This document shows, one piece after another, positions 1-64,000 of a stretch of DNA of 64,000 bases (position 1 is the stretch's first letter; every line of letters begins with the position of its first letter). Source of the stretch: Suttonella sp. R2A3. Its GTDB lineage: Bacteria > Pseudomonadota > Gammaproteobacteria > Cardiobacteriales > Cardiobacteriaceae. Location of the stretch: contig NZ_CP090975.1 of the NCBI RefSeq assembly GCF_021513215.1, forward strand, positions 1,109,501 to 1,173,500, in the 5' to 3' direction. The notes below the pieces were generated by a model. That model searched no databases. It worked only from the letters and a program-made list of their open reading frames with translations, and was not told the DNA's origin. The position numbers and the translations under genes are program-made.

Positions 1-531
1 AAATGGGAAACCAAACGCTTCAAGCAGCGCTTTTGCCGCGGCGTCGTCTTTCGCTGTGGTGGTAAAGGTAATATCCATACCACGCATTGCATCAGTTTTC
101 TCGAAATCAATTTCCGGGAAAATGATGTGCTCTTTAACGCCGAATGTATAGTTGCCGCGACCGTCGAAAGATTTCGGACTCAAGCCACGGAAATCACGAG
201 TACGTGGCAATGAAATATTGATCAAACGATCAAGGAATTCATACATTTGCTCACGACGCAGTGTGACTTTACAACCAATTGGCCAACCATCACGAATTTT
301 AAAGCCCGCAATCGACTTCTTCGATTTGGTAATCAATGGCTTTTGACCTGAGATGAGACTCAGATCACGCACAGCGTTATCCATGATTTTCTTATCGTTA
401 ACAGCCTCGCCCACACCCATGTTAATGGTGATTTTTTCGAGCTTAGGCACTTCCATAACATTAGCGAGACCAAGCTTCTTTTGCAGCTCAGCCGCTAACT
501 CATTGCGATACTGTTCTTGTAATCTTGCCAT
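1..531 (-). CDS. rplE: 50S ribosomal protein L5 (3' end cut by window)
   Basis: L5 binds 5S rRNA and helps form the central protuberance of the large subunit. The reading frame opens with [12 protein letters not shown] at 531 and runs 177 codons to base 1 without a stop. The last visible residues, AFGFPF, match the usual L5 C-terminus, so only a couple of residues and the stop lie outside. It follows rplX by 8 bases in the spc-type part of the ribosomal cluster. Confidence 0.97.
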
Positions 532-539
532 GTCAGACC

Positions 540-854
540 TCAATCTACCTGTTCGCCATTAGACTTGAACACACGCACTTTCTTGCCGTCTTCAATTTTG
601 AAGCCGACGCGATCACCTTTACCGGTGGCAGCGTTGAACAACATGACGTTAGAAATATGAATGGCCGCTTCTTTTTTCATGATGCCGCCTTCAATACCCA
701 ATTGAGGATTTGGTTTAACGTGTTTTGATACTTGGTTAATACCTTCAACCACCACACGATCACCACGAACCGACTTAACGACGCCGCGCTGACCTTTATC
801 CTCTTTCTTACCAGCGATTACGATAACCTCATCGCCTTTTTTAATACGTTTCAT
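540..854 (-). CDS. rplX: 50S ribosomal protein L24
   Basis: A 104-residue assembly-initiator protein of the large subunit. The N-terminus [16 protein letters not shown] is the KOW motif typical of L24 (about residues 4-35). It lies between rplN and rplE with gaps of 10 and 8 bases, the standard order. A GGAG ribosome binding site precedes the ATG at 854. Confidence 0.97.
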
Positions 855-864
855 ACTCCGCTCC

Positions 865-1233
865 TTACAGCACTTCTGGCGCTAGCGAGATGATCTTCAT
901 GAACTTCTCACCACGCAGCTCACGCGCGATTGGCCCAAACACACGGGTACCAATTGGCTCAAGCTTCTGGTTTAAGAGTACCGCTGCATTGCTGTCAAAA
1001 CGCAACACAGAACCATCGCGACGACGTACGCCTTTTTTGGTACGCACGATAAGCGCATTATACACGTCACCTTTTTTCACACGGCCACGTGGCATCGCTT
1101 CTTTAACCGAAACTTTAACCACATCACCGATGCCGGCGTAACGACGGTGCGAACCGCCTAATACCTTAATACACTGCAGCTCACGAGCGCCGCTGTTGTC
1201 CGCCACTGAGAGGCGTGATTGCATTTGAATCAT
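865..1233 (-). CDS. rplN: 50S ribosomal protein L14
   Basis: 122 residues, the usual length. It starts [17 protein letters not shown], the L14 N-terminal signature. L14 sits at the subunit interface, forms bridges to 16S rRNA and contacts L19. It follows rpsQ by 14 bases in the conserved order. Confidence 0.97.
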
Positions 1234-1247
1234 TATTGGCCCCCTGT

Positions 1248-1511
1248 TTAACCTTCTGCACGTTCAACGATTTCCACCAGACGCCAGGTCTTGGTTTTAG
1301 AAATCGGACGGCTTTGATTGATACGTACGGTATCACCAATATTGCACTCGTTGTTTTCATCGTGCGCATGGCATTTCAACGTACGTCGAATATATTTACC
1401 GTAGAGTGGGTGCTTTTCATAACGTACAACATGCACAGTGATTGATTTATCACCCTTATTGCTCGCTACAACACCCTGCAATACGCGTTGAATGGATTTT
1501 TGTTCACTCAT
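1248..1511 (-). CDS. rpsQ: 30S ribosomal protein S17
   Basis: An 87-residue primary 16S rRNA-binding protein of the small subunit body. The OB-fold region carries [22 protein letters not shown] (residues about 15-40, shown here only as the family pattern). I take the ATG at 1511 (MSEQKSIQR), which has an AAGGTG site about 5 bases upstream. An in-frame GTG at 1517 would add two residues. The start lies just inside the end region of rpmC. Confidence 0.96.
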
Positions 1512-1513
1512 GG

Positions 1514-1708
1514 TCACACCTTCACATTGTGTTGTGCCAGCAAGGTTTTCACTCGAGCAATCTCACGACGCACCTCACGGATGTGGTGGGTTTGCTCTAA
1601 TTGACCACTGGCTTTTTGCATGGTTAATTTCATTTGTGCCTGACGCAGAGAGAGTAATTCTTCGCGCAAGCCGTCAACGTCTTTTTCACGTAAATCTTTC
1701 AGACTCAT
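1514..1708 (-). CDS. rpmC: 50S ribosomal protein L29
   Basis: A 64-residue protein near the polypeptide exit tunnel and a contact site for trigger factor and SRP. The sequence is [18 protein letters not shown], the typical N-terminal helix pair. The ATG at 1708 shares one base with the rplP stop and has an AAGGTG site 5 bases upstream, so I prefer it to the in-frame GTG at 1711. Confidence 0.96.
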
Positions 1709-2121
1709 CACATCACCTTCCGCTCTTCAAACACGGTTTGTACCGGAAGTTTCGCAGCAGCCAAGCGGAACGCTTCACGCGCCAACTCTTCGCTAACCCC
1801 TTCCATTTCATAAAGCACGGTGCCAGGTTGTACCTTAGCGACCCAATACTCCACATTACCTTTACCTTTACCTTGACGGACTTCTAAAGGTTTGTTCGTA
1901 ACTGGTACATCAGGGAAGATGCGGATCCACACTTTACCACCACGCTTAACGTGACGGTTGATCGCACGACGCGCCGCTTCAATTTGACGCGCTGTGATAC
2001 GACCGCGAGTGGTGGCTTTTAAGCCGTACTCGCCAAAGCTGACCTTATTACCAGCTTGTGCCAGACCGCGGTTGCGGCCTTTCATCTGCTTTCTGAATTT
2101 TGTTCGTTTTGGTTGTAACAT
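1708..2121 (-). CDS. rplP: 50S ribosomal protein L16
   Basis: 137 residues. It begins [19 protein letters not shown], diagnostic of L16. The protein lies near the A-site tRNA elbow and the peptidyl transferase centre. The stop codon overlaps the start of rpmC, implying translational coupling. The arginine that some gammaproteobacteria hydroxylate in L16 lies in the conserved region around residue 80. Confidence 0.97.
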
Positions 2122-2130
2122 AATTCCACC

Positions 2131-2841
2131 TTAATCCTTGCGACGCGCACGAGGCTTACGACGGCCACGCTTGTCTTCTGGCGCTTCGTTAATCGCTTGA
2201 TCGGCCTCGATGCCTTCAAGTTTCTCGCCTTTGAAAATCCACACTTTAATGCCGATAACGCCATATGTGGTGTGCGCTTCTGCCAAACCATAGTCGATAT
2301 CCGCACGCAGGGTATGCAGTGGCACACGGCCTTCGCGATACCATTCAGTACGGGCAATTTCAGCGCCGTTTAAACGACCTGCAATGCTGACCTTGATCCC
2401 AGCAGCGCCTAAACGCATAGTGCCGGCAACCGCACGCTTCATCGCGCGACGGAACATCACACGACGCTCCAACTGCTGCGCAATATTTTCAGCAACCAGA
2501 TACGCATCAAGCTCAGGACGACGGATTTCTTCGATATTGATCGAAGCAGGCACGCCCATCAGCTTGCTGACTTCTTTCTTCAATACTTCAATATCTTCGC
2601 CTTTCTTACCAATCACCACACCCGGACGAGCGGTAAAGATGGTGATTTGTGCGCCATTGCGTGGACGCTCGATATGGATTTTGCTGACTGAGGCGTGCGC
2701 GAGTTTTTTACGGATGAACTCACGGACTTGGTGGTCATTTTCCAGATAATCGGCATATTCTGTGCCTTCTGCATACCACTTAGATGTCCAGTCTTTGGAA
2801 ATCCCTAAACGAAAACCAATTGGATGTACTTTTTGACCCAT
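2131..2841 (-). CDS. rpsC: 30S ribosomal protein S3
   Basis: A 236-residue protein at the mRNA entry site of the small subunit. It starts [24 protein letters not shown]-binding domain follows, with the GxxG-like [11 protein letters not shown] at about residues 76-86, and the C-terminal domain carries [19 protein letters not shown]. The tail is rich in Arg/Lys. It sits between rplV and rplP in standard order. Confidence 0.97.
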
Positions 2842-2852
2842 TGTTTACTCCC

Positions 2853-3185
2853 TTAGCGCTCTTGCACGCGAATCATGATGTTGCTGGTACGCTTCAAAAT
2901 GCGTGTACCGCGACCTTTAGCGCGTGCTGCGAATCGCTTCATCGTCATACCTTCACCCACTTGGATTTCGGCAACGAACAGCGCATCCACATCAGCACCT
3001 TCATTTTCTTCGGCATTAGACACTGCAGAATTTAACAACTTCAGAATCATGCTCGAGGCTTTCTTCGGTGAGAATGTCAAAATCTCAATGGCTTCATCAA
3101 CATGCTTGCCGCGAATTTGATCGGCAACCAGTCGCGCTTTTTGCGCCGAGATGCGCGCAGCGCGTAATTTTGCTGTAGCTTGCAT
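2853..3185 (-). CDS. rplV: 50S ribosomal protein L22
   Basis: A 110-residue protein whose beta-hairpin lines the exit tunnel, a site of macrolide resistance mutations. It starts [20 protein letters not shown] choose the second of two adjacent ATGs (3185) because the GGAG site then has a 6-base spacer and the N-terminus aligns with the family. The hairpin region ends [18 protein letters not shown] with no visible duplication or deletion. Confidence 0.96.
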
Positions 3186-3194
3186 CATAAACTC

Positions 3195-3467
3195 CTATCG
3201 ACCTTTCTTATCGGCGGCGTGACCGCGATAATTACGGGTTGGCGCAAATTCACCCAACTTATGACCAATCATGTCTTCGTTGACAAGAATTGGCACATGC
3301 TGCTTACCGTTATGTACGGCAATGGTTAAACCAATCATGTCTGGAGTAATCATCGAACGACGAGACCAGGTTTTAATCGGTTTTTTGCTCTTATTTGCAA
3401 CGGCTTCATCAACCTTTTTGGCTAGATGAAGATCAATAAAGAATCCTTTTTTCAGTGAACGTGCCAT
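3195..3467 (-). CDS. rpsS: 30S ribosomal protein S19
   Basis: 90 residues, starting [20 protein letters not shown]19 binds 16S rRNA with S13 in the head of the small subunit. The C-terminal motif [15 protein letters not shown] is the conserved signature. It is separated from rplB by 2 bases and from rplV by 9. Confidence 0.97.
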
Positions 3468-3469
3468 GC

Positions 3470-4303
3470 TTAACCTCTCTTAGCGTGACGGCGTGAAACG
3501 ATCAATTTATCCGTGCGTTTATTCGAACGGGTCTTCTTGCCTTTAGTCGGCTGACCCCACGGACTGACCGGATGACGGCCACCTGAAGTACGACCTTCAC
3601 CACCACCATGTGGGTGATCGACTGGGTTCATCACCACACCGCGAACGGTCGGACGAATCCCGCGCCAACGTGTCGCACCCGCTTTACCGAGTGAACGCAG
3701 GCTGTGCTCATGGTTAGAGACTTCACCCAACGTTGCACGACAATCAGCAAGCACTTTACGACGCTCACCAGACTTTAAGCGGATGGTCGCATATTTGCCT
3801 TCACGAGCAACGAGTTGTGCTGAACCACCAGCGCTACGCACTAACTGCGCGCCTTTACCTGGCTTCAATTCCACACAGTGAATGGTTGAACCCACTGGGA
3901 TATTGCGGATCGGCAGGGTATTACCACGCTTGATCGACGCGTCATCACCATTACGGATCACATCGCCAGCTTCCATACCGCGTGCTGCGATAATGTAACG
4001 ACGCTCGCCGTCAGCATAACGTACTAACGCAATGAAGGCAGTGCGGTTTGGATCATATTCCAAACGCTCAACCACAGCGTCCATACCGTCTTTTTGACGT
4101 TTGAAGTCGATGATGCGGTATTTATGCGCATGACCACCGCCACGATGACGGGTAGTAATACGGCCCATGTTGTTACGACCACTGCCACGCTTTTGTTTTT
4201 CAACCAGCGCCGCAAACGGCTGACCTTTGTGTAGTTCAGGACGGGTTACGTCCACCACGAAACGACGGCCAGGGGAAGTCGGTTTATTGGTTTTAATCGC
4301 CAT
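3470..4303 (-). CDS. rplB: 50S ribosomal protein L2
   Basis: A 277-residue protein close to the peptidyl transferase centre, needed for subunit association. The C-terminal motif [15 protein letters not shown] carries the conserved histidine of L2. The N-terminus is [16 protein letters not shown]. Length and order (rplW, rplB, rpsS) are normal. Confidence 0.97.
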
Positions 4304-4315
4304 TATTCCTTCTCC

Positions 4316-4615
4316 TTAGGCCTGCTCAGACAACAGCGCTTCCATATCCACGCTCTTATCCAGGCTCACATAGGCCTTTTTATAATCACTACGACGGCCG
4401 ACGCGGGCGCCAAAACGCTTGGTTTTGCCTTTCACATTCACCGTACGTACGGCGATCACATCGACTTCCATAAGCTGCTCAACAGCTTCTTTGATTTCTT
4501 GCTTGGTTGCACGACGATCGACCTTGAAGACGAGCTGTTTGTCTTCAGCTGCCAATGAAGATTTCTCAGTAACGTGCGGACCTTTAATCACTTGTAACAA
4601 ACGTTCTTGTTTCAT
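4316..4615 (-). CDS. rplW: 50S ribosomal protein L23
   Basis: A 99-residue protein at the tunnel exit where trigger factor and SRP dock. I choose the ATG at 4615 ([19 protein letters not shown]). It aligns with the family and forms an ATGA overlap with the rplD stop, so the two are probably translationally coupled. An upstream in-frame codon at 4624 would add three residues with no support. Confidence 0.96.
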
Positions 4616-5220
4616 GATAACCACTCGTTGATTTTTTCAATGGCCGCTTTGTCGACGGCAACTTTCTCATGACGCAGTAACAAAGCAGGATTCACTGCTT
4701 GTACATCAACCACACTGATGCGTGGCAGGTTACGCGTCGCCAGGTAGGCGTTATCATTAGCGCTTTCAGTAACCACTAACACATCCTGACCTAAATTATT
4801 TTTCTCTGCATAAGCGGCAAATTCTTTGGTCTTGTGAGAATCAAGCTCAAAAGACTCGAGCACCAGCAAACGCTCTTGGCGCGCCAACTCAGAGAAGATA
4901 CTACGCATAGCCGCGCGATACATTTTCTTATTAACTTTTTGGCTGTAATCACGTGGTTTAGCTGCAAAGGTCACCCCACCGCTACGCCAGATTGGCGAAC
5001 GAATGGTCCCTGCGCGTGCACGCCCTGTGCCTTTCTGGCGCCAAGGTTTTGCACCACCACCAGAAACTTCACTACGGGTTTTCTGTGCTTTAGTACCTGA
5101 GCGACCACCGGCCAAATAAGCGGTAACCACTTGGTGAATCAACGCCTCGTTAAACGCCACACCGAATACTTCATCGGCAACGGTTACCGAACCGGACGCA
5201 TTACTCATTTGAATATCCAT
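4612..5220 (-). CDS. rplD: 50S ribosomal protein L4
   Basis: 202 residues. L4 lines the exit tunnel, and in enteric bacteria it also represses its own operon through the S10 leader. The conserved loop [19 protein letters not shown] is present (about residues 58-76). Two adjacent ATGs exist, and 5220 gives the better spacer to AGGAGG and the better family alignment. It lies 9 bases after rplC. The terminator-like hairpins before rplC are a plausible target for L4 control here (inference). Confidence 0.96.
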
Positions 5221-5229
5221 CATGCCTCC

Positions 5230-5869
5230 TTATGCCTTTACCGACGGACGAATCATCACAAATCCGCCCTTCGCGCCGGGTACTGCGCCTTTGATCAAAA
5301 TCAAGTTACGCTCGCTATCAACGCGGGCAACTTCGAGATTTTGTACGCTGCACATTTTGTTACCCATCTGCCCGGACATTTTTTTGCCCTTGAATACACG
5401 ACCTGGTGTCTGGTTTTGACCAATTGAACCAGGAACGCGGTGAGAGAGTGAGTTACCGTGTGTTTTACGCTGACCACGGAAGTTGTGACGCTTGATTGTA
5501 CCGGCAAAACCTTTACCAATACTGCGCGCACGCACGTCCACTTTTTTGACCTTCAGCAAACACATCTAACGCCACTGCTTTACCCACTTCATAATCGGCA
5601 AGCTCTTCACTGGTGAGACGGAATTCTTTGACCAACAAACCTGCGGCGACATTTGCTTTAGCAAAATGCCCTGCTTGAGGCTTGGTTGTACGATTTGCTT
5701 TACGTTCCCCAACAGAAACCTGTACAGCATCATAGCCATCGGTTTCCTGGGTTTTAATTTGTGAAATTACATTTGGCTTCACCTCGATCACCGTTACGGC
5801 GCTGGCGTTGCCATCTTCGTCAAAAATTCGGGTCATACCGACTTTCTGACCCACAAGGCCCATTGTCAT
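5230..5869 (-). CDS. rplC: 50S ribosomal protein L3, frameshifted as given
   Basis: L3 is an essential early-assembly protein of the large subunit. The gene is in two frames. The first (5869 down to 5513) starts [20 protein letters not shown] and is correct through EGQK, then reads nine foreign residues to a stop. The correct frame resumes with [14 protein letters not shown] and ends PSVKA at 5230. The break is a run of six A (plus-strand T6, 5542-5547). Five A would give one continuous product of about 212 residues, the normal L3 length. It is therefore a sequencing indel, a real mutation, or a site rescued by slippage. L3 is essential, so a plain null is unlikely. Confidence 0.9.
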
Positions 5870-5889
5870 ATTGTTATCCTCATTTTTAC

Positions 5890-5925
5890 AAAAAAGACGA
5901 GAGGAGGGTGGGTGCCCTCTTCGGC
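5890..5925 (-). terminator. second terminator-like hairpin before rplC
   Basis: On the minus strand CGAAGAGG can pair with CCTCTCG around a short C-rich loop (one bulged A), followed within three bases by T6 at 5890-5895. It lies 21 bases upstream of the rplC start. It could be a terminator or the second arm of an attenuator with the hairpin at 5943-5968. Confidence 0.45.
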
Positions 5926-5938
5926 TTCACGAGCATCC

Positions 5939-5968
5939 AAAAAAGCGGAAAGTTTTCACTTTCCGCTT
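5939..5968 (-). terminator. intrinsic terminator/attenuator between rpsJ and rplC
   Basis: A perfect 10-bp stem, AAGCGGAAAG (plus 5943-5952) with CTTTCCGCTT (5959-5968), and a 6-base loop. In the transcribed direction it is followed by a T tract (plus A at 5939-5944). It starts 26 bases after the rpsJ stop. Essential genes lie downstream, so it must be leaky or regulated. Confidence 0.75.
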
Positions 5969-5994
5969 CCGAGATACACGAAAGGTGCGCGATT

Positions 5995-6309
5995 TTACTG
6001 CAATTCAATCTTGACGTCAACCCCTGCCGCCAAATCCAGTTTCATCAACGCATCGACGGTTTTGTCGGTTGGATCAACGATGTCCATAATGCGCTTGTGT
6101 GTGCGCATTTCATATTGATCACGCGCGTCTTTATTAACGTGCGGGGAGATCAAAACCGTGTACTTTTCGATTTTTACTGGCAAAGGTACCGGGCCCTTAA
6201 CTTGGGCACCAGCACGTTTCGCCGTTTCAACGATCTGCTTGGCTGACGCATCAATCAAGCGGTGATCGTAAGATTTCAAACGAATGCGGATTTTCTGTGT
6301 ACTAGCCAT
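5995..6309 (-). CDS. rpsJ: 30S ribosomal protein S10 / NusE
   Basis: 104 residues, starting [20 protein letters not shown]. Besides its place in the small-subunit head, S10 (NusE) links to NusG/NusB in antitermination. It lies 11 bases after tufA, so it belongs to the str transcript, while a strong hairpin with a T tract separates it from rplC. The protein is complete and of normal length. Confidence 0.97.
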
Positions 6310-6320
6310 AGTGTTATCCG

Positions 6321-7511
6321 TTATTCAATAATGCTGGCAACAACGCCGGCGCCAACGGTACGACCACCTTCACGAATCGCAAAGCGTAAGCCTTCGTCCA
6401 TCGCGATTGGGTTGATCAGGTTAACTTCCATTTTGATGTTATCGCCTGGCATAACCATTTCAACGCCTTCTGGAAGGATACATTCGCCAGTTACGTCCGT
6501 GGTACGGAAGTAAAACTGTGGGCGGTAGCCTTTGAAGAATGGGGTGTGACGGCCACCTTCGTCTTTAGACAGAATGTAGACTTCTGCTTCAAACTTGGTG
6601 TGTGGGGTAATGGTGCCTGGCTTAGCCAAGACTTGACCACGTTCAACGTCTTCACGCTTGGTACCACGTAACAGAACGCCTACGTTGTCCCCTGCTTGAC
6701 CTTGGTCGAGCAATTTACGGAACATTTCAACACCGGTACAGGTGGTTTTGGTGGTTGGGCGGATACCGACGATTTCGATTTCTTCACCGACTTTAACCAC
6801 ACCGCGCTCAATACGACCAGTTACAACAGTACCACGGCCTGAGATTGAGAAGACGTCTTCGATTGGCATCAAGAATGGCTTGTCGATGTCACGCTCTGGC
6901 TCTGGGATGTATGAGTCTAAAGCATCAACGAGTTTCTCAATTGATGGAACACCAATGTCTGAGGTGTCGCCTTCGAGTGCTTTTAATGCTGAACCAATGA
7001 TGATTGGTGTGTCATCACCTGGGAAGTCGTATTCGTTTAACAGGTCACGAACTTCCATTTCAACGAGTTCTAAGAGTTCTGCGTCGTCTACCATGTCGGC
7101 TTTGTTTAAGTAAACAACGATGTTAGGCACGCCTACCTGACGTGATAACAGGATGTGTTCACGAGTCTGTGGCATTGGGCCATCAGCGGCTGAACAAACC
7201 AGGATAGCGCCGTCCATCTGCGCCGCACCAGTGATCATGTTTTTAACATAGTCAGCGTGTCCTGGGCAGTCTACGTGTGCGTAGTGACGAGCTTCTGATT
7301 CATATTCAACGTGGGCAGTTGAAATGGTAATCCCACGAGCACGTTCTTCTGGTGCACCGTCAATCTGGTCGTATGCTGAGAATGAGCCACCAAAACGATC
7401 CGCACCAATCTTGGTTAATGCTGCTGTTAATGTGGTTTTACCGTGGTCAACGTGACCAATTGTGCCGACGTTAACGTGCGGCTTGGTGCGTTCAAATTTT
7501 TCCTTAGACAT
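6321..7511 (-). CDS. tufA: elongation factor Tu, copy A
   Basis: A 396-residue GTPase delivering aminoacyl-tRNA to the ribosome. G1 is GHVDHGKTT (about residues 18-26), G3 DCPGH, G4 NKAD, followed by the two beta-barrel domains. It follows fusA by 18 bases. Coding DNA compared line by line with the second copy at 22704-23894 looks identical except in the last two sense codons (ATT GAA here, ATC GAG there), while flanks diverge at once. That is the signature of gene conversion between duplicate tuf genes. Confidence 0.98.
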
Positions 7512-7529
7512 AAATACTCCGAGTCCTAT

Positions 7530-9626
7530 TTAAGATTTATTTTTAACAACTTCGTCTACAATGTTATTAGGGGCTTCATTGTAGCAATCAAATTCCATCG
7601 CGTAGTTCGCGCGGCCTTGCGAAAGTGAACGAAGTGAGGTGGCATAGCCAAACATATTCGCCAGTGGTACTTGCGCACGGACGATCTTATCAATACCTTG
7701 ATCTTCCATCCCTTGCACCAAACCACGACGGCTATTCAAATCGCCAATCACATCACCCATATAATCTTCAGGGGTGGTCACTTCAACCTTCATCATTGGT
7801 TCGAGCAACACAGGTTTTGCTTTACGTGCGCCCTGCTTGAAGCCTTCTGAACCAGCGAGTTTAAACGCCATTTCAGATGAATCCACTTCGTGGTATGAAC
7901 CATCATAAAGGGTCACTTTGACATCAACCAATGGGTAGCCAGCCAAAACACCGTTTTGCATTTGCTCTTGTACACCCTTATCAACCGCTGGGATGTATTC
8001 TTTTGGTACAACACCACCAACAATCTGGTTGACGAATTCATAACCAAAGCCTGGCTCTTGTGGCTCAATACGCAGCCAAACGTGACCGAACTGACCACGA
8101 CCACCAGACTGACGTACGAATTTACCTTCTTGCTCAACCGCTTCACGAATCGTTTCACGGTAAGCAACTTGTGGCGCACCAACATTGGCCTCAACCTTAA
8201 ACTCGCGCTTCATACGGTCAACCAAGATCTCCAAGTGTAACTCACCCATACCAGAGATAATGGTTTGCCCGGTTTCTTCATCGGTATGGACACGGAAAGA
8301 CGGATCTTCCTGCGCCAATTTACCCAAAGCCATGCCCATTTTTTCTTGGTCAGATTTGGTTTTTGGCTCAACCGCCACTGAAATTACCGGCTCAGGGAAC
8401 TCCATACGCTCAAGGATGATTGGCTTGTTCATGTCACACAGCGTTTCCCCAGTGATGACATCTTTCAAACCGATACACGCTGCGATATCACCCGCATACA
8501 CTTCTTTGATCTCTTCACGAGAGTTTGAGTGCATCTGTACGATACGACCGACACGCTCGCGCTTGTCTTTCACAGAGTTAAGCACAGTCGCACCCGCTTC
8601 GAGTACCCCTGAGTAGCAGCGTACGAAGGTTAGCGTACCCATGAATGGGTCGGTAGCAACCTTAAACGCCAACGCAGAGAACGGCGCTTCATCATCAGCG
8701 ATACGTGTATCTGCTTCTTCAGTATTCGGGTTAATCCCCTGAATAGCAGGCACTTCCACCGGTGAAGGCAACAACTCGATGACTTTATCGAGCATCGCTT
8801 GCACACCCTTGTTCTTAAACGACGAACCACACAGAACTGGTACGATTTCGTTGTTAATGGTGCGCTGACGCAAGCCCTGAACCAGCTCTTCTTCGCTTAA
8901 CGCTTCGCCATTTAAGTATTTATCCATCAACGCTTCATCAGCCTCAGCAACAGCTTCAACTAAATATTCACGCCATTCTTCACAATCGTCCAACATATCT
9001 TGTGGAACATCGCCGTATTCAAAGGTCAAGCCGTTGTCATCTTCATTCCAGATGATTTCTTTCATCTTGATTAAGTCAACCACACCTCTGAAATCATCTT
9101 CTGCGCCAACCGGTAATTGCAGAGGAACTGCTTGAGTATTCAAGCGCTCTTTCATCTGTTCAACCACACGCAAGAAATTCGCGCCGACACGGTCCATCTT
9201 ATTCACATAAGCGATACGTGGTACTTTATATTTATTAGCTTGGCGCCAAACAGTTTCAGTTTGTGGCTGAACGCCACCAACCGCACATAATACGAGGCAA
9301 GCACCATCTAATACACGCAGTGAACGTTCCACTTCAATGGTGAAGTCAACGTGCCCTGGGGTATCGATGATGTTAACGCGGTGCTCTGGGAACTGCTGTG
9401 CCATACCACTCCAGAAACAGGTGGTTGCTGCAGAGGTAATGGTGATCCCACGCTCCTGTTCTTGCTCCATCCAGTCCATGGTGGCTGCACCATCATGCAC
9501 CTCACCGATTTTGTGTGACAAACCGGTGTAGAACAGAATACGTTCTGTGGTGGTTGTTTTCCCGGCATCGATGTGCGCCATGATGCCAAGGTTTCGGTAT
9601 TTGTCGATTTTGGTCTTACGTGCCAT
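7530..9626 (-). CDS. fusA: elongation factor G
   Basis: A 698-residue translocase GTPase. G1 is [15 protein letters not shown] near the N-terminus, G3 DTPGHVDF, G4 NKMD. Domains II-V follow, with [20 protein letters not shown] marking domain IV. It lies between rpsG and tufA as in classical str operons. No truncation or insertion is seen. Confidence 0.98.
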
Positions 9627-9659
9627 AAAGGTACTCCAATACGTTCGAATTGATCGCCG

Positions 9660-10130
9660 TTACCAGCGGAAGTGGGCAAACGCTTTGTTCGCTTCCGCCA
9701 TACGGTGGGTTTCATCGCGTTTCTTCACGGCATTACCGCGCTCTTCCATCGCGTCAATGAACTCGCCCGCCAGGCGCGCAGCCATTGATTTCTCATTACG
9801 CTTACGCGCTGCGTCAATTAACCAACGCATTGCCAACGCATTTTGACGCACTGGACGCACTTCGACCGGCACTTGGTAAGTCGCCCCGCCGACGCGACGA
9901 GATTTAACCTCAACCGCTGGACGGATTTTTTCCAATGCTTCTTCAAGCACATCGACTGCTTGCATTTGTTTTTTATCAGCCGCTTGATCCAGCGCTTGAT
10001 AAACCACTTTTTCAGCCACAGATTTCTTACCAGAAACCATGACCATATTGATGAACTTCGCCACGACCACATTGCCGAATTTTGGATCCGGTAAAATATG
10101 GCGGATTGGCGCACGAACTCTTCTAGACAT
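9660..10130 (-). CDS. rpsG: 30S ribosomal protein S7
   Basis: 156 residues. It nucleates assembly of the small-subunit head and contacts E-site tRNA. It starts [20 protein letters not shown] and carries the family motif [16 protein letters not shown]. It lies 18 bases after rpsL and 33 bases before fusA. In enteric bacteria S7 represses the str operon at the rpsL-rpsG gap. The gap here is short and I see no clear structure in it. Confidence 0.97.
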
Positions 10131-10148
10131 GAACTTTTCCTTTACTAT

Positions 10149-10523
10149 TTACGATTTAGGACGCTTAGTGCCGTATTTAGAACGACCCTGTTTACGGTCC
10201 TTAACGCCTGCTGTGTCCAACGCGCCACGAACGATGTGATAACGCACACCTGGCAAATCTTTCACACGCCCGCCTCGGATAAGCACCAAGCTGTGCTCTT
10301 GCAGGTTGTGCCCTTCACCGCCGATATAGGCGGTTACTTCATACTTGTTTGTTAAACGCGTACGTGCAACCTTGCGCATGGCCGAGTTAGGCTTTTTAGG
10401 CGTCGTGGTGTATACACGGGTGCATACGCCACGCTTTTGTGGACATCCCTGCAGAGCAGGAACGTTGTTTTTATCTTTCTGTTGAATACGCGGCTTGCGC
10501 ATCAACTGATTAATTGTTGCCAT
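10149..10523 (-). CDS. rpsL: 30S ribosomal protein S12
   Basis: A 124-residue decoding-centre protein. It starts [12 protein letters not shown]. The two lysines whose changes give streptomycin resistance are wild type (TTPKKPNS and GGRVKDLPG). It is the first gene of the str unit and is preceded by a 231-base gap holding inverted repeats. Confidence 0.98.
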
Positions 10524-10562
10524 GAAAGCTTTTCTCCAAACTTTTTTATACAGTCAAATAGC

Positions 10563-10588
10563 GAGGAAATACGCTAACCGTATTCCTC
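10563..10588 (-). promoter_or_regulatory. hairpin in the rpsL leader
   Basis: GAGGAA-A-TACG (10563-10573) can pair with CGTATTCCTC (10579-10588), giving 10 bp with one bulged A and a 5-base loop. It is 40 bases upstream of the rpsL start and has no T tract after it, so it looks like a leader or regulatory structure rather than a terminator. Confidence 0.4.
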
Positions 10589-10624
10589 TATTGTTGTGTC
10601 CTGTTGTATCAAAATGACTGGGCA

Positions 10625-10640
10625 GTGAGATAAATCTCAC
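10625..10640. promoter_or_regulatory. 16-bp palindrome upstream of rpsL
   Basis: GTGAGAT and ATCTCAC form perfect 7-base arms separated by AA. It lies about 100 bases before rpsL in the rpoC-rpsL gap. It could be an operator or a short RNA hairpin. I see no convincing -35/-10 pair placed to decide between these. Confidence 0.35.
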
Positions 10641-10706
10641 GCACATTGACACAAAAATGCACAACCCAAAGACATAAAGATGATAAAAATCAATACGTCA
10701 ATAAGT

Positions 10707-10732
10707 GATGCCCTAGCCAGAGGCAGGGCATC
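10707..10732 (-). terminator. hairpin after rpoC
   Basis: GATGCCCT (10707-10714) pairs with AGGGCATC (10725-10732), and the stem continues with GCC/GGC past one bulged A to a 3-base loop. It lies 22 bases after the rpoC stop. The T tract after it is weak (TTTTT only some 15 bases on), so termination may be partial and some reading into rpsL is possible. Confidence 0.55.
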
Positions 10733-10754
10733 ATAGGCGCTCTAAAGCGACTTG

Positions 10755-13700
10755 TCAAGCGTCGTCTTCTGTCGAAGAACTCACCTCAACGTCATCCGCT
10801 TCGCCATCCTCAGCGCTTGCTACACCCATGGTGAGCAAATTCTGCTCTTCCTGGCGCAAGCTTCGACGCTCTTGATGATAAGCAAGCCCCGTACCTGATG
10901 GGATCAAACGCCCAACAATCACGTTCTCTTTCAAACCATGCAGGTCATCGATGCTGCCATGAACGGCTGCTTCGGTGAGTACACGCGTGGTTTCCTGGAA
11001 TGATGCAGCAGAAACAAACGACTCGGTTGCCAACGACGCCTTAGTAATCCCCATCAATACAGGTTCATAACGCACCGGTAATTTACCGCTGGCTTGCAAC
11101 TGATCATTGACTTCGAGCACACGCTGGATATCAAGCTGCTCACCCTTAATCAAGGTTGATTCGCCTGCATCGCTAACTAATACTTTACGCAGCATTTGGC
11201 GCACGATGACTTCGATATGCTTGTCGTTGATCTTAACCCCTTGCAGGCGATAAACGTTTTGTACTTCTTTGACGATATGGGCCGCCAACTCGTGTACACC
11301 GCGCAAACGCAGGATGTCATGAGGTGTTGGTTCACCATCAGCGAGCAGCTCGCCTTGTTTGACCTGCTCACCCTCAAAGACATTCAAACGACGCCATTTC
11401 GGAATCAAAATCTCAAACGACTCACCGTCTTCACCAGTAATCACCAAACGTTGTTTGCCTTTGGTTTCTTTACCAAACGACACCACCCCGGTAATTTCTG
11501 CCAAAATCGCTGGCTCTTTCGGCTTACGCGCCTCAAAGAGATCAGCCACACGTGGCAAACCACCGGTGATATCGCCGGTTTTGCCCGATTCTTGTGGCAT
11601 ACGTGCTAATACGTCACCCACACGAATTTCTGCACCATCATTAATATTGATGATCGCGCCTGCTGGCAAGAAGTAGGTTACCGGTACATCCGAACCCGCC
11701 TGAGTGACCAGTTTGCCTTTTTTATCGACAAAATGGATCATCGGGCGCTTGTCTTTTGCCGCACTTGAGCGCTGCGTATTATCCATGACCGTTTGTACGG
11801 TCAAGCCCGTTTCCGGATCGGTTGAGCTTTGTACAGTCACGCCATCTTCGAAATCAGAAAACGTGGCAAAACCTTCAACCTCAGCCACGATCGGATGAGT
11901 ATGCGGATCCCAAGTCGCTAACGTCTGCCCTTGAGTGACGCTATCACCATCATTGATGTTTAACGTTGCCCCATAGGAGATCTTATAACGCTCACGCTCG
12001 TGACCATTTTTATCGATAATCGACAATTCACCACTACGTGAGATCGCAACCAGCTTACCGTCTTTATTAATCACGGTTTTGATGTTCGTCAAACGCGCTG
12101 TACCGTTAGTCTTCACCTCGATACTACCAATCGAAGCCGAGCTTTGTGCTGCCCCACCGATGTGGAACGTACGCATCGTCAACTGAGTACCTGGCTCACC
12201 GATCGATTGCGCGGCGATAACCCCAACCGACTCACCAACGTTCGCTTTATGGCCTCGGGCCAAGTCACGTCCGTAACACTGTGCACACACACCCTTGCGC
12301 GATTCACACGTAATGACGCTGCGTACCACAACACGGTCAACACCGGCATTTTCCAACACTTCAATTTCTTGTTCGCCGAGCAGCGTATCAGCCTCAAGCG
12401 CGACTTCACCGCTGTTGTGATCCATCACCGGCTCGGCTAACACACGGCCCAACACACGGTCCGAAAGCTTCTCGACCACGTCGCCGCCTTCAACAACCGC
12501 CTGGATTTCCAAACCAGCGCGAGTACCACAATCTTGTTCGTTAACCACCACATCTTGCGCGACATCGACCAAACGACGGGTCAAATACCCTGAGTTTGCG
12601 GTTTTCAACGCGGTATCGGCCAAACCTTTACGCGCACCGTGGGTAGAAATAAAGTACTGCAGAACGTTCAAACCTTCACGGAAGTTCGCAGTGATCGGCG
12701 TTTCGATGATTGAACCATCCGGCTTAGCCATCAAACCACGCATCCCAGCGAGCTGACGAATCTGCGCCGCGCTACCACGCGCCCCAGAATCAGCCATCAT
12801 AAACACCGAGTTAAACGAAGGCTGCTCAACTGTCTCGCCGTCTTTATTGGTGACTTCGATCTTGCCCAATTGACTCATCATCGCTTTCGCGACTTTGTCG
12901 TTGGTGCCTGACCAGATATCGATTACCTTGTTGTATTTCTCACCCTGGGTCAGCAAACCAGAATTATACTGGTGCTCGATGTCTTTAACTTCGTCTTCGG
13001 CTTTCTGCAAAATACCCGCTTTTTCATTTGGCACCACCATATCGGTCACCCCGATTGAGGTACCTGAACGGGTGGCGTAACGGAAACCGGTATACATCAA
13101 CTGGTCAGCCAAGATAACCGTTTCTTTCAAGCCGACTTGACGATAACAGGCGTTAATCAGCGCAGAAATGGCTTTTTTCACCATTGGCTTATCGATGAGC
13201 GCATACGGCAAACCTTTCGGCAGAATTTGTGAGAGAAGCGCACGACCAACCGTGGTTTCTACACGCTTCACATACGGCTCTTCAGCGTCGAAGAACTGCA
13301 AACGCACTTGTATTTTGGCCTGCAAAGCAACATGACCCGCTTGGTAAGCGCGCTCAACTTCATCAATATCGGCAAAGCGCATGCCTTCGCCTTTAGCATT
13401 GATACGCTCTCGAGTCATGTAATACAAACCAAGCACCACGTCTTGTGATGGCACGATAATTGGCTCACCGTTCGCAGGGGACAAGATGTTGTTCGAACTC
13501 ATCATCAATGCGCGCGCTTCGAGCTGCGCTTCGAGTGAGAGTGGTACGTGTACCGCCATCTGGTCACCATCGAAGTCAGCGTTAAACGCCGCACACACTA
13601 ATGGATGCAACTGGATCGCTTTACCTTCGATCAAAATCGGTTCAAATGCCTGGATACCCAAACGGTGCAAGGTTGGTGCACGGTTGAGCATCACTGGGTG

Positions 13701-14957
13701 CTCACGGATCACATATTCCAACGCATCCCAGACTTCCGGCTCATCACGTTCAACCATCAGCTTCGCTGCTTTGATTGTTGGCGCCTGATCTTTTTCGATC
13801 AACTGCTGGAAGATAAACGGCTTAAAGAGCTCCAATGCCATGCGTTTTGGCAGACCACATTGGTGCAAACGCAGAGTAGGACCAACCACAATCACCGAAC
13901 GGCCAGAATAATCCACCCGTTTACCGAGCAAGTTTTGACGGAAACGCCCTTGCTTACCTTTGATCATATCCGCCAAAGATTTCAACGGACGCTTGTTCGA
14001 GCCGGTCACAGTACGGCCACGACGACCATTATCGAGCAATGAATCTACGGCTTCTTGCAGCATGCGTTTTTCATTGCGCACGATGATATCCGGCGCAAAC
14101 AGCTCCAACAAACGCTTCAAACGGTTGTTACGGTTGATGACTCGACGATACAGATCGTTCAAATCTGAAGTTGCAAAACGTCCAGAATCCAACGGCACCA
14201 ACGGACGCAGATCCGGTGGCAATACTGGCAGGACTTCTAAAATCAGCCATTCTGGCTTATTGCCGGAAGCGTGCAACGCTTCCATCAACTTCAAGCGCTT
14301 AACAATACGCTTGCTCTTGGTTTCTGAATTGGTTTCCGCGAGCGCTTCACGCAAATCAGCGATTTCGGTTTCCAACTCCATATTCTTGAGAATATATTGG
14401 ATCGCTTCGGCGCCCATCATCGCTTTAAATTCGTGACCGTACTCTTCGAGCGCCTGAATGTAAGCCTCTTCAGTGAGTAACTGATTTTTCTCTAATGGCG
14501 TCATACCCGGATCGAGCACGATAAACGACTCGAAATAAAGCACACGTTCGATTTCACGTAAGGTCAAATCGAGCAACAAACCAATGCGTGATGGCAATGA
14601 TTTTAAGAACCAAATGTGTGCAACCGGAGTAGCTAAGTCGATATGACCCATACGCTCACGACGTACGCTCGATTTTGTGACTTCAACGCCACATTTCTCA
14701 CACACCACACCACGATGCTTCAAGCGCTTGTATTTACCACACAAACACTCGTAGTCTTTCATCGGGCCAAAAATTTTCGCGCAGAACAAACCGTCGCGTT
14801 CTGGTTTGAACGTGCGGTAATTGATCGTTTCCGGCTTCTTCACTTCACCATATGACCACGAACGGATCATATCTGGTGAGGCTAAACCGATGCGGATACG
14901 GTCAAAATCATCAGCGTCGTCTTGCGGTTTAAAAAAGCTAACCAAATCTTTCATCAT
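10755..14957 (-). CDS. rpoC: RNA polymerase subunit beta'
   Basis: 1400 residues, close to the usual gammaproteobacterial length. It contains the catalytic magnesium-binding motif NADFDGD (about residue 460), the N-terminal zinc ribbon (CLCG ... CEKCG, near residues 70-90), and the second zinc site with [13 protein letters not shown]. Two adjacent ATGs exist (14957 and 14954), and AGGTG fits either. It follows rpoB by 19 bases. No intein or split is seen. Confidence 0.98.
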
Positions 14958-14976
14958 GATTTCACCTACCTATCGG

Positions 14977-17900
14977 TTATTCTTGTTCAAGTTCAATGTT
15001 GATCCCCAAGGCTTTGATTTCCTTGGTTAATACATTGAACGATTCCGGCATACCCGGTTCAATTTTCAGGTTGCCGTCAACAATGTTCTTATACATCTTG
15101 GTACGACCTTCCACATCATCAGATTTCACTGTGAGCATTTCCTGCAAGGTGTACGACGCGCCATAAGCTTCCAGCGCCCACACTTCCATTTCCCCGAAGC
15201 GCTGACCACCGAATTGTGCACGACCACCAAGTGGCTGCTGGGTGACCAGTGAATAAGGTCCCGTTGAACGGGCGTGCATCTTATCATCAACCAAGTGGTT
15301 GAGCTTGAGCATATACATATAGCCTACAGTGACATCACGCTCAAACGCTTCACCAGTGCGACCATCATAGAGCTTGGTTTGCCCACTAATCGGCAGCCCG
15401 GCCAACTCAAGCATACGCTGCACTTCTGCTTCCTGCGCACCGTCAAACACCGGCGTCGCCATCGGCACACCGGCGCGTAAGTTTTCACACAACGCATTAA
15501 ATTCATCGTTTTTCAATGATTTTAAATTTTCGCGCTGGGTATCGTGGTTATACACCTGATCTAAATAGCCGCGCAGGTCTTTATTGCTCGCCTTTTCATC
15601 GAGCATCTTACCAATCTGCTGACCAATGCCGCGCGCTGCCCAGCCAAGGTGGGTTTCCAGCACCTGACCAATGTTCATTCGCGAAGGAACGCCCAATGGG
15701 TTAAGTACAATATCTACCGGTGTACCATCATCCATATATGGCATATCTTCCACCGGTACAATCATTGAGACCACACCTTTGTTCCCGTGGCGACCGGCCA
15801 TTTTATCGCCTGGTTGTAAGCGACGCTTAACCGCGAGATAGACTTTAACCATCTTCAACACGCCTGGCGCCAAATCATCGCCTTGGGCAAACTTGTTTTT
15901 CTTCTCTTCGTAGTAGTCTTGCAGCTCTTTCCGTTTTTCGACCAGCAACTGATGCATGCCATCAAGCTGTTCGTTGATCTCGTTGTCTTGCAAACGGATA
16001 TCGAACCACTGCTCTGGAGCCACTTCATCAAGCAACGCCTGATCAACCACATCGCCAGATTTACGCTTCGGTGCTTTCTTGACTTTCTGATCGAGCAACA
16101 AACGCGCCGCACGGTCTTGAATATCTTGTTCAAATACACGCAGGCGGTCTTTAATATCCTTAGCGATTGCCTCGATTTCCATATCTTCGATGTCTTGCGC
16201 ACGCTGGTCTTTTTCCACCCCATCACGGGTGTAGACGCGTACATCAACCACGGTACCGTCCATGCCGGTAGACACACGTAGCGAGGTATCTTTCACATCA
16301 GAGGCTTTCTCACCAAAAATCGCGCGCAGCAATTTTTCTTCTGGTGATTGTGAGCGCTCACCTTTCGGGGTCACTTTACCAACCAGGATATCGCCAGCAC
16401 GTACTTCCGCACCAATATGAACGATCCCTGTACCATCCAGTTTTGCTAACGCGCTTTCTTTAACGTTTGGAATATCGGCAGAAATTTCTTCAGGCCCAAG
16501 CTTAGTATCGCGCGCCACACAGGTTAATTCTTCAATATGAATGGTAGTGAAGCGATCTTCAGTCACCACACGCTCGGAAATCAAAATTGAGTCTTCGAAG
16601 TTGTAACCATTCCACGGCATGAATGCCACCAGCATGTTTTGCCCAAGCGCCAACTCACCGATATCGGTCGAAGGACCATCCGCGAGCACATCGCCACGCG
16701 CAACCACATCGCCCGGATTAACCAATGGTTTTTGGTTAATACAGGTGTTCTGGTTCGAGCGGGTGTACTTAGTAAGGTTATAAATATCAACCCCTAAACC
16801 ACCAGCTTGCACTTCATCATCATTGGCTTTAACCACAATCCGTGAAGAATCGACAGAATCGATGACCCCACCACGTTCAGCGCGCACCAATACGCCCGAA
16901 TCACTCGCCACCACACGTTCCATACCGGTACCAACCAAAGGTTTGTCCGCACGTAACGTTGGCACAGCCTGACGCTGCATGTTCGAGCCCATCAAAGCAC
17001 GGTTCGCATCGTCGTGCTCCAAGAATGGAATCAATGAAGCCGCTACCGAAACGATCTGCTTCGGTGAGACGTCCATATACTGGATACGATCTGGCGTTGA
17101 TAAGGTAAATTCGTTTTCCACACGGGTTGAGATCAACTCATCAACAAACGCGCCTTTGGCGTCCAAATGCGCATTCGCCTGAGCGATCACATATTTTGAT
17201 TCATCAATCGCTGAGAGGTACTCAATCTCGTTAGTTACCTTGCCATCAACCACTTTGCGATATGGGGTTTCCAAGAACCCATAATCGTTGGTTTTCGCAT
17301 AAACAGCGAGTGAGTTAATCAAACCGATGTTTGGCCCTTCTGGCGTTTCAATCGGACACAGGCGACCGTAGTGCGTTGGGTGCACGTCACGCACCTCAAA
17401 GCCTGCTCGCTCACGCGTCAAACCACCTGGGCCTAATGCTGAAATACGGCGCTTATGAGTGACTTCTGAGAGTGGGTTGTTTTGGTCCATAAACTGCGAG
17501 AGCTGTGATGAACCAAAGAATTCTTTAATCGCTGCGGCCACCGGCTTAGCATTGACCAGATCTTTCGGCGTCCAACCTTCAGTTTCAGCCTGAGTTAAGC
17601 GGTCTTTAACACTGCGCTCAAGACGAACCAAACCGATACGGAACGCGTTTTCAGCCATCTCGCCGACACAACGGATACGGCGGTTGCCTAAGTGGTCAAT
17701 ATCATCGACTGAGCCTGCACCGTCTTTAATCGCGATCAAGGTTTTGATCACATTAACGATGTCTTCTTTGCTCAATGTACCGCTACCTTCATCTGAAGGC
17801 AGGTCTAAGCGACGGTTGAACTTCATACGACCCACACGTGAAAGATCGTAGCGTTCTTCGTTAAAGAAGAGATTATCGAATAAGGTATCGGCCGCATCTT

Positions 17901-19050
17901 TGGTTGGTGGCTCGCCTGGGCGCATCATGCGATAAATTTCCGCGCGTGCTTCGAGCTCGCTGCTGGTTTCATCGCTGCGCAGGGTATCGGCAATATACGC
18001 ACCACGGTCCAAATCATTGACATACAGGGTTTTGAAGCTTTTCACGCCCAATTCAATAAAGCGCTCAAGGAATTCTTCGGTCAACTCGGTATTCGCCGCT
18101 AAAATCAGCTCACCAGTTTCTTTATCGACCAAGTCACTCGCAAGCACCTTGCCTTCTAAGAACGAGGTTGGCACGATCTGCTTAGTGACGCCTGCTTCTT
18201 CAAGCTTGCGTACGTGACGTGAGGTTATGCGTTTACCAGCCTCAACCAGCACATCTTTACCGGCTACAATATCAAACGCTGCCACTTCGCCTTTGAAATG
18301 CTCTGGCTCAAACGCCATTTCAAATTTACCCGTCTTGCTGATTTTGAATTGCTGTGCGTCAAAGAATTGGGTGAGGATTTCTTCGCTGCTGTAGCCTAAT
18401 GCACGCAGCAAAATAGTCACCGGCAACTTACGGCGGCGGTCAATACGACAATGCAGTAAGTCTTTAGCGTCAAACTCAAAATCCAACCATGAACCACGGT
18501 AAGGAATTACACGTGCGTTGAATAGTAATTTACCTGAGCTGTGGCTGGTGCCTTTATCATGGTCAAAGAACACCCCTGGTGAGCGGTGCAACTGAGACAC
18601 GATCACGCGCTCAGTACCGTTGATGATGAAGGTACCGTTGTCGGTCATCAATGGGATTTCACCCATATAGACAGAATCCGACTCGATCACTTGCTTGAGT
18701 TTTTTCTTGGTGGAGTTTTTATCGTAGATCGCCAACTGCATACGCACACGCAAAGGCGAAGCAAAAGTTACGCCGCGCAACTGACATTCGCGCGCTTCAA
18801 ACTCTGGTTTACCGAGATCATACCCACTGTAGCGGAGCTCAACCATGCTATTGTGGCTGATGATTGGGAAGATCGAGCGAAAGGCTTCTTCCAAACCAAT
18901 TTCATCACGGGTTTGTGCGGTTTTGTTCTGCTGCAAAAAACCGTGATAAGAGTCGAGCTGCATGGAAAGCAAATACGGTGTTTCCAATACGGTAGGACGC
19001 TTACTAAAATTTTTACGGATGCGTTTCTTATCGGTAAACGAATAAGTCAT
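14977..19050 (-). CDS. rpoB: RNA polymerase subunit beta
   Basis: A 1357-residue subunit forming the catalytic cleft with beta'. It starts [18 protein letters not shown]. The rifampicin region reads [20 protein letters not shown] then [11 protein letters not shown], so the positions usually mutated in resistance (the Asp, His and Ser of this block) are wild type. It is separated from rplL by a 227-base gap with two inverted repeats. Confidence 0.98.
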
Positions 19051-19122
19051 GTGACAATTACCTCGAGCGTCTGAGCGCCAGTGGGCGCGGGGTTAATACA
19101 ATGAAGGTGAGCGTTGATACGC

Positions 19123-19161
19123 ATGCCAATCAACATAAATAAAGCTAATGTGGATTGGCAT
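19123..19161 (-). promoter_or_regulatory. hairpin in the rplL-rpoB gap (possible RNase III site)
   Basis: ATGCCAATC (19123-19131) pairs perfectly with GATTGGCAT (19153-19161). After one mismatch ACAT pairs with ATGT, leaving an 11-base AT-rich loop. No T tract follows. In enteric bacteria the rplL-rpoB spacer carries an RNase III-cut hairpin. The position matches, but the function is inferred. Confidence 0.5.
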
Positions 19162-19188
19162 AAGCACCGCAAAGACGCGAAAAGGGCG

Positions 19189-19220
19189 CTCGCTCAAAGC
19201 CACGAGGGCGAAAGAGCGAG
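19189..19220 (-). terminator. weak attenuator-like hairpin after rplL
   Basis: CTCGCTC (19189-19195) pairs with GAGCGAG (19214-19220) over an 18-base loop, followed in the transcribed direction by CGCCCTTTT. It could act as the partial terminator that lowers rpoBC relative to rplJL in other bacteria. The long loop makes it uncertain. Confidence 0.3.
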
Positions 19221-19277
19221 AACCCGTTAAGTATTAACGCTTAGCGCGTAACACTTTGTGCGTCAGATGACGGCCGA

Positions 19278-19655
19278 TCACTTAAGTTCGGCTTTAGCAC
19301 CTGCTTCTTCAAGTTGTGCTTTAATCTTGTCAGCTTCTTCTTTTTCAACGCCTTCTTTCAGGGTTGAAGGTGCGTCATCAACTGCTGCTTTAGCTTCTTT
19401 CAAGCCCAAGCCAGTGATTGCACGAACCGCTTTGATAACGGCTACTTTATTAGCGCCGGCATCAGCCAAGATTACGTCAAACTCAGTTTGCTCAGCAGCA
19501 GCTGCGCCAGCGTCGCCAGCAGCAGCAGGAGCCGCTGCAACAGCCGCAGCCGCAGTAACGCCAAACTTCTCTTCCATTGCTGAAATCAAATCAACAACGT
19601 CCATTACAGTCATCTCAGAAATGGCATTCAAGATGTCTTCTTTTGCAATCGCCAT
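19278..19655 (-). CDS. rplL: 50S ribosomal protein L7/L12
   Basis: A 125-residue stalk protein that recruits translation factors. The N-terminal dimerisation domain starts [15 protein letters not shown]. An Ala-rich hinge (about residues 35-52) follows, then the C-terminal domain with [20 protein letters not shown]. It lies 52 bases after rplJ. It has the usual acidic, Ala-rich composition. Confidence 0.98.
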
Positions 19656-19707
19656 ATCAATTACTCCAAATAAAAATGTTTAAACTGTTAAAAATACCCA
19701 ACGACGC

Positions 19708-20244
19708 TTACGCCGCTTCCTTACTTTGGCGAACCGCCTCAACTGTGCGTACCAATTTACCTGGCACCTCGTTGAGGGTGCGAGCGAACTTATCAAGCGG
19801 CGCACGCATACAAGCCATAAGAAGAGCAATCGCTTCGTCTTTGGTCGGCAGCTTCGCCAAACGATCAAGTTCAGAACCCGGCATCACTTCCCCGGAAACA
19901 CTCAAGAATTTAACAATTGCCTTGTCAACCTTGTCGTTTTCCTTGAGGAAATCGCGCCACAAACGCGCAGCAGAGCCAGGGTCTTCTTGCGAAAACGCCA
20001 GCACCAAAGGACCAACTAACTGATCAGCAACAACGCTGAATTCAGTGTCGGCCAAAGCGCGCTTAGCCAGGGTATTTTTAACCACACGCAGATAAACGCC
20101 GGTTTCGCGAGCACGCGCATGTAAGTCGGTCATCTGAAGCACGGACAGACCGTGGTATTCAGTGGCAACTAAAGCATGAGCGTTAGAAGCAATGTCATTA
20201 ACTTCGCTAACAACGGCTTTTTTGCTGGTTAAATTTAATCCCAT
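19708..20244 (-). CDS. rplJ: 50S ribosomal protein L10
   Basis: A 178-residue stalk base that anchors L7/L12 dimers through its C-terminal helix. I choose the ATG at 20244 (MGLNLTSKKAVVSEVND), which has AAGGAG 6-7 bases upstream. The frame is open 14 codons further, but that part reads into the L10 leader and has no site. L10 is expected to regulate rplJL by binding the leader just upstream. Confidence 0.96.
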   Translation of the reverse strand: MGLNLTSKKAVVSEVNDIASNAHALVATEYHGLSVLQMTDLHARARETGVYLRVVKNTLAKRALADTEFSVVADQLVGPLVLAFSQEDPGSAARLWRDFLKENDKVDKAIVKFLSVSGEVMPGSELDRLAKLPTKDEAIALLMACMRAPLDKFARTLNEVPGKLVRTVEAVRQSKEAA

Positions 20245-20264
20245 TCCACACTCCTTAAGGTGAG

Positions 20265-20400
20265 ATCGGGTTACCCTTATCTGCATAACCTAAGTTATAC
20301 AGCCCTTGGTATAGCCATGTTTCAGATAACTGAAGCTGACCTACCATCTATGCAGGAAATTAAGCGGTTAAGCACCTGCAGTCTTTGACGATAGCTGCGG
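20265..20400 (-). promoter_or_regulatory. ribosomal protein L10 leader (autoregulatory mRNA)
   Basis: The 209-base rplA-rplJ gap contains, on the minus strand, GACTGCAGGTGCTTAACCG followed by TTAATTTCCTGCATAGATGG. This closely resembles the kink-turn part of the L10 leader I know from enteric bacteria (GCAGG pairing with CCTGC). The L10-L12 complex binds such leaders to repress rplJL. The boundaries given are approximate. Confidence 0.7.
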
Positions 20401-20424
20401 CTGCAGCCATCCAAAGATCGGTTG

Positions 20425-20446
20425 TGTGCTGAGGTGTCTCAGCACA
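20425..20446 (-). promoter_or_regulatory. hairpin just after rplA
   Basis: A perfect 9-bp inverted repeat, TGTGCTGAG (20425-20433) with CTCAGCACA (20438-20446), and a 4-base loop, starting 8 bases after the rplA stop. There is no T tract in the transcribed direction. It may be a processing or stability element, or a structural part of the L10 leader. Confidence 0.5.
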
Positions 20447-20453
20447 AAATTCA

Positions 20454-21149
20454 TTAAGCGTCTAACTCTGAAGTATCGATGCTGACCCCAGGGCCCATCG
20501 TGGTTGACAGAGACGCTTTCTTCAAATAAACCCCTTTTGCAGCAGCTGGACGCAGTTTATTAACCTCTGCTACCAACGCTCTGAGGTTCTCAGCCAGTTT
20601 GGCTTCATCAAAATCTGCTTTACCGATAATGGCGTGTACAACCCCACCTTTATCCGCACGGAAACGTACTTGACCGGCTTTAGCATTGGTCACTGCAGTG
20701 CCCACATCAGGGGTTACGGTGCCAACTTTAGGGTTAGGCATTAAGCCTTTAGGCCCTAAGATTTGCCCTAACTGACCAACCACACGCATCGCTGCTGGTT
20801 CAGCAATCACTACGTCAAAGTCGCTACGACCGCCTTTGATTTCATCGGCCAATTCGTCCATACCAACGATGTCCGCACCAGCAGCTTTAGCCGCTTCAGC
20901 GTTGTCGTTTTGCGCGAATACAGCCACACGAACGGTTTTACCCGTGCCGTTTGGTAATACGGCAGCACCACGAACCACTTGGTCTGATTTACGTGGGTCG
21001 ATGCCTAAGTTAATGCTTACATCAACAGATTCAACAAATTTGACGCTAGAGATTTCTTTAAGCAGGCTAAGCGCTTCATTCACACCATAAACTTTGCCAG
21101 CTTCTACTTTTTCGCGGTAGTTTTTTACGCGTTTGCTCAATTTTGCCAT
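20454..21149 (-). CDS. rplA: 50S ribosomal protein L1
   Basis: A 231-residue protein that forms the mobile L1 stalk and helps release E-site tRNA. It starts [16 protein letters not shown] and carries the signature [20 protein letters not shown]. It is the known repressor of rplKA in other bacteria. It lies 3 bases after rplK. Confidence 0.97.
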
Positions 21150-21152
21150 GGA

Positions 21153-21581
21153 TTAACCCTCTACATTCAAGCCCATCGCGCGCGCACTACCAGCGATAGT
21201 ACGAACGGCTGCATCCATATCGGCTGCAGTCAGGTCAGGTTTTTTCAGTTCAACAATTTCTTCGAGTTGTGCGCGGGTCACTGTACCGACTTTTTCGGTA
21301 TTTGGACGACCACTACCCGACTTGATGCCTGCAGCTTTTTTCAACAAATAAGCAGCTGGTGGGGTTTTACTGATGAAGGTAAAGCTACGATCACTATAAA
21401 CGGTGATCACAACCGGAATCGGCATACCCGCTTCTAATTGCTGGGTTTCCGCGTTAAATGCTTTACAAAATTCCATGATATTCACACCATGCTGACCCAG
21501 AGCAGGACCAACCGGTGGTGATGGATTCGCTTTGCCTGCAGGGATCTGCAGTTTGATATAGCCTGTAATTTTCTTAGCCAT
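21153..21581 (-). CDS. rplK: 50S ribosomal protein L11
   Basis: A 142-residue protein of the GTPase-associated centre, needed for RelA activation and the target region of thiostrepton. It starts [20 protein letters not shown] and carries [19 protein letters not shown]. It follows nusG by 41 bases, and that gap holds a candidate L1-binding hairpin. Confidence 0.97.
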
Positions 21582-21595
21582 GTTTTCTCCTTAAT

Positions 21596-21620
21596 GGGTG
21601 CAAGCGCCTTTCGGCTCCCC
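21596..21620 (-). promoter_or_regulatory. candidate L1-binding site before rplK
   Basis: On the minus strand GGGGAGCC, a GAAA loop, and GGCG then CTTGCACCC form an inner GCC/GGC stem, an asymmetric internal loop and an outer GGG/CCC stem. It lies 15 bases before the rplK start, where L1 represses rplKA in enteric bacteria. The assignment is by position and general shape. Confidence 0.4.
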
Positions 21621-21622
21621 TG

Positions 21623-22159
21623 TTACACATCTTTCTCGACTTGGTGGAATTCCAAATCGACAGGTGTCGGACGCCCAAAGATGAGCACCGACACTTTCAG
21701 GCGGCTTTTTTCGTAGTGCACTTCTTCAACCGTGCCGATAAATTCAGCAAACGGCCCATCAATAATGCGTACTTCTTCGCCAACCTCAAATAAGGTTTTC
21801 GGACGTGGTTTCTCCACACCCTCTTCAATACGACGCATGATCGCGTCGACTTCATGCTGGGCAATCGGCGCCGGCTTTTCTGCCGTACCGCCCACAAACC
21901 CGGAAACTTTGCTGATGCTACGTACGACATGCCAAGTGGTCTCGTTCATGTCCATTTCTAACAACACATAGCCAGGAAAGAACTTACGCTGTGAGCTGCG
22001 TTTTTTGCCTTCCTTCATCTCCACCACTTCTTCTGATGGAATGAGAATCTCACCAAAGCTTTCCTGCAAGCCTTCTCGTTCGATTCGCTCGATTAGTGCA
22101 CGTTTAACATGCTGCTCAAATTGCGAATACGTTTGTAATACATACCATGCTTTAGCCAT
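21623..22159 (-). CDS. nusG: transcription elongation/antitermination factor NusG
   Basis: 178 residues. The NGN domain starts [20 protein letters not shown] and the C-terminal KOW domain carries [20 protein letters not shown] (about residues 124-143). NusG couples RNA polymerase to Rho or to S10/ribosome. The start at 22159 overlaps the secE stop by one base (TAATG). An upstream frame extension has no site. Confidence 0.97.
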
Positions 22160-22533
22160 TACATAATCCCACGAATAATCAGCGCCAAGAACCAATCAAT
22201 AATACTGAGGAAGATCGCAAAAACTGCGACAATCGCCAGCACCATCAGTGTGGCTTTAACAGCCTCATCTTTGGTTGGCCAATGCAACTTACGCCACTCG
22301 ATTCGCGCCCCTTTAAACAAAGACAGGATCTTCGAGCGATAGCCAGTCAACCACAAGCAACCTGCAGCCAACAGCAACGCAACCAAAACAACGCCAAAGC
22401 GCACATACCACGCTTCAGCGGCTAAAAACATAGAATCGATTAAATAAAACCCGCCCAAAAAGAACAGCACAGCCAATGCCGTGAACAGTCCATCTAAGGG
22501 TTTCTTTTTAACCTGTAGAGGTGATTGCTGCAT
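22159..22533 (-). CDS. secE: preprotein translocase subunit SecE
   Basis: A 124-residue inner-membrane subunit that clamps SecY. I choose the ATG at 22533 ([15 protein letters not shown]). The upstream frame runs into tRNA-Trp, whose 3' end is only 15 bases away. Three membrane segments are visible (about residues 15-35, 40-60 and 95-120), as in the three-helix gammaproteobacterial form. The conserved cytoplasmic stretch [18 protein letters not shown] precedes the last helix. Confidence 0.95.
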
Positions 22534-22548
22534 GAGACTCTCTAATAA

Positions 22549-22624
22549 TGGCAGGCGAAGAGGGACTCGAACCCCCAACCGACGGTTTTGGAAACCGCAA
22601 CTCTACCAATTGAGCTATTCGCCT
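22549..22624 (-). tRNA. tRNA-Trp (CCA)
   Basis: A 76-base cloverleaf with CCA encoded. The acceptor begins AGGCGAA, the anticodon loop is TTCCAAA between GCGGT and ACCGT arms, and the T arm contains GGTTCGAGTCC. It sits between tufB and secE and would be processed from the secE-nusG-rplK transcript. Confidence 0.96.
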
Positions 22625-22636
22625 ATTAAAATATTT

Positions 22637-22650
22637 TGACGTCAACGTCA
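22637..22650. repeat. TGACGT inverted repeat before tRNA-Trp
   Basis: TGACGT and ACGTCA form perfect 6-base arms 2 bases apart, between the promoter and the mature 5' end of tRNA-Trp. It would be in the transcribed leader. Its role is unknown. Confidence 0.35.
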
Positions 22651-22654
22651 CAAG

Positions 22655-22690
22655 GGCGGTGGATTATACCACCGCCGCCTGTATTTGCAA
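22655..22690 (-). promoter_or_regulatory. promoter of tRNA-Trp-secE-nusG-rplKAJL
   Basis: On the minus strand there is a -35 TTGCAA (22685-22690), a 16-base spacer and a perfect -10 TATAAT (22663-22668), followed by a GC-rich discriminator, as at stringently controlled stable-RNA promoters. The -10 is the exact loop of an 8-bp perfect inverted repeat (GGCGGTGG and CCACCGCC, 22655-22662 and 22669-22676), which could also act as a weak terminator for tufB. Confidence 0.8.
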
Positions 22691-22703
22691 GTGCTAAATA
22701 AAC

Positions 22704-23894
22704 TTACTCGATAATGCTGGCAACAACGCCGGCGCCAACGGTACGACCACCTTCACGAATCGCAAAGCGTAAGCCTTCGTCCATCGCGATTGGGTTGATC
22801 AGGTTAACTTCCATTTTGATGTTATCGCCTGGCATAACCATTTCAACGCCTTCTGGAAGGATACATTCGCCAGTTACGTCCGTGGTACGGAAGTAAAACT
22901 GTGGGCGGTAGCCTTTGAAGAATGGGGTGTGACGGCCACCTTCGTCTTTAGACAGAATGTAGACTTCTGCTTCAAACTTGGTGTGTGGGGTAATGGTGCC
23001 TGGCTTAGCCAAGACTTGACCACGTTCAACGTCTTCACGCTTGGTACCACGTAACAGAACGCCTACGTTGTCCCCTGCTTGACCTTGGTCGAGCAATTTA
23101 CGGAACATTTCAACACCGGTACAGGTGGTTTTGGTGGTTGGGCGGATACCGACGATTTCGATTTCTTCACCGACTTTAACCACACCGCGCTCAATACGAC
23201 CAGTTACAACAGTACCACGGCCTGAGATTGAGAAGACGTCTTCGATTGGCATCAAGAATGGCTTGTCGATGTCACGCTCTGGCTCTGGGATGTATGAGTC
23301 TAAAGCATCAACGAGTTTCTCAATTGATGGAACACCAATGTCTGAGGTGTCGCCTTCGAGTGCTTTTAATGCTGAACCAATGATGATTGGTGTGTCATCA
23401 CCTGGGAAGTCGTATTCGTTTAACAGGTCACGAACTTCCATTTCAACGAGTTCTAAGAGTTCTGCGTCGTCTACCATGTCGGCTTTGTTTAAGTAAACAA
23501 CGATGTTAGGCACGCCTACCTGACGTGATAACAGGATGTGTTCACGAGTCTGTGGCATTGGGCCATCAGCGGCTGAACAAACCAGGATAGCGCCGTCCAT
23601 CTGCGCCGCACCAGTGATCATGTTTTTAACATAGTCAGCGTGTCCTGGGCAGTCTACGTGTGCGTAGTGACGAGCTTCTGATTCATATTCAACGTGGGCA
23701 GTTGAAATGGTAATCCCACGAGCACGTTCTTCTGGTGCACCGTCAATCTGGTCGTATGCTGAGAATGAGCCACCAAAACGATCCGCACCAATCTTGGTTA
23801 ATGCTGCTGTTAATGTGGTTTTACCGTGGTCAACGTGACCAATTGTGCCGACGTTAACGTGCGGCTTGGTGCGTTCAAATTTTTCCTTAGACAT
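22704..23894 (-). CDS. tufB: elongation factor Tu, copy B
   Basis: 396 residues, the same protein as tufA at 6321-7511. I choose the ATG at 23894 ([12 protein letters not shown]). The frame is open further only because it runs back through tRNA-Thr. It is the last structural gene of the tRNA-Tyr-Gly-Thr-tufB unit. DNA identity to tufA begins exactly at the start codon and ends just before the last two sense codons, with unrelated flanks. Confidence 0.98.
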
Positions 23895-23927
23895 CGTAGA
23901 CACCCCGTCGTGATTAAATAAAGAAGC

Positions 23928-24003
<76 letters not shown>

Positions 24004-24015
24004 TGGACTTGATTT

Positions 24016-24089
<74 letters not shown>

Positions 24090-24096
24090 AAGTTAA

Positions 24097-24181
24097 TGGT
24101 GGAGGGGGTAGGATTCGAACCTACGAAGGCTGAGCCGGCAGATTTACAGTCTGCTCCCGTTGACCGCTTGGGTACCCCTCC
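24097..24181 (-). tRNA. tRNA-Tyr (GTA)
   Basis: An 85-base class II tRNA with a long variable arm and encoded CCA. The acceptor GGAGGGG pairs with CCCCTCC, and the anticodon stem GCAGA/TCTGC holds a loop with GTA. It is the first gene of the unit, 7 bases before tRNA-Gly. Confidence 0.96.
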
Positions 24182-24195
24182 GGTAAGAGGGACGC

Positions 24196-24223
24196 ATCTT
24201 ACCAGTAAAAGCGCCAATGTCAA
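24196..24223 (-). promoter_or_regulatory. promoter of tRNA-Tyr-Gly-Thr-tufB
   Basis: On the minus strand there is a perfect -35 TTGACA (24218-24223), a 16-base spacer and a -10 TAAGAT (24196-24201), then GCGTCCCTC as a GC-rich discriminator just before the tRNA. The rest of the 159-base gap to asd holds a T7 run (24254-24260) but no convincing stem. Confidence 0.85.
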
Positions 24224-24340
24224 TCATTTTTAGCACTTTTCTGCGTAACAATAAAAAAACATTACCATTATTGGTCAGCAACCGCACCACTGCAGGGTTT
24301 GTAGCGCCCCTCACATACCCCTGAATGGTGAAAAATCGCT

Positions 24341-25450
24341 TTAAATTTTGCCCAGCACGATATTTAACATACGCCGCAACGGCTCAGCCGCACCCCACAG
24401 AAGCTGATCACCAACGGTGAACGCTGATAAATACTCACCACCCATCACCAGTTTGCGCAGACGCCCTATCGGCACATTGAGCGTTCCAGAGACCGCCGCC
24501 GGCGTGAGTTCATTGCTGCTATCAGCCTTATTATTCTCAACCACACGCACCCAATCGTTATGCTCAGCGAGCGCGACTTTAATCTCATCGAGTGGAATGT
24601 CGCGTTTGAGCTTAATGGTAAGCGCCTGGGCATGTGAACGCATCGCACCAATACGCACACACAAACCATCAATCAATACCGGATTGTCTTGTCGACCCAT
24701 AATCTTATTGGCCTCAGCCTGTGCCTTCCATTCCTCACGACTTTGCCCACACTCGAGCTCACTATCAATCCACGGAATCAAACTGCCCGCCAATGGTGCG
24801 CCAAACTGTGTAGTATCAAGACCGCTGCGCAAAGTTTCTGTCACTTGGCGATCGATTTGCAAAATATCGCTGGCAGGATCTTCCAATAGGTCATGCACCC
24901 CGCGCTCAATCACCCCCATCTGCGTGACCAACTCGCGCATATGTTTCGCGCCACCGCCAGAAGCCGCTTGATAGGTCATTGGCGTAATCCATTCAACCCA
25001 GTCTTTGGCAAGTAGACCACCGATGGCTAACATCATCAACGAAACGGTGCAGTTCCCGCCGACAAAATCTTTTTTGCCTGCGGCAAGCGCCTGATCAATA
25101 ACATCCCGATTAACCGGATCTAACACCACCACACTCTCTGGATCCATGCGCAACGCTGAAGCCGCATCAATCCAATAGCCCTGCCAACCCTTATCACGCA
25201 ACGGCTGATGGATAGCTTTCGTATAATCGCCACCTTGGCAGGTGATGATGATATCCATCGCCGCGAGCGCATCAAGGTCATGCGCGTTTTGCAGCTTGGC
25301 GTTACTCGCGTACTCTGGTGCCGCCTGTCCGGCTTGTGAGGTGGAAAATAATGTTGTGTCAACACCGACGAAATCGTTCTCTTCATGCATTCGCCCAATT
25401 AAGACTGAGCCAACCATACCTCGCCAGCCGACGATACCTAATTTTTTCAT
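24341..25450 (-). CDS. asd: aspartate-semialdehyde dehydrogenase
   Basis: 369 residues. It interconverts L-aspartyl-4-phosphate and L-aspartate semialdehyde with NADP, feeding lysine/diaminopimelate, threonine and methionine. The N-terminal nucleotide-binding motif is [13 protein letters not shown]. The catalytic cysteine is in GGNCTVSLM (about residue 135), the pattern of the long gammaproteobacterial type. The ATG at 25450 follows AAGGA with a 6-base spacer. It begins only 9 bases after the stop of the TRAP large permease, so it is probably the last gene of the ectoine-transporter transcript. This is unusual and metabolically pointed, because ectoine breakdown produces the same semialdehyde. 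Confidence 0.96.
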
Positions 25451-25459
25451 CAATATTCC

Positions 25460-26749
25460 TTATTTATCTAGTGCCAATTCGGGTAAGAACAGAGCAATCT
25501 CTGGGAACATAATCAGCAACGCTGCAACCGACAATAATATTAAAATAAATGGCGGTGTTCCCTTAACCACTTCCCAATACGGACGTTTAAATACCGCAAT
25601 CGCTGTAAAGATATCACAACCAAATGGCGGTGTCGCTGAACCAATAGCCACCTGCAAGGTAATAATGGTACCAACCAACACTTTATTCAAGTCAGTCGCT
25701 TCAATTAGCGGCATAAAAATCGGCACCAACACCAAGATCACCACGATTGGGTCAACAAACATACAGCCGATAAAGAAGGCGATAGAGATCGCAATTAACA
25801 CACCCGTAGGTCCGGCACTTTCTAAACCAACCGCGCTAATTAAGGTGGCCGGGATATCGGCAAAGGAAATGACCCACGAAAACGCATTACCCGCTGCGAC
25901 TAATATAAAGACAACTGAGGTAATCAAGCCGGTAGCGCGTGCGATATCGCCAAGATCACGCCAAGTCAGCGAGCGAAAGACGATGAATTCCAAGAAAATC
26001 GCATAGAGCACACAGAACGACGCCGCTTCGGTCGGGCTAAAGAAGCCGGTATAGATCCCGCCAACGATAATCACCGGGAAGCCTAACGGCCATAGCGCAC
26101 GAACAACCGCCTCACCACGTTGCGCCCAGCTGTATTTTTCTTGCGTGGGCACGTCTTTGATTTTGGCGTAGATCACACAGTAAATACTGAACAAGACGAG
26201 GATTACCAACCCTGGGCCAACACCGGCTAAGAACAAATCAGCGATCGAGGTTTTTGCGACCACCCCGTAAATAATCATCCCGATTGAAGGCGGGATCAAA
26301 AAGGCAATGTCACTGGCGTTCACAATCAGCGCGAGCACAAACGAATCTTTATAGCCGGCTTGTAACATCCGTGGGCGCAGTGGTGAACCTACCGCGACCA
26401 CCGTGGCCTGTGTTGAACCAGAAACCGCGCCAAACAACGTACAGGTTACCGCAGTACTCACCGCCAAGCCGCCGCGAATATGGCCGATAAACGTCATCAC
26501 CATATCAATCAAACGACCGGCGCTTTGCCCCCGCGTCATGATATCGGCGGCGAGAATAAACATCGGTACCGCGATTAACGAGGTTGGTTTAATCCCTGCA
26601 ACCATCTGCTGAATCATAAAGGTCAGACGACTAAAATCGCCATCAAACAGCCCCATAAAACCAATAAATGCCGCAACAATCAGTGGAATCATCATCGGGA
26701 AGCCGAGTAGCAGCAACACGATCATAGCGATAAGCATCCAAGTAATCAT
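25460..26749 (-). CDS. teaC: TRAP transporter large permease (ectoine type)
   Basis: A 429-residue inner-membrane DctM-family protein with about 12 hydrophobic segments, which carries substrate with Na+ co-transport. Family features include LGFPMMIPLIVAAF at the N-terminus, SGSTQATVVAVGSP, and the PPSIGMIIYG loop typical of DctM re-entrant hairpins. The start overlaps the small-subunit stop (ATGA). The ectoine assignment rests on the neighbouring TeaA-like binding protein and the ectoine breakdown genes opposite. Confidence 0.9.
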   Translation of the reverse strand: MITWMLIAMIVLLLLGFPMMIPLIVAAFIGFMGLFDGDFSRLTFMIQQMVAGIKPTSLIAVPMFILAADIMTRGQSAGRLIDMVMTFIGHIRGGLAVSTAVTCTLFGAVSGSTQATVVAVGSPLRPRMLQAGYKDSFVLALIVNASDIAFLIPPSIGMIIYGVVAKTSIADLFLAGVGPGLVILVLFSIYCVIYAKIKDVPTQEKYSWAQRGEAVVRALWPLGFPVIIVGGIYTGFFSPTEAASFCVLYAIFLEFIVFRSLTWRDLGDIARATGLITSVVFILVAAGNAFSWVISFADIPATLISAVGLESAGPTGVLIAISIAFFIGCMFVDPIVVILVLVPIFMPLIEATDLNKVLVGTIITLQVAIGSATPPFGCDIFTAIAVFKRPYWEVVKGTPPFILILLSVAALLIMFPEIALFLPELALDK

Positions 26750-27381
26750 GATGGTTGCTCCTCTTGGTTATTTAGCTCTTCCACGACGCTGTTTTCCGCC
26801 TCAACATCTTCGTCGAGCATTTCCGTATATTCATCGGTATCACTGTAGCTGTCGTTATGTTTGATCGACAGATACACATCATCATCTTTAATGATATTGA
26901 CCAACCCTGTGAGAAAATACTGTACCGCACACAAAAACAGCCCTACCGGCATCCAGATATACATCCAGAATTCTCGTATCCCCAGCGCCGGCAGTCTTCT
27001 TGGGCTATTCATTTGATCGATTAAATAAACGCCTGCATACCAGGTCAGCAAAAATAAAAATGCTGCCGTGGTAAAGGAAATCACAATCATCAATATGTTT
27101 CGCGGCCCATCTGGCACCATATCGTAAAATGCCGTCATACGAATATGTCGCCCCTCACGTTTGGCGTAGCTAATGCCAGCGAATGTGACCAGGACAATCA
27201 ACATCGCATTGACTTCTTCAGCAAAGAACAAACCATGATCAAAAAGTGAGCGTCCTATGGCATTGGCTACTGAGTTAATCGCCATCGCGAAAATCCCAAT
27301 CACCAAGACAACGCCTTCAAGCAAGGCAATCTTATCGTCAATGGCGTACATGATATTTTTAATTCTATTCTTACTGGCCAA
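26746..27381 (-). CDS. teaB: TRAP transporter small permease (ectoine type)
   Basis: A 211-residue DctQ-family protein with four membrane segments. I choose a TTG start at 27381 (MASKNRIKNIMYAIDDK) because AAGGAGAG stands just upstream at a proper spacing. The frame open to 27435 and the ATG at 27351 lack such a site. The C-terminus is an acidic cytoplasmic-type tail of about 40 residues (DTDEYTEMLDEDVEAEN and more), longer than I expect for simple DctQ proteins. Confidence 0.85.
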   Translation of the reverse strand: MASKNRIKNIMYAIDDKIALLEGVVLVIGIFAMAINSVANAIGRSLFDHGLFFAEEVNAMLIVLVTFAGISYAKREGRHIRMTAFYDMVPDGPRNILMIVISFTTAAFLFLLTWYAGVYLIDQMNSPRRLPALGIREFWMYIWMPVGLFLCAVQYFLTGLVNIIKDDDVYLSIKHNDSYSDTDEYTEMLDEDVEAENSVVEELNNQEEQPS

Positions 27382-27487
27382 GTTTTCTCTCCTTATGGCT
27401 TTGCCCAACCTTAATAAGGTTTGAGCATGGGGCAACCGAATAGGCTATACACATCACGTTTCAACCTCTTCCCTTCGTGCTGGCTCT

Positions 27488-27532
27488 ATAAAACACAAAA
27501 GCCCGATGCGACAACCTGTCACACCGGGCTTT
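27488..27532 (-). terminator. terminator between TRAP binding protein and permeases
   Basis: On the minus strand a 16-bp stem (two G-T pairs) with a 3-base loop, outer arms AAAGCCCG (plus 27498-27505) and CGGGCTTT (27525-27532), is followed by TTTGTGTTTT. It lies 25 bases after the binding-protein stop. Partial termination here would give more binding protein than permease, a common stoichiometry. Confidence 0.8.
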
Positions 27533-27557
27533 AAGACCCTAAGTGGGCAATCGATAA

Positions 27558-28553
27558 TTACTGTACGGCATCCAAATCAGCTTTAAATGCTTCGAGTAAC
27601 TTTTTACCACGCTCACCAGCTTGTTCAATATAAATCGCTTCAACGTCTTCACGGGTATCGATAAAGGCTTGACGTTGTTCGTCTGTCAGCTCTACGACTT
27701 CAATCTCAGGCTTTTTCTCTTGAATATTAGCCAACGATTTCTCGCCGAGACCTTTCTGATAGTCAACGATTTCGTCAAAAGCAGCGCTCATCCCATCAGC
27801 AATCAACTGCTGGTCTTCTTCTGAAAGCCCTTGATAGAAATCCTGGTTTGCCATCACAGCGGTGGTGAAGTTGTTATGACCAGTAAAGGTGATTACGTCA
27901 GTCACTTCATACAGCTTCGCTGAATCTACCCAGAACAGTGGGTTTTCCTGGCCTTGGACGATGTTGGTTTGTAGCGCACCATACACTTCACCCCATGGCA
28001 AAGGGGTTGGTGTCGCACCAAACGCTTTATAGGTTTCAACCACTAATGGGTTGGTCATCACGCGGATTTTCATCCCTTCAAATTCTTCCGGTGAGGTAAA
28101 CGGTTCTTTCGTGGTAATCACCAATTCACCTTCTGGAAACATCTTCAACAAGGTTAAGCCTTGCTCGGCATAAATGGCTGGGAACTCGTCGTTAATCACT
28201 TTCGACTCACGGAAGAATTTTACCAACTTATCGTGCTCTGTCGGCTGCAAATAAGGGACAAAGAAGATTTGCGCTTCAGGGATCAACGAACCAGTAAAGC
28301 CTGGAGACTGATCAACGAATTCGATAATACCGGCTTGTGCTTGCTCAAGCGCATCATCAGACTCGCCGAGTGTACCGTATGGGTAAATCTTGATGTCGTG
28401 ATCAGAGTTTTCTTCCACATAATTTTTAAATGATTGTGCGAAAACGCCCTGCACGTCATCCATGGACTCCTCAATCGCGTATTTCCATGTATCACCCATA
28501 GCACTGGCACTGGTTAATGCAGCAATAGCCGTTGTCAGTAAAATCTTGTTCAT
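27558..28553 (-). CDS. teaA: TeaA-like ectoine-binding periplasmic protein of a TRAP transporter
   Basis: A 331-residue DctP-family protein. The start is the ATG at 28553, with AAAGGAG upstream. A signal peptide covers about residues 1-20 (MNKILLTTAIAALTSASA). Stretches such as GELGESDD-like GTLGESDDALEQ, NQSPGFTGSLIP-like DQSPGFTGSLIPEAQIFF, and YKAFGATPTPLPWGEVYG are very close to my memory of Halomonas TeaA. The conserved TRAP arginine is in MKIRVMTNP and the ligand-pocket stretch is GQENPLFW. It captures ectoine/hydroxyectoine in the periplasm for TeaBC. Confidence 0.88.
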   Translation of the reverse strand: MNKILLTTAIAALTSASAMGDTWKYAIEESMDDVQGVFAQSFKNYVEENSDHDIKIYPYGTLGESDDALEQAQAGIIEFVDQSPGFTGSLIPEAQIFFVPYLQPTEHDKLVKFFRESKVINDEFPAIYAEQGLTLLKMFPEGELVITTKEPFTSPEEFEGMKIRVMTNPLVVETYKAFGATPTPLPWGEVYGALQTNIVQGQENPLFWVDSAKLYEVTDVITFTGHNNFTTAVMANQDFYQGLSEEDQQLIADGMSAAFDEIVDYQKGLGEKSLANIQEKKPEIEVVELTDEQRQAFIDTREDVEAIYIEQAGERGKKLLEAFKADLDAVQ

Positions 28554-28660
28554 AAGCACTCCTTTAAGGTGTTTTAACTAAGACTAAAACAACTTAACAT
28601 AGCCACTTAGCAATATAAACCGAACCCTAAGCTAAAAGCGGCTTATTGATCGCAAACATT

Positions 28661-28675
28661 ACCTATAATTTAGGT
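28661..28675. promoter_or_regulatory. inverted repeat over the teaA -10 (candidate operator)
   Basis: ACCTA and TAGGT arms flank TAATT and overlap the proposed -10 of teaA. The position is right for a repressor. The repeat is short and could be chance. Confidence 0.3.
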
Positions 28676-28695
28676 TTTTTACGCTTAATTTTCAA
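28667..28695 (-). promoter_or_regulatory. candidate promoter of teaABC-asd
   Basis: On the minus strand there is a -35 TTGAAA (28690-28695), a 17-base spacer and a -10 TAAATT (28667-28672), about 115 bases before teaA. The 273-base divergent gap is AT-rich. I did not find an equally good promoter for the plus-strand genes in it. Confidence 0.45.
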
Positions 28696-28826
28696 CCAAT
28701 AATAAACTAAAAAGCGATATATTAATAAAAAGCAAAGAAAAAACATTACCATCACCAATGTCTCGACAATTGCGCTACACTGCATAGGCATCACTCCATA
28801 AAGCAACACAACGATTCGGAGGTTTT

Positions 28827-29981
28827 GTGCCATCATTTGAAGAGCTTATCACCTTTACCCAAGCCATACGCCACCGCCTGCACCAGCAACCTGAACTGGG
28901 CTGGCAGGAACACAACACCGCCGCTTATATTCGCGAGGTACTCAGCGAACACGGTATTGAATGGCAGGCGCTAGCCGAAACCGGCACCATTGCCACCCTG
29001 GCACCAAATGCGCCAGGAGAGATGATTGCCTTACGTGCTGATATCGACGGCCTGCCGATTAGCGAACAAAATAACCTGCCTTGGCGTTCACAGACTACCG
29101 ATACTATGCATGCCTGTGGCCATGATGGCCACAGCGCCACCTTAATCGCCACCGCAATCTGGCTCAAACAACACGAAGATCAGCTGCCACAGCCAGTTCG
29201 CTTGGTGTTCCAACCGGCCGAAGAAGGCGGACATGGCGCTAAAGCGATGATTGAAGCTGGCGCACTCAAAGATGTGTCACGGATTTATGGCTGGCATAAT
29301 TGGCCAGCGATTCCTTTTGGCCAAGCGGTCTGCCCAGATGGCGCGGTGATGGCGGGTAATGGTACGTTTAACATCACAATTCAGGGCAAAGGCGGTCACG
29401 CCAGCCAGCCTGAGCAATGCGCCGACCCAGTGCTTGCCGCTTCTGCTATTGTGCTTAACTTACAGCAGATTGTTGCACGACGAATCGCGCCCCAGCATAA
29501 AGTTGTAGTTAGCGTCACCGGATTTGACGCACCAAGCGCCGATACCGTAATCCCTGAAACCGCCAAACTCAATGGTTGTATTCGCCTAGCTGACACCACA
29601 CAACGCGCGCAGATTAACGCGCTCATCAGCGAAATTGTTGCGCAAACCGCTTTAAGTTATGGTGTGCAAGCAGAAGTCATCCATCACAACCGCTACCAAG
29701 CAACCGTTAATGAAGCTAACACCGCTAAACACATGCGTGAGGCAATTGCACTAGAACTAGGTGATAGCTGGCAAAGCCCACAACTACTGCCGATTATGGC
29801 CTCAGAAGACTTTAGCTATTACGGCCGAGAAATCCCTGCTGCCTTTGCCTTGATTGGCGCTGGAATAGGCGATAATGATCCGGCGTGCCATAGTCCAATC
29901 TATGATTTTAATGATGACCTTATCCCGGTTGTCACAAAGCTTTATTGCCGCCTTGCAGGGCTGCCAATCAGCACAAAATAA
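28827..29981 (+). CDS. doeB2: M20 family deacetylase, probable N-acetyl-diaminobutyrate deacetylase
   Basis: A 384-residue zinc amidohydrolase. Metal-site motifs in order are LRADIDGLP, MHACGHDGHSA, PAEEGGHGA, GWHNWPA and ASEDFSYY, with the lid-domain motif KGGHASQPEQC. It has a GTG start at 28827 after CGGAGG. In ectoine breakdown, ectoine hydrolase yields N-alpha-acetyl-diaminobutyrate, and a deacetylase then frees diaminobutyrate. The well-known DoeB is an AstE/AspA-type enzyme, which is not seen here. An M20 enzyme at this position fits the DoeB2 form. The general alternative is a hippurate/amino-acid amidohydrolase. Confidence 0.8.
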   Translation: MPSFEELITFTQAIRHRLHQQPELGWQEHNTAAYIREVLSEHGIEWQALAETGTIATLAPNAPGEMIALRADIDGLPISEQNNLPWRSQTTDTMHACGHDGHSATLIATAIWLKQHEDQLPQPVRLVFQPAEEGGHGAKAMIEAGALKDVSRIYGWHNWPAIPFGQAVCPDGAVMAGNGTFNITIQGKGGHASQPEQCADPVLAASAIVLNLQQIVARRIAPQHKVVVSVTGFDAPSADTVIPETAKLNGCIRLADTTQRAQINALISEIVAQTALSYGVQAEVIHHNRYQATVNEANTAKHMREAIALELGDSWQSPQLLPIMASEDFSYYGREIPAAFALIGAGIGDNDPACHSPIYDFNDDLIPVVTKLYCRLAGLPISTK

Positions 29982-29997
29982 AGCGCTTAATAGCGCC
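29978..29997 (+). terminator. short hairpin after the M20 gene
   Basis: AAAGCGC and GCGC-C-TTT can pair around TTAATA at the M20 stop codon, followed by TTTGTTT. It is a weak structure that may only reduce reading into the next gene. Confidence 0.25.
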
Positions 29998-30015
29998 TTT
30001 GTTTATCTTAGTGAT

Positions 30016-30044
30016 TTGCCGCATGTGGATTAAACTGGTACCGT
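30016..30044 (+). promoter_or_regulatory. candidate promoter of doeD-doeA-doeC
   Basis: TTGCCG (30016-30021), a 17-base spacer and TACCGT (30039-30044) preceded by TGG as an extended -10. It lies 58 bases before the transaminase start in the 120-base gap. Neither box is close to consensus. Confidence 0.35.
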
Positions 30045-30101
30045 AGATTTATATTCGCCAACTTTTATTGCAATACTTTATTGATAAATAAGGAGTTAAT
30101 G

Positions 30102-31355
30102 ATGGATATCTTTACCCGGTATGAATCTGAAATTCGTGGCTACTGTCGCGCCAACCCTGTCGTATTCGATCGCGCAGAAAATGCAGAGATGTTTGATGAA
30201 GACGGCAACCGCTTTATTGATTTCTTTGCCTGCGCAGGCGTGCTCAACTATGGACACAACAACCCAAAACTCAAAGCCGCAATGCTTGAGTACATCCAGC
30301 GCAATGGCATTACCCACAGCTTAGACCTCTTCACCAAAGCCAAACGTGAATTTATCGAGACGTTTGTTAACACAATCTTGAAACCACGCAACATGGATTA
30401 CAAACTCCAGTTCATGAGCCCAACCGGCACGAATGCGATTGAAGCAGCGCTCAAACTCGCGCGTAAAGTCACTGGTCGTCGGCAAGTAGTTGCCTTTACC
30501 AACGCTTTCCACGGCATGTCCTTAGGCGCACTCGCTGCCACCGGTAATAACCATTTCCGTCAAGCCGCTGGCGTGCCACTCGAAAACGTGGTTCATTTAC
30601 CATTTGAAACCGCACCAGGCGGTGGTATCGAACAAATCAAAGCCTACGGCAAGCAATTACACGACACCTCTTCAGGCTTGGAAAAACCAGCCGCGTTCTT
30701 GGTTGAGCCGATTCAGGCTGAGGGTGGCGTGAATGTTGCAAGCAAAGAATGGTTGCACGCGGTGCAAGCTTTGGCCAAGGAAACCGAGGCGTTGTTTATC
30801 TTAGATGACATCCAGGCTGGCTGCGGACGCACCGGCAGCTTCTTTAGCTTTGAAGCATTTGATCTTGATCCAGACATCATCACCTTAGCGAAAGGGATTG
30901 GTGGCTACGGTACAGCGTTGGCAATGAACCTTAACAAACCAGAACACGACAAACATTGGCTCCCCGGCGAGCACACCGGGACATTCCGCGGTCAGGACTT
31001 ATCGTTTGTCGCCGGCAAAGCGTCCTTTAGCTTCTACGAAAACGACGAGTTTAACAATGAAACCCTGCGTAAAGGCAACAAACTTCGTGCTGCCTTAGAA
31101 GACATCGCTAAAGCCTATCCAGAGCAAGTCGCTGCGGTACGTGGTCGTGGGATGATTCTCGGCATCGATTTTGGCGATGGTGCATTGGTGAAGAAAATTG
31201 CTGACCAATGCTTTAAGCATCGCCTGATTATCTGTCCTTGTGGCACAGGCGGCAGGGTGGTCAAGCTGATTCCACCACTGACGATCGAAGATAGCGTTCT
31301 TGATGAAGGGATCGCGCTATTCCGTCAAGCCGTTGATGCGGCTATCGCTAGTTAA
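30102..31355 (+). CDS. doeD: diaminobutyrate transaminase of ectoine breakdown (class III aminotransferase)
   Basis: A 417-residue PLP enzyme resembling EctB/DoeD. It starts MDIFTRYESEIRGYCR, has the cofactor-binding TGTNAIEAALKLAR, and has the Schiff-base lysine in ITLAKGIGGYG (about residue 268). The ATG at 30102 is 6 bases after AAGGAG, better than 30099. EctB makes diaminobutyrate from aspartate semialdehyde, and DoeD runs the reverse way. No ectA or ectC is present in the window and hydrolase genes follow, so the catabolic role is preferred. Product: L-aspartate semialdehyde plus glutamate. Confidence 0.87.
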   Translation: MDIFTRYESEIRGYCRANPVVFDRAENAEMFDEDGNRFIDFFACAGVLNYGHNNPKLKAAMLEYIQRNGITHSLDLFTKAKREFIETFVNTILKPRNMDYKLQFMSPTGTNAIEAALKLARKVTGRRQVVAFTNAFHGMSLGALAATGNNHFRQAAGVPLENVVHLPFETAPGGGIEQIKAYGKQLHDTSSGLEKPAAFLVEPIQAEGGVNVASKEWLHAVQALAKETEALFILDDIQAGCGRTGSFFSFEAFDLDPDIITLAKGIGGYGTALAMNLNKPEHDKHWLPGEHTGTFRGQDLSFVAGKASFSFYENDEFNNETLRKGNKLRAALEDIAKAYPEQVAAVRGRGMILGIDFGDGALVKKIADQCFKHRLIICPCGTGGRVVKLIPPLTIEDSVLDEGIALFRQAVDAAIAS

Positions 31356-31375
31356 TCACAGAGGAGAAGCTGAAT

Positions 31376-32563
31376 ATGCGCGCACGCGATGATATGACGT
31401 TTCCGTTCGCCGAATACGAGCGGCGAATCGGCGAACTCCGCCAACGTATGGCGGATCGACTACTTGATGCGGTGATCATTTCTGATCCGGAAAACCTCTT
31501 TTACCTCACTGATTATCAAACCACCGGGTATTCTTTCTTTCAGGCGCTTGTTGTACCTTTAGAGAAAGAGCCGTTTATGGTCACCCGTTATCTCGAAGAC
31601 AGTAATGTAGTGGCGCGCACTTGGGTGGAAATCTCACGCCCCTTCCAAGACAGCGGCGATGCCATTCAATCTTTAGTTGATGGCCTACGCGAATTTGGCC
31701 TCGCAGATAAGCGTGTGGGGTATGAACGTAACAGCTATTTTTTCCCCGCTTACCAGCAAGACCGCATGCACACCGCGCTCCCTGATGGCTATTTGCTCGA
31801 TTGCTTCGGCATCGTTGAAGAGGGTCGAGCATGTAAATCTGCGGTGGAAATTGAGCTGATGCACCGTGCCGCGACGGCAACCATTGCCGGTATGCGTGCG
31901 GGTTATGAAGCGTGTATGCCTGGGGTTACCGAAAATGATGTTGCTGGCGAGGTTTCGCGCGCGATGTTTCAAGCTGGTGGAGAGTTTCCTGCTGTGATGC
32001 CATATATCACCTCCGGACCACGCACCATGATTGGCCATGCCACTTGGGAAGGTCGTGAATTGCAAGCCGGCGAGCATGTCTTTTTAGAGCTCGGCGGCTG
32101 TGTGCGTCGTTACCACACAGCGATGATGCGTACTGTGATTCTCGGTGAGTTATCTGACAGTATGTATCAGGCGCAGGAAACGATGAAATTGGCGTTGCGC
32201 GAACTACGCCACAATCTGCGTCCGGGGCTAACCGTTTCCGCAGCGGATAAAATTGCTCGCGACATCATCACTGACAACCAAGTTGGCGCACGCTTGATTA
32301 CCCGCTCTGGCTACTCAATCGGCATCGCTTTCCCACCCAGCTGGGATGAAGGCTATATCATCAGTCTTGGACAGGGTGATAGCCGCGTATTGAAACCGGG
32401 CATGACCTTCCACCTAATCCCGTGGATGTGGGGCGTTGATGGCGATAAAACCTGTGGCATATCAGATACGGTATACATCACAGAAACTGGCTGCGAATCG
32501 TTCTTTAATTTCTCAGAAGATTTCCATGTCAAACCAGTTGCAAGCGCGAAGGAGGCATCATGA
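31376..32563 (+). CDS. doeA: ectoine hydrolase (M24/creatinase-like)
   Basis: A 395-residue protein that opens the ectoine ring to N-acetyl-diaminobutyrate. It has a creatinase-like N-terminal domain (DAVIISDPENLFYLTDYQT near residue 30-48) and a pita-bread C-terminal domain. Metal-ligand positions of M24 peptidases are replaced: the D-D block reads FLELGGCVRRYHTAMMRT, and the usual histidine block reads SGYSIGIAFPPSW. That fits a non-peptidase such as ectoine hydrolase or creatinase. AGAGGAG precedes the ATG. The last codons overlap the start of the aldehyde dehydrogenase (ATGA). Confidence 0.88.
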   Translation: MRARDDMTFPFAEYERRIGELRQRMADRLLDAVIISDPENLFYLTDYQTTGYSFFQALVVPLEKEPFMVTRYLEDSNVVARTWVEISRPFQDSGDAIQSLVDGLREFGLADKRVGYERNSYFFPAYQQDRMHTALPDGYLLDCFGIVEEGRACKSAVEIELMHRAATATIAGMRAGYEACMPGVTENDVAGEVSRAMFQAGGEFPAVMPYITSGPRTMIGHATWEGRELQAGEHVFLELGGCVRRYHTAMMRTVILGELSDSMYQAQETMKLALRELRHNLRPGLTVSAADKIARDIITDNQVGARLITRSGYSIGIAFPPSWDEGYIISLGQGDSRVLKPGMTFHLIPWMWGVDGDKTCGISDTVYITETGCESFFNFSEDFHVKPVASAKEAS

Positions 32564-33936
32564 GTTTACGCGTGATCAACCCCAGCAACGGGCAATTACT
32601 CCACGAATACCCCACTTTAGATGATGCCACCATCGAAGAACGCATCAGTCGCGCGCACAGCGCGTATCAGCAATGGAAACAAACCAGCTTTGCCGAACGT
32701 GGCGCATTGCTCAAACACGTCGCCAAGCTGATGCGCGAAGACCGCGAGCGTTTGGCGCTGTTGATGACCGATGAAATGGGTAAACCAATTAACGAAGCGC
32801 GTGGCGAAGTCGATAAAGCCGCGTGGTGCGCCGAACATTACGCTGATCACGCTGAAGACTATTTAGCGCGCGAAACCATCGCCTCTGATGCCGCGCTCAG
32901 CTACGTGCAGTATCTGCCAATTGGCGTGGTTTTAGGCATCCTGCCGTGGAACGCGCCGTTTTGGTTGGCACTCCGCTTTTCAGCACCTGCGCTAATGGCA
33001 GGCAACACCTGCGTGATGAAGCATGACCCGCACACCCCCGCCTGTAGTGTGGCGATTGCTGAGCTATTTGTTCAAGCCAGCCGTGAATGTGGCGCACCTG
33101 CCGATTTACTGCTCGATCTGCCTTTAGAAAATGCGGCTGTTGCCGGCGTGATCGCTGATGATCGCGTGCAAGCGGTTTCGTTTACAGGCTCTTCAGCAGC
33201 CGGTAGTAAAGTTGCCTCTATGGCCGCTGAAGCGATCAAACCAGCCGTCTTAGAGCTCGGTGGTTCGGATCCTTGTATTGCCTTAAAAGACGCCAACTTA
33301 GAAAAAGCCGCCGATGTAATTACACTCTCGCGCATCATCAACGCAGGGCAATCGTGCATTGCCGCTAAGCGGATCTTGGTTGATAAAGCGGTCTATCCTG
33401 AGCTGCTTGATAAACTCAAAACCCGTTTAGCCGCGCTGAAAATGGGCGATCCACGTGAAGAAGATACCCGCATTGGGCCGATTGCGCGCGCGGATTTACG
33501 CGACAACTTGCACCGTCAGGTACAAAAAAGCGTTGAAGCGGGCGCCAAGCTAATCCTTGGTGGGGAACTGCCGGAAGGTGATGGCTTTTTCTACCCTGCT
33601 ACCCTACTCGCGGATGTCAGCCCAGAGATGACCGCAGCCTGCGAAGAAACCTTTGGTCCGGTGATGGTAGTGATGCCAGTTGCAGACGCTGATGAGGCGC
33701 TGCGTATTGCTAACGACACACCCTACGGTCTGGCTGCCAGCGTGTGGGGCGATCGAGATACCGCTGAAGCGATGGCTGCGAAAATCGAAGCCGGGCAAGT
33801 CTCGATTAACGGGATTGTTAAAACCGATCCTCGCTTGCCATCAGGTGGAATTAAGCGTTCTGGCTATGGCCGTGAACTCGGTCCGCATGGGATTAAGATG
33901 TTCGTTAACGCACAACAAGTGTGGATCAGCGAATAA
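32560..33936 (+). CDS. doeC: aldehyde dehydrogenase, probable aspartate-semialdehyde oxidiser
   Basis: A 458-residue member of the NAD(P)-dependent aldehyde dehydrogenase superfamily, close in length and pattern to succinate-semialdehyde dehydrogenases. The catalytic cysteine is in INAGQSCIAAKR and the general-base glutamate in VLELGGSDP. The cofactor motif is GSSAAGSKVAS. Its place, overlapping doeA by 4 bases and following doeD, fits DoeC, which oxidises aspartate semialdehyde to aspartate. Substrate choice cannot be read from the sequence. Confidence 0.82.
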   Translation: MSLRVINPSNGQLLHEYPTLDDATIEERISRAHSAYQQWKQTSFAERGALLKHVAKLMREDRERLALLMTDEMGKPINEARGEVDKAAWCAEHYADHAEDYLARETIASDAALSYVQYLPIGVVLGILPWNAPFWLALRFSAPALMAGNTCVMKHDPHTPACSVAIAELFVQASRECGAPADLLLDLPLENAAVAGVIADDRVQAVSFTGSSAAGSKVASMAAEAIKPAVLELGGSDPCIALKDANLEKAADVITLSRIINAGQSCIAAKRILVDKAVYPELLDKLKTRLAALKMGDPREEDTRIGPIARADLRDNLHRQVQKSVEAGAKLILGGELPEGDGFFYPATLLADVSPEMTAACEETFGPVMVVMPVADADEALRIANDTPYGLAASVWGDRDTAEAMAAKIEAGQVSINGIVKTDPRLPSGGIKRSGYGRELGPHGIKMFVNAQQVWISE

Positions 33937-33963
33937 GTTCGTCTTAACTAGCCACACAAACAT

Positions 33964-33993
33964 AAGGGGCTATCATCGATAGCCCCTTTTTTT
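33964..33993 (+). terminator. intrinsic terminator after doeC
   Basis: A perfect 11-bp stem, AAGGGGCTATC (33964-33974) with GATAGCCCCTT (33978-33988), a 3-base loop and a T7 run ending at 33993. The opposite strand ends its own gene at 34015, so the hairpin may serve both sides. Confidence 0.9.
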
Positions 33994-34014
33994 ATGATCA
34001 ACGCAGTTTATTGT

Positions 34015-35400
34015 TCACTCTATCTGTGTACTACCACCAAGGGCAAGCGCGAGATCAACGCTGGTGCTCAGTTGGTTATGTCGATTAGCGAGTAGTGCTA
34101 ATTCAGCATCTCGTGCGCTTTGTTCAGCATCGAGTAAGGTTTGCATGCTGTCAGCGCCTAATTCATAACGCGCGCGTACTTGCGAAGTTAAGCGTTTGGC
34201 GCGAGCAAGCTGTTCGCTTAACAGCGCTTCTTCACTAACGTAGTGCTGCTGATTGAGCAGCGCGCTATTAACGTCTTTCATCGCGCTGTAGAGGCTTTTT
34301 TCAAAATTGGTTAGCGCCTGCTGGTAGCTTAACTCCTGCTGTTTTTTGGCAAGCACGAGCTGCCGACTGTTTAAAAATGGCAAACTGATATTTAGGCCAA
34401 GATTGCCGATCGGATTGCTGAGTATTTCACCAAGGTTGACCCCACCAGCAGAAAGTCCACCATTGAGGTTGATCTCTGGATAAAACGCACGCTCGGCAAT
34501 CACCACTTCGCCAAGCTGCTGTTGCAATCGGTATTGCGCAGCGCGTAAATCCGGACGCTGTCGCAACAGTGTTGCTGGTAGTGGTAGGTAGCGTGAGGGC
34601 AGCGTAATATCTTCGAGCGACGCAGGGTTAACCGCCAAACGCTGCGGCGCTTCGCCTAAAAGCAGGCTAAGCTGCATCAGCTGTTCGCTGCGCGCTTTCT
34701 CTAACCCTTCTTTATTGATCGCTAACTGCGCCAGGCTTTGCTCACTGCGCGTGACTTCCATGTGCGCGACATTACCGAGTTCGTAGCGCGCTCGCATCCG
34801 CTCAAGGCTATCGCGGCTATAGGCAAGATTACGTTCATAAAAGCACAACTGTTCGTCGATCCAGGCAAGATTTATATAAGCGCGCACCACATCCGCTGTG
34901 ACACTCAGGCGCGCAGCGAGCAAATCTTCACTGCTCGCCTCAGCGCTCCACTGCGCCATATCTTCGCTCACACTGAGTTTTTGCCATAAATCGACTTGGT
35001 AACTGGCGCTCAATCCACTGCTAAAGGATTGATTATTTGAACGATTGTCAAAGTTACGATTGGCCGAAGCGCCCAAGCTGCCATTAAATTGCGGCTCTTG
35101 GCTGCGCGTACTTTGGGTGACCGCCAACTGCGCCTTTTGCCAATTTAGGGCTGCGCTGCGCAGATCTTGATTGTGCGCTAAAGCGCGTTGAATGAGTTGA
35201 TCAAGCGCGGCACTCTCATAAGCTTGCCACCATTGTTGCTCTGCGGTGGCCTGCTGTTCGGCAACGGCAAATAGCCAATCTTGTGGCACCGCTATGCTTG
35301 CGACATCCTCTTGTGATGAACGCATGTCAAGCGACGCACAACCGGCTAGCAACAGTGCGACCGTGATCTTGATCGGTAGATGAAGAAATAGTGGTGTCAT
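34015..35400 (-). CDS. outer-membrane efflux lipoprotein (TolC/NodT-type channel)
   Basis: 461 residues. A lipoprotein signal ends LLLAGC (Cys 21). Two OEP repeats of long helices follow, with family motifs such as LPLPATLLRQRPDLRAAQYR (about residues 275-295) and RYELGADSMQTLLDAEQSA near the C-terminus. It would form the outer-membrane duct for the MacAB-like pump encoded directly upstream (9-base gap). The substrate is unknown. Confidence 0.88.
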   Translation of the reverse strand: MTPLFLHLPIKITVALLLAGCASLDMRSSQEDVASIAVPQDWLFAVAEQQATAEQQWWQAYESAALDQLIQRALAHNQDLRSAALNWQKAQLAVTQSTRSQEPQFNGSLGASANRNFDNRSNNQSFSSGLSASYQVDLWQKLSVSEDMAQWSAEASSEDLLAARLSVTADVVRAYINLAWIDEQLCFYERNLAYSRDSLERMRARYELGNVAHMEVTRSEQSLAQLAINKEGLEKARSEQLMQLSLLLGEAPQRLAVNPASLEDITLPSRYLPLPATLLRQRPDLRAAQYRLQQQLGEVVIAERAFYPEINLNGGLSAGGVNLGEILSNPIGNLGLNISLPFLNSRQLVLAKKQQELSYQQALTNFEKSLYSAMKDVNSALLNQQHYVSEEALLSEQLARAKRLTSQVRARYELGADSMQTLLDAEQSARDAELALLANRHNQLSTSVDLALALGGSTQIE

Positions 35401-35409
35401 AATCTATCC

Positions 35410-37338
35410 TTATTCTCGCGCCAAAGCATCAACCGGATCAAGGCGCGCCGCATTACGCGCAGGCAGGAAGCCAAATAAAATCCCAATACCGGTGGCGCAA
35501 ACAAATGCGGCAACGATTGAAGCAGTTGAATAAATCATCTCAAAGTCAGCGCCGGTCACACTCAGCAGCTGGCCTAAGCCAAAAGCGAGCGCAATACCGA
35601 GTACGCCACCGATCAGGCATAACAACACCGCTTCAATCAAAAATTGGCGCAGAATATCGCTTTGGCGCGCACCAACCGCCATACGAATACCGATTTCTTG
35701 GGTGCGTTCGGTTACCGAAACGAGCATAATATTCATCACCCCAATCCCGCCAACAATCAACGAGATTAACGCAATCGCAGAAATAAGCAGCGATAGCGTA
35801 CGCGTGGTGTTAGTAATCGCCTCTCTCAAGCTATCGGCGTTTAACAGGCTGAAATCTTCTGCACCATGGCGGCGAATCAAAATGCGTTTAATCGCATCTT
35901 CTGCCATCCCACTTGCCACGCCATCAGCGATGCGCAAAGTGATGGTATTCACATGATTTTGTCCTAATAATCGGTTCATCACCGAGGTATAAGGCGCATA
36001 AACGTTCAACGAATTCGCCGAAAATTGGCTTTTATCGTCTTCAACCACCCCGACCACTGTGGCTGCCATATTTTTCAGCAAAATCACTTCACCTAGCGGA
36101 TCTTTCTCTCTGAACAAACGCTTCGCGCCGGTTTGATCAATCACTGCTACCGCTGCGTAGCGCTCAATGTCACGAGAGTTAAACGAACGCCCACGAACGA
36201 TTTTTCGGTTTTGTACTTGAAAATATTGCGCGCCAACGCCTTCAACGCGCGCACTCAAATCGAGGTTGTTATAGCGTGAATTGGTGCTGCGTGACACATT
36301 CGGCGTCGCACTGTCGATAAAGCTTTGCTCAGCAAGCACATCCGCGTCTTCAGCGGTTAACGTGCGGATACGCCAGGCGCGACGATCGCCAAATTTTCCC
36401 GGATAAATATGGATGGTGTTACTCCCTAAATCGCTGATTTGTGAGAGCACTTGCTGTTGCGCACCTTGCCCTAACGCGACCACACTCACCACCGAGGCAA
36501 TACCGATTACAATCCCAAGCATGGTTAAAAATGCGCGCAGTTTATGGCCAATAATCGCGCGCCACGCCATAGAAAAAGCGGCAAAATAGCGTGACAGCCC
36601 TAGGCGTGCTGCGCGCAGTGGCGCTTCCGGCTCGCTCGCCTTAACACCAACTTTTGCCGCACTATCGGCGATAATTTCACCGTCTTTAATTTCAATCGTG
36701 CGATCAGCGCTGGCTGCGATATGCGGATCATGGGTGACCAAGATGATGGTATGCCCTGCTTGGTGCAGCTCACGCAAAATAGCCATAACCTCCTCACCAC
36801 TCTGACTATCGAGCGCACCGGTCGGCTCATCAGCAAAAATAATCTTGCCGCCGTTCATCAACGCGCGCGCAATCGAGACCCGCTGCTGTTGACCACCGGA
36901 AAGCTGGCTCGGTTTATGGTGTGTGTGCGAGGCAAGACCGAGCCGCGATAATAATTCATCGGCGCGTTTTAGTCCTTGCTCGCTGCTCACCCCGGCATAC
37001 ACCGACGGGATCGCGACATTTTCACGCGCGCTTAAATCTGCGAGTAAATGGTAGCGTTGAAAAATAAAGCCAATATGTTCACGGCGAAGGCGTGCACGCG
37101 CCTCTGAGCTTAAATTGGCAGTATTATCGCCATCAAGCCAATATTCCCCGGCTGAGGGTCGGTCCAAGCAGCCGAGAATATTCATCAACGTCGATTTGCC
37201 CGACCCTGACGCACCGATAATCGCCACCATCTCCCCAGCAGCAATTTGTAGGTCAATATTGTTCAGAACCGTGACTGCCTGCTCGCCCTCACCAAAACGG
37301 CGATACAGACCACGCACCTCAATCATCGCATCAGCCAT
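35410..37338 (-). CDS. macB: MacB-type ABC efflux protein (ATPase-permease)
   Basis: 642 residues. The N-terminal ATPase has Walker A GASGSGKST, signature LSGGQQQRVSIARAL and Walker B IIFADEPTGALD. A first membrane segment follows near residue 270, then a large periplasmic domain and three C-terminal segments (from about residue 520) as in MacB. MacB drives export of macrolides, heme precursors, peptides or lipoprotein cargo through MacA and an outer-membrane channel without crossing the inner membrane. The start overlaps the macA stop by one base. Confidence 0.93.
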   Translation of the reverse strand: MADAMIEVRGLYRRFGEGEQAVTVLNNIDLQIAAGEMVAIIGASGSGKSTLMNILGCLDRPSAGEYWLDGDNTANLSSEARARLRREHIGFIFQRYHLLADLSARENVAIPSVYAGVSSEQGLKRADELLSRLGLASHTHHKPSQLSGGQQQRVSIARALMNGGKIIFADEPTGALDSQSGEEVMAILRELHQAGHTIILVTHDPHIAASADRTIEIKDGEIIADSAAKVGVKASEPEAPLRAARLGLSRYFAAFSMAWRAIIGHKLRAFLTMLGIVIGIASVVSVVALGQGAQQQVLSQISDLGSNTIHIYPGKFGDRRAWRIRTLTAEDADVLAEQSFIDSATPNVSRSTNSRYNNLDLSARVEGVGAQYFQVQNRKIVRGRSFNSRDIERYAAVAVIDQTGAKRLFREKDPLGEVILLKNMAATVVGVVEDDKSQFSANSLNVYAPYTSVMNRLLGQNHVNTITLRIADGVASGMAEDAIKRILIRRHGAEDFSLLNADSLREAITNTTRTLSLLISAIALISLIVGGIGVMNIMLVSVTERTQEIGIRMAVGARQSDILRQFLIEAVLLCLIGGVLGIALAFGLGQLLSVTGADFEMIYSTASIVAAFVCATGIGILFGFLPARNAARLDPVDALARE

Positions 37339-38501
37339 TAAAAAGGCCCACCGCGACCTAAATCGAACGCTTCACCACCACCTTCGCTGACTACCACTTC
37401 ATCGCCTTCCTGCAAACCGTCGATAACTTGCACCCGAATCCCATCGTCAATCCCGGTGGTGATTGCCTGCGCTTGCGGCTTTCCATCAACCATAACTTGC
37501 ACTGATGATGCGCCTTCATCACCCTCACGCACTGCAGTTAGCGGAATCAGCAGCACATTTTTAGCCTGATTGGTGATGATGTGCACATTCGCTGTCATGC
37601 CAATACGCAGCAGTTGCTCCGGATTAGCAACATCCATTTTGCCGTAGTAATACACCGCTGTTTCACTCGCCGACGTGTTATTGCTCACATGTAGCGGCGC
37701 AGGATCGATGCTTGCCAGCGTGCCATTAAAACGTTTGCTATCGCCGAGCAAAGTAAAGTACGCCGGCATGCCAGTACTCACCCGACTCACATCGGCCTCT
37801 GAAATCTCCGCTTTAACCCGCATATGATCGGTCTGCGCGATTTTCACCAGCGTTGGCACATTTTGCACCGCATTCACTGTTTGCCCTTTTTCAACCACCA
37901 CCGCGATCACTGTGCCATCAATCGGCGCATTGACACTGGTATAACCAAGGTTTAATCCGGCGGTATTCACATCAATCTGGCTTTGTTGAATACCGGCTTT
38001 TGCTTGTTCTACAGCTGAGGTGGCGCTTTGTAACGCGGTGTTTGCCTGCTCGAGTACTTCTTTAGCCACCGCACCACGGGCTAATAACGCTTTTTGTCGA
38101 TCGTAGTTTTGCTGAGCCTGACGCAAATTTGCCTGCGCGGTGAGCAATTCTGCTTCACGACTTTGCAACTGCGCTCGCGCAGTATTTTGGCTGTTGATTT
38201 GCGTACTGGCGTCGATTTCAGCAATACGATCCCCCGCCTTGACCTCGTCGCCGATTTCAACATACAGTGCACTGATTTCCCCAGAAACCTGCGCGCCAAC
38301 ATCAACCTGTTTGAGCGCTTCTAAAGAGCCGGTGGCCGAAACTTTCGCCGCGATATCGCCGCGTGTGACTTTTTCGGTCAGATAAGGCGTGACCTCTTTT
38401 GCTGCGCGCTGCTCGCTGTAATACCACCAACCCAACCCCAGCACTGCGACAATAAACAACACCACAAGCATACTTTTTTTACTGATTCCAGCTTGAAACA
38501 C
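37338..38501 (-). CDS. macA: MacA-type periplasmic adaptor protein
   Basis: A 387-residue membrane-fusion protein with one N-terminal anchor (SMLVVLFIVAVLGLGWWYY). Lipoyl halves are around GQTVNAVQNVP, and a coiled-coil hairpin is rich in Gln and Ala (about residues 95-165). I prefer the GTG at 38501, which follows AAAGGA by 6 bases. An ATG at 38525 has no site. YYGKMDVANPEQLLRIGMTA is characteristic of MacA. It forms the first gene of macA-macB-channel. Confidence 0.9.
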   Translation of the reverse strand: MFQAGISKKSMLVVLFIVAVLGLGWWYYSEQRAAKEVTPYLTEKVTRGDIAAKVSATGSLEALKQVDVGAQVSGEISALYVEIGDEVKAGDRIAEIDASTQINSQNTARAQLQSREAELLTAQANLRQAQQNYDRQKALLARGAVAKEVLEQANTALQSATSAVEQAKAGIQQSQIDVNTAGLNLGYTSVNAPIDGTVIAVVVEKGQTVNAVQNVPTLVKIAQTDHMRVKAEISEADVSRVSTGMPAYFTLLGDSKRFNGTLASIDPAPLHVSNNTSASETAVYYYGKMDVANPEQLLRIGMTANVHIITNQAKNVLLIPLTAVREGDEGASSVQVMVDGKPQAQAITTGIDDGIRVQVIDGLQEGDEVVVSEGGGEAFDLGRGGPF

Positions 38502-38668
38502 AAGCGATCCTTTTATGATATTCATAAGCGCTATTGTACGAACTTAACGCGTGAGAAAACGTTAAAATTGGTTACGTTTTACGCTAAGAATCCCTTAGAT
38601 AAGCCTATTTTTTAATAAGCCTTAATCCTTTACGCGGTCAAATCATAGGTAGTTACAGACAAATACGC

Positions 38669-38674
38669 TACAAT
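38669..38674 (+). promoter_or_regulatory. possible -10 box of trhP
   Basis: TACAAT 42 bases before the trhP start. No good -35 stands 16-18 bases upstream. The 214-base macA-trhP divergent gap otherwise shows only AT-rich sequence with partial GTTAA/TTAAC repeats. Confidence 0.25.
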
Positions 38675-38715
38675 GCGCAGCCGTTTATGGCACAAACTTT
38701 TTATATTAATTAATC

Positions 38716-40059
38716 ATGAAAGCAAATATTGAACTTTTGGCCCCTGCTGGCTCATTAAAAACCATGCGCTACGCCTTTGCCTATGGCGCAGACGCGGTAT
38801 ACGCGGGTGCCGCGCGCTATAGCCTGCGTATGCGTGGCAACGAATTTAACGACGAAAACTTAAAAACCGGGATTGATGAAGCCCACGCACTGGGTAAGCA
38901 ATTTTTCTTAACCGTCAACACGATGCCGCATAACTATAAACTACAAACGGCGATTCGTGATTTAACGCCCGCCCTTTCGGCCAATCCTGATGCGGTGATT
39001 ATGTCCGATCCCGGCTTGATTATGCTGGTTAAAGAAGCGTTCCCTGACATGCCGATTCATTTGTCTGTCCAGGCGAACACCGTCAACTGGGCAACCGTCA
39101 AATTCTGGCAGTCAGCCGGGATTTCGCGGGTTATTTTATCGCGCGAACTCTCACTCAAAGAAATCGAAGAAATTCGCCAACGTTGCCCGGATATGGAGCT
39201 CGAAGTATTCGTGCATGGCGCGCTGTGTATTGCTTATTCTGGTCGTTGTCTGCTCTCTGGCTATTTCAATAACCGCGATCCCAACCAAGGTACTTGCACC
39301 AACGCCTGCCGCTGGCAATACAATACCCACGGCAGTGAAGAAAACAGCGAAGGTGCGTTTATTCCCTCCGCCGATCAAATTTTCTCACCCGACGCGCTGC
39401 AAGGAATTACCGATAGCCGCGAGCGCCACCCTGCCGCTGACGGCGTGTACTTCCTCGAAGAAAAAGAGCGTCCGGGTGAATACATGGAAATCACTGAAGA
39501 CGATCATGGCACCTACATCATGAACTCACGCGATCTGCGCGCGATTGAACACGTCGGCGAACTGGTCAAAATTGGCGTGGATTGCTTGAAGATCGAAGGC
39601 CGGACGAAATCGCATTATTACGCAGCGCGTACTGCACAGCTCTACCGCCAGGCGATTGATGATGCGCTAGCCGGACGCGACTTTAACCCGCAGCTAAATA
39701 GCAAATTGGAAGGATTGGCCAACCGTGGCTATACCGATGGCTTTTTTGTTCGTCGACAAATCAAAGCGCAACAAAACTACGAAACCGGTTCATCAAATGC
39801 GGCTACCCAGCAATTCGTTGGCGAAATCACCGCTTATGACGCCGCAACCGGTCGCGCGACGATTGAAGCGAAAAACCATTTTGCGGTCGGTGACCGTTTG
39901 GAAGTGATCAGCCCTAAAGGCAACCGTGAGATCACCCTTGATGGACTGTGGTTAGCAAAAAATGGCGAGGCAGTAAACGCCGCCAAAGGGAGCGGCTGGG
40001 TTGTTGAAGCCGAAATCGGCGAAATCGATGACTGCACCCTACTCGCACGCAACCTGTAA
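38716..40059 (+). CDS. trhP: tRNA 5-hydroxyuridine synthesis protein TrhP (peptidase U32 family)
   Basis: A 447-residue protein of the YegQ type. It starts IELLAPAGSLKTMRYAFAYG. The U32 signature EVFVHGALCIAYSGRCLLSG and the cysteine block GTCTNACRW (an Fe-S type cluster site) are near residues 165-200. TrhP is needed for prephenate-dependent hydroxylation of U34 in several tRNAs. It stands alone, with no proteolytic role expected. Confidence 0.9.
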   Translation: MKANIELLAPAGSLKTMRYAFAYGADAVYAGAARYSLRMRGNEFNDENLKTGIDEAHALGKQFFLTVNTMPHNYKLQTAIRDLTPALSANPDAVIMSDPGLIMLVKEAFPDMPIHLSVQANTVNWATVKFWQSAGISRVILSRELSLKEIEEIRQRCPDMELEVFVHGALCIAYSGRCLLSGYFNNRDPNQGTCTNACRWQYNTHGSEENSEGAFIPSADQIFSPDALQGITDSRERHPAADGVYFLEEKERPGEYMEITEDDHGTYIMNSRDLRAIEHVGELVKIGVDCLKIEGRTKSHYYAARTAQLYRQAIDDALAGRDFNPQLNSKLEGLANRGYTDGFFVRRQIKAQQNYETGSSNAATQQFVGEITAYDAATGRATIEAKNHFAVGDRLEVISPKGNREITLDGLWLAKNGEAVNAAKGSGWVVEAEIGEIDDCTLLARNL

Positions 40060-40083
40060 TCTACCCTATGCAGCGCTGGCTCA

Positions 40084-40437
40084 TTAACCGATGTATTGAG
40101 CCAGCGCTGCTTGTTGCCAACCCAATATGGTCGGCTCACCGTCGATCTCAATGAGTGGCCGTTTCATCAGCGTTGGGTACTCAGCCAATACCCGCACCAC
40201 CCCGTCCTCACCTTCTGATAAAGCGTCATTAATCTGCGCTTTATGGTTGCGATAGGTCGTCGAGCGTTTATTGATTAACGCATCACCAAAGCTTTGATAC
40301 CAGCGCGTATATTGCGTTTGAGTGGGCAGATCCTCGCGCACATCGCTAAAGGTGTAGCTGATGTGCGCTTTATCGAGCCATTGTCGTGTTTTACGCACCG
40401 AATCACAGCTAGAGATTCCGTAGATCGTTATATTCAT
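40084..40437 (-). CDS. Spx/ArsC-like protein (YffB type)
   Basis: A 117-residue thioredoxin-fold protein. It starts MNITIYGISSCDSVRKTRQW and has the C-terminal block RPLIEIDGEPTILGW. The N-terminal CxxC of redox-active members is reduced to a single cysteine (CDSV), as in YffB. Residues are not consistent with a classical arsenate reductase operon, and no ars genes are near. Its function in the cell is not established. Confidence 0.82.
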   Translation of the reverse strand: MNITIYGISSCDSVRKTRQWLDKAHISYTFSDVREDLPTQTQYTRWYQSFGDALINKRSTTYRNHKAQINDALSEGEDGVVRVLAEYPTLMKRPLIEIDGEPTILGWQQAALAQYIG

Positions 40438-40461
40438 GGCATATTCCTTAAAAACTATTGC

Positions 40462-40467
40462 TATACT
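40462..40467 (+). promoter_or_regulatory. -10 box before the glycosyltransferase gene
   Basis: A perfect TATACT in the 62-base divergent gap. Transcription would then start near 40474, downstream of the first in-frame ATG at 40458. This supports the ATG at 40500 as the true start. The -35 is not clear. Confidence 0.45.
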
Positions 40468-40499
40468 ACAGGGGTTATTTTGCGCTTTACAGGCTGTTT

Positions 40500-41267
40500 A
40501 TGGACACTATACCGCTTAGCATCGTGATCATCACCCTAAACGAATCCAGCAATATTGGCCATATCTTGGATGATTTATGCGCACAAAGTCTTACGAATTT
40601 CGAAGTGGTTGTTTGTGATAGCAATAGCGACGATGATACGGTCGCGATTGCTGAAGCGTATGCTGATCGCCTGGACTTACGCACGGTAGTCATGCAACAA
40701 CGCGGCACCAGCCTTGGGCGCAATACTGGCGCTGCACACGCACGCCACGAACGCCTACTGTTTTTAGATGCTGATGTGCGTCTGCGCGCAGATTTTATCG
40801 CGCAATTACACGCAGTGTTAAATAAACGTCGGCTATTGGTTGGCGCTGGACGGATGACCTCAAGCGACACCCGTTGGCTGAATCGTCTGGGTATTCGTTT
40901 ATTTGACTTAGGCATGTGGCTTACCCAATGGCATTTCCCGACCTGCACTGGCGCGTGTATCGTTAGCAGCAAAACGGTGCATGAGTTTATCGGTGGTTTT
41001 GATGAACGCATTACCCTATGTGAGGATTGCGATTATGTGAAGCGCGCAAGCCAAACGTTTCGTTTTCGCATGCTGCCGGTGTTTTTTGAATTCCACCCGC
41101 GACGTCTCGATCAAGATGGGATTTTTCGCTTAGGCTGGACGTACTTCAAAGCCAATGTGATGCGCTTTTTTCGCGGCGAACTCACCGAAAACGAAATCCA
41201 CTATCCTTTTGCCCACTACCAGCAAGACGATAAATCAAACGAACAAAAATCGCGGCAGACCCCTTAA
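40500..41267 (+). CDS. family 2 glycosyltransferase
   Basis: A 255-residue GT-A fold enzyme. It starts MDTIPLSIVIITLNESSNIG with the nucleotide-sugar aspartate in VVCDSNSDDDT and the metal-binding LFLDADVRLR. There is a short hydrophobic patch, but no clear membrane domain is predicted. A tail of charged residues ends DDKSNEQKSRQTP. It overlaps the DedA gene by one base (TAATG). The product could be an envelope glycan or glycolipid, and the sugar is unknown. Confidence 0.82.
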   Translation: MDTIPLSIVIITLNESSNIGHILDDLCAQSLTNFEVVVCDSNSDDDTVAIAEAYADRLDLRTVVMQQRGTSLGRNTGAAHARHERLLFLDADVRLRADFIAQLHAVLNKRRLLVGAGRMTSSDTRWLNRLGIRLFDLGMWLTQWHFPTCTGACIVSSKTVHEFIGGFDERITLCEDCDYVKRASQTFRFRMLPVFFEFHPRRLDQDGIFRLGWTYFKANVMRFFRGELTENEIHYPFAHYQQDDKSNEQKSRQTP

Positions 41268-41878
41268 TGCCTGATTGGCTCGCCAGTTGGTTAAACACAC
41301 CATGGCTACCCTTGTTGTTGTTTGCTGGCGCTTTTGGCGACGCATTTTTATTCACCAGCGTGTTGGTTTTTGGTGAACTGTTTTTTATCGCTTCTGGCTA
41401 TGTTAGCGCACAAACACACAATTATTGGCTTCTTGGCATCGTCTGGTTAGGTGCATTTATGGGGGATGTCAGCAGTTTTGCGTTTGGCCGTCATGTTGGG
41501 GTGCGCGGGATTCGCCGCATTACCCACCGCCGCGCAAAGTGGCGCTTAAATGTGCAACGCGCTATCCGAATGTTGCGCAATAAGGGCGCGAGAACGGTGT
41601 TTTTTGCCCGCCTGCTTGGTCCTATCTCGAAAATCACCCCTTTTCTTGCCGGTGCGCTGAATATGCGCTGGCGACCTTTTTTATGCGCCAGCGGCGCAGG
41701 GGTTATGTGTGCGAGCACGCAATTTATCCTCATCGGCTGGTTACTCGCCCATGGCATCAACGCGCATGAACGAATTGTGCCGTGGATTATCGAACAGCAC
41801 TATTGGTTATTGCCGGTGATTATTGTCCTCATCGGCGTTGTTATCGTCTATCGGCTTCGTCATCGTCAATCGTCATAG
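41267..41878 (+). CDS. DedA family membrane protein
   Basis: A 203-residue protein with five to six membrane segments. It carries the family motif around GAFMGDVSSFAFGRHVG and the arginine block FFARLLGPISKITPFLAG (about residues 113-130). DedA proteins flip phospholipids or undecaprenyl phosphate across the membrane. Coupling with a glycosyltransferase would fit recycling of a lipid carrier (inference). Confidence 0.85.
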   Translation: MPDWLASWLNTPWLPLLLFAGAFGDAFLFTSVLVFGELFFIASGYVSAQTHNYWLLGIVWLGAFMGDVSSFAFGRHVGVRGIRRITHRRAKWRLNVQRAIRMLRNKGARTVFFARLLGPISKITPFLAGALNMRWRPFLCASGAGVMCASTQFILIGWLLAHGINAHERIVPWIIEQHYWLLPVIIVLIGVVIVYRLRHRQSS

Positions 41879-41917
41879 CTCATGTCATAATGGGCCAAAA
41901 TGAAATCGGAGCGACTG

Positions 41918-42865
41918 ATGCGTATCACAACCACACAAAATGTAACGATTGCCGAATTTGGCGCACCTTCTGTATTAACGTTTAATACTTCTGCCAGTGT
42001 GCTGGAGATTAGCGATGGGCAAGTGTTGATCGAAAATCATTTTGCCGGTGTTAACCCTGTAGATTGCAAAACCCGCGCAGGATTGGGTTGGGGCGCAAAG
42101 TATTTTGAGCCGCTATTGCCTGCCGTGATTGGTTTTGACTGCGCAGGTGTGGTTGTTGAAAGCCGTGATGACCGTTTTCAAACAGGCGATCGCGTATGCG
42201 CGCTCAGTTTTGCCGGTGGCACATACGCCCAACATGTCGCTGTTGATGGCGATTTGTTAGCGCGCGTACCAGAGTCTGTTGACTTGCGTGAAGCAGGCGC
42301 ATTGCCTTGTGCTGGCACAACCGCCTACCAACTGATTAAACAAGCCAATTTACAAGGTGGTGAGCATGTAGTGATGAGCGCGCCCGCTGGTGGCGTTGGT
42401 CATCTTGCCTTGCAATTATTGCGCGACAAAAACATTCGCCTCACCTTGATTGCCTCAGCTGAAAAACGGGCATTATTGGGTGATCCCAGCGACGTTGACT
42501 GGATCGATTACCACGCACAAGACACCTTTCCAGCCTTAGAAGCCGATCTATTGCTCGATCTCGTTGGTGGAGACGCGGCGGTTCAAGCGTTAGATACCCT
42601 AAAAGCCAATGCCCGGGTAATCTGCCTGCCAAGTATCCATGTACCCCTACTCCAAGAAGCCGGCGCTGCGCGTGGCTTGCAGGTTGAAGGATTCATGGTT
42701 AAACCAAACGCTGATGATCTTGACGCGCTGGTTCAGCTACTCGCGAACAAGCAGTTGCATGTGCATATTGCCGAAACTTATCCCTTAAGTGAGGCAAGTA
42801 GCGCACACACCGCCCAAGAAAGCGGGCGAACATTTGGTAAAATTGTACTAAACACAACCCCGTAA
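41918..42865 (+). CDS. zinc-independent MDR oxidoreductase (quinone oxidoreductase-like)
   Basis: 315 residues. The N-terminal GroES-like domain has the pattern HFAGVNPVDCKTR and GFDCAGVVVES. A Rossmann domain follows with APAGGVGHLALQLLRDK (about residues 160-175). No structural zinc cysteine cluster is seen. I choose the ATG at 41918 with CGGAG 6 bases upstream. The substrate is unknown. Confidence 0.8.
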   Translation: MRITTTQNVTIAEFGAPSVLTFNTSASVLEISDGQVLIENHFAGVNPVDCKTRAGLGWGAKYFEPLLPAVIGFDCAGVVVESRDDRFQTGDRVCALSFAGGTYAQHVAVDGDLLARVPESVDLREAGALPCAGTTAYQLIKQANLQGGEHVVMSAPAGGVGHLALQLLRDKNIRLTLIASAEKRALLGDPSDVDWIDYHAQDTFPALEADLLLDLVGGDAAVQALDTLKANARVICLPSIHVPLLQEAGAARGLQVEGFMVKPNADDLDALVQLLANKQLHVHIAETYPLSEASSAHTAQESGRTFGKIVLNTTP

Positions 42866-42882
42866 ATAGTAGAGTTAATGCC

Positions 42883-43392
42883 ATGATTGCGAATTTATTG
42901 CTTGGATTAGGTTTTATCTTTTACACCTCAAACAATACCGTCCCTGCTGCTACTGTTGCCACTAATGCAGGCAACGAGGATTGTGCACTATTCGCCCCTT
43001 CCGAGCGGACACTTAATGCCGCAGATTTTGCGCTTGATCCCCAGGATTTAGCGGGAGTAAGTCTTGTCAATATTTGGGCGTTATGGTGCGCACCGTGTCG
43101 CGAGGAATTGCCACTGCTTGATTCACTCGCCGTCGACGATCAAATCAATATTATCGCGCTGAATCTCGGTGATGACCCACAAGCGATTGCCCAGTTTGGG
43201 TCGGATGTTCAGATTGAGCAGCTGGATTTAAGCCGATCTGCACCTGAAGATATCTTGCACACCTTAGGGGCACAGGGTTTGCCGTATAACGCCTTGTTTG
43301 TTGAAGGCAAGCTTTACGGTGTGCACAATCGAGCGATCATCGATAAAGACGCCTTACAAAGCTGCCTGCAAAGCTTTACGGACACCCCATAA
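42883..43392 (+). CDS. TlpA-like thioredoxin-fold protein
   Basis: A 169-residue protein with an N-terminal hydrophobic segment (about residues 2-14) that would hold or export it to the periplasm. The thioredoxin active site is CAPC at 69-72 in VNIWALWCAPCREELP. The cis-proline is in QGLPYNALF. It is followed with a one-base overlap by a Tat-type exported propeller-like protein. There are no cytochrome c maturation genes nearby, so it need not be CcmG. Confidence 0.85.
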   Translation: MIANLLLGLGFIFYTSNNTVPAATVATNAGNEDCALFAPSERTLNAADFALDPQDLAGVSLVNIWALWCAPCREELPLLDSLAVDDQINIIALNLGDDPQAIAQFGSDVQIEQLDLSRSAPEDILHTLGAQGLPYNALFVEGKLYGVHNRAIIDKDALQSCLQSFTDTP

Positions 43393-44525
43393 TGGAGCGG
43401 CGCGCGTTGCTTCGCTTCGCCGCTTTTAGCGGTATATTGGCGATCGCGCCGCGCGGCTATGCTGCTAATAAAATAGCCTACTACGAGCCAAGCCGTTATG
43501 CGTTTGTCACCGATGTACTCCACCACCGTTTTTCGGTTGCTGATATTGTTAGCGGACAAAGCGTGGGCAGCATTGCCTTACCCGCACTACCGAAAGTCTT
43601 GGCAAGCAGTAAAGACTCGCCGTATTTAGCCTTTAGCGACCGAATTGCCTCACGAGTATGGCTCTTACAGCAAAAAAGCCAGGCGATGACACACTATGAC
43701 CTGCCTTCACCGGTTTATAAGCTGTTTTTCTTACCCTCTTCAACGCTGCTGGTGATCGCACTCGAAGCACAGGTCGCGCTATTAGATTACGCCAGCGGCA
43801 CACTCAAGATCTTACCCGGCACGTTCCAATCGCGTTACGCGCATTTCTCCACCATCATCAGCCCAGTCAGTCAAACCCTTACCGTACTCGAAGAGCGCAG
43901 CAGCAACATCCAGCGCTGGGACATTGAGCGCGGTGACGCTTGGCAGGCGATATCCATCGGAGGCAAAGCGGGTTTTGCCCATGGTGTACCGGGATTTGCC
44001 GATGCATTAATCGCCTTTACCACCTATCAGCGCAAAGAAGTGATCTTTTACACGCCGGAGACGGAGTCCATCAAACGATTTCCGTCACCCGATAACACAC
44101 GCTTTTTAGAGCCTTATCTCAGTAACGATTTATCGTTTGCGGCCTTTGCCAATTTAGGCGGCTACTTACACCTGCGCCGTTTAGGGAAACATCCCCGTGA
44201 ACATAGCGTGCAACTCGATTTTACCCCACGTTATTTGCGCAGCGGTTGGCTCGATCGCTACTTAGTAATCGGTGGTGATGGCTATCTGCAAATCCGTGAC
44301 GCTAAAACGCTGATAATTTTGGATACCATCGACTTAGATGGCGCAAGCATTATCAGTATATGGGTGAGTGGCGACAGCAAATACGCACTCTTTACCTACG
44401 GCGGCAGCGCAACGTTAGGCGTGTATAACCTGCAAACGCTAAGCCGAGCCCCGGATATCACGTTGCCCAGTATTATGCAGCCAAACCGCATCACAATGAA
44501 CAGCACCAACAACATCTGTTTTTAA
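43392..44525 (+). CDS. exported beta-propeller-like protein of unknown function
   Basis: 377 residues. The N-terminus MERRALLRFAAFSGILA with GYAA further on looks like a twin-arginine signal. The mature part has repeating short beta-strand blocks with aromatic and aspartate spacing (for example KLFFLPSSTLLVIALEAQVA and GYLQIRDAKTLIILD) as in WD40/YVTN-like propellers, but no clear family match. It is translationally coupled to the TlpA-like gene, so it may be its redox partner, or the pair may act on one periplasmic substrate. I do not recognise the family. Confidence 0.7.
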   Translation: MERRALLRFAAFSGILAIAPRGYAANKIAYYEPSRYAFVTDVLHHRFSVADIVSGQSVGSIALPALPKVLASSKDSPYLAFSDRIASRVWLLQQKSQAMTHYDLPSPVYKLFFLPSSTLLVIALEAQVALLDYASGTLKILPGTFQSRYAHFSTIISPVSQTLTVLEERSSNIQRWDIERGDAWQAISIGGKAGFAHGVPGFADALIAFTTYQRKEVIFYTPETESIKRFPSPDNTRFLEPYLSNDLSFAAFANLGGYLHLRRLGKHPREHSVQLDFTPRYLRSGWLDRYLVIGGDGYLQIRDAKTLIILDTIDLDGASIISIWVSGDSKYALFTYGGSATLGVYNLQTLSRAPDITLPSIMQPNRITMNSTNNICF

Positions 44526-44642
44526 TCCTAATCCGTCTTAGCACATAGCACACGCTGAAGTGGTGCTTGCTCGCTATTGCTCAGGGGATTTAATCGCTGA
44601 GCAGCCCATTATTACTAAATAAATTAGCGTAAAAAATTTTAT

Positions 44643-44670
44643 TTGGGAAACGGTGCTCCAATCTGATAAT
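44643..44670 (+). promoter_or_regulatory. candidate promoter of prpEBCD
   Basis: TTGGGA (44643-44648), a 16-base spacer and GATAAT (44665-44670), 47 bases before prpE. The 192-base gap has no other clear element. No PrpR-type regulator gene is adjacent. Confidence 0.35.
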
Positions 44671-44717
44671 CTAAATCTATTATAAGTATAAATAAATAAA
44701 CAACCGAGGAGTTAACG

Positions 44718-46655
44718 ATGACCTCTCTACATCTCATGCGCGCAAAAGCCGCCGAACACCCTGAGCAATTTTGGGCCCCAGTTGCCGATAGCCTGCGTTG
44801 GCAAAAACCTTATGAACAAGCGTTAGACCGCAGCAAAGCGCCGTTTTATCGCTGGTTTTGTGGTGGGGAATTTAATATTTGTGACAATGCGATTGACCGC
44901 CATGTCGATGCTGGACGCGGCGACCAATTAGCGATTATTGTTGATAGCTCGATCACCGGACGCAAAGAACAATACACCTATAACCAGCTGCTTGATGAGG
45001 TTTCACGACTCGCTGGCGTGCTCAGTAACCACGGCGTGAATAAAGGCGATCGCGTGGTGGTATATATGCCAATGCTCGAGCAAGCGCTTTTTGCGATGCT
45101 CGCTTGTGCGCGTCTTGGCGCGATTCATTCGGTCGTTTTTGGTGGTTTTTCTGCCAAAGAACTCGGTAAACGGATTGATGATGCCAAGCCAAAAATGCTC
45201 CTCACCGCTTCTTGCGGTATCGAGCCAAAAGGGATTATCGAATATATGCCGATTGTGCGTAAAGCTTTAGAACAATGTGCGCATCATGTCGATAGCACCT
45301 TGGTCTGGCAGCGCAAGCGTTGTGTTGTGACGCTTGAAAGCCGTGAATATGACTGGCGCGAAGAAGCCGCTAACGCTGATCCAGTTGGATGCACGTGGGT
45401 TCGTGGTGAAGATCCACTCTATATTCTCTACACTTCTGGCACCACCGGTAAGCCTAAAGGCGTACAACGTGGTCATGCTGATTACGCCACCGGGCTTGTC
45501 TGGTCGATGGAGAACATCTATAACATTCACGCCGGTGATGTCTTTTGGTCGGCCTCAGATGTTGGCTGGGTGGTCGGACATTCTTATATTTGCTATGCCC
45601 CACTGCTCGCTGGTGCAACCACCGTGGTTTATGAAGGTAAACCGGTGGGCACACCTGATGCGGGTGCATTTTGGCGAGTGATCGCAGATTATGGCGTAAA
45701 ATCGCTTTTTACCGCACCGACCGCTATCCGCGCAATCCGCCGTGAAGACAGCCAAGGGAAACTCGTTGAACAATACGATCTGTCTAAACTTGAAAGTGTC
45801 TTCCTCGCTGGTGAACACAGCGATGCGAAAACCCTTGACTGGGTCAATGATAAACTTGGCGTACCGGTGATCGATCACTGGTGGCAAACCGAGACTGGCT
45901 GGCCAATTACCGCCTGCTTTATGGGCATTGATGATGCGCCCTACAAACCGTTTAATTCAGGGCTGGCCGTTCCTGGTCATCAAGTGTGCGCGCTCGATGA
46001 TCGAGGTCATCCAGTTGGTGCGCATACCATGGGTAATATCGCGATTCGTCTGCCGATGGCGCCTGGCACTTTACAAACCTTATGGTTAAACGATGAACGC
46101 TGTGAAGAAGCGTATTTCTCGCAATATCCCGGCTATTACTTAACCGGCGATTCAGGCCATTACGACGAAGACGGCTTTTGGCACGTGATGGGCCGGATTG
46201 ATGATGTGATCAACGTCGCCGGACACCGTCTATCCACCGGCGAGATGGAAGAGATTTTATCCGAGCACCCTGATGTGGCCGAAGTCGCGGTCATCGGGGT
46301 AAAAAACCGTCTTAAAGGACAAGTGCCGATTGGCTTTATCGTCAAAAAATCGACCAGTAAAAATGACAATGAAACGATTAAAGCGCAGGTCATTGAACAT
46401 ATGCGCGACGCACTCGGTGCGCTGGCAGTATTCAAACTGGTGACCGTTGTTGATAAACTGCCGAAAACGCGTTCGGGTAAAATTTTGCGCGCTACCATGC
46501 GCTCAATGGCCGATGATACACCGTACGATATTCCGGCGACCATCGAAGACCCCCACGCACTGGACATCATCAAAGCAGGATTGCGCGAGCTCGGCTATCC
46601 GCGCAATCAGGAGCTGGACATCAGCATCGTTGAACATCAAACCAAGGACATCTAA
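44718..46655 (+). CDS. prpE: propionyl-CoA synthetase
   Basis: A 645-residue ANL-superfamily ligase that activates propionate via propionyl-AMP. The adenylation motifs are [12 protein letters not shown] (about residue 241) and [16 protein letters not shown]. The C-terminal lysine motif is [29 protein letters not shown] is characteristic of PrpE. GAGGAG precedes the ATG. It is first of the prpEBCD unit and overlaps prpB by one base. Confidence 0.93.
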
Positions 46656-47533
46656 TGCACACACCATCTGCTGGTAAACGTTTTCGTGAGGCGATTGAGC
46701 GCGAAAAACCGCTCCAAATTATGGGGGCGATCAATGCCTATAGTGCCCGTCTTGCTCAAGCTGCTGGCTATCAAGCGATTTATCTTTCTGGTGGCGGAGT
46801 GGCCGCCTGCTCGCTCGGCGTGCCGGATTTAGGGATCACCACCTTAAACGACGTCTTGATCGATGCCAAACGCATCACAGGCGTTGTTGACACCCCGCTT
46901 TTAGTCGATATCGACACTGGCTGGGGTGGCGCGTTTAATATCGCACGCGCGATTCGTGAGCTCACCCAGGCCGGCGTTGCTGCGGTGCATATGGAAGACC
47001 AAATTGGGCAGAAACGCTGCGGACATCGTCCAAATAAAGCGCTGGTCAGCACAGAAGAAATGTGTGATCGCGTAAAAGCCGCGGTTGATGCAAAAACCGA
47101 CCCGGATTTTGTTTTGATGGCGCGCACCGATGCGTATAACAACGAAGGATTAGACGCCGCGATTGCGCGTGCCCAAGCCTATATTGAGGCCGGTGCAGAT
47201 ATGATTTTTGCCGAAGCAATGGCGAGCCTTGACGAGTATCGCCGCTTTGCTGAAGCCATCGACAAACCACTGCTTGCCAACATCACTGAGTTTGGCAAAA
47301 CGCCTTTGTTTAGCCGTGATGAGTTGGCCTCGGTAGGCGTTGCGATGGTGCTTTATCCTTTATCAGCATTTCGCGCGGCAAGCCTTGCCACTGAACGCGT
47401 GTACGCAGAAATTCGCGCTCAAGGCACGCAAGAACATCTGCTTGATACGATGCAAACGCGCGACGCGCTGTATGAGCGTCTCAACTACCATGCGTTTGAG
47501 CAACAACTTGATCGCATCAACCAACAGAAATAG
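46655..47533 (+). CDS. prpB: 2-methylisocitrate lyase
   Basis: A 292-residue protein of the isocitrate lyase/PEP mutase family. The catalytic loop is KRCGHRPNK, with the metal-binding DIDTGWGG before it. It cleaves 2-methylisocitrate to pyruvate and succinate. Isocitrate lyase proper has a longer, different loop region. It lies between prpE and prpC. Confidence 0.94.
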
Positions 47534-47542
47534 GAGCACACT

Positions 47543-48658
47543 ATGAGTAACGCATCCGGATTGCGCGGCCAGGTCGCCGGCAAAACCAGTATCTGTACTG
47601 TCGGTCAATCAGGCGACGGCCTGCATTATCGCGGCTACAGCGTCGAAGACTTAGCACAACGCGCCAGCTTTGAAGAAGTCGCTTATATGCTAATCAAAGG
47701 CGAGCTACCAACGCAAAGCGAGCTCAACGCATTTCGCGCCAAAATGATCGAATACCGCGGCCTGCCTGAGCCATTAAAAGCCACCCTTGAGCAAATCCCT
47801 AAAGACACTCACCCGATGGATGTATTGCGTACTGGTTGCTCGATGCTCGGCAATCTGTATCCGGAAACGGATTTTAGTGAGCAAGAACTCGCCACCATCA
47901 GTATGCTCGCGAACTTACCGGCGATTGTCACCTATTGGTATCGCTACAGCCACGACGGCGTACGCATCGAAACCAAACTCGATGACCCGCATATCGGCGG
48001 CTATTTCCTGCATATGTTGCACGACAAAGCGCCGAATGATCTAGACGCCGAAGTGATCAACGCCTCGTTGATCCTCTATGCTGAACACGAGTTTAACGCC
48101 TCAACGTTTACCGCACGTGTGGTCGCCTCAACCTTATCCGATATTTATTCGTGTGTCACTGCAGCAATTGGCGCCCTGCGCGGCCCATTACACGGTGGCG
48201 CGAATGAAGCGGCGATGGAAATGATCGAACAATGGCGCAGCGCTGATGAAGCTGAAGCCGCTTTGCTCGACAAGCTCAGTCGCAAAGAATTGGTGATGGG
48301 CTTTGGGCACGCGGTGTATAAGGTGCAAGACCCACGCAACGCGATCATCAAGCGATACAGCAAAAAACTCGCTGAGCAGGTTAATGACGATCACCTATAC
48401 GCGGTTTCTGAACGCGTGGAAGCGGTGATGAAGCGCGAGAAAAATATGTTCGCTAACGCGGACTTTTTCCACGCCTCAGCGTACACCTTTATGGGCATCC
48501 CGACCAAGCTGTTTACACCGATCTTTGTCTTCGCGCGTACCGCCGGTTGGACAGCGCATGTGATGGAGCAGCGCGCTGATAATCGGATTATCCGACCAGG
48601 TGCAGAGTATATTGGTCCGGCCGATCGCTCGTATGTGGCGATTGAAGATCGCAGCTAA
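47543..48658 (+). CDS. prpC: 2-methylcitrate synthase
   Basis: A 371-residue short citrate synthase. The active-site histidines and aspartate are in LHGGANEAAMEM, MGFGHAVYKVQDPR and the C-terminal FARTAGWTAHVMEQ. It condenses propionyl-CoA with oxaloacetate. Context (prpE, B, D) selects methylcitrate over citrate synthase. Confidence 0.94.
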   Translation: MSNASGLRGQVAGKTSICTVGQSGDGLHYRGYSVEDLAQRASFEEVAYMLIKGELPTQSELNAFRAKMIEYRGLPEPLKATLEQIPKDTHPMDVLRTGCSMLGNLYPETDFSEQELATISMLANLPAIVTYWYRYSHDGVRIETKLDDPHIGGYFLHMLHDKAPNDLDAEVINASLILYAEHEFNASTFTARVVASTLSDIYSCVTAAIGALRGPLHGGANEAAMEMIEQWRSADEAEAALLDKLSRKELVMGFGHAVYKVQDPRNAIIKRYSKKLAEQVNDDHLYAVSERVEAVMKREKNMFANADFFHASAYTFMGIPTKLFTPIFVFARTAGWTAHVMEQRADNRIIRPGAEYIGPADRSYVAIEDRS

Positions 48659-48687
48659 CAAACCACAACAATTTAAGCCTATTTTTA

Positions 48688-48711
48688 TTTTTTGATTAAT
48701 TTTTTGATTAA
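48688..48711 (+). repeat. 12-base tandem duplication before prpD
   Basis: TTTTTTGATTAA occurs twice with no gap, directly upstream of the prpD ribosome binding site (AAAGGA). It is AT-rich and within the transcribed prpC-prpD spacer. It could be slippage-prone. Confidence 0.8.
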
Positions 48712-48721
48712 AGGAACCCCT

Positions 48722-50167
48722 ATGTCTATTGGCATCAAAACCACAGAGCGCCCCGAATTTGACGACGTGTTACAAAACATCACCAACTACGTCTATGACA
48801 CTGATATTAACAGCGAAGAAGCCTACCGCACCGCGCGTTACTGTGTAATGGACAGCTTAGGCTGCGCGATGCAGGCGCTCGATTACCCAGCGTGCGTTAA
48901 GTTGCTTGGCCCGGTTGTACCAGGTGCAACGCTCACTAACGGTGCACGCGTCCCTGGTACCGCGTACGAACTCGATCCGGTGATGGCGGCGTTTAATATT
49001 GGGGCGATGATTCGCTGGCTCGATTTTAACGATACGTGGCTGGCTGCTGAATGGGGACATCCATCAGATAATTTAGGTGGTATTTTAGCGGTTGCTGATT
49101 ATGTCAGCCGTCGTAACATCGCTGAAAACAAAGCCCCACTCACCATGAAAGACGTGCTCACTGCGGCGATTCAAGCACACGAAATCCAGGGCATCATTGC
49201 ACTGGAAAACAGCTTTAACCAAGTCGGTCTTGATCACGTTTTACTCGTACGCATTGCCTCCACCGCGGTGGTTAGCAAACTCCTCGGCCTGAGTCGTGAG
49301 GAAGCATTAAATGCGGTATCGAATGCGTGGATTGATGGCGGTGCACTGCGCACCTATCGTCACGCACCAAACACCGGTTCGCGCAAGAGTTGGGCAGCCG
49401 GTGACGCGACCAGTCGCGCGGTTCGCCTAGCGCTTATCGCACAAAGTGGTGAAATGGGCTACCCTTCAGCGCTAAGTGCGAAAAATTGGGGCTATTACGA
49501 TGTGCTGTTTAAAGGCAAACCTTTCGCTTTCACCCGCGATTTTGGCAGCTATGTGATGGAGAATGTACTGTTTAAGATTTCGTTCCCGGCAGAGTTTCAC
49601 GCGCAAACCGCAGTCGAATGCGCAATGACCTTGCACGAGCAGGTTAAAGACCGCTTAGATGAGATCGAACGCATTGAGCTAGAAACGCAGGAAGCTGGTT
49701 ACCGCATCATCGATAAATCCGGCCCATTAGCCAACCCGGCTGATCGCGATCACTGCCTGCAGTATATGGTCGCTGTGCCGCTGATTTTCGGACGCTTAAC
49801 CGCTGCTGATTACGAAGATGAAGTCGCTAACGATCCGCGCATCGATAGCTTACGCGATAAGATGACCGTCAGCGAAAATAGCACCTATTCCAAAGATTAT
49901 TTGGATGCAGATAAGCGCTCGATCGCCAACAGCGTACAGGTCTTTTTTAAAGATGGCAGCGCGACAGATAAAGTGGAAGTACATTATCCGATTGGTCACC
50001 GCCGCCGTCGTGACGAAGGCATTCCGGTCTTGGAAGAAAAGTTCGCGCGCAGCATTCGCGCTAAACTCTCACAGAAAAACGCCGATGCGTTGATTGCCCT
50101 GTGTGACGATCAAGAGAAGCTTGCCAGCACACCGGTTAACGAATTTATGGCGCTGTGGGTGCGTTAA
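48722..50167 (+). CDS. prpD: 2-methylcitrate dehydratase
   Basis: A 481-residue MmgE/PrpD-family protein. I choose the ATG at 48722 ([15 protein letters not shown]), which has AAAGGA upstream. The frame is open from a TTG at 48692 in the tandem repeat. Family stretches include [16 protein letters not shown] and [17 protein letters not shown]. Iron-sulphur independent, it dehydrates 2-methylcitrate. There is no acnD-prpF pair in the operon, so this PrpD would be the dehydratase. Confidence 0.93.
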
Positions 50168-50181
50168 AAGCAATCAATCCT

Positions 50182-50211
50182 TCGAGCCGAGAGGGTTTTA
50201 TCTCGGCTCGA
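50182..50211. terminator. hairpin between convergent prpD and purU
   Basis: A perfect 11-bp stem, TCGAGCCGAGA (50182-50192) with TCTCGGCTCGA (50201-50211), and an 8-base loop. It lies 14 bases after prpD and 10 bases after the purU stop. The T tract is poor on either strand, so it could be a bidirectional weak terminator or a 3'-end stabiliser. Confidence 0.55.
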
Positions 50212-50221
50212 TGACTTTGAC

Positions 50222-51091
50222 TTAAGCAAATACTACTGTTTTATTGCCATTACGCAGTACGCGATGCTCGCAATGTGAGCGTAGCGCACGCGCAAGCACC
50301 AAACGCTCAATATCATGACCAATTTCAGTCAGCTTCGCGGCGTCCATACTGTGGTTCACTCGCGCGACATCCTGCTCGATAATCGGGCCTTCATCGAGAT
50401 CGGTGGTCACATAATGCGCGGTTGCGCCAATCAGCTTCACCCCTTTCGCATGCGCCTGATGATACGGTCGCGCGCCTTTGAAGCTGGGTAAAAATGAATG
50501 GTGAATATTGATCGCTCGTCCGTTTAAAAACGCGCATAAATCTGGTGAGAGGATTTGCATATAGCGCGCAAGCACGACCAGATCAACGTTGTGCGTCTCA
50601 ACAGCGACTTTAAGCTTGGCTTCTTGTTCAGCACGGTTATTATCGTCTTTGCTCGTCAACGGCCAATGATAAAACGGCAAATCGTGGGCCTCACACACCG
50701 AACGAAACTTATCATGATTGCTGCCGACCGCAACAATGTCAATCGGCAACGAGCCTTCCTGCCAACGAAACAACAGATCGTTCAAGCAATGTCCTGCTTT
50801 AGAGACCATCAGCATAACGCGTGTTTTTTCAGCCAAGGCGTGCCAAGTCGCTTCCATCTGCCACTCTTTGGCAACTGCGGCCCACTGGGATTCTAAAGTT
50901 GCTAGATCCATTTTTGCGGCGCTGGCATCAACCTTGACGCGCATAAAAAATTGCTGCGACGCCTCATCGCCATATTGCGCTGAGGTCAGAATATTAATGC
51001 CGCGGGTGCTCAAAAAGCCCGATACCGCATGCACGATGCCGGGTTTATCTGGGCAAGAAAGCGTCAAAACATAGCAATACGCAGGATTCAT
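50222..51091 (-). CDS. purU: formyltetrahydrofolate deformylase
   Basis: 289 residues. The N-terminal ACT domain starts YCYVLTLSCPDKPGIVHAV, and the C-terminal formyltransferase-type domain has HHSFLPSFKGARPYHQA and DLDEGPIIEQD. It hydrolyses 10-formyl-THF to formate and THF. I choose the ATG at 51091 (AGGAAG upstream). It overlaps the transporter stop as ATGA. An extension in frame lies inside the transporter gene. Confidence 0.93.
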   Translation of the reverse strand: MNPAYCYVLTLSCPDKPGIVHAVSGFLSTRGINILTSAQYGDEASQQFFMRVKVDASAAKMDLATLESQWAAVAKEWQMEATWHALAEKTRVMLMVSKAGHCLNDLLFRWQEGSLPIDIVAVGSNHDKFRSVCEAHDLPFYHWPLTSKDDNNRAEQEAKLKVAVETHNVDLVVLARYMQILSPDLCAFLNGRAINIHHSFLPSFKGARPYHQAHAKGVKLIGATAHYVTTDLDEGPIIEQDVARVNHSMDAAKLTEIGHDIERLVLARALRSHCEHRVLRNGNKTVVFA

Positions 51092-52017
51092 CGTTCTTCC
51101 TTTTTCGCACAGAAGCTCGCAAGCAACGCACCACTGATGTTGTGCCAAACACTAAATAACGCACTCGGCACAGCCGCTTCAGGGGTAAAATACTTACTCG
51201 CCAGCGCCGCACCCAAACCACTATTTTGCATCCCGACTTCCACCATAATCGCGCGCTGTTGCGCGTAGCTAAAACCATTGAATCTCGCTAACAAATAGCC
51301 TAGCGCGTAACCAAGTATATTATGCAGTACAACGACTGCGAAAATCAGCAAGCCACTTTCGGCAATTTTTGTGTGCGACAGCGCAACGACAATCGCCACA
51401 ATCAACACGATCGCCACCACCGAAACCAACGGCAACACATCAATCGCTGGCTGAATTTTCTCACCCAATAACCGGTGTACAATCACCCCTAGAATGATCG
51501 GCAATAAGACAATTTTTGCTACTGTGATCATCATCGATAACAATTCAATATCAATTAATTCACCGGCATAGAATTGCAGCAACAGTGGCGTTAGTAGCGG
51601 GGCAAGCACGGTTGAAAATGAGGTAATCGTCACACTCAGCGCGACATCGCCTTTAGCGAGAAAGGTAATCACATTACTTGAGGTCCCGCCAGGGCAACAG
51701 CCGACCAAGATCACCCCAAGAGCCACTGCAGGATCGAGGTTAAACACACGCACCAGAAGTAGCGCGAGTAACGGCATGATCACAAATTGCGCGGCCAAAC
51801 CAACCAGCACTTGCCGCGGCCTTTTGGCAATTTCCGCAAAATCTTCCACTTTGAGGGTCAGGCCCATCCCAAACATCACCACGCCTAACGCGGGAACGAT
51901 CAAACTTTTAAGCGGTGTAAAAAGATCAGGAAAGAAGAATCCTGCCAGTCCTAATAATACTGCCCACAAAGCGAATGTTCGCCCTACCCAAGCTGAAAAT
52001 TGTGCCAAAGCCCGCAT
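51088..52017 (-). CDS. bile acid:sodium symporter (BASS) family transporter
   Basis: A 309-residue membrane protein with about nine to ten segments. The conserved ligand/sodium site is GCCPGGTSSNVITFLAKGDVA-like (about residues 100-120) and GMQNSGLGAALA (about 268). Bacterial members carry organic anions such as pantoate or keto acids, and bile acids are unlikely to be the natural cargo. The start at 52017 follows GGAGG by 5 bases. It is coupled to purU by a 4-base overlap, an odd pairing that suggests a one-carbon or organic-acid link. Confidence 0.88.
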   Translation of the reverse strand: MRALAQFSAWVGRTFALWAVLLGLAGFFFPDLFTPLKSLIVPALGVVMFGMGLTLKVEDFAEIAKRPRQVLVGLAAQFVIMPLLALLLVRVFNLDPAVALGVILVGCCPGGTSSNVITFLAKGDVALSVTITSFSTVLAPLLTPLLLQFYAGELIDIELLSMMITVAKIVLLPIILGVIVHRLLGEKIQPAIDVLPLVSVVAIVLIVAIVVALSHTKIAESGLLIFAVVVLHNILGYALGYLLARFNGFSYAQQRAIMVEVGMQNSGLGAALASKYFTPEAAVPSALFSVWHNISGALLASFCAKKEER

Positions 52018-52154
52018 CCATACCTCCATATTAAAAAACAATAATGTTCAATAGTACGCATAAGCAACAATCGACGCAATACTCTAGCGCTGATCAGCAT
52101 TCCGCGATACGATGAGCAGCCACAAATCAACCGCCAAACCAGCTGAAATAAACC

Positions 52155-52787
52155 ATGCTTTCATCGCCCTCAACCATTATTTATATTCTCGATATTATTG
52201 GCGTTTTTGCCTGTAGTGTGGCGGCAAGCGTTCTTGCTAAACGTGTGCATTTAGATGCCGCCGGCGCGATTATGGTCGCCGTTGCTGGTTCGATTGGTGG
52301 CGGAACGCTGCGTGATGTGTTGATCGACCGTCATCCGCTGTTTTGGTTGAGCGATTTAACCTATTTGATTGTCATCACAGCCACCGCCTTACTGGTGCAA
52401 ATCTTCTATCATCGCGTTGAGCGCCTGGATCACCCGCTACGCTGGTTTGATGCGATTGGTTTAGCCGCCTTTTCGGTTATTGGCTTTAACGCAGCGCACG
52501 ACTATGGCATGAATCCAGCAATTATCGTGTTTATGGGTGTGGTAACGGCTGTTATGGGCGGGGTATTACGTGATATTATTTGTCGCAAGATACCGCTGGT
52601 GCTGCATCGTGAAATTTATATTTCTGCAGTGATTATTGGTGGTATCGTATGGTTATTGCTTGATAGCCTCAACGCCGCCGACTGGTTACGCGATTTTGCC
52701 ATCATGTTATTGATTGTGCTGATTCGCATGCTGTCTTTTTACCGTGATTGGCATTTGCCTAATCTCACTCGTCACAAGGAACCCTAA
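52155..52787 (+). CDS. TRIC/UPF0126-family membrane protein (YicG type)
   Basis: A 210-residue protein with seven probable membrane segments in two tandem halves. The glycine-rich motifs GSIGGGTLRDVL and TAVMGGVLRDII (about residues 45-56 and 130-141) mark the halves. Related channels conduct cations, and some YicG-like proteins have been linked to glycine transport. It overlaps the kinase by one base. Confidence 0.86.
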   Translation: MLSSPSTIIYILDIIGVFACSVAASVLAKRVHLDAAGAIMVAVAGSIGGGTLRDVLIDRHPLFWLSDLTYLIVITATALLVQIFYHRVERLDHPLRWFDAIGLAAFSVIGFNAAHDYGMNPAIIVFMGVVTAVMGGVLRDIICRKIPLVLHREIYISAVIIGGIVWLLLDSLNAADWLRDFAIMLLIVLIRMLSFYRDWHLPNLTRHKEP

Positions 52788-53623
52788 TGGATTATAGCCA
52801 CTTCAATCCGCTTACCTATCACATCGTCTCTGTGCAGTCGCAAGTCATTTACGGCACAGTCGGCAATAATGCGGCGATGCCAACATTAGACGATTTAGGC
52901 CATCGCGCGATTGCTGTTCCGAGCGTACTGTTAAGTAACACCCCATTTTATGGCACCAACGCTGGTGGAATCATCAGCGATGAATGGTTTGCCGGCTATT
53001 TACGTGATATTGATTTGCGTGGCGCGATTGAGCCGTTACGAGCAATCATTACCGGCTATCTTGGCGCACCATCGCAAGCGCTCATCTTGAGCGACTGGAT
53101 CGGCGAACAACGACAGAAACACCCCGAGATGATTGCCTGTATTGATCCCGTGATGGGCGATAGCGATAGCGGCCTATACGTTGACCCTAACCTCGCCAGT
53201 GCCTACCGTGATACGCTGATTTATGCCGCTGATATTCTTACCCCGAATCATTTTGAGGTTGAATACTTGACTGGCGGCACCCCATTAACCAGTACAAAAG
53301 CATTGGTTAACGGCGCACGCAGCCTATTACACGATCACCTACGCGCGTTGGTGGTTACCAGCGCCTGCTTAGATGACACCCCCGCTGATCAGATCAGCAT
53401 TCTGATTGTCACCAAAGACAGCGTTGACTCATTCCACCATCCTCGGGTGGATTGTAACGTTAGAGGCAGCGGCGATACGTTTAATGCGGCACTCACTGCG
53501 GCCTTACTCGATGGCAAAACCTTACGCGAAGCTGCAGAACAAGCCGCCGATTATGTCATCCGAGCGATGCGCCAGACCGCTGCTGACAATTTAGGCGAAT
53601 TATTACTGCCGCCTAGGGCATGA
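52787..53623 (+). CDS. pdxY: pyridoxal kinase
   Basis: A 278-residue ribokinase-fold enzyme that makes pyridoxal phosphate in vitamin B6 salvage. It has VQSQVIYGTVGNNAA at the N-terminus, CIDPVMGDSDSGLYV mid-protein, and the anion-hole and catalytic aspartate block NVRGSGDTFNAALTAAL (about residue 220). PdxY and PdxK cannot be told apart with certainty. The stop overlaps the next gene by 4 bases. Confidence 0.88.
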   Translation: MDYSHFNPLTYHIVSVQSQVIYGTVGNNAAMPTLDDLGHRAIAVPSVLLSNTPFYGTNAGGIISDEWFAGYLRDIDLRGAIEPLRAIITGYLGAPSQALILSDWIGEQRQKHPEMIACIDPVMGDSDSGLYVDPNLASAYRDTLIYAADILTPNHFEVEYLTGGTPLTSTKALVNGARSLLHDHLRALVVTSACLDDTPADQISILIVTKDSVDSFHHPRVDCNVRGSGDTFNAALTAALLDGKTLREAAEQAADYVIRAMRQTAADNLGELLLPPRA

Positions 53624-54261
53624 TCAACCGTCGCAACCTGCTGATTCTCGCACTTTGTGCTGGATTGGCAGCTATTTTATGGCTGTTTCGCAGCGATGAA
53701 CCTATAGCACAACAGCCGCCACTACCCAATAACGCGCGTATCGTCGCCCTAGGCGACTCATTAACCTATGGCTTTGGCGCGCTGCGCGGCCAAGACTATC
53801 CTGCCGTTCTCGCTGAATTATCAGAATTAGAAGTCATCAATATGGGGGTTAATGGCGATACTTCAGCAGATGTGTTGGCAAGAATAGATGCGGTGATTGC
53901 CATACATCCGGATTTGGTCTTATTGGGTGTGGGTGGTAATGACGTGTTACAGCGCGTTGATCCACAAGCCACAAAGCGCCATATAGCGCAGACTATAGAG
54001 GCTTTAGCACAGGCAGATATCGCTGTGCTTTTGATTGCCGAACCGCATTTTAGTGCGAGCAATATGATAGGGATTGCACGCGATAACCCGATCTACGCTG
54101 AGCTTGCCGCCTCACACGACCTCGCACTGTTTGCTGATCAGTGGTCACAGATTTTATCGGATGAGGCGCTTAAATCCGATGAAATCCACGCCAACGCTGA
54201 TGGCTATCGTCAGTTCGCCCGTGCGCTGTATCAGTTTTTGCAAGTAGTCGGTTATCTTTAG
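53620..54261 (+). CDS. SGNH-family esterase/lysophospholipase-like hydrolase
   Basis: 213 residues. An N-terminal segment (about 7-23) would anchor or export it. The nucleophile is Ser 47 in ALGDSLTYGFGA, the oxyanion block is GVGGND, and the Asp-His pair is in DEIHANADGY. It resembles TesA-type arylesterases. It overlaps pdxY by 4 bases and converges on bolA with a 4-base gap and no visible terminator. Confidence 0.88.
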   Translation: MINRRNLLILALCAGLAAILWLFRSDEPIAQQPPLPNNARIVALGDSLTYGFGALRGQDYPAVLAELSELEVINMGVNGDTSADVLARIDAVIAIHPDLVLLGVGGNDVLQRVDPQATKRHIAQTIEALAQADIAVLLIAEPHFSASNMIGIARDNPIYAELAASHDLALFADQWSQILSDEALKSDEIHANADGYRQFARALYQFLQVVGYL

Positions 54262-54265
54262 AAGC

Positions 54266-54589
54266 TTAACGTTGTCCGGCACACGGTGGACTATCCGGAC
54301 CTTTTTGCGCGCGAGCCTGCCACTCTTCGGGTGTATAAGTATGGAGCGCTAGCGCATGCACCTCGCCGCCACCTTGCTTTAATAACGGGTTGACGCACTG
54401 ATAAACTTTTTGATGCCGACGAACCCGTGATAACCCTGAGAAATCCTCACTAACCACCGTCACTTTAAAATGCGTTTCAGCACCCGGCTGATAATGAGCG
54501 TGTTGCGCGGATTCATTAAGCACATCAAGATGCTTTGGTGATAACGCGCGCAAGGCTTCGTTGATAGCATCAGCAATCGGTGTCGGCAC
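54266..54589 (-). CDS. BolA family protein
   Basis: A 107-residue protein with a class II KH-like fold. The conserved region is THFKVTVVSEDFSGLSRVRRHQ-like (about residues 38-58), with VHALALHTYTPEEW at the C-terminus. BolA proteins partner with monothiol glutaredoxins in Fe-S cluster handling. The start shares a base with the der stop. Confidence 0.87.
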   Translation of the reverse strand: MPTPIADAINEALRALSPKHLDVLNESAQHAHYQPGAETHFKVTVVSEDFSGLSRVRRHQKVYQCVNPLLKQGGGEVHALALHTYTPEEWQARAQKGPDSPPCAGQR

Positions 54590-56010
54590 TACTTACGCTC
54601 GTTATACGGATTGTGTTTGTCACGGAAGCTGATACGCACCGGCGTCCCATCAAGCTGAAAATGGCGACGGAAAAATTTACTCAAATACTGCTCATAACTC
54701 GCCGGAACGTTGGTTGTTCTCGAACCATGAATAATAATATGCGGTGGATTACGCCCACCTTGGTGCGCGTATTGCAGCTTAATCGCGTAGCCATTAACCA
54801 ACGGCGGTTGGTGGCGTCGATACGCGGCATTCAATGCTTCGGTGAGTTTGTTGGTCGAAAGTTCGCGCATCGCAGCGTGATAGACTTTTTTAACCGCCGG
54901 TAACAGCTGACGAATATTACTGCCATGCAGCGCAGAAATATAAAACACCTGTGCGTAATCGACAAAGCGCAGTTTACGCTCAAATTGCGTTTGCACGTCA
55001 CGGCGCTGATCCTCATCGAGATGATCCCATTTGTTGATCGCGATAATCAGAGCACGCCCACGTTTTACGATCTCGCCAAGTAAATGTGCGTCCTGATCGC
55101 TGACGCCTTCGTGTGCATCGAGCAAAAGCAACACCACATTGGCGCGGTCAATCGCATCTAAACTCTTAACCACACTGAATTTTTCCACCTTATCTGAGAC
55201 GCGCGCACGACGACGAATACCGGCGGTATCAATCAGGGTAAAGGTTTCACCATCACGATCGGTATAGGGAATCGCAATTGCATCACGCGTTGTCCCAGCA
55301 ACCGGGCTGGCCACCAGGCGTTCTTCACCAATCAAGCGATTGAGCAAGGTCGATTTACCGGCATTAGGCCGTCCAACCACCGCTAGAGCAATCCCGCTTA
55401 ATTCATGCTGCGCAAGATGCGCCTCTTCTTCATCAAGCAGAAATTGCTCTTCCGGCAAGCCATCGAGTAATTCGATAATTCGTGAACCGAGTTGACGCAA
55501 ACCGCGACGATGCACTGCAGCAATCGCGAGTACATTGGCAAAGCCAAGTGCGTAAAAATCAGCAAGCAGGACATCAGGATCAGCAAAATCAGTTTTATTA
55601 ACCGCAACAATCAACGGTTTCTGGCTCCGGCGTAGCTCTTGCACAATCGATTCATCCACCGCGGTCAAACCTTCGCGTGCATCAACCACCAAGACCACAA
55701 CATCGGCTTCTATGACTGCTTCTCGTGCCTGCTTATCGACACGAAAATCAATATCCGCTTCTTCTTCGCGCAGCAGCCCACCAGTATCAATCACCTGTAC
55801 CTGACGCCCTTCAAGATCCGCCAGACCGTAATTGCGGTCGCGGGTGAGACCTGGGGTATCGCTAACAATCGAATCACGGCTGCGCGTGAGTGCGTTAAAT
55901 AGCGTGGATTTACCAACATTGGGTCGCCCGACTAAGGCCAGACGTGGTAGCCGATAACTTGGCGTGCTGAGCGTGTTCTCGCCGCCGTTCTGTTCATTGT
56001 ATTCGTTCAT
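54589..56010 (-). CDS. der: GTPase Der (EngA)
   Basis: 473 residues with two tandem G domains, each with its P-loop: GRPNVGKSTLFNAL (residues about 28-41) and GRPNAGKSTLLNRL (about 214-227). DTPGLTRDRNYG and DTAGIRRRARV follow. A C-terminal KH-like domain ends in the window. It is needed for 50S assembly. It lies directly after bamB in the conserved block. Confidence 0.96.
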   Translation of the reverse strand: MNEYNEQNGGENTLSTPSYRLPRLALVGRPNVGKSTLFNALTRSRDSIVSDTPGLTRDRNYGLADLEGRQVQVIDTGGLLREEEADIDFRVDKQAREAVIEADVVVLVVDAREGLTAVDESIVQELRRSQKPLIVAVNKTDFADPDVLLADFYALGFANVLAIAAVHRRGLRQLGSRIIELLDGLPEEQFLLDEEEAHLAQHELSGIALAVVGRPNAGKSTLLNRLIGEERLVASPVAGTTRDAIAIPYTDRDGETFTLIDTAGIRRRARVSDKVEKFSVVKSLDAIDRANVVLLLLDAHEGVSDQDAHLLGEIVKRGRALIIAINKWDHLDEDQRRDVQTQFERKLRFVDYAQVFYISALHGSNIRQLLPAVKKVYHAAMRELSTNKLTEALNAAYRRHQPPLVNGYAIKLQYAHQGGRNPPHIIIHGSRTTNVPASYEQYLSKFFRRHFQLDGTPVRISFRDKHNPYNERK

Positions 56011-57171
56011 TTAGCGCGGTGCCACCACAACCAATTTACCATCAGCAAGCTGCCAAGCAATGCCGCTGTTAAGCACAACCGGCTCGCTTAGCGCATAGGT
56101 CGATCCTATCTTATTTTGCCCGATTAAACGGCCATCACGACTATCAAACCAATGCAAATACCCTTCACCATCGATGCCACCAACGATCCCTGGTGGAATC
56201 GCCACTAATGGCGAGAGGTAACGCCCTTCTAAGGCATCATTTTGCCAACGGATGCTGCCATCATTTTGATTGAGCGCAATCACATGATCAATGTCATTGG
56301 CCAAAAATAGTCCATCCGGCGACATCGCAAAATCTTGTGCGGTCGCAGCTTGTGGTTGACGCCACAATATATTGCCGCCTTCTAAACTCACCGCAAAGGT
56401 TTCGTCTTGAAATGCTGAGGCAAACAGCGTGCTGCCGTTGATTTTCGGGGTTGCGTCCATATCCACCAGGCGCTGCACATCGTTATTTCCTGAACCAATC
56501 GCTAAACGTTCTTCCACCATCGGCATACCGCTGGCTTGGTCTAAGACCACCAAACGGCCGCTGTTGGTCGTGACAATCACCACACCACCACCGACCACCG
56601 GTGAAGCATCGCCACGCACGACCAATTTAGGTTCGCTAATGCGGTATTGCCACAGCACCACGCCATCGCTGGCACGGTAAGCAAACACAGCACCACTACT
56701 CGCACGTACTACCACCATATCATTGGTATAACTCGGCGCCGCTAATACTGATTCACCCAATGAAGCGCGCCAACGCGGCTCGCCGTTTTCTGCCGACAAG
56801 GCCAATAAATCGCCATTACGCGTTACCGCAAATAACAAACCTGGTGCTGCGGTCACACCCGCGCTGATATCGGTATCTAAATCGTATTGATAGAGTCGAT
56901 CGCCACTTCTGGCATTAAAAGCGCTCAGCCTGCCATCGGCACTGATCACATATAGACGCTGTCCGTCAGTGGCAGGACGCAGGCGCAGACCACGATCCGC
57001 ACCAACTTTGCCGACACTTTGTGACCAGATCACCGGACTTTGAATTTGTGTGCTGGTTTCTGGTAAAGGCTTAGGTTCAGGACGATTATCTTCACCTAAG
57101 AAAAAATTACTTGGCGAACACGCACTAATCGCCAAGGCTGAGGCTAATATCAAGAGAATTCGCGCTGTCAT
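56011..57171 (-). CDS. bamB: outer-membrane assembly lipoprotein BamB
   Basis: 386 residues. The lipobox ends ISAC (Cys 18), followed by an eight-bladed PQQ-type propeller with repeats such as GDLLALSAENGEPRWRASLG and LSAFNARSGDRLYQYDLD. BamB assists BamA in inserting beta-barrel proteins. The stop is directly against the der start, and it is 15 bases after yfgM. Confidence 0.95.
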   Translation of the reverse strand: MTARILLILASALAISACSPSNFFLGEDNRPEPKPLPETSTQIQSPVIWSQSVGKVGADRGLRLRPATDGQRLYVISADGRLSAFNARSGDRLYQYDLDTDISAGVTAAPGLLFAVTRNGDLLALSAENGEPRWRASLGESVLAAPSYTNDMVVVRASSGAVFAYRASDGVVLWQYRISEPKLVVRGDASPVVGGGVVIVTTNSGRLVVLDQASGMPMVEERLAIGSGNNDVQRLVDMDATPKINGSTLFASAFQDETFAVSLEGGNILWRQPQAATAQDFAMSPDGLFLANDIDHVIALNQNDGSIRWQNDALEGRYLSPLVAIPPGIVGGIDGEGYLHWFDSRDGRLIGQNKIGSTYALSEPVVLNSGIAWQLADGKLVVVAPR

Positions 57172-57186
57172 AAAGATTTCCTGAGT

Positions 57187-57816
57187 TTATTGAGTCGGAG
57201 GATTAGTGGCCGTTGCCAGCTCACCTTCAACGGCGGCCAGCTGTTGCGCTAACATCGCTGCATCACCTTGTATCGAACGATACGCTTCAGCAGCCCGTTC
57301 AAGATTGCCTTGCTGCTGGTAAATAACCGCTTCGAGTAACGCGACCTGGTTCGCGTACGCACTACCTTTGAGCGCCTGTAATTCGCTAAGCGCGGCATCG
57401 TATTGGCCATCGCGCATTTCTAAATTCGCCAGCTGCCAACGCGCGCTATCAACCACTAAAGGATCTTTGGCATTCACCGCTTCGCCTAAAAACGTTTTCG
57501 CCCGTGCTAAATCATTATTTGTCGCGGCTTCTTTAGCCATTAACAATTGGGCAAGGCCGATAGTTTGCGCAGATTGATCCATTTCAGCATAGATGCGCTG
57601 CGTCTCTTGGGCTTGGTTGGCCTCGACCGCATCACCTAACTGGTTAAGTAATGCACTTTGCTCAGAGGCTTGTTTAAGTTGCGCACTTTGCCACCATTGG
57701 TAGCCACCTACTGCCCCAACCGCTAATACCAAACCTACAATAATGCTCACGCCATAGCGTTGTAGCCATTCGCGAACCAGTTCACCGGTTTCTTCGTCTG
57801 TTCGTTCCATCATCAA
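57187..57816 (-). CDS. yfgM: YfgM-type SecYEG-associated TPR protein
   Basis: A 209-residue protein with an N-terminal membrane anchor (GVSIIVGLVLAVGAVGGYQWW, about residues 21-41) and a periplasmic TPR-like domain rich in Ala and Gln. YfgM bridges SecYEG and periplasmic chaperones. The start overlaps the hisS stop by 4 bases. Confidence 0.92.
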   Translation of the reverse strand: MMMERTDEETGELVREWLQRYGVSIIVGLVLAVGAVGGYQWWQSAQLKQASEQSALLNQLGDAVEANQAQETQRIYAEMDQSAQTIGLAQLLMAKEAATNNDLARAKTFLGEAVNAKDPLVVDSARWQLANLEMRDGQYDAALSELQALKGSAYANQVALLEAVIYQQQGNLERAAEAYRSIQGDAAMLAQQLAAVEGELATATNPPTQ

Positions 57817-59084
57817 GCCCTTTGTGTGTTAAGCCAAGCAACCACATCTGCCTGTGCGACTGTGTGCTGACTTCCATCGGTTAAATTCTTCATCGTTACA
57901 TTGCCTTCTGCCGCTTCACCTTCACCCACAATCAAGGCAAAGTGCGCGCCACTGCGATCGGCTTTTTTCATTTGCGATTTCATGCCTTGCACTTCCGGAT
58001 GAAAGACTACCCGCGCAGAAGGCACAGCTTGGCGAATCGATTGGCAAAGCGAGAGTACGGTGGTTTGTTGCGCCGACTCTAAAGCGATCGCATAGACTAA
58101 AGGCGTGGGTGGGCTAAACGGTTTGGCCTGTTCAGCCAGTGATAAAATACGGTCAATCCCAAAAGCAAAACCTGCGGCTGGCGTGGGTTTGCCGCCAAGC
58201 TGCTCAACTAAACCATCATAGCGCCCACCAGCACAGACTGTTCCTTGCGCACCCAAGGCTTGGGTGGTCCATTCAAACACGCTGTGGTTGTAATAGTCCA
58301 GGCCACGCACCAAACGTGGGTTAATCACATACGCGACGCCAAGAGCGTCGAGCATCGCACAAACATCTTTAAAATGCTGGCGACTCTCCTCGCCAAGTGC
58401 ATCCTCTAACAAAGGTGCACCCTCGAGCACCGCTTGCACTTGCGCGTTCTTACTATCAAGAATCCGCAGCGGGTTAGTCTCTAAGCGACGAATGCTGTCG
58501 TCATCAAGCTGGTCCTTATGCTGCGTTAGATACGCGACCAAATCCGCTTGATACGCGCGACGTTCATCAAGCTGACCAATGCTGTTAATTTCTAAGCTGA
58601 CTTGTTCGCGAACCCCTAAGCGAGAAAACAGCGCATCGCCGATCAACATTAATTCCACATCTAAGGCAGGCGAGGCATAACCAAACGCTTCCACACTGAT
58701 TTGCGTAAATTGACGATAGCGGTCTTTTTGCGGGCGCTCATAGCGAAACATCGGCCCTTCGACAAACAGACGCTGTGGCTGTTGTAACAGTCCTTCTTGG
58801 ATCATCGCGCGCACAACGCCTGCGGTCGCTTCCGGGCGCAGGCTCAGGCTCTCACCCTTGCGATCGGCAAAGGTATACATTTCTTTGGCCACAATATCGG
58901 TTTCTTCACCAATCGTACGCTGAAACAAAGCCGTTTTTTCGAGTAGTGGCAGTGACCATGGCTGATAGGCAAAGCCCGATAAAATCTCATGGACCAACGT
59001 ACTCAACTGCGCCAGCTTTTCCGATTCTGGTGGCAAGATGGTGCGCATACCGCGCACCGATTGGATTGCAGCGCTATTACTCAT
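57813..59084 (-). CDS. hisS: histidyl-tRNA synthetase
   Basis: A 423-residue class II synthetase. Family motifs are QSVRGMRTILPPES at the N-terminus, FRYERPQKDRYRQFTQ (motif 2, about residues 112-127), LVRGLDYYNHSVFEW (about 260), and motif 3 AAGFAFGIDRIL. The C-terminal anticodon domain follows. It overlaps the rodZ end by 8 bases. Confidence 0.97.
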   Translation of the reverse strand: MSNSAAIQSVRGMRTILPPESEKLAQLSTLVHEILSGFAYQPWSLPLLEKTALFQRTIGEETDIVAKEMYTFADRKGESLSLRPEATAGVVRAMIQEGLLQQPQRLFVEGPMFRYERPQKDRYRQFTQISVEAFGYASPALDVELMLIGDALFSRLGVREQVSLEINSIGQLDERRAYQADLVAYLTQHKDQLDDDSIRRLETNPLRILDSKNAQVQAVLEGAPLLEDALGEESRQHFKDVCAMLDALGVAYVINPRLVRGLDYYNHSVFEWTTQALGAQGTVCAGGRYDGLVEQLGGKPTPAAGFAFGIDRILSLAEQAKPFSPPTPLVYAIALESAQQTTVLSLCQSIRQAVPSARVVFHPEVQGMKSQMKKADRSGAHFALIVGEGEAAEGNVTMKNLTDGSQHTVAQADVVAWLNTQRA

Positions 59085-60066
59085 TACTCACTACAACCTC
59101 AAACAAACGTGTATGCCCACCTTGACGGAAATTATCCAGCGGTCGCTCTTCGCCATTAAGCATTAAGGTCACCGCATCTGGGCGTCCAATATTCAGCGAA
59201 TAGCGCGGCGAATCACTGGTTAATTCAATACTCGAACCGGGTTGGTAAATCTTTGAATGCAGGATTTCACCACCCGCATTTTTCACTTCAATCCAGTTTT
59301 CCTGGGCGGTGGTCACAACCAACGCAGGGCCGCTGGACTGCGGACTGGCTTCACCTTCAGTATCATTTAGTAGACCAATATCATCAGCACTAGAGGCGTT
59401 CTGCTCATCTAAAGACGATAAGCTCAATGTATCGTTATTTTCAAGCGTTGTCGTATCGTCTGTTACAGGTTCACCAACGCTTTCTAAGGTCAAACCCGGC
59501 GTATCATTGCCTGAATTTTGCCCTTCCTGTTCACTGGCAATTTCCAAGACAATCCCTGAGGTTTCTTCATCACTGGCACCTTCTCCATTATTTACTGGAT
59601 CTTCTTGAGTCGCAAAAGCACCTTGAATTTGTTTAATCAGCCACGACTGGTCGTTAAATAACTGCGTCATGAGCACACCACCAAGGATAAGCAATAACCC
59701 AAGCATCACCCATTGACGCGTATAAGAGCGTTTATACGGTCGTTGCTGACTCTGCACATTAACCGAGCTCAGGCGTAATTTACCCGCGTCTTGTTTGCTA
59801 TCGCGCTGATTATAAGCAACCAATAATTTATCTTCTTCTAACTCGAGAAAGCGCGCGTAAATACTCAAATACCCACGCGTAAACACTGGTGCGCCGGTCG
59901 CTTCAAAATTATTCTCTTCGAGTTGCTCAATAACTACCCCACGCAAATTGGTTTGCATGGCGGCCGAGGCAATCGTGATGTCTCGTGCCTCACGTGCCTG
60001 ACGTAAGATTTGTCCAATATCAAGCGCCGCTGATGACTCATCCAATGATGTCACGCTGTCTTTCAT
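59077..60066 (-). CDS. rodZ: RodZ-type cytoskeleton protein
   Basis: 329 residues. It has an N-terminal helix-turn-helix that in RodZ binds MreB (IGQILRQAREARDITIASAA, about residues 17-36), one membrane segment (QWVMLGLLLILGGVLMT, about 118-134), an acidic Ser/Thr/Glu-rich linker, and a C-terminal DUF4115 domain with NWIEVKNAGGEILHSK. It links MreB to the wall machinery. Between it and hisS many gammaproteobacteria have ispG, which is absent here. Confidence 0.93.
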   Translation of the reverse strand: MKDSVTSLDESSAALDIGQILRQAREARDITIASAAMQTNLRGVVIEQLEENNFEATGAPVFTRGYLSIYARFLELEEDKLLVAYNQRDSKQDAGKLRLSSVNVQSQQRPYKRSYTRQWVMLGLLLILGGVLMTQLFNDQSWLIKQIQGAFATQEDPVNNGEGASDEETSGIVLEIASEQEGQNSGNDTPGLTLESVGEPVTDDTTTLENNDTLSLSSLDEQNASSADDIGLLNDTEGEASPQSSGPALVVTTAQENWIEVKNAGGEILHSKIYQPGSSIELTSDSPRYSLNIGRPDAVTLMLNGEERPLDNFRQGGHTRLFEVVVSNE

Positions 60067-60068
60067 GC

Positions 60069-60821
60069 TTATAATCCCAATTGTTGAGCCTGTGGTGACT
60101 GCGTATAACTTGCTCGCATCACCCGCAATAAATCTTCTTCCATACGCACATCACCTACCTGTCGTGCTGCTTGAATGCCTAAATAGGCACTCTCCGCGCT
60201 ATAACCGACATAGGTATGGACAATGCGCAAATAATTAAGCGCTGCCGTCGCATTACCGCGTTGCAAAGCGATTTCAGCCAGTGGCAGCAACGCGCCCGGT
60301 GCTTGACTATCAAGGGTTAACGCCTGTCGGTAAGCCCCTTCAGCACCGGTGATATTGCCACGACTGCGTTCGCAATTGCCTTGCATAATATACGATAAGG
60401 TCTGAAATTCTGCGCCCTTGCCGCGCATTTGCTGATACAGCGCTTGGCGCTCTGGATCACGGTTAAATTTGCACAAAAACGTCGCAAAATTAACAAAGCC
60501 GAGCGTGTAATCAGGATGACTGGAAATCAGCTTTTGATACGCCTGATAGCCTGAGGCGATATCACGCTTCTCTTCATAGAGCACAGCAAGCACATTCCAA
60601 GCCTCAGCCGGCTGCGAATTAATTTCAATCGCGCGCTTAAGCTTGGGCTCCGCTAAATCGTAGCGCCCCATTTGCAGGTATTGCGCTCCAAGCGCTAAAT
60701 AATCCTGATAGGCTTTTTCGTAATCGGGCTTAATTCCTCCTGTCGAGGTAGTATCTAACGAACTACACCCACCAAGAAGCACCACTAGAACGCTCGCGAT
60801 AAAACGGTTTGGTTTTTTCAT
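60069..60821 (-). CDS. pilF: type IV pilus assembly lipoprotein PilF (PilW)
   Basis: 250 residues. The lipoprotein signal ends LLGGC (Cys 19), followed by TPR repeats (for example YDLAEPKLKRAIEINSQPAE and RSRGNITGAEGAYRQALTLD). PilF carries the secretin PilQ to the outer membrane. It follows rlmN with an ATGA overlap. It implies the organism makes type IV pili, though no other pil gene is in the window. Confidence 0.92.
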   Translation of the reverse strand: MKKPNRFIASVLVVLLGGCSSLDTTSTGGIKPDYEKAYQDYLALGAQYLQMGRYDLAEPKLKRAIEINSQPAEAWNVLAVLYEEKRDIASGYQAYQKLISSHPDYTLGFVNFATFLCKFNRDPERQALYQQMRGKGAEFQTLSYIMQGNCERSRGNITGAEGAYRQALTLDSQAPGALLPLAEIALQRGNATAALNYLRIVHTYVGYSAESAYLGIQAARQVGDVRMEEDLLRVMRASYTQSPQAQQLGL

Positions 60822-61927
60822 GCAATCTCTGCCTGTTCACGACTCAGTTTCAGCGCGCGACGGCTACGGTCATTCACCTGCCCCACGAGCTGCCCACAAG
60901 CAGCATCAATATCTTCACCGCGGGTTTTGCGGATGGTTGCGATAAAGCCTGCTTTGGTTAAATAGCGTTGAAACGCCAGCATATCGCTGCGTTTTGAACA
61001 TTCAAACCGTGAACCCGGGAACGGGTTAAACGGAATCAGATTGATTTTTCCAGGAATCCCTTTGAGCAGCACGGCCAATTCTTTGGCGTGTTCCAGCCGA
61101 TCATTGACCCCACGCAGCATGACATATTCCCAAGTCACACCACCATGTTGCCCATTATGCGCCACATATTCCTGACACGCCTCAAGCAGCGCTGGCAGAC
61201 CATAGCGTTTATTAATCGGCACAATCTCATCACGCAGCGCATCGTTAGGCGCGTGCAGTGAAACAGCCAAACTAAGGTCTGTGACCTCTTTGAGCTGTTT
61301 GATCGCCGGCACAACCCCTGAAGTGCTCAAGGTCACGCGGCGCTTAGATAAGCCAAAGCCCCAGTCGTCCATCATGATATCGGTGGCTGGAATCACATTA
61401 TTGAAATTCACTAACGGCTCACCCATACCCATCAGCACCACGTTAGTGACCACGCGTTTGCCGTTATCACCGCAACCCAGCAAAGATTTAGCCAGCCAAA
61501 CTTGGGCGAGAATTTCACCGCTGGTTAAATTGCGGTTAAACCCTTCGTGCGCAGTCGAGCAAAACGGGCACGCTAGCGCACAACCTGCTTGCGAGGAAAT
61601 ACACAGCGTGCCGCGATCATCTTCAGGAATAAACACTGTTTCAATGCTGTTGCCGCAAGGATAGCGGAACACCCATTTACGTGTGCCATCACTGGCGATT
61701 TGATCAGCGATAATTTCTGGTAGCGCACAATGCGCGCGCTCATGCAACAGCGCACGCAAAGGCTTGCTCAAATCCGTCATCTGATCAAAATCAAGCATGC
61801 GCTCATGGTATAACCATTTCATGACCTGTTTGGCACGAAACGGCTTTTCGCCAAGCGCGACGAACCATTCGGTCAGCGCCTGCCGATTGAGTCCAAAAAG
61901 ATGCGTTTTGCTTGGCTGGGTGGTCAT
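60818..61927 (-). CDS. rlmN: 23S rRNA/tRNA (adenine-C2) methyltransferase RlmN
   Basis: A 369-residue radical SAM enzyme. The iron-sulphur cysteines are in CALACPFCSTAHEGF (about residues 116-130). GMGEPLVNFNNV and SLHAPNDALRD follow. The resolving cysteine is near the end (AACGQL). It methylates A2503 of 23S rRNA and A37 of tRNA. It abuts the ndk stop. Confidence 0.96.
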   Translation of the reverse strand: MTTQPSKTHLFGLNRQALTEWFVALGEKPFRAKQVMKWLYHERMLDFDQMTDLSKPLRALLHERAHCALPEIIADQIASDGTRKWVFRYPCGNSIETVFIPEDDRGTLCISSQAGCALACPFCSTAHEGFNRNLTSGEILAQVWLAKSLLGCGDNGKRVVTNVVLMGMGEPLVNFNNVIPATDIMMDDWGFGLSKRRVTLSTSGVVPAIKQLKEVTDLSLAVSLHAPNDALRDEIVPINKRYGLPALLEACQEYVAHNGQHGGVTWEYVMLRGVNDRLEHAKELAVLLKGIPGKINLIPFNPFPGSRFECSKRSDMLAFQRYLTKAGFIATIRKTRGEDIDAACGQLVGQVNDRSRRALKLSREQAEIA

Positions 61928-62350
61928 TTATTTACGTGCGCAGAGTTCGCTGTCAGTAAAGAAGTAAGCGATTTCTTGTTTGGCAGTTTCTGGCGCATCC
62001 GAGCCGTGTACCGCATTCGCATCGATGCTTTCAGCAAAATCCGCACGGATTGTGCCAGGTGCCGCTTCCTTAGGATTGGTCGCACCCATCACTTCGCGGT
62101 TTTTAGCAATTGCGCCTTCGCCTTCGAGTACCTGAATCATCACAGGTCCTGAAATCATGAATTCAACCAAATCGTTGAAAAATGGACGCTCTTTATGTAC
62201 GGCATAAAAGCCTTCAGCATCGCTACGGCTTAGCTGTTTCATTTTCGCGGCAACAATCCGCAAACCTGCTTGCTCAAAACGGGTGTAAATTTGGCCAATC
62301 ACATTCTTAGCCACGGCATCAGGTTTGATAATTGATAAGGTGCGTTCCAT
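61928..62350 (-). CDS. ndk: nucleoside diphosphate kinase
   Basis: A 140-residue enzyme that moves the gamma phosphate among nucleotides. It starts [19 protein letters not shown]. The active-site histidine is in [10 protein letters not shown] (about residue 116). I choose the ATG at 62350. The frame open to 62392 covers the promoter and has no site. Confidence 0.96.
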
Positions 62351-62375
62351 AAAAAATAGTCTCCAAGTCGTTGTT

Positions 62376-62405
62376 ATGATAAAAACACACAATATGGTAG
62401 CACAA
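62376..62405 (-). promoter_or_regulatory. candidate promoter of ndk-rlmN-pilF unit
   Basis: TTGTGC (62400-62405), an 18-base spacer and TATCAT (62376-62381) on the minus strand, 25 bases before ndk. The unit could continue to bolA, since all genes are close or overlapping. Confidence 0.4.
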
Positions 62406-62479
62406 TACAGCGCTCAGACGGCAAATTATCCGCAAAATAATGGCGGTTTATGGCCAAAAAAACCTTAGCATGGGTTAAC

Positions 62480-62498
62480 AAAAACACCCTCTGTTTTT
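62480..62498 (-). terminator. AT-rich hairpin after the kinase-like gene
   Basis: AAAAACA (62480-62486) pairs with TGTTTTT (62492-62498) over a 5-base loop, two bases after the stop. A T7 run follows about 20 bases on. The stem is weak. Confidence 0.3.
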
Positions 62499-62500
62499 AG

Positions 62501-63295
62501 CTATTGGTCATGCTTGGATTTTGAGATCAGCGAGAGAAAATACAACACTTTTGCGATACGCTGCCCGTCGCGCCCTAACTTGGCAATCAATCGCCAACGC
62601 TGCCATTTTGCGAGCGCCCGGCTTGCCTCGATAAAACACTGTTTGCGTTCGTCGCTGCCTTGGTTAAGCACCCCTTCAAAAGCATTCGCTGCAGATTCAA
62701 CATCATCGATCATAAAAACAGTCGAATGCAAATAAAACAACAAATCCCGCACCTGGCATTGCGCTAAGCTAAGCTTCGTGCGCGGATCCTCTTCAAAATC
62801 AATAAATCCCCACCGCTCATGATCAAGTACTAAAATATTGCGTGAAAAGGCCTGACTGAGATAACTATCTTTTTGATGCACGCTATTAATACCCACCAAG
62901 CCACTTTGCCAAAGCGCAAGTAAATCTTGCTGCCGTGCCTGTGCTTCATGCAGCTGATGATCAAGCGTATCGGCTTGCCCTAAATCACTCATCATTAAGC
63001 CATCAGAACGTTGTGCCAACAACCTTGGGGCATTGACACCGGCTTGTTCCAGATCACGCAGACGATTGGCTTCATCGCTAATCGCTTCCTTGGGATTACA
63101 AAATACCCCACGCAAAGACGGTACTTTAAACAGATACAGCGCAATCAGCGTTTGTAGGGTATAAAGGATACGCAAATTACCTCGGTTGATACAACGCACC
63201 CATACCTTCCGACCATCGGGGAGTTTATGCGGGACAATCGATGCAGTTTGCGTACTTAACATCGATTTCAGTAAGGCCGAATAATCAAGACTCAT
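62501..63295 (-). CDS. kinase-fold protein next to msbA, probably LPS or small-molecule kinase
   Basis: 264 residues, start [11 protein letters not shown] at 63295, overlapping the msbA end by 11 bases. Kinase-like features are a hinge-like [16 protein letters not shown] (about 114-129), then [20 protein letters not shown] (about 168-187), where NILV and DFE resemble the catalytic-loop asparagine and the DFG aspartate. The usual beta3 lysine seems to be replaced (KVWVRC) and no HRD histidine is clear. Families such as KdkA/WaaP or YrbL are possible. Placement after msbA, where lpxK often stands, favours lipid A or core modification. Confidence 0.6.
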
Positions 63296-64000
63296 CGTTA
63301 GCGCTAAGTTGAGATTGGTGCAGTTCGGCGTAGCGGCCTTTCTTAGCGAGCAACTCGAGGTGTTTGCCTTGTTCAACAATCTGCCCTGCATCCATCACCA
63401 CAATATGGTCGGCTTTTTCAACCGTTGAGAGACGATGCGCCACAACGATTGTTGTCCGCGCACTCATCAACTGCTCTAGCGCTTCTTGCACTAAACGCTC
63501 GGACTCATTATCGAGCGCACTCGTTGCTTCATCAAGCAATAAAATCGGTGCGTTTTTTAATACCGCGCGCGCAATCGCTAAACGCTGACGCTGACCACCA
63601 GATAGCTTAAGGCCGTTCTCGCCAATCTCGGTATCAAGGCCGGCTGGCAATCTTTGAATAAAATCCCACGCGTTCGCCGCTTTCGCCGCCGCAATAATCG
63701 CTGCTTCGTCGTGCTCACCGAGTACGCCATAAGCGATATTATTGGCCACCGTATCGTTAAATAACACCACATCCTGGCTAACCAACGCCATCTGCGCGCG
63801 CAAACTCTCCAACTGGTACTCACCAATATTACGACCAGCAATCCGTACTTCGCCATCAGTGGGCGTAAAAAAGCGTGGCAATAAATTGACCAAAGTCGTT
63901 TTGCCGCAGCCAGAGGCGCCAACCAAGGCCACAACACGACCTTGCGGAATACGCAGACTGAGGTGATCAATGCTGTTGCGCTCAGCATCAGGATAACGAT
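63285..64000 (-). CDS. msbA: lipid A exporter MsbA-type ABC protein (5' part outside window)
   Basis: Only the nucleotide-binding domain is inside the window. The aromatic A-loop is [17 protein letters not shown] at the edge. Walker A is [10 protein letters not shown]-loop VSQDVVLFN, signature [16 protein letters not shown], Walker [13 protein letters not shown] and the switch histidine VAHRLSTVE. These fit MsbA/half-transporter exporters that flip core-lipid A. The missing membrane domain leaves other type IV ABC exporters possible. The C-terminus ends SQLSANDES. Confidence 0.85.

Follow-up and report, generated by a model that had tools for sequence, protein, structure and literature searches.

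The locus examined here raises the question of where the gene run that starts with L3 and L4 is controlled, and which genes share that control, when S10 is joined to the str genes. The window, i.e., the whole 64-kb stretch of DNA analyzed, belongs to a genome of 1.99 Mb (G000) whose nearest named relatives are Cardiobacteriaceae. Its minus strand carries rpoB-rpoC-rpsL-rpsG-fusA-tufA, followed after 11 nt by rpsJ and, beyond an intergenic gap, by rplC (Table 1). The short tufA-rpsJ distance agrees with an earlier note on this DNA, which had described rpsJ as joined to the str genes and had placed two terminator-like hairpins between rpsJ and rplC. From 5′ to 3′, the gap comprises the rpsJ stop codon TAA with AAT, CGCGCACCTTTCG..., hairpin 1 with a T6 tract, a short linker, hairpin 2 with a second T6 tract, GAGGA, and the ATG of rplC. 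As a whole it folded 4.4 standard deviations better than its shuffles (z = −4.4).

Table 1 Features of the tufA–rplD region, with coordinates in the window.
Feature	Position	Strand	Basis or remark
tufA (EF-Tu)	6321-7511	minus	ORF; EF-Tu by Pfam; rpsJ follows after 11 nt
rpsJ (S10/NusE), last gene upstream of the leader	5995-6309	minus	ORF; Pfam Ribosomal_S10
Promoter-like element for rplC onward	5992-6020	minus	10/12 consensus positions; kept in the family
rpsJ-rplC gap, 125 nt	5870-5994	minus	
Hairpin 1, intrinsic-terminator-like stem and T6	5939-5971	minus	between promoter-like element and motif A
Hairpin 2 (motif A) and T6	5890-5926	minus	R1 match, order-wide conservation, covariation
Shine-Dalgarno GAGGA of rplC	5877-5881	minus	sequence
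rplC (L3), first downstream gene, two frames	5230-5869	minus	ORFs 5513-5869 and 5230-5565
rplD (L4), favored ligand candidate	4612-5223	minus	ORF; Pfam Ribosomal_L4, 3e-71

The rplC gene was split into two frames of 118 and 111 amino acids that overlap at 5513-5565 of the minus strand, with the break near an A run, and Pfam Ribosomal_L3 matched the second piece. The frame is intact in relatives, and the break is most likely a homopolymer sequencing error; otherwise an essential gene would contain a slippage site.

A promoter-like element was found at the end of rpsJ, with a −35 hexamer TTGACG (6020-6015), a 17-nt spacing, and a −10 hexamer TAAAAT (5997-5992) made up of the rpsJ stop codon and AAT; the predicted transcription start lies near 5986. 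The pattern TTGAC/TTGAT-17-TA(A/G)(A/G)AT was present in 12/12 Cardiobacteriaceae loci, plus L030 of another family, and in all 12 the −10 consisted of the rpsJ stop codon followed by AAT or GAT. It was not evident in the Wohlfahrtiimonadaceae-like genomes compared, a family name that is inferred, partly from kinship. The −35 lies within codons (Val-Asp-Val), so its conservation is partly coding, and the RAT that follows the stop codon encodes nothing. We infer from these sequences that rplC and the genes after it are transcribed from TTGACG-17-TAAAAT, and they probably have their own promoter and a structured leader.

Hairpin 1, AAGCGGAAAGT-GAAA-ACTTTCCGCTT (5968-5943), forms 11 perfect pairs, extendable by G·U, with a predicted energy of −18.4 kcal/mol, and its T6 tract spans 5944-5939. 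A GC-rich stem leading directly into a U tract is thus clearly present. Only two perfect terminators of at least 8 bp occurred on both strands of the window, hairpin 1 being one of them, and 0.03 sites like it were expected per window from 60 dinucleotide shuffles of the whole 64 kb. The second, AAGGGGCTATC-ATC-GATAGCCCCTT with T5, lies on the plus strand at 33964-33988. Hairpin 1 was absent from the listing of a generic consensus terminator scan, probably because its stem extends into the T tract. It is a single-copy element, and a reading as a repeated element (an uptake-sequence pair or REP) was rejected because the genome holds only this one copy. Among relatives it was found only in the genus-mate L002, with compensatory stem changes and a T tract shortened to T4, and not in the rpsJ-rplC gap of other genera of the family. 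Hairpin 1 is probably an additional, genus-specific terminator. With a strong terminator so near the start of an essential operon, polymerase would need a way through, which speaks against a separate transcription unit starting just upstream of it.

Two other roles may be considered for such a stem. Hairpin 1 may be a 5′-terminal structure that protects the mRNA or guides its processing by RNase E or RNase III, rather than a terminator, since in many gammaproteobacteria the predicted start is followed within a few nucleotides by a GC stem, which in some of them lacks a T tract. The stem in the window, however, carries T6, lies about 15 nt inside the transcript, and is missing in other genera of the family, and we consider this role very improbable. 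Alternatively, both hairpins may be ordinary leaky terminators, ligand-free, that end the str transcript and lower read-through, with rplC onward fed by the promoter together with the remaining read-through. The nearly perfect terminator form of hairpin 1, its single copy, and its restriction to the genus are in keeping with this, as are the T5-6 tracts that follow the second hairpin in Cardiobacteriaceae. The structure and conservation of hairpin 2 bear on the same point.

Hairpin 2 is real, as the earlier note had proposed, and in the window it is the weaker of the two (−9.8 kcal/mol). Its upper stem GAGGG/CCCTC pairs 5919-5915 with 5908-5904 and is followed by a 3′ CTC bulge, and its lower stem pairs 5926-5921 with 5900-5895 with one C·U mismatch; the stem and U tract of a terminator are present with this bulge and mismatch. 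The T6 spans 5895-5890, and 5939 and 5890, which had been proposed as stop positions, are where the two T tracts end. In relatives the hairpin reaches −16.8 and −19.1 kcal/mol. We refer to its conserved form as motif A: a lower stem closed by an invariant A-U pair, an internal loop opposing one 5′ nucleotide (A, U, or C) to a 3′ CUC, an upper stem GARGG/CCYUC, a loop of at least 5 nt containing CC, and an invariant UCCUCU in the 3′ strand. In every case, 23-37 nt separate its end from the rplC ATG. A T5-6 tract follows it in Cardiobacteriaceae and L030, is less clear in the Wohlfahrtiimonadaceae-like genomes, and is absent from the Competibacter types. As judged from the aligned sequences, what is conserved is a bulged hairpin beside the rplC start and not terminator character. 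The invariant internal loop and UCCUCU go beyond the needs of a terminator, and the U tract is missing in the Competibacter types, which together point to a predicted binding site for a protein or RNA. Unpaired CUC, UCCUCU, and the CC of the loop are kept across two orders, even without a U tract, and conservation of internal-loop sequence at that remove is not a feature of terminators. With this evidence against it, the reading of both hairpins as leaky terminators seems fairly unlikely.

Hairpin 2 was seen in all rpsJ-rplC gaps of relatives that were compared. A model of motif A built from 15 relatives, excluding the window sequence (R1), matched the window at 5888-5930 with 39.8 bits and gave one strong match directly after rpsJ in 28/32 genomes of the order; the four others are exactly the drafts in which rpsJ too was not found, so that the element was present in 28/28. 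It also occurs in the same gap of the Competibacteraceae-type L033, L040, L043, L045, L046, and L050, plus L086. In class-wide samples, R1 and a further model, R3 (which includes one chance row, L008:2032-2057), recovered essentially the order plus one genome. R1 matched some Competibacteraceae-type genomes weakly and missed L033 and L046, and since both models detect this type weakly, the breadth of motif A given here is a lower bound.

The pairing of motif A was 95% standard over 26 distinct rows, and seven pairs showed double changes. There were 31 double-change cells, compared with 7.8 in shuffles (0/500), and controls in which the structure was slid along the alignment reached at most 71% pairing. 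The alignment had been fitted to the structure; the unfitted alignment A3 gave the same fold with four double-changed pairs. A hand-trimmed alignment (A2, loops) was left out of the results, and alignment A4 has a single typing error, which affects a flank column of L065 and not the stem. Covariation of both stems, which the earlier note had named as a check, holds for hairpin 2; for hairpin 1 there are the compensatory changes in L002. No Rfam 15 family matched the window or the rpsJ-rplC gap, and motif A is not in Rfam 15. With its conserved, covarying structure and constant association with a ribosomal protein operon, motif A is a probable ribosomal protein leader of a kind outside Rfam, conserved in the order and beyond. 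In the part of Eckert and Weinberg (2020, PMC7247131) available to us, the r-leaders described likewise have conserved, covarying structures 5′ of ribosomal protein operons and putative ligands; by contrast, the L4 leader described there is from Archaeoglobi, and rplC is named only in that connection.

The position of motif A suggests a further way in which it may act. It may be a translational operator, in which the Shine-Dalgarno sequence pairs with either CCUU of the 5′ leader or CCUC of motif A and the start site is thereby hidden, binding of a protein sets the balance, and no termination takes place. The constant distance to the rplC ATG is consistent with this, and the U tracts are not universal. 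In the predicted folds, the partner of the Shine-Dalgarno sequence is the 3′ strand of motif A in the case of the window (P 0.87), and in ten relatives (L002, L004, L005, L006, L008, L009, L011, L012, L040, and L086) it is CCUU at the 5′ end of the leader. These are single-sequence predictions, however, and any AGG can find a CCU. The partners also do not covary: L003, L005, and L006 have AAGG as the Shine-Dalgarno sequence with motif A unchanged, and pairing between the two as a conserved feature was not supported by covariation. A purely translational operator is unlikely on this evidence. Within the preferred reading, in which motif A is the leader of a separate rplC operon, termination would fit the U tracts of Cardiobacteriaceae, and sequestration of the Shine-Dalgarno sequence is an equally open mode by the predicted folds.

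In E. coli, L4 acts through its leader at the level of transcription as well as of translation (PMC10931766), and hairpins D and E have been described in this leader (PMC10578931). In E. coli, rpsJ is preceded by gspB and not tufA, and the leader before rpsJ contains CCCAU-CAAUCGUA-AUGGG, which corresponds by place to the attenuator hairpin E. The chance of this loop with a 5-pair stem in the shuffled leader was 3e-5; with E. coli among the 14 seeds of the corresponding model (R2), the fair measure is this composition test and not the model score. A hairpin with the same 8-nt loop as in E. coli, CAAUCGNA, and a covarying stem was found in the rpsJ-rplC gap of other gammaproteobacteria, in 35/123 distinct gaps, at a median of 25 nt before the rplC ATG. 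Its stem showed 96.9% pairs and 74 double-change cells, compared with 20 in shuffles (0/500), and in a class-wide sample the best matches of R2 fell in the rpsJ-rplC gap. Wherever tuf was seen in these loci, it lay 5-110 nt before rpsJ, and no such element occurred before rpsJ in 132 stretches of 150 nt where tuf precedes rpsJ. The carriers are L052, L056, L065, L071, L076, L100-L102, L104, L106, L107, L109, L115-L132, L134, L136, and L139; L100, L101, L102, and L104 have two copies about 48 nt apart. No Rfam family was found for the E. coli S10 leader or its relatives, and the element before rplC is apparently not in Rfam. In some Chromatiaceae (L058, L059, L067, L074, L087, L089, and similar genomes), rpsJ and rplC are separated by about 10 nt with neither hairpin, and the leader there seems to have been lost or never present.

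Upstream of the hairpin-E-like element, a hairpin of at least 8 bp was present in 27/33 gaps (5.8 in shuffles) and a T-tract hairpin in 10/33 (0.6 in shuffles); the sequence immediately before is often TATAAT or similar to it. The order of promoter, hairpin, conserved second hairpin, ribosome-binding site, and rplC therefore recurs, and the window shows the same layout with motif A as the second hairpin. Both elements share the gap, the distance to rplC, and the joined tufA-rpsJ arrangement, and the hairpin-E-like loci, like the window, have their own TATAAT-like element and upstream GC hairpin. The two differ in hairpin sequence and loop, and no genome was seen with both. Compared with motif A, the E. 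coli S10 leader likewise controls the run starting with rplC-rplD, has its own promoter, encodes L4 downstream, and places a hairpin just upstream of the ribosome-binding site followed by a U-rich tract. It differs in preceding rpsJ, so that S10 is included, whereas the motif A leader follows rpsJ; in addition, the CAAUCGNA loop is missing from motif A, which has no sequence likeness to hairpin E. R2 found no match in G000. The proposal of an attenuator between rpsJ and rplC accordingly stands as far as a regulatory-looking leader with a promoter-like element and a covarying hairpin is concerned, and fails for the attenuator sequence of E. coli.

L4 is the favored ligand on the grounds of operon content and the parallel in other gammaproteobacteria, and this analogy makes control of the L4 type in the rpsJ-rplC gap plausible. 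We take the L4 site of 23S rRNA to be E. coli positions 295-343. At this presumed site, the sequence of the genome's own 23S rRNA is GGCCGAAGAGGGUGAAAGCCCC. Motif A of the window has 11 nt, GCCGAAGAGGG, in common with it, and no better match exists in the rRNA region of G000 (p 0.0025 vs shuffles). In relatives, G005, G401, and G004 gave p values of 0.02-0.06 and five others gave nothing. Mimicry of 23S rRNA by motif A is thus suggestive in the sequence of this genome and not general. Local alignment found no resemblance between E. coli hairpin E and the L4 site of 23S rRNA, and scanning E. coli 23S rRNA with covariance models yielded nothing above noise. The 23S rRNA model itself matched G000 in pieces (C1:1520010-1522642 and two other, more truncated copies), with breaks near model positions 470-566 and 2044/2045 that may be insertions, masked stretches, or assembly faults.

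L3, the product of rplC, is another candidate ligand: its gene directly adjoins motif A, the ligand of an r-leader is often taken to be a protein encoded nearby, and motif A is not homologous in sequence to the target of L4 in E. coli. Against L3, the regulator of the same operon in E. coli is L4 (PMC10931766), other gammaproteobacteria have an E. coli-like hairpin at this position, and the 11-nt identity is with the presumed L4 site. L3 is thus an improbable ligand.

With moderate confidence, we favor the reading that rplC onward is a separate unit with its own promoter, a motif A leader, and feedback most likely by L4, leaving S10 and EF-Tu outside this control. The gap would then be the start of a transcription unit rplC-rplD-rplW-rplB onward. 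Transcription would begin near 5986, driven by a promoter embedded in the end of the rpsJ coding sequence and its stop codon, and would give a leader of about 117 nt. Motif A would lie in this leader immediately upstream of the ribosome-binding site of rplC, and an additional terminator hairpin right behind the start would be peculiar to this genus. The regulating protein, most likely L4, would bind motif A when in excess over free 23S rRNA and lower expression of the operon, either because more transcripts then terminate at the U tract behind motif A or because the ribosome-binding site is held closed. The upstream str transcript would supply S10 (NusE) and EF-Tu, which would escape motif A control. 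The suggestion that S10/NusE is separated from L3-L4 would fit the position of the leader and the parallel in other gammaproteobacteria.

Contiguous tuf-rpsJ-rplC is common in bacterial str-S10 clusters. The earlier note had supposed that the attenuator moved behind rpsJ, and here the change probably ran the opposite way. Among the gammaproteobacteria sampled, it is common for tuf-rpsJ-rplC to be contiguous with a leader in front of rplC, and this, together with the E. coli-type hairpin before rplC in many lineages, suggests that the leader before rplC is old. On these sequence comparisons, the joined tufA-rpsJ layout is probably ancestral and the E. coli layout derived. According to a 2024 review (PMC10931766), E. 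coli-like L4 control is known from enterics, Haemophilus, and Vibrio but not from Pseudomonas, and a late origin is assumed for it. The present comparison argues for an L4 element that is older than this, and in a different place, part of which may be in the earlier literature. A broader reading is offered only tentatively: at least two unrelated RNA devices, the E. coli S10-leader hairpin in other gammaproteobacteria and motif A in Cardiobacteriales and Competibacteraceae, would stand between rpsJ and rplC, both responsive to L4 and with S10/NusE outside, the E. coli arrangement being derived and the L4 element much older than a late origin within gammaproteobacteria would allow.

The S10 leader is the textbook case of ribosomal protein feedback, and if its hairpin and an unrelated second one stand before rplC in many other gammaproteobacteria, this control would be older and would cover a different set of genes, leaving out S10/NusE, an antitermination factor. 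Two independent RNAs for perhaps one protein would then allow a direct test of the origin and replacement of r-leaders. In the organism studied here, the L3-L4 gene run is probably controlled separately from S10, by a leader placed differently from that through which E. coli controls it.
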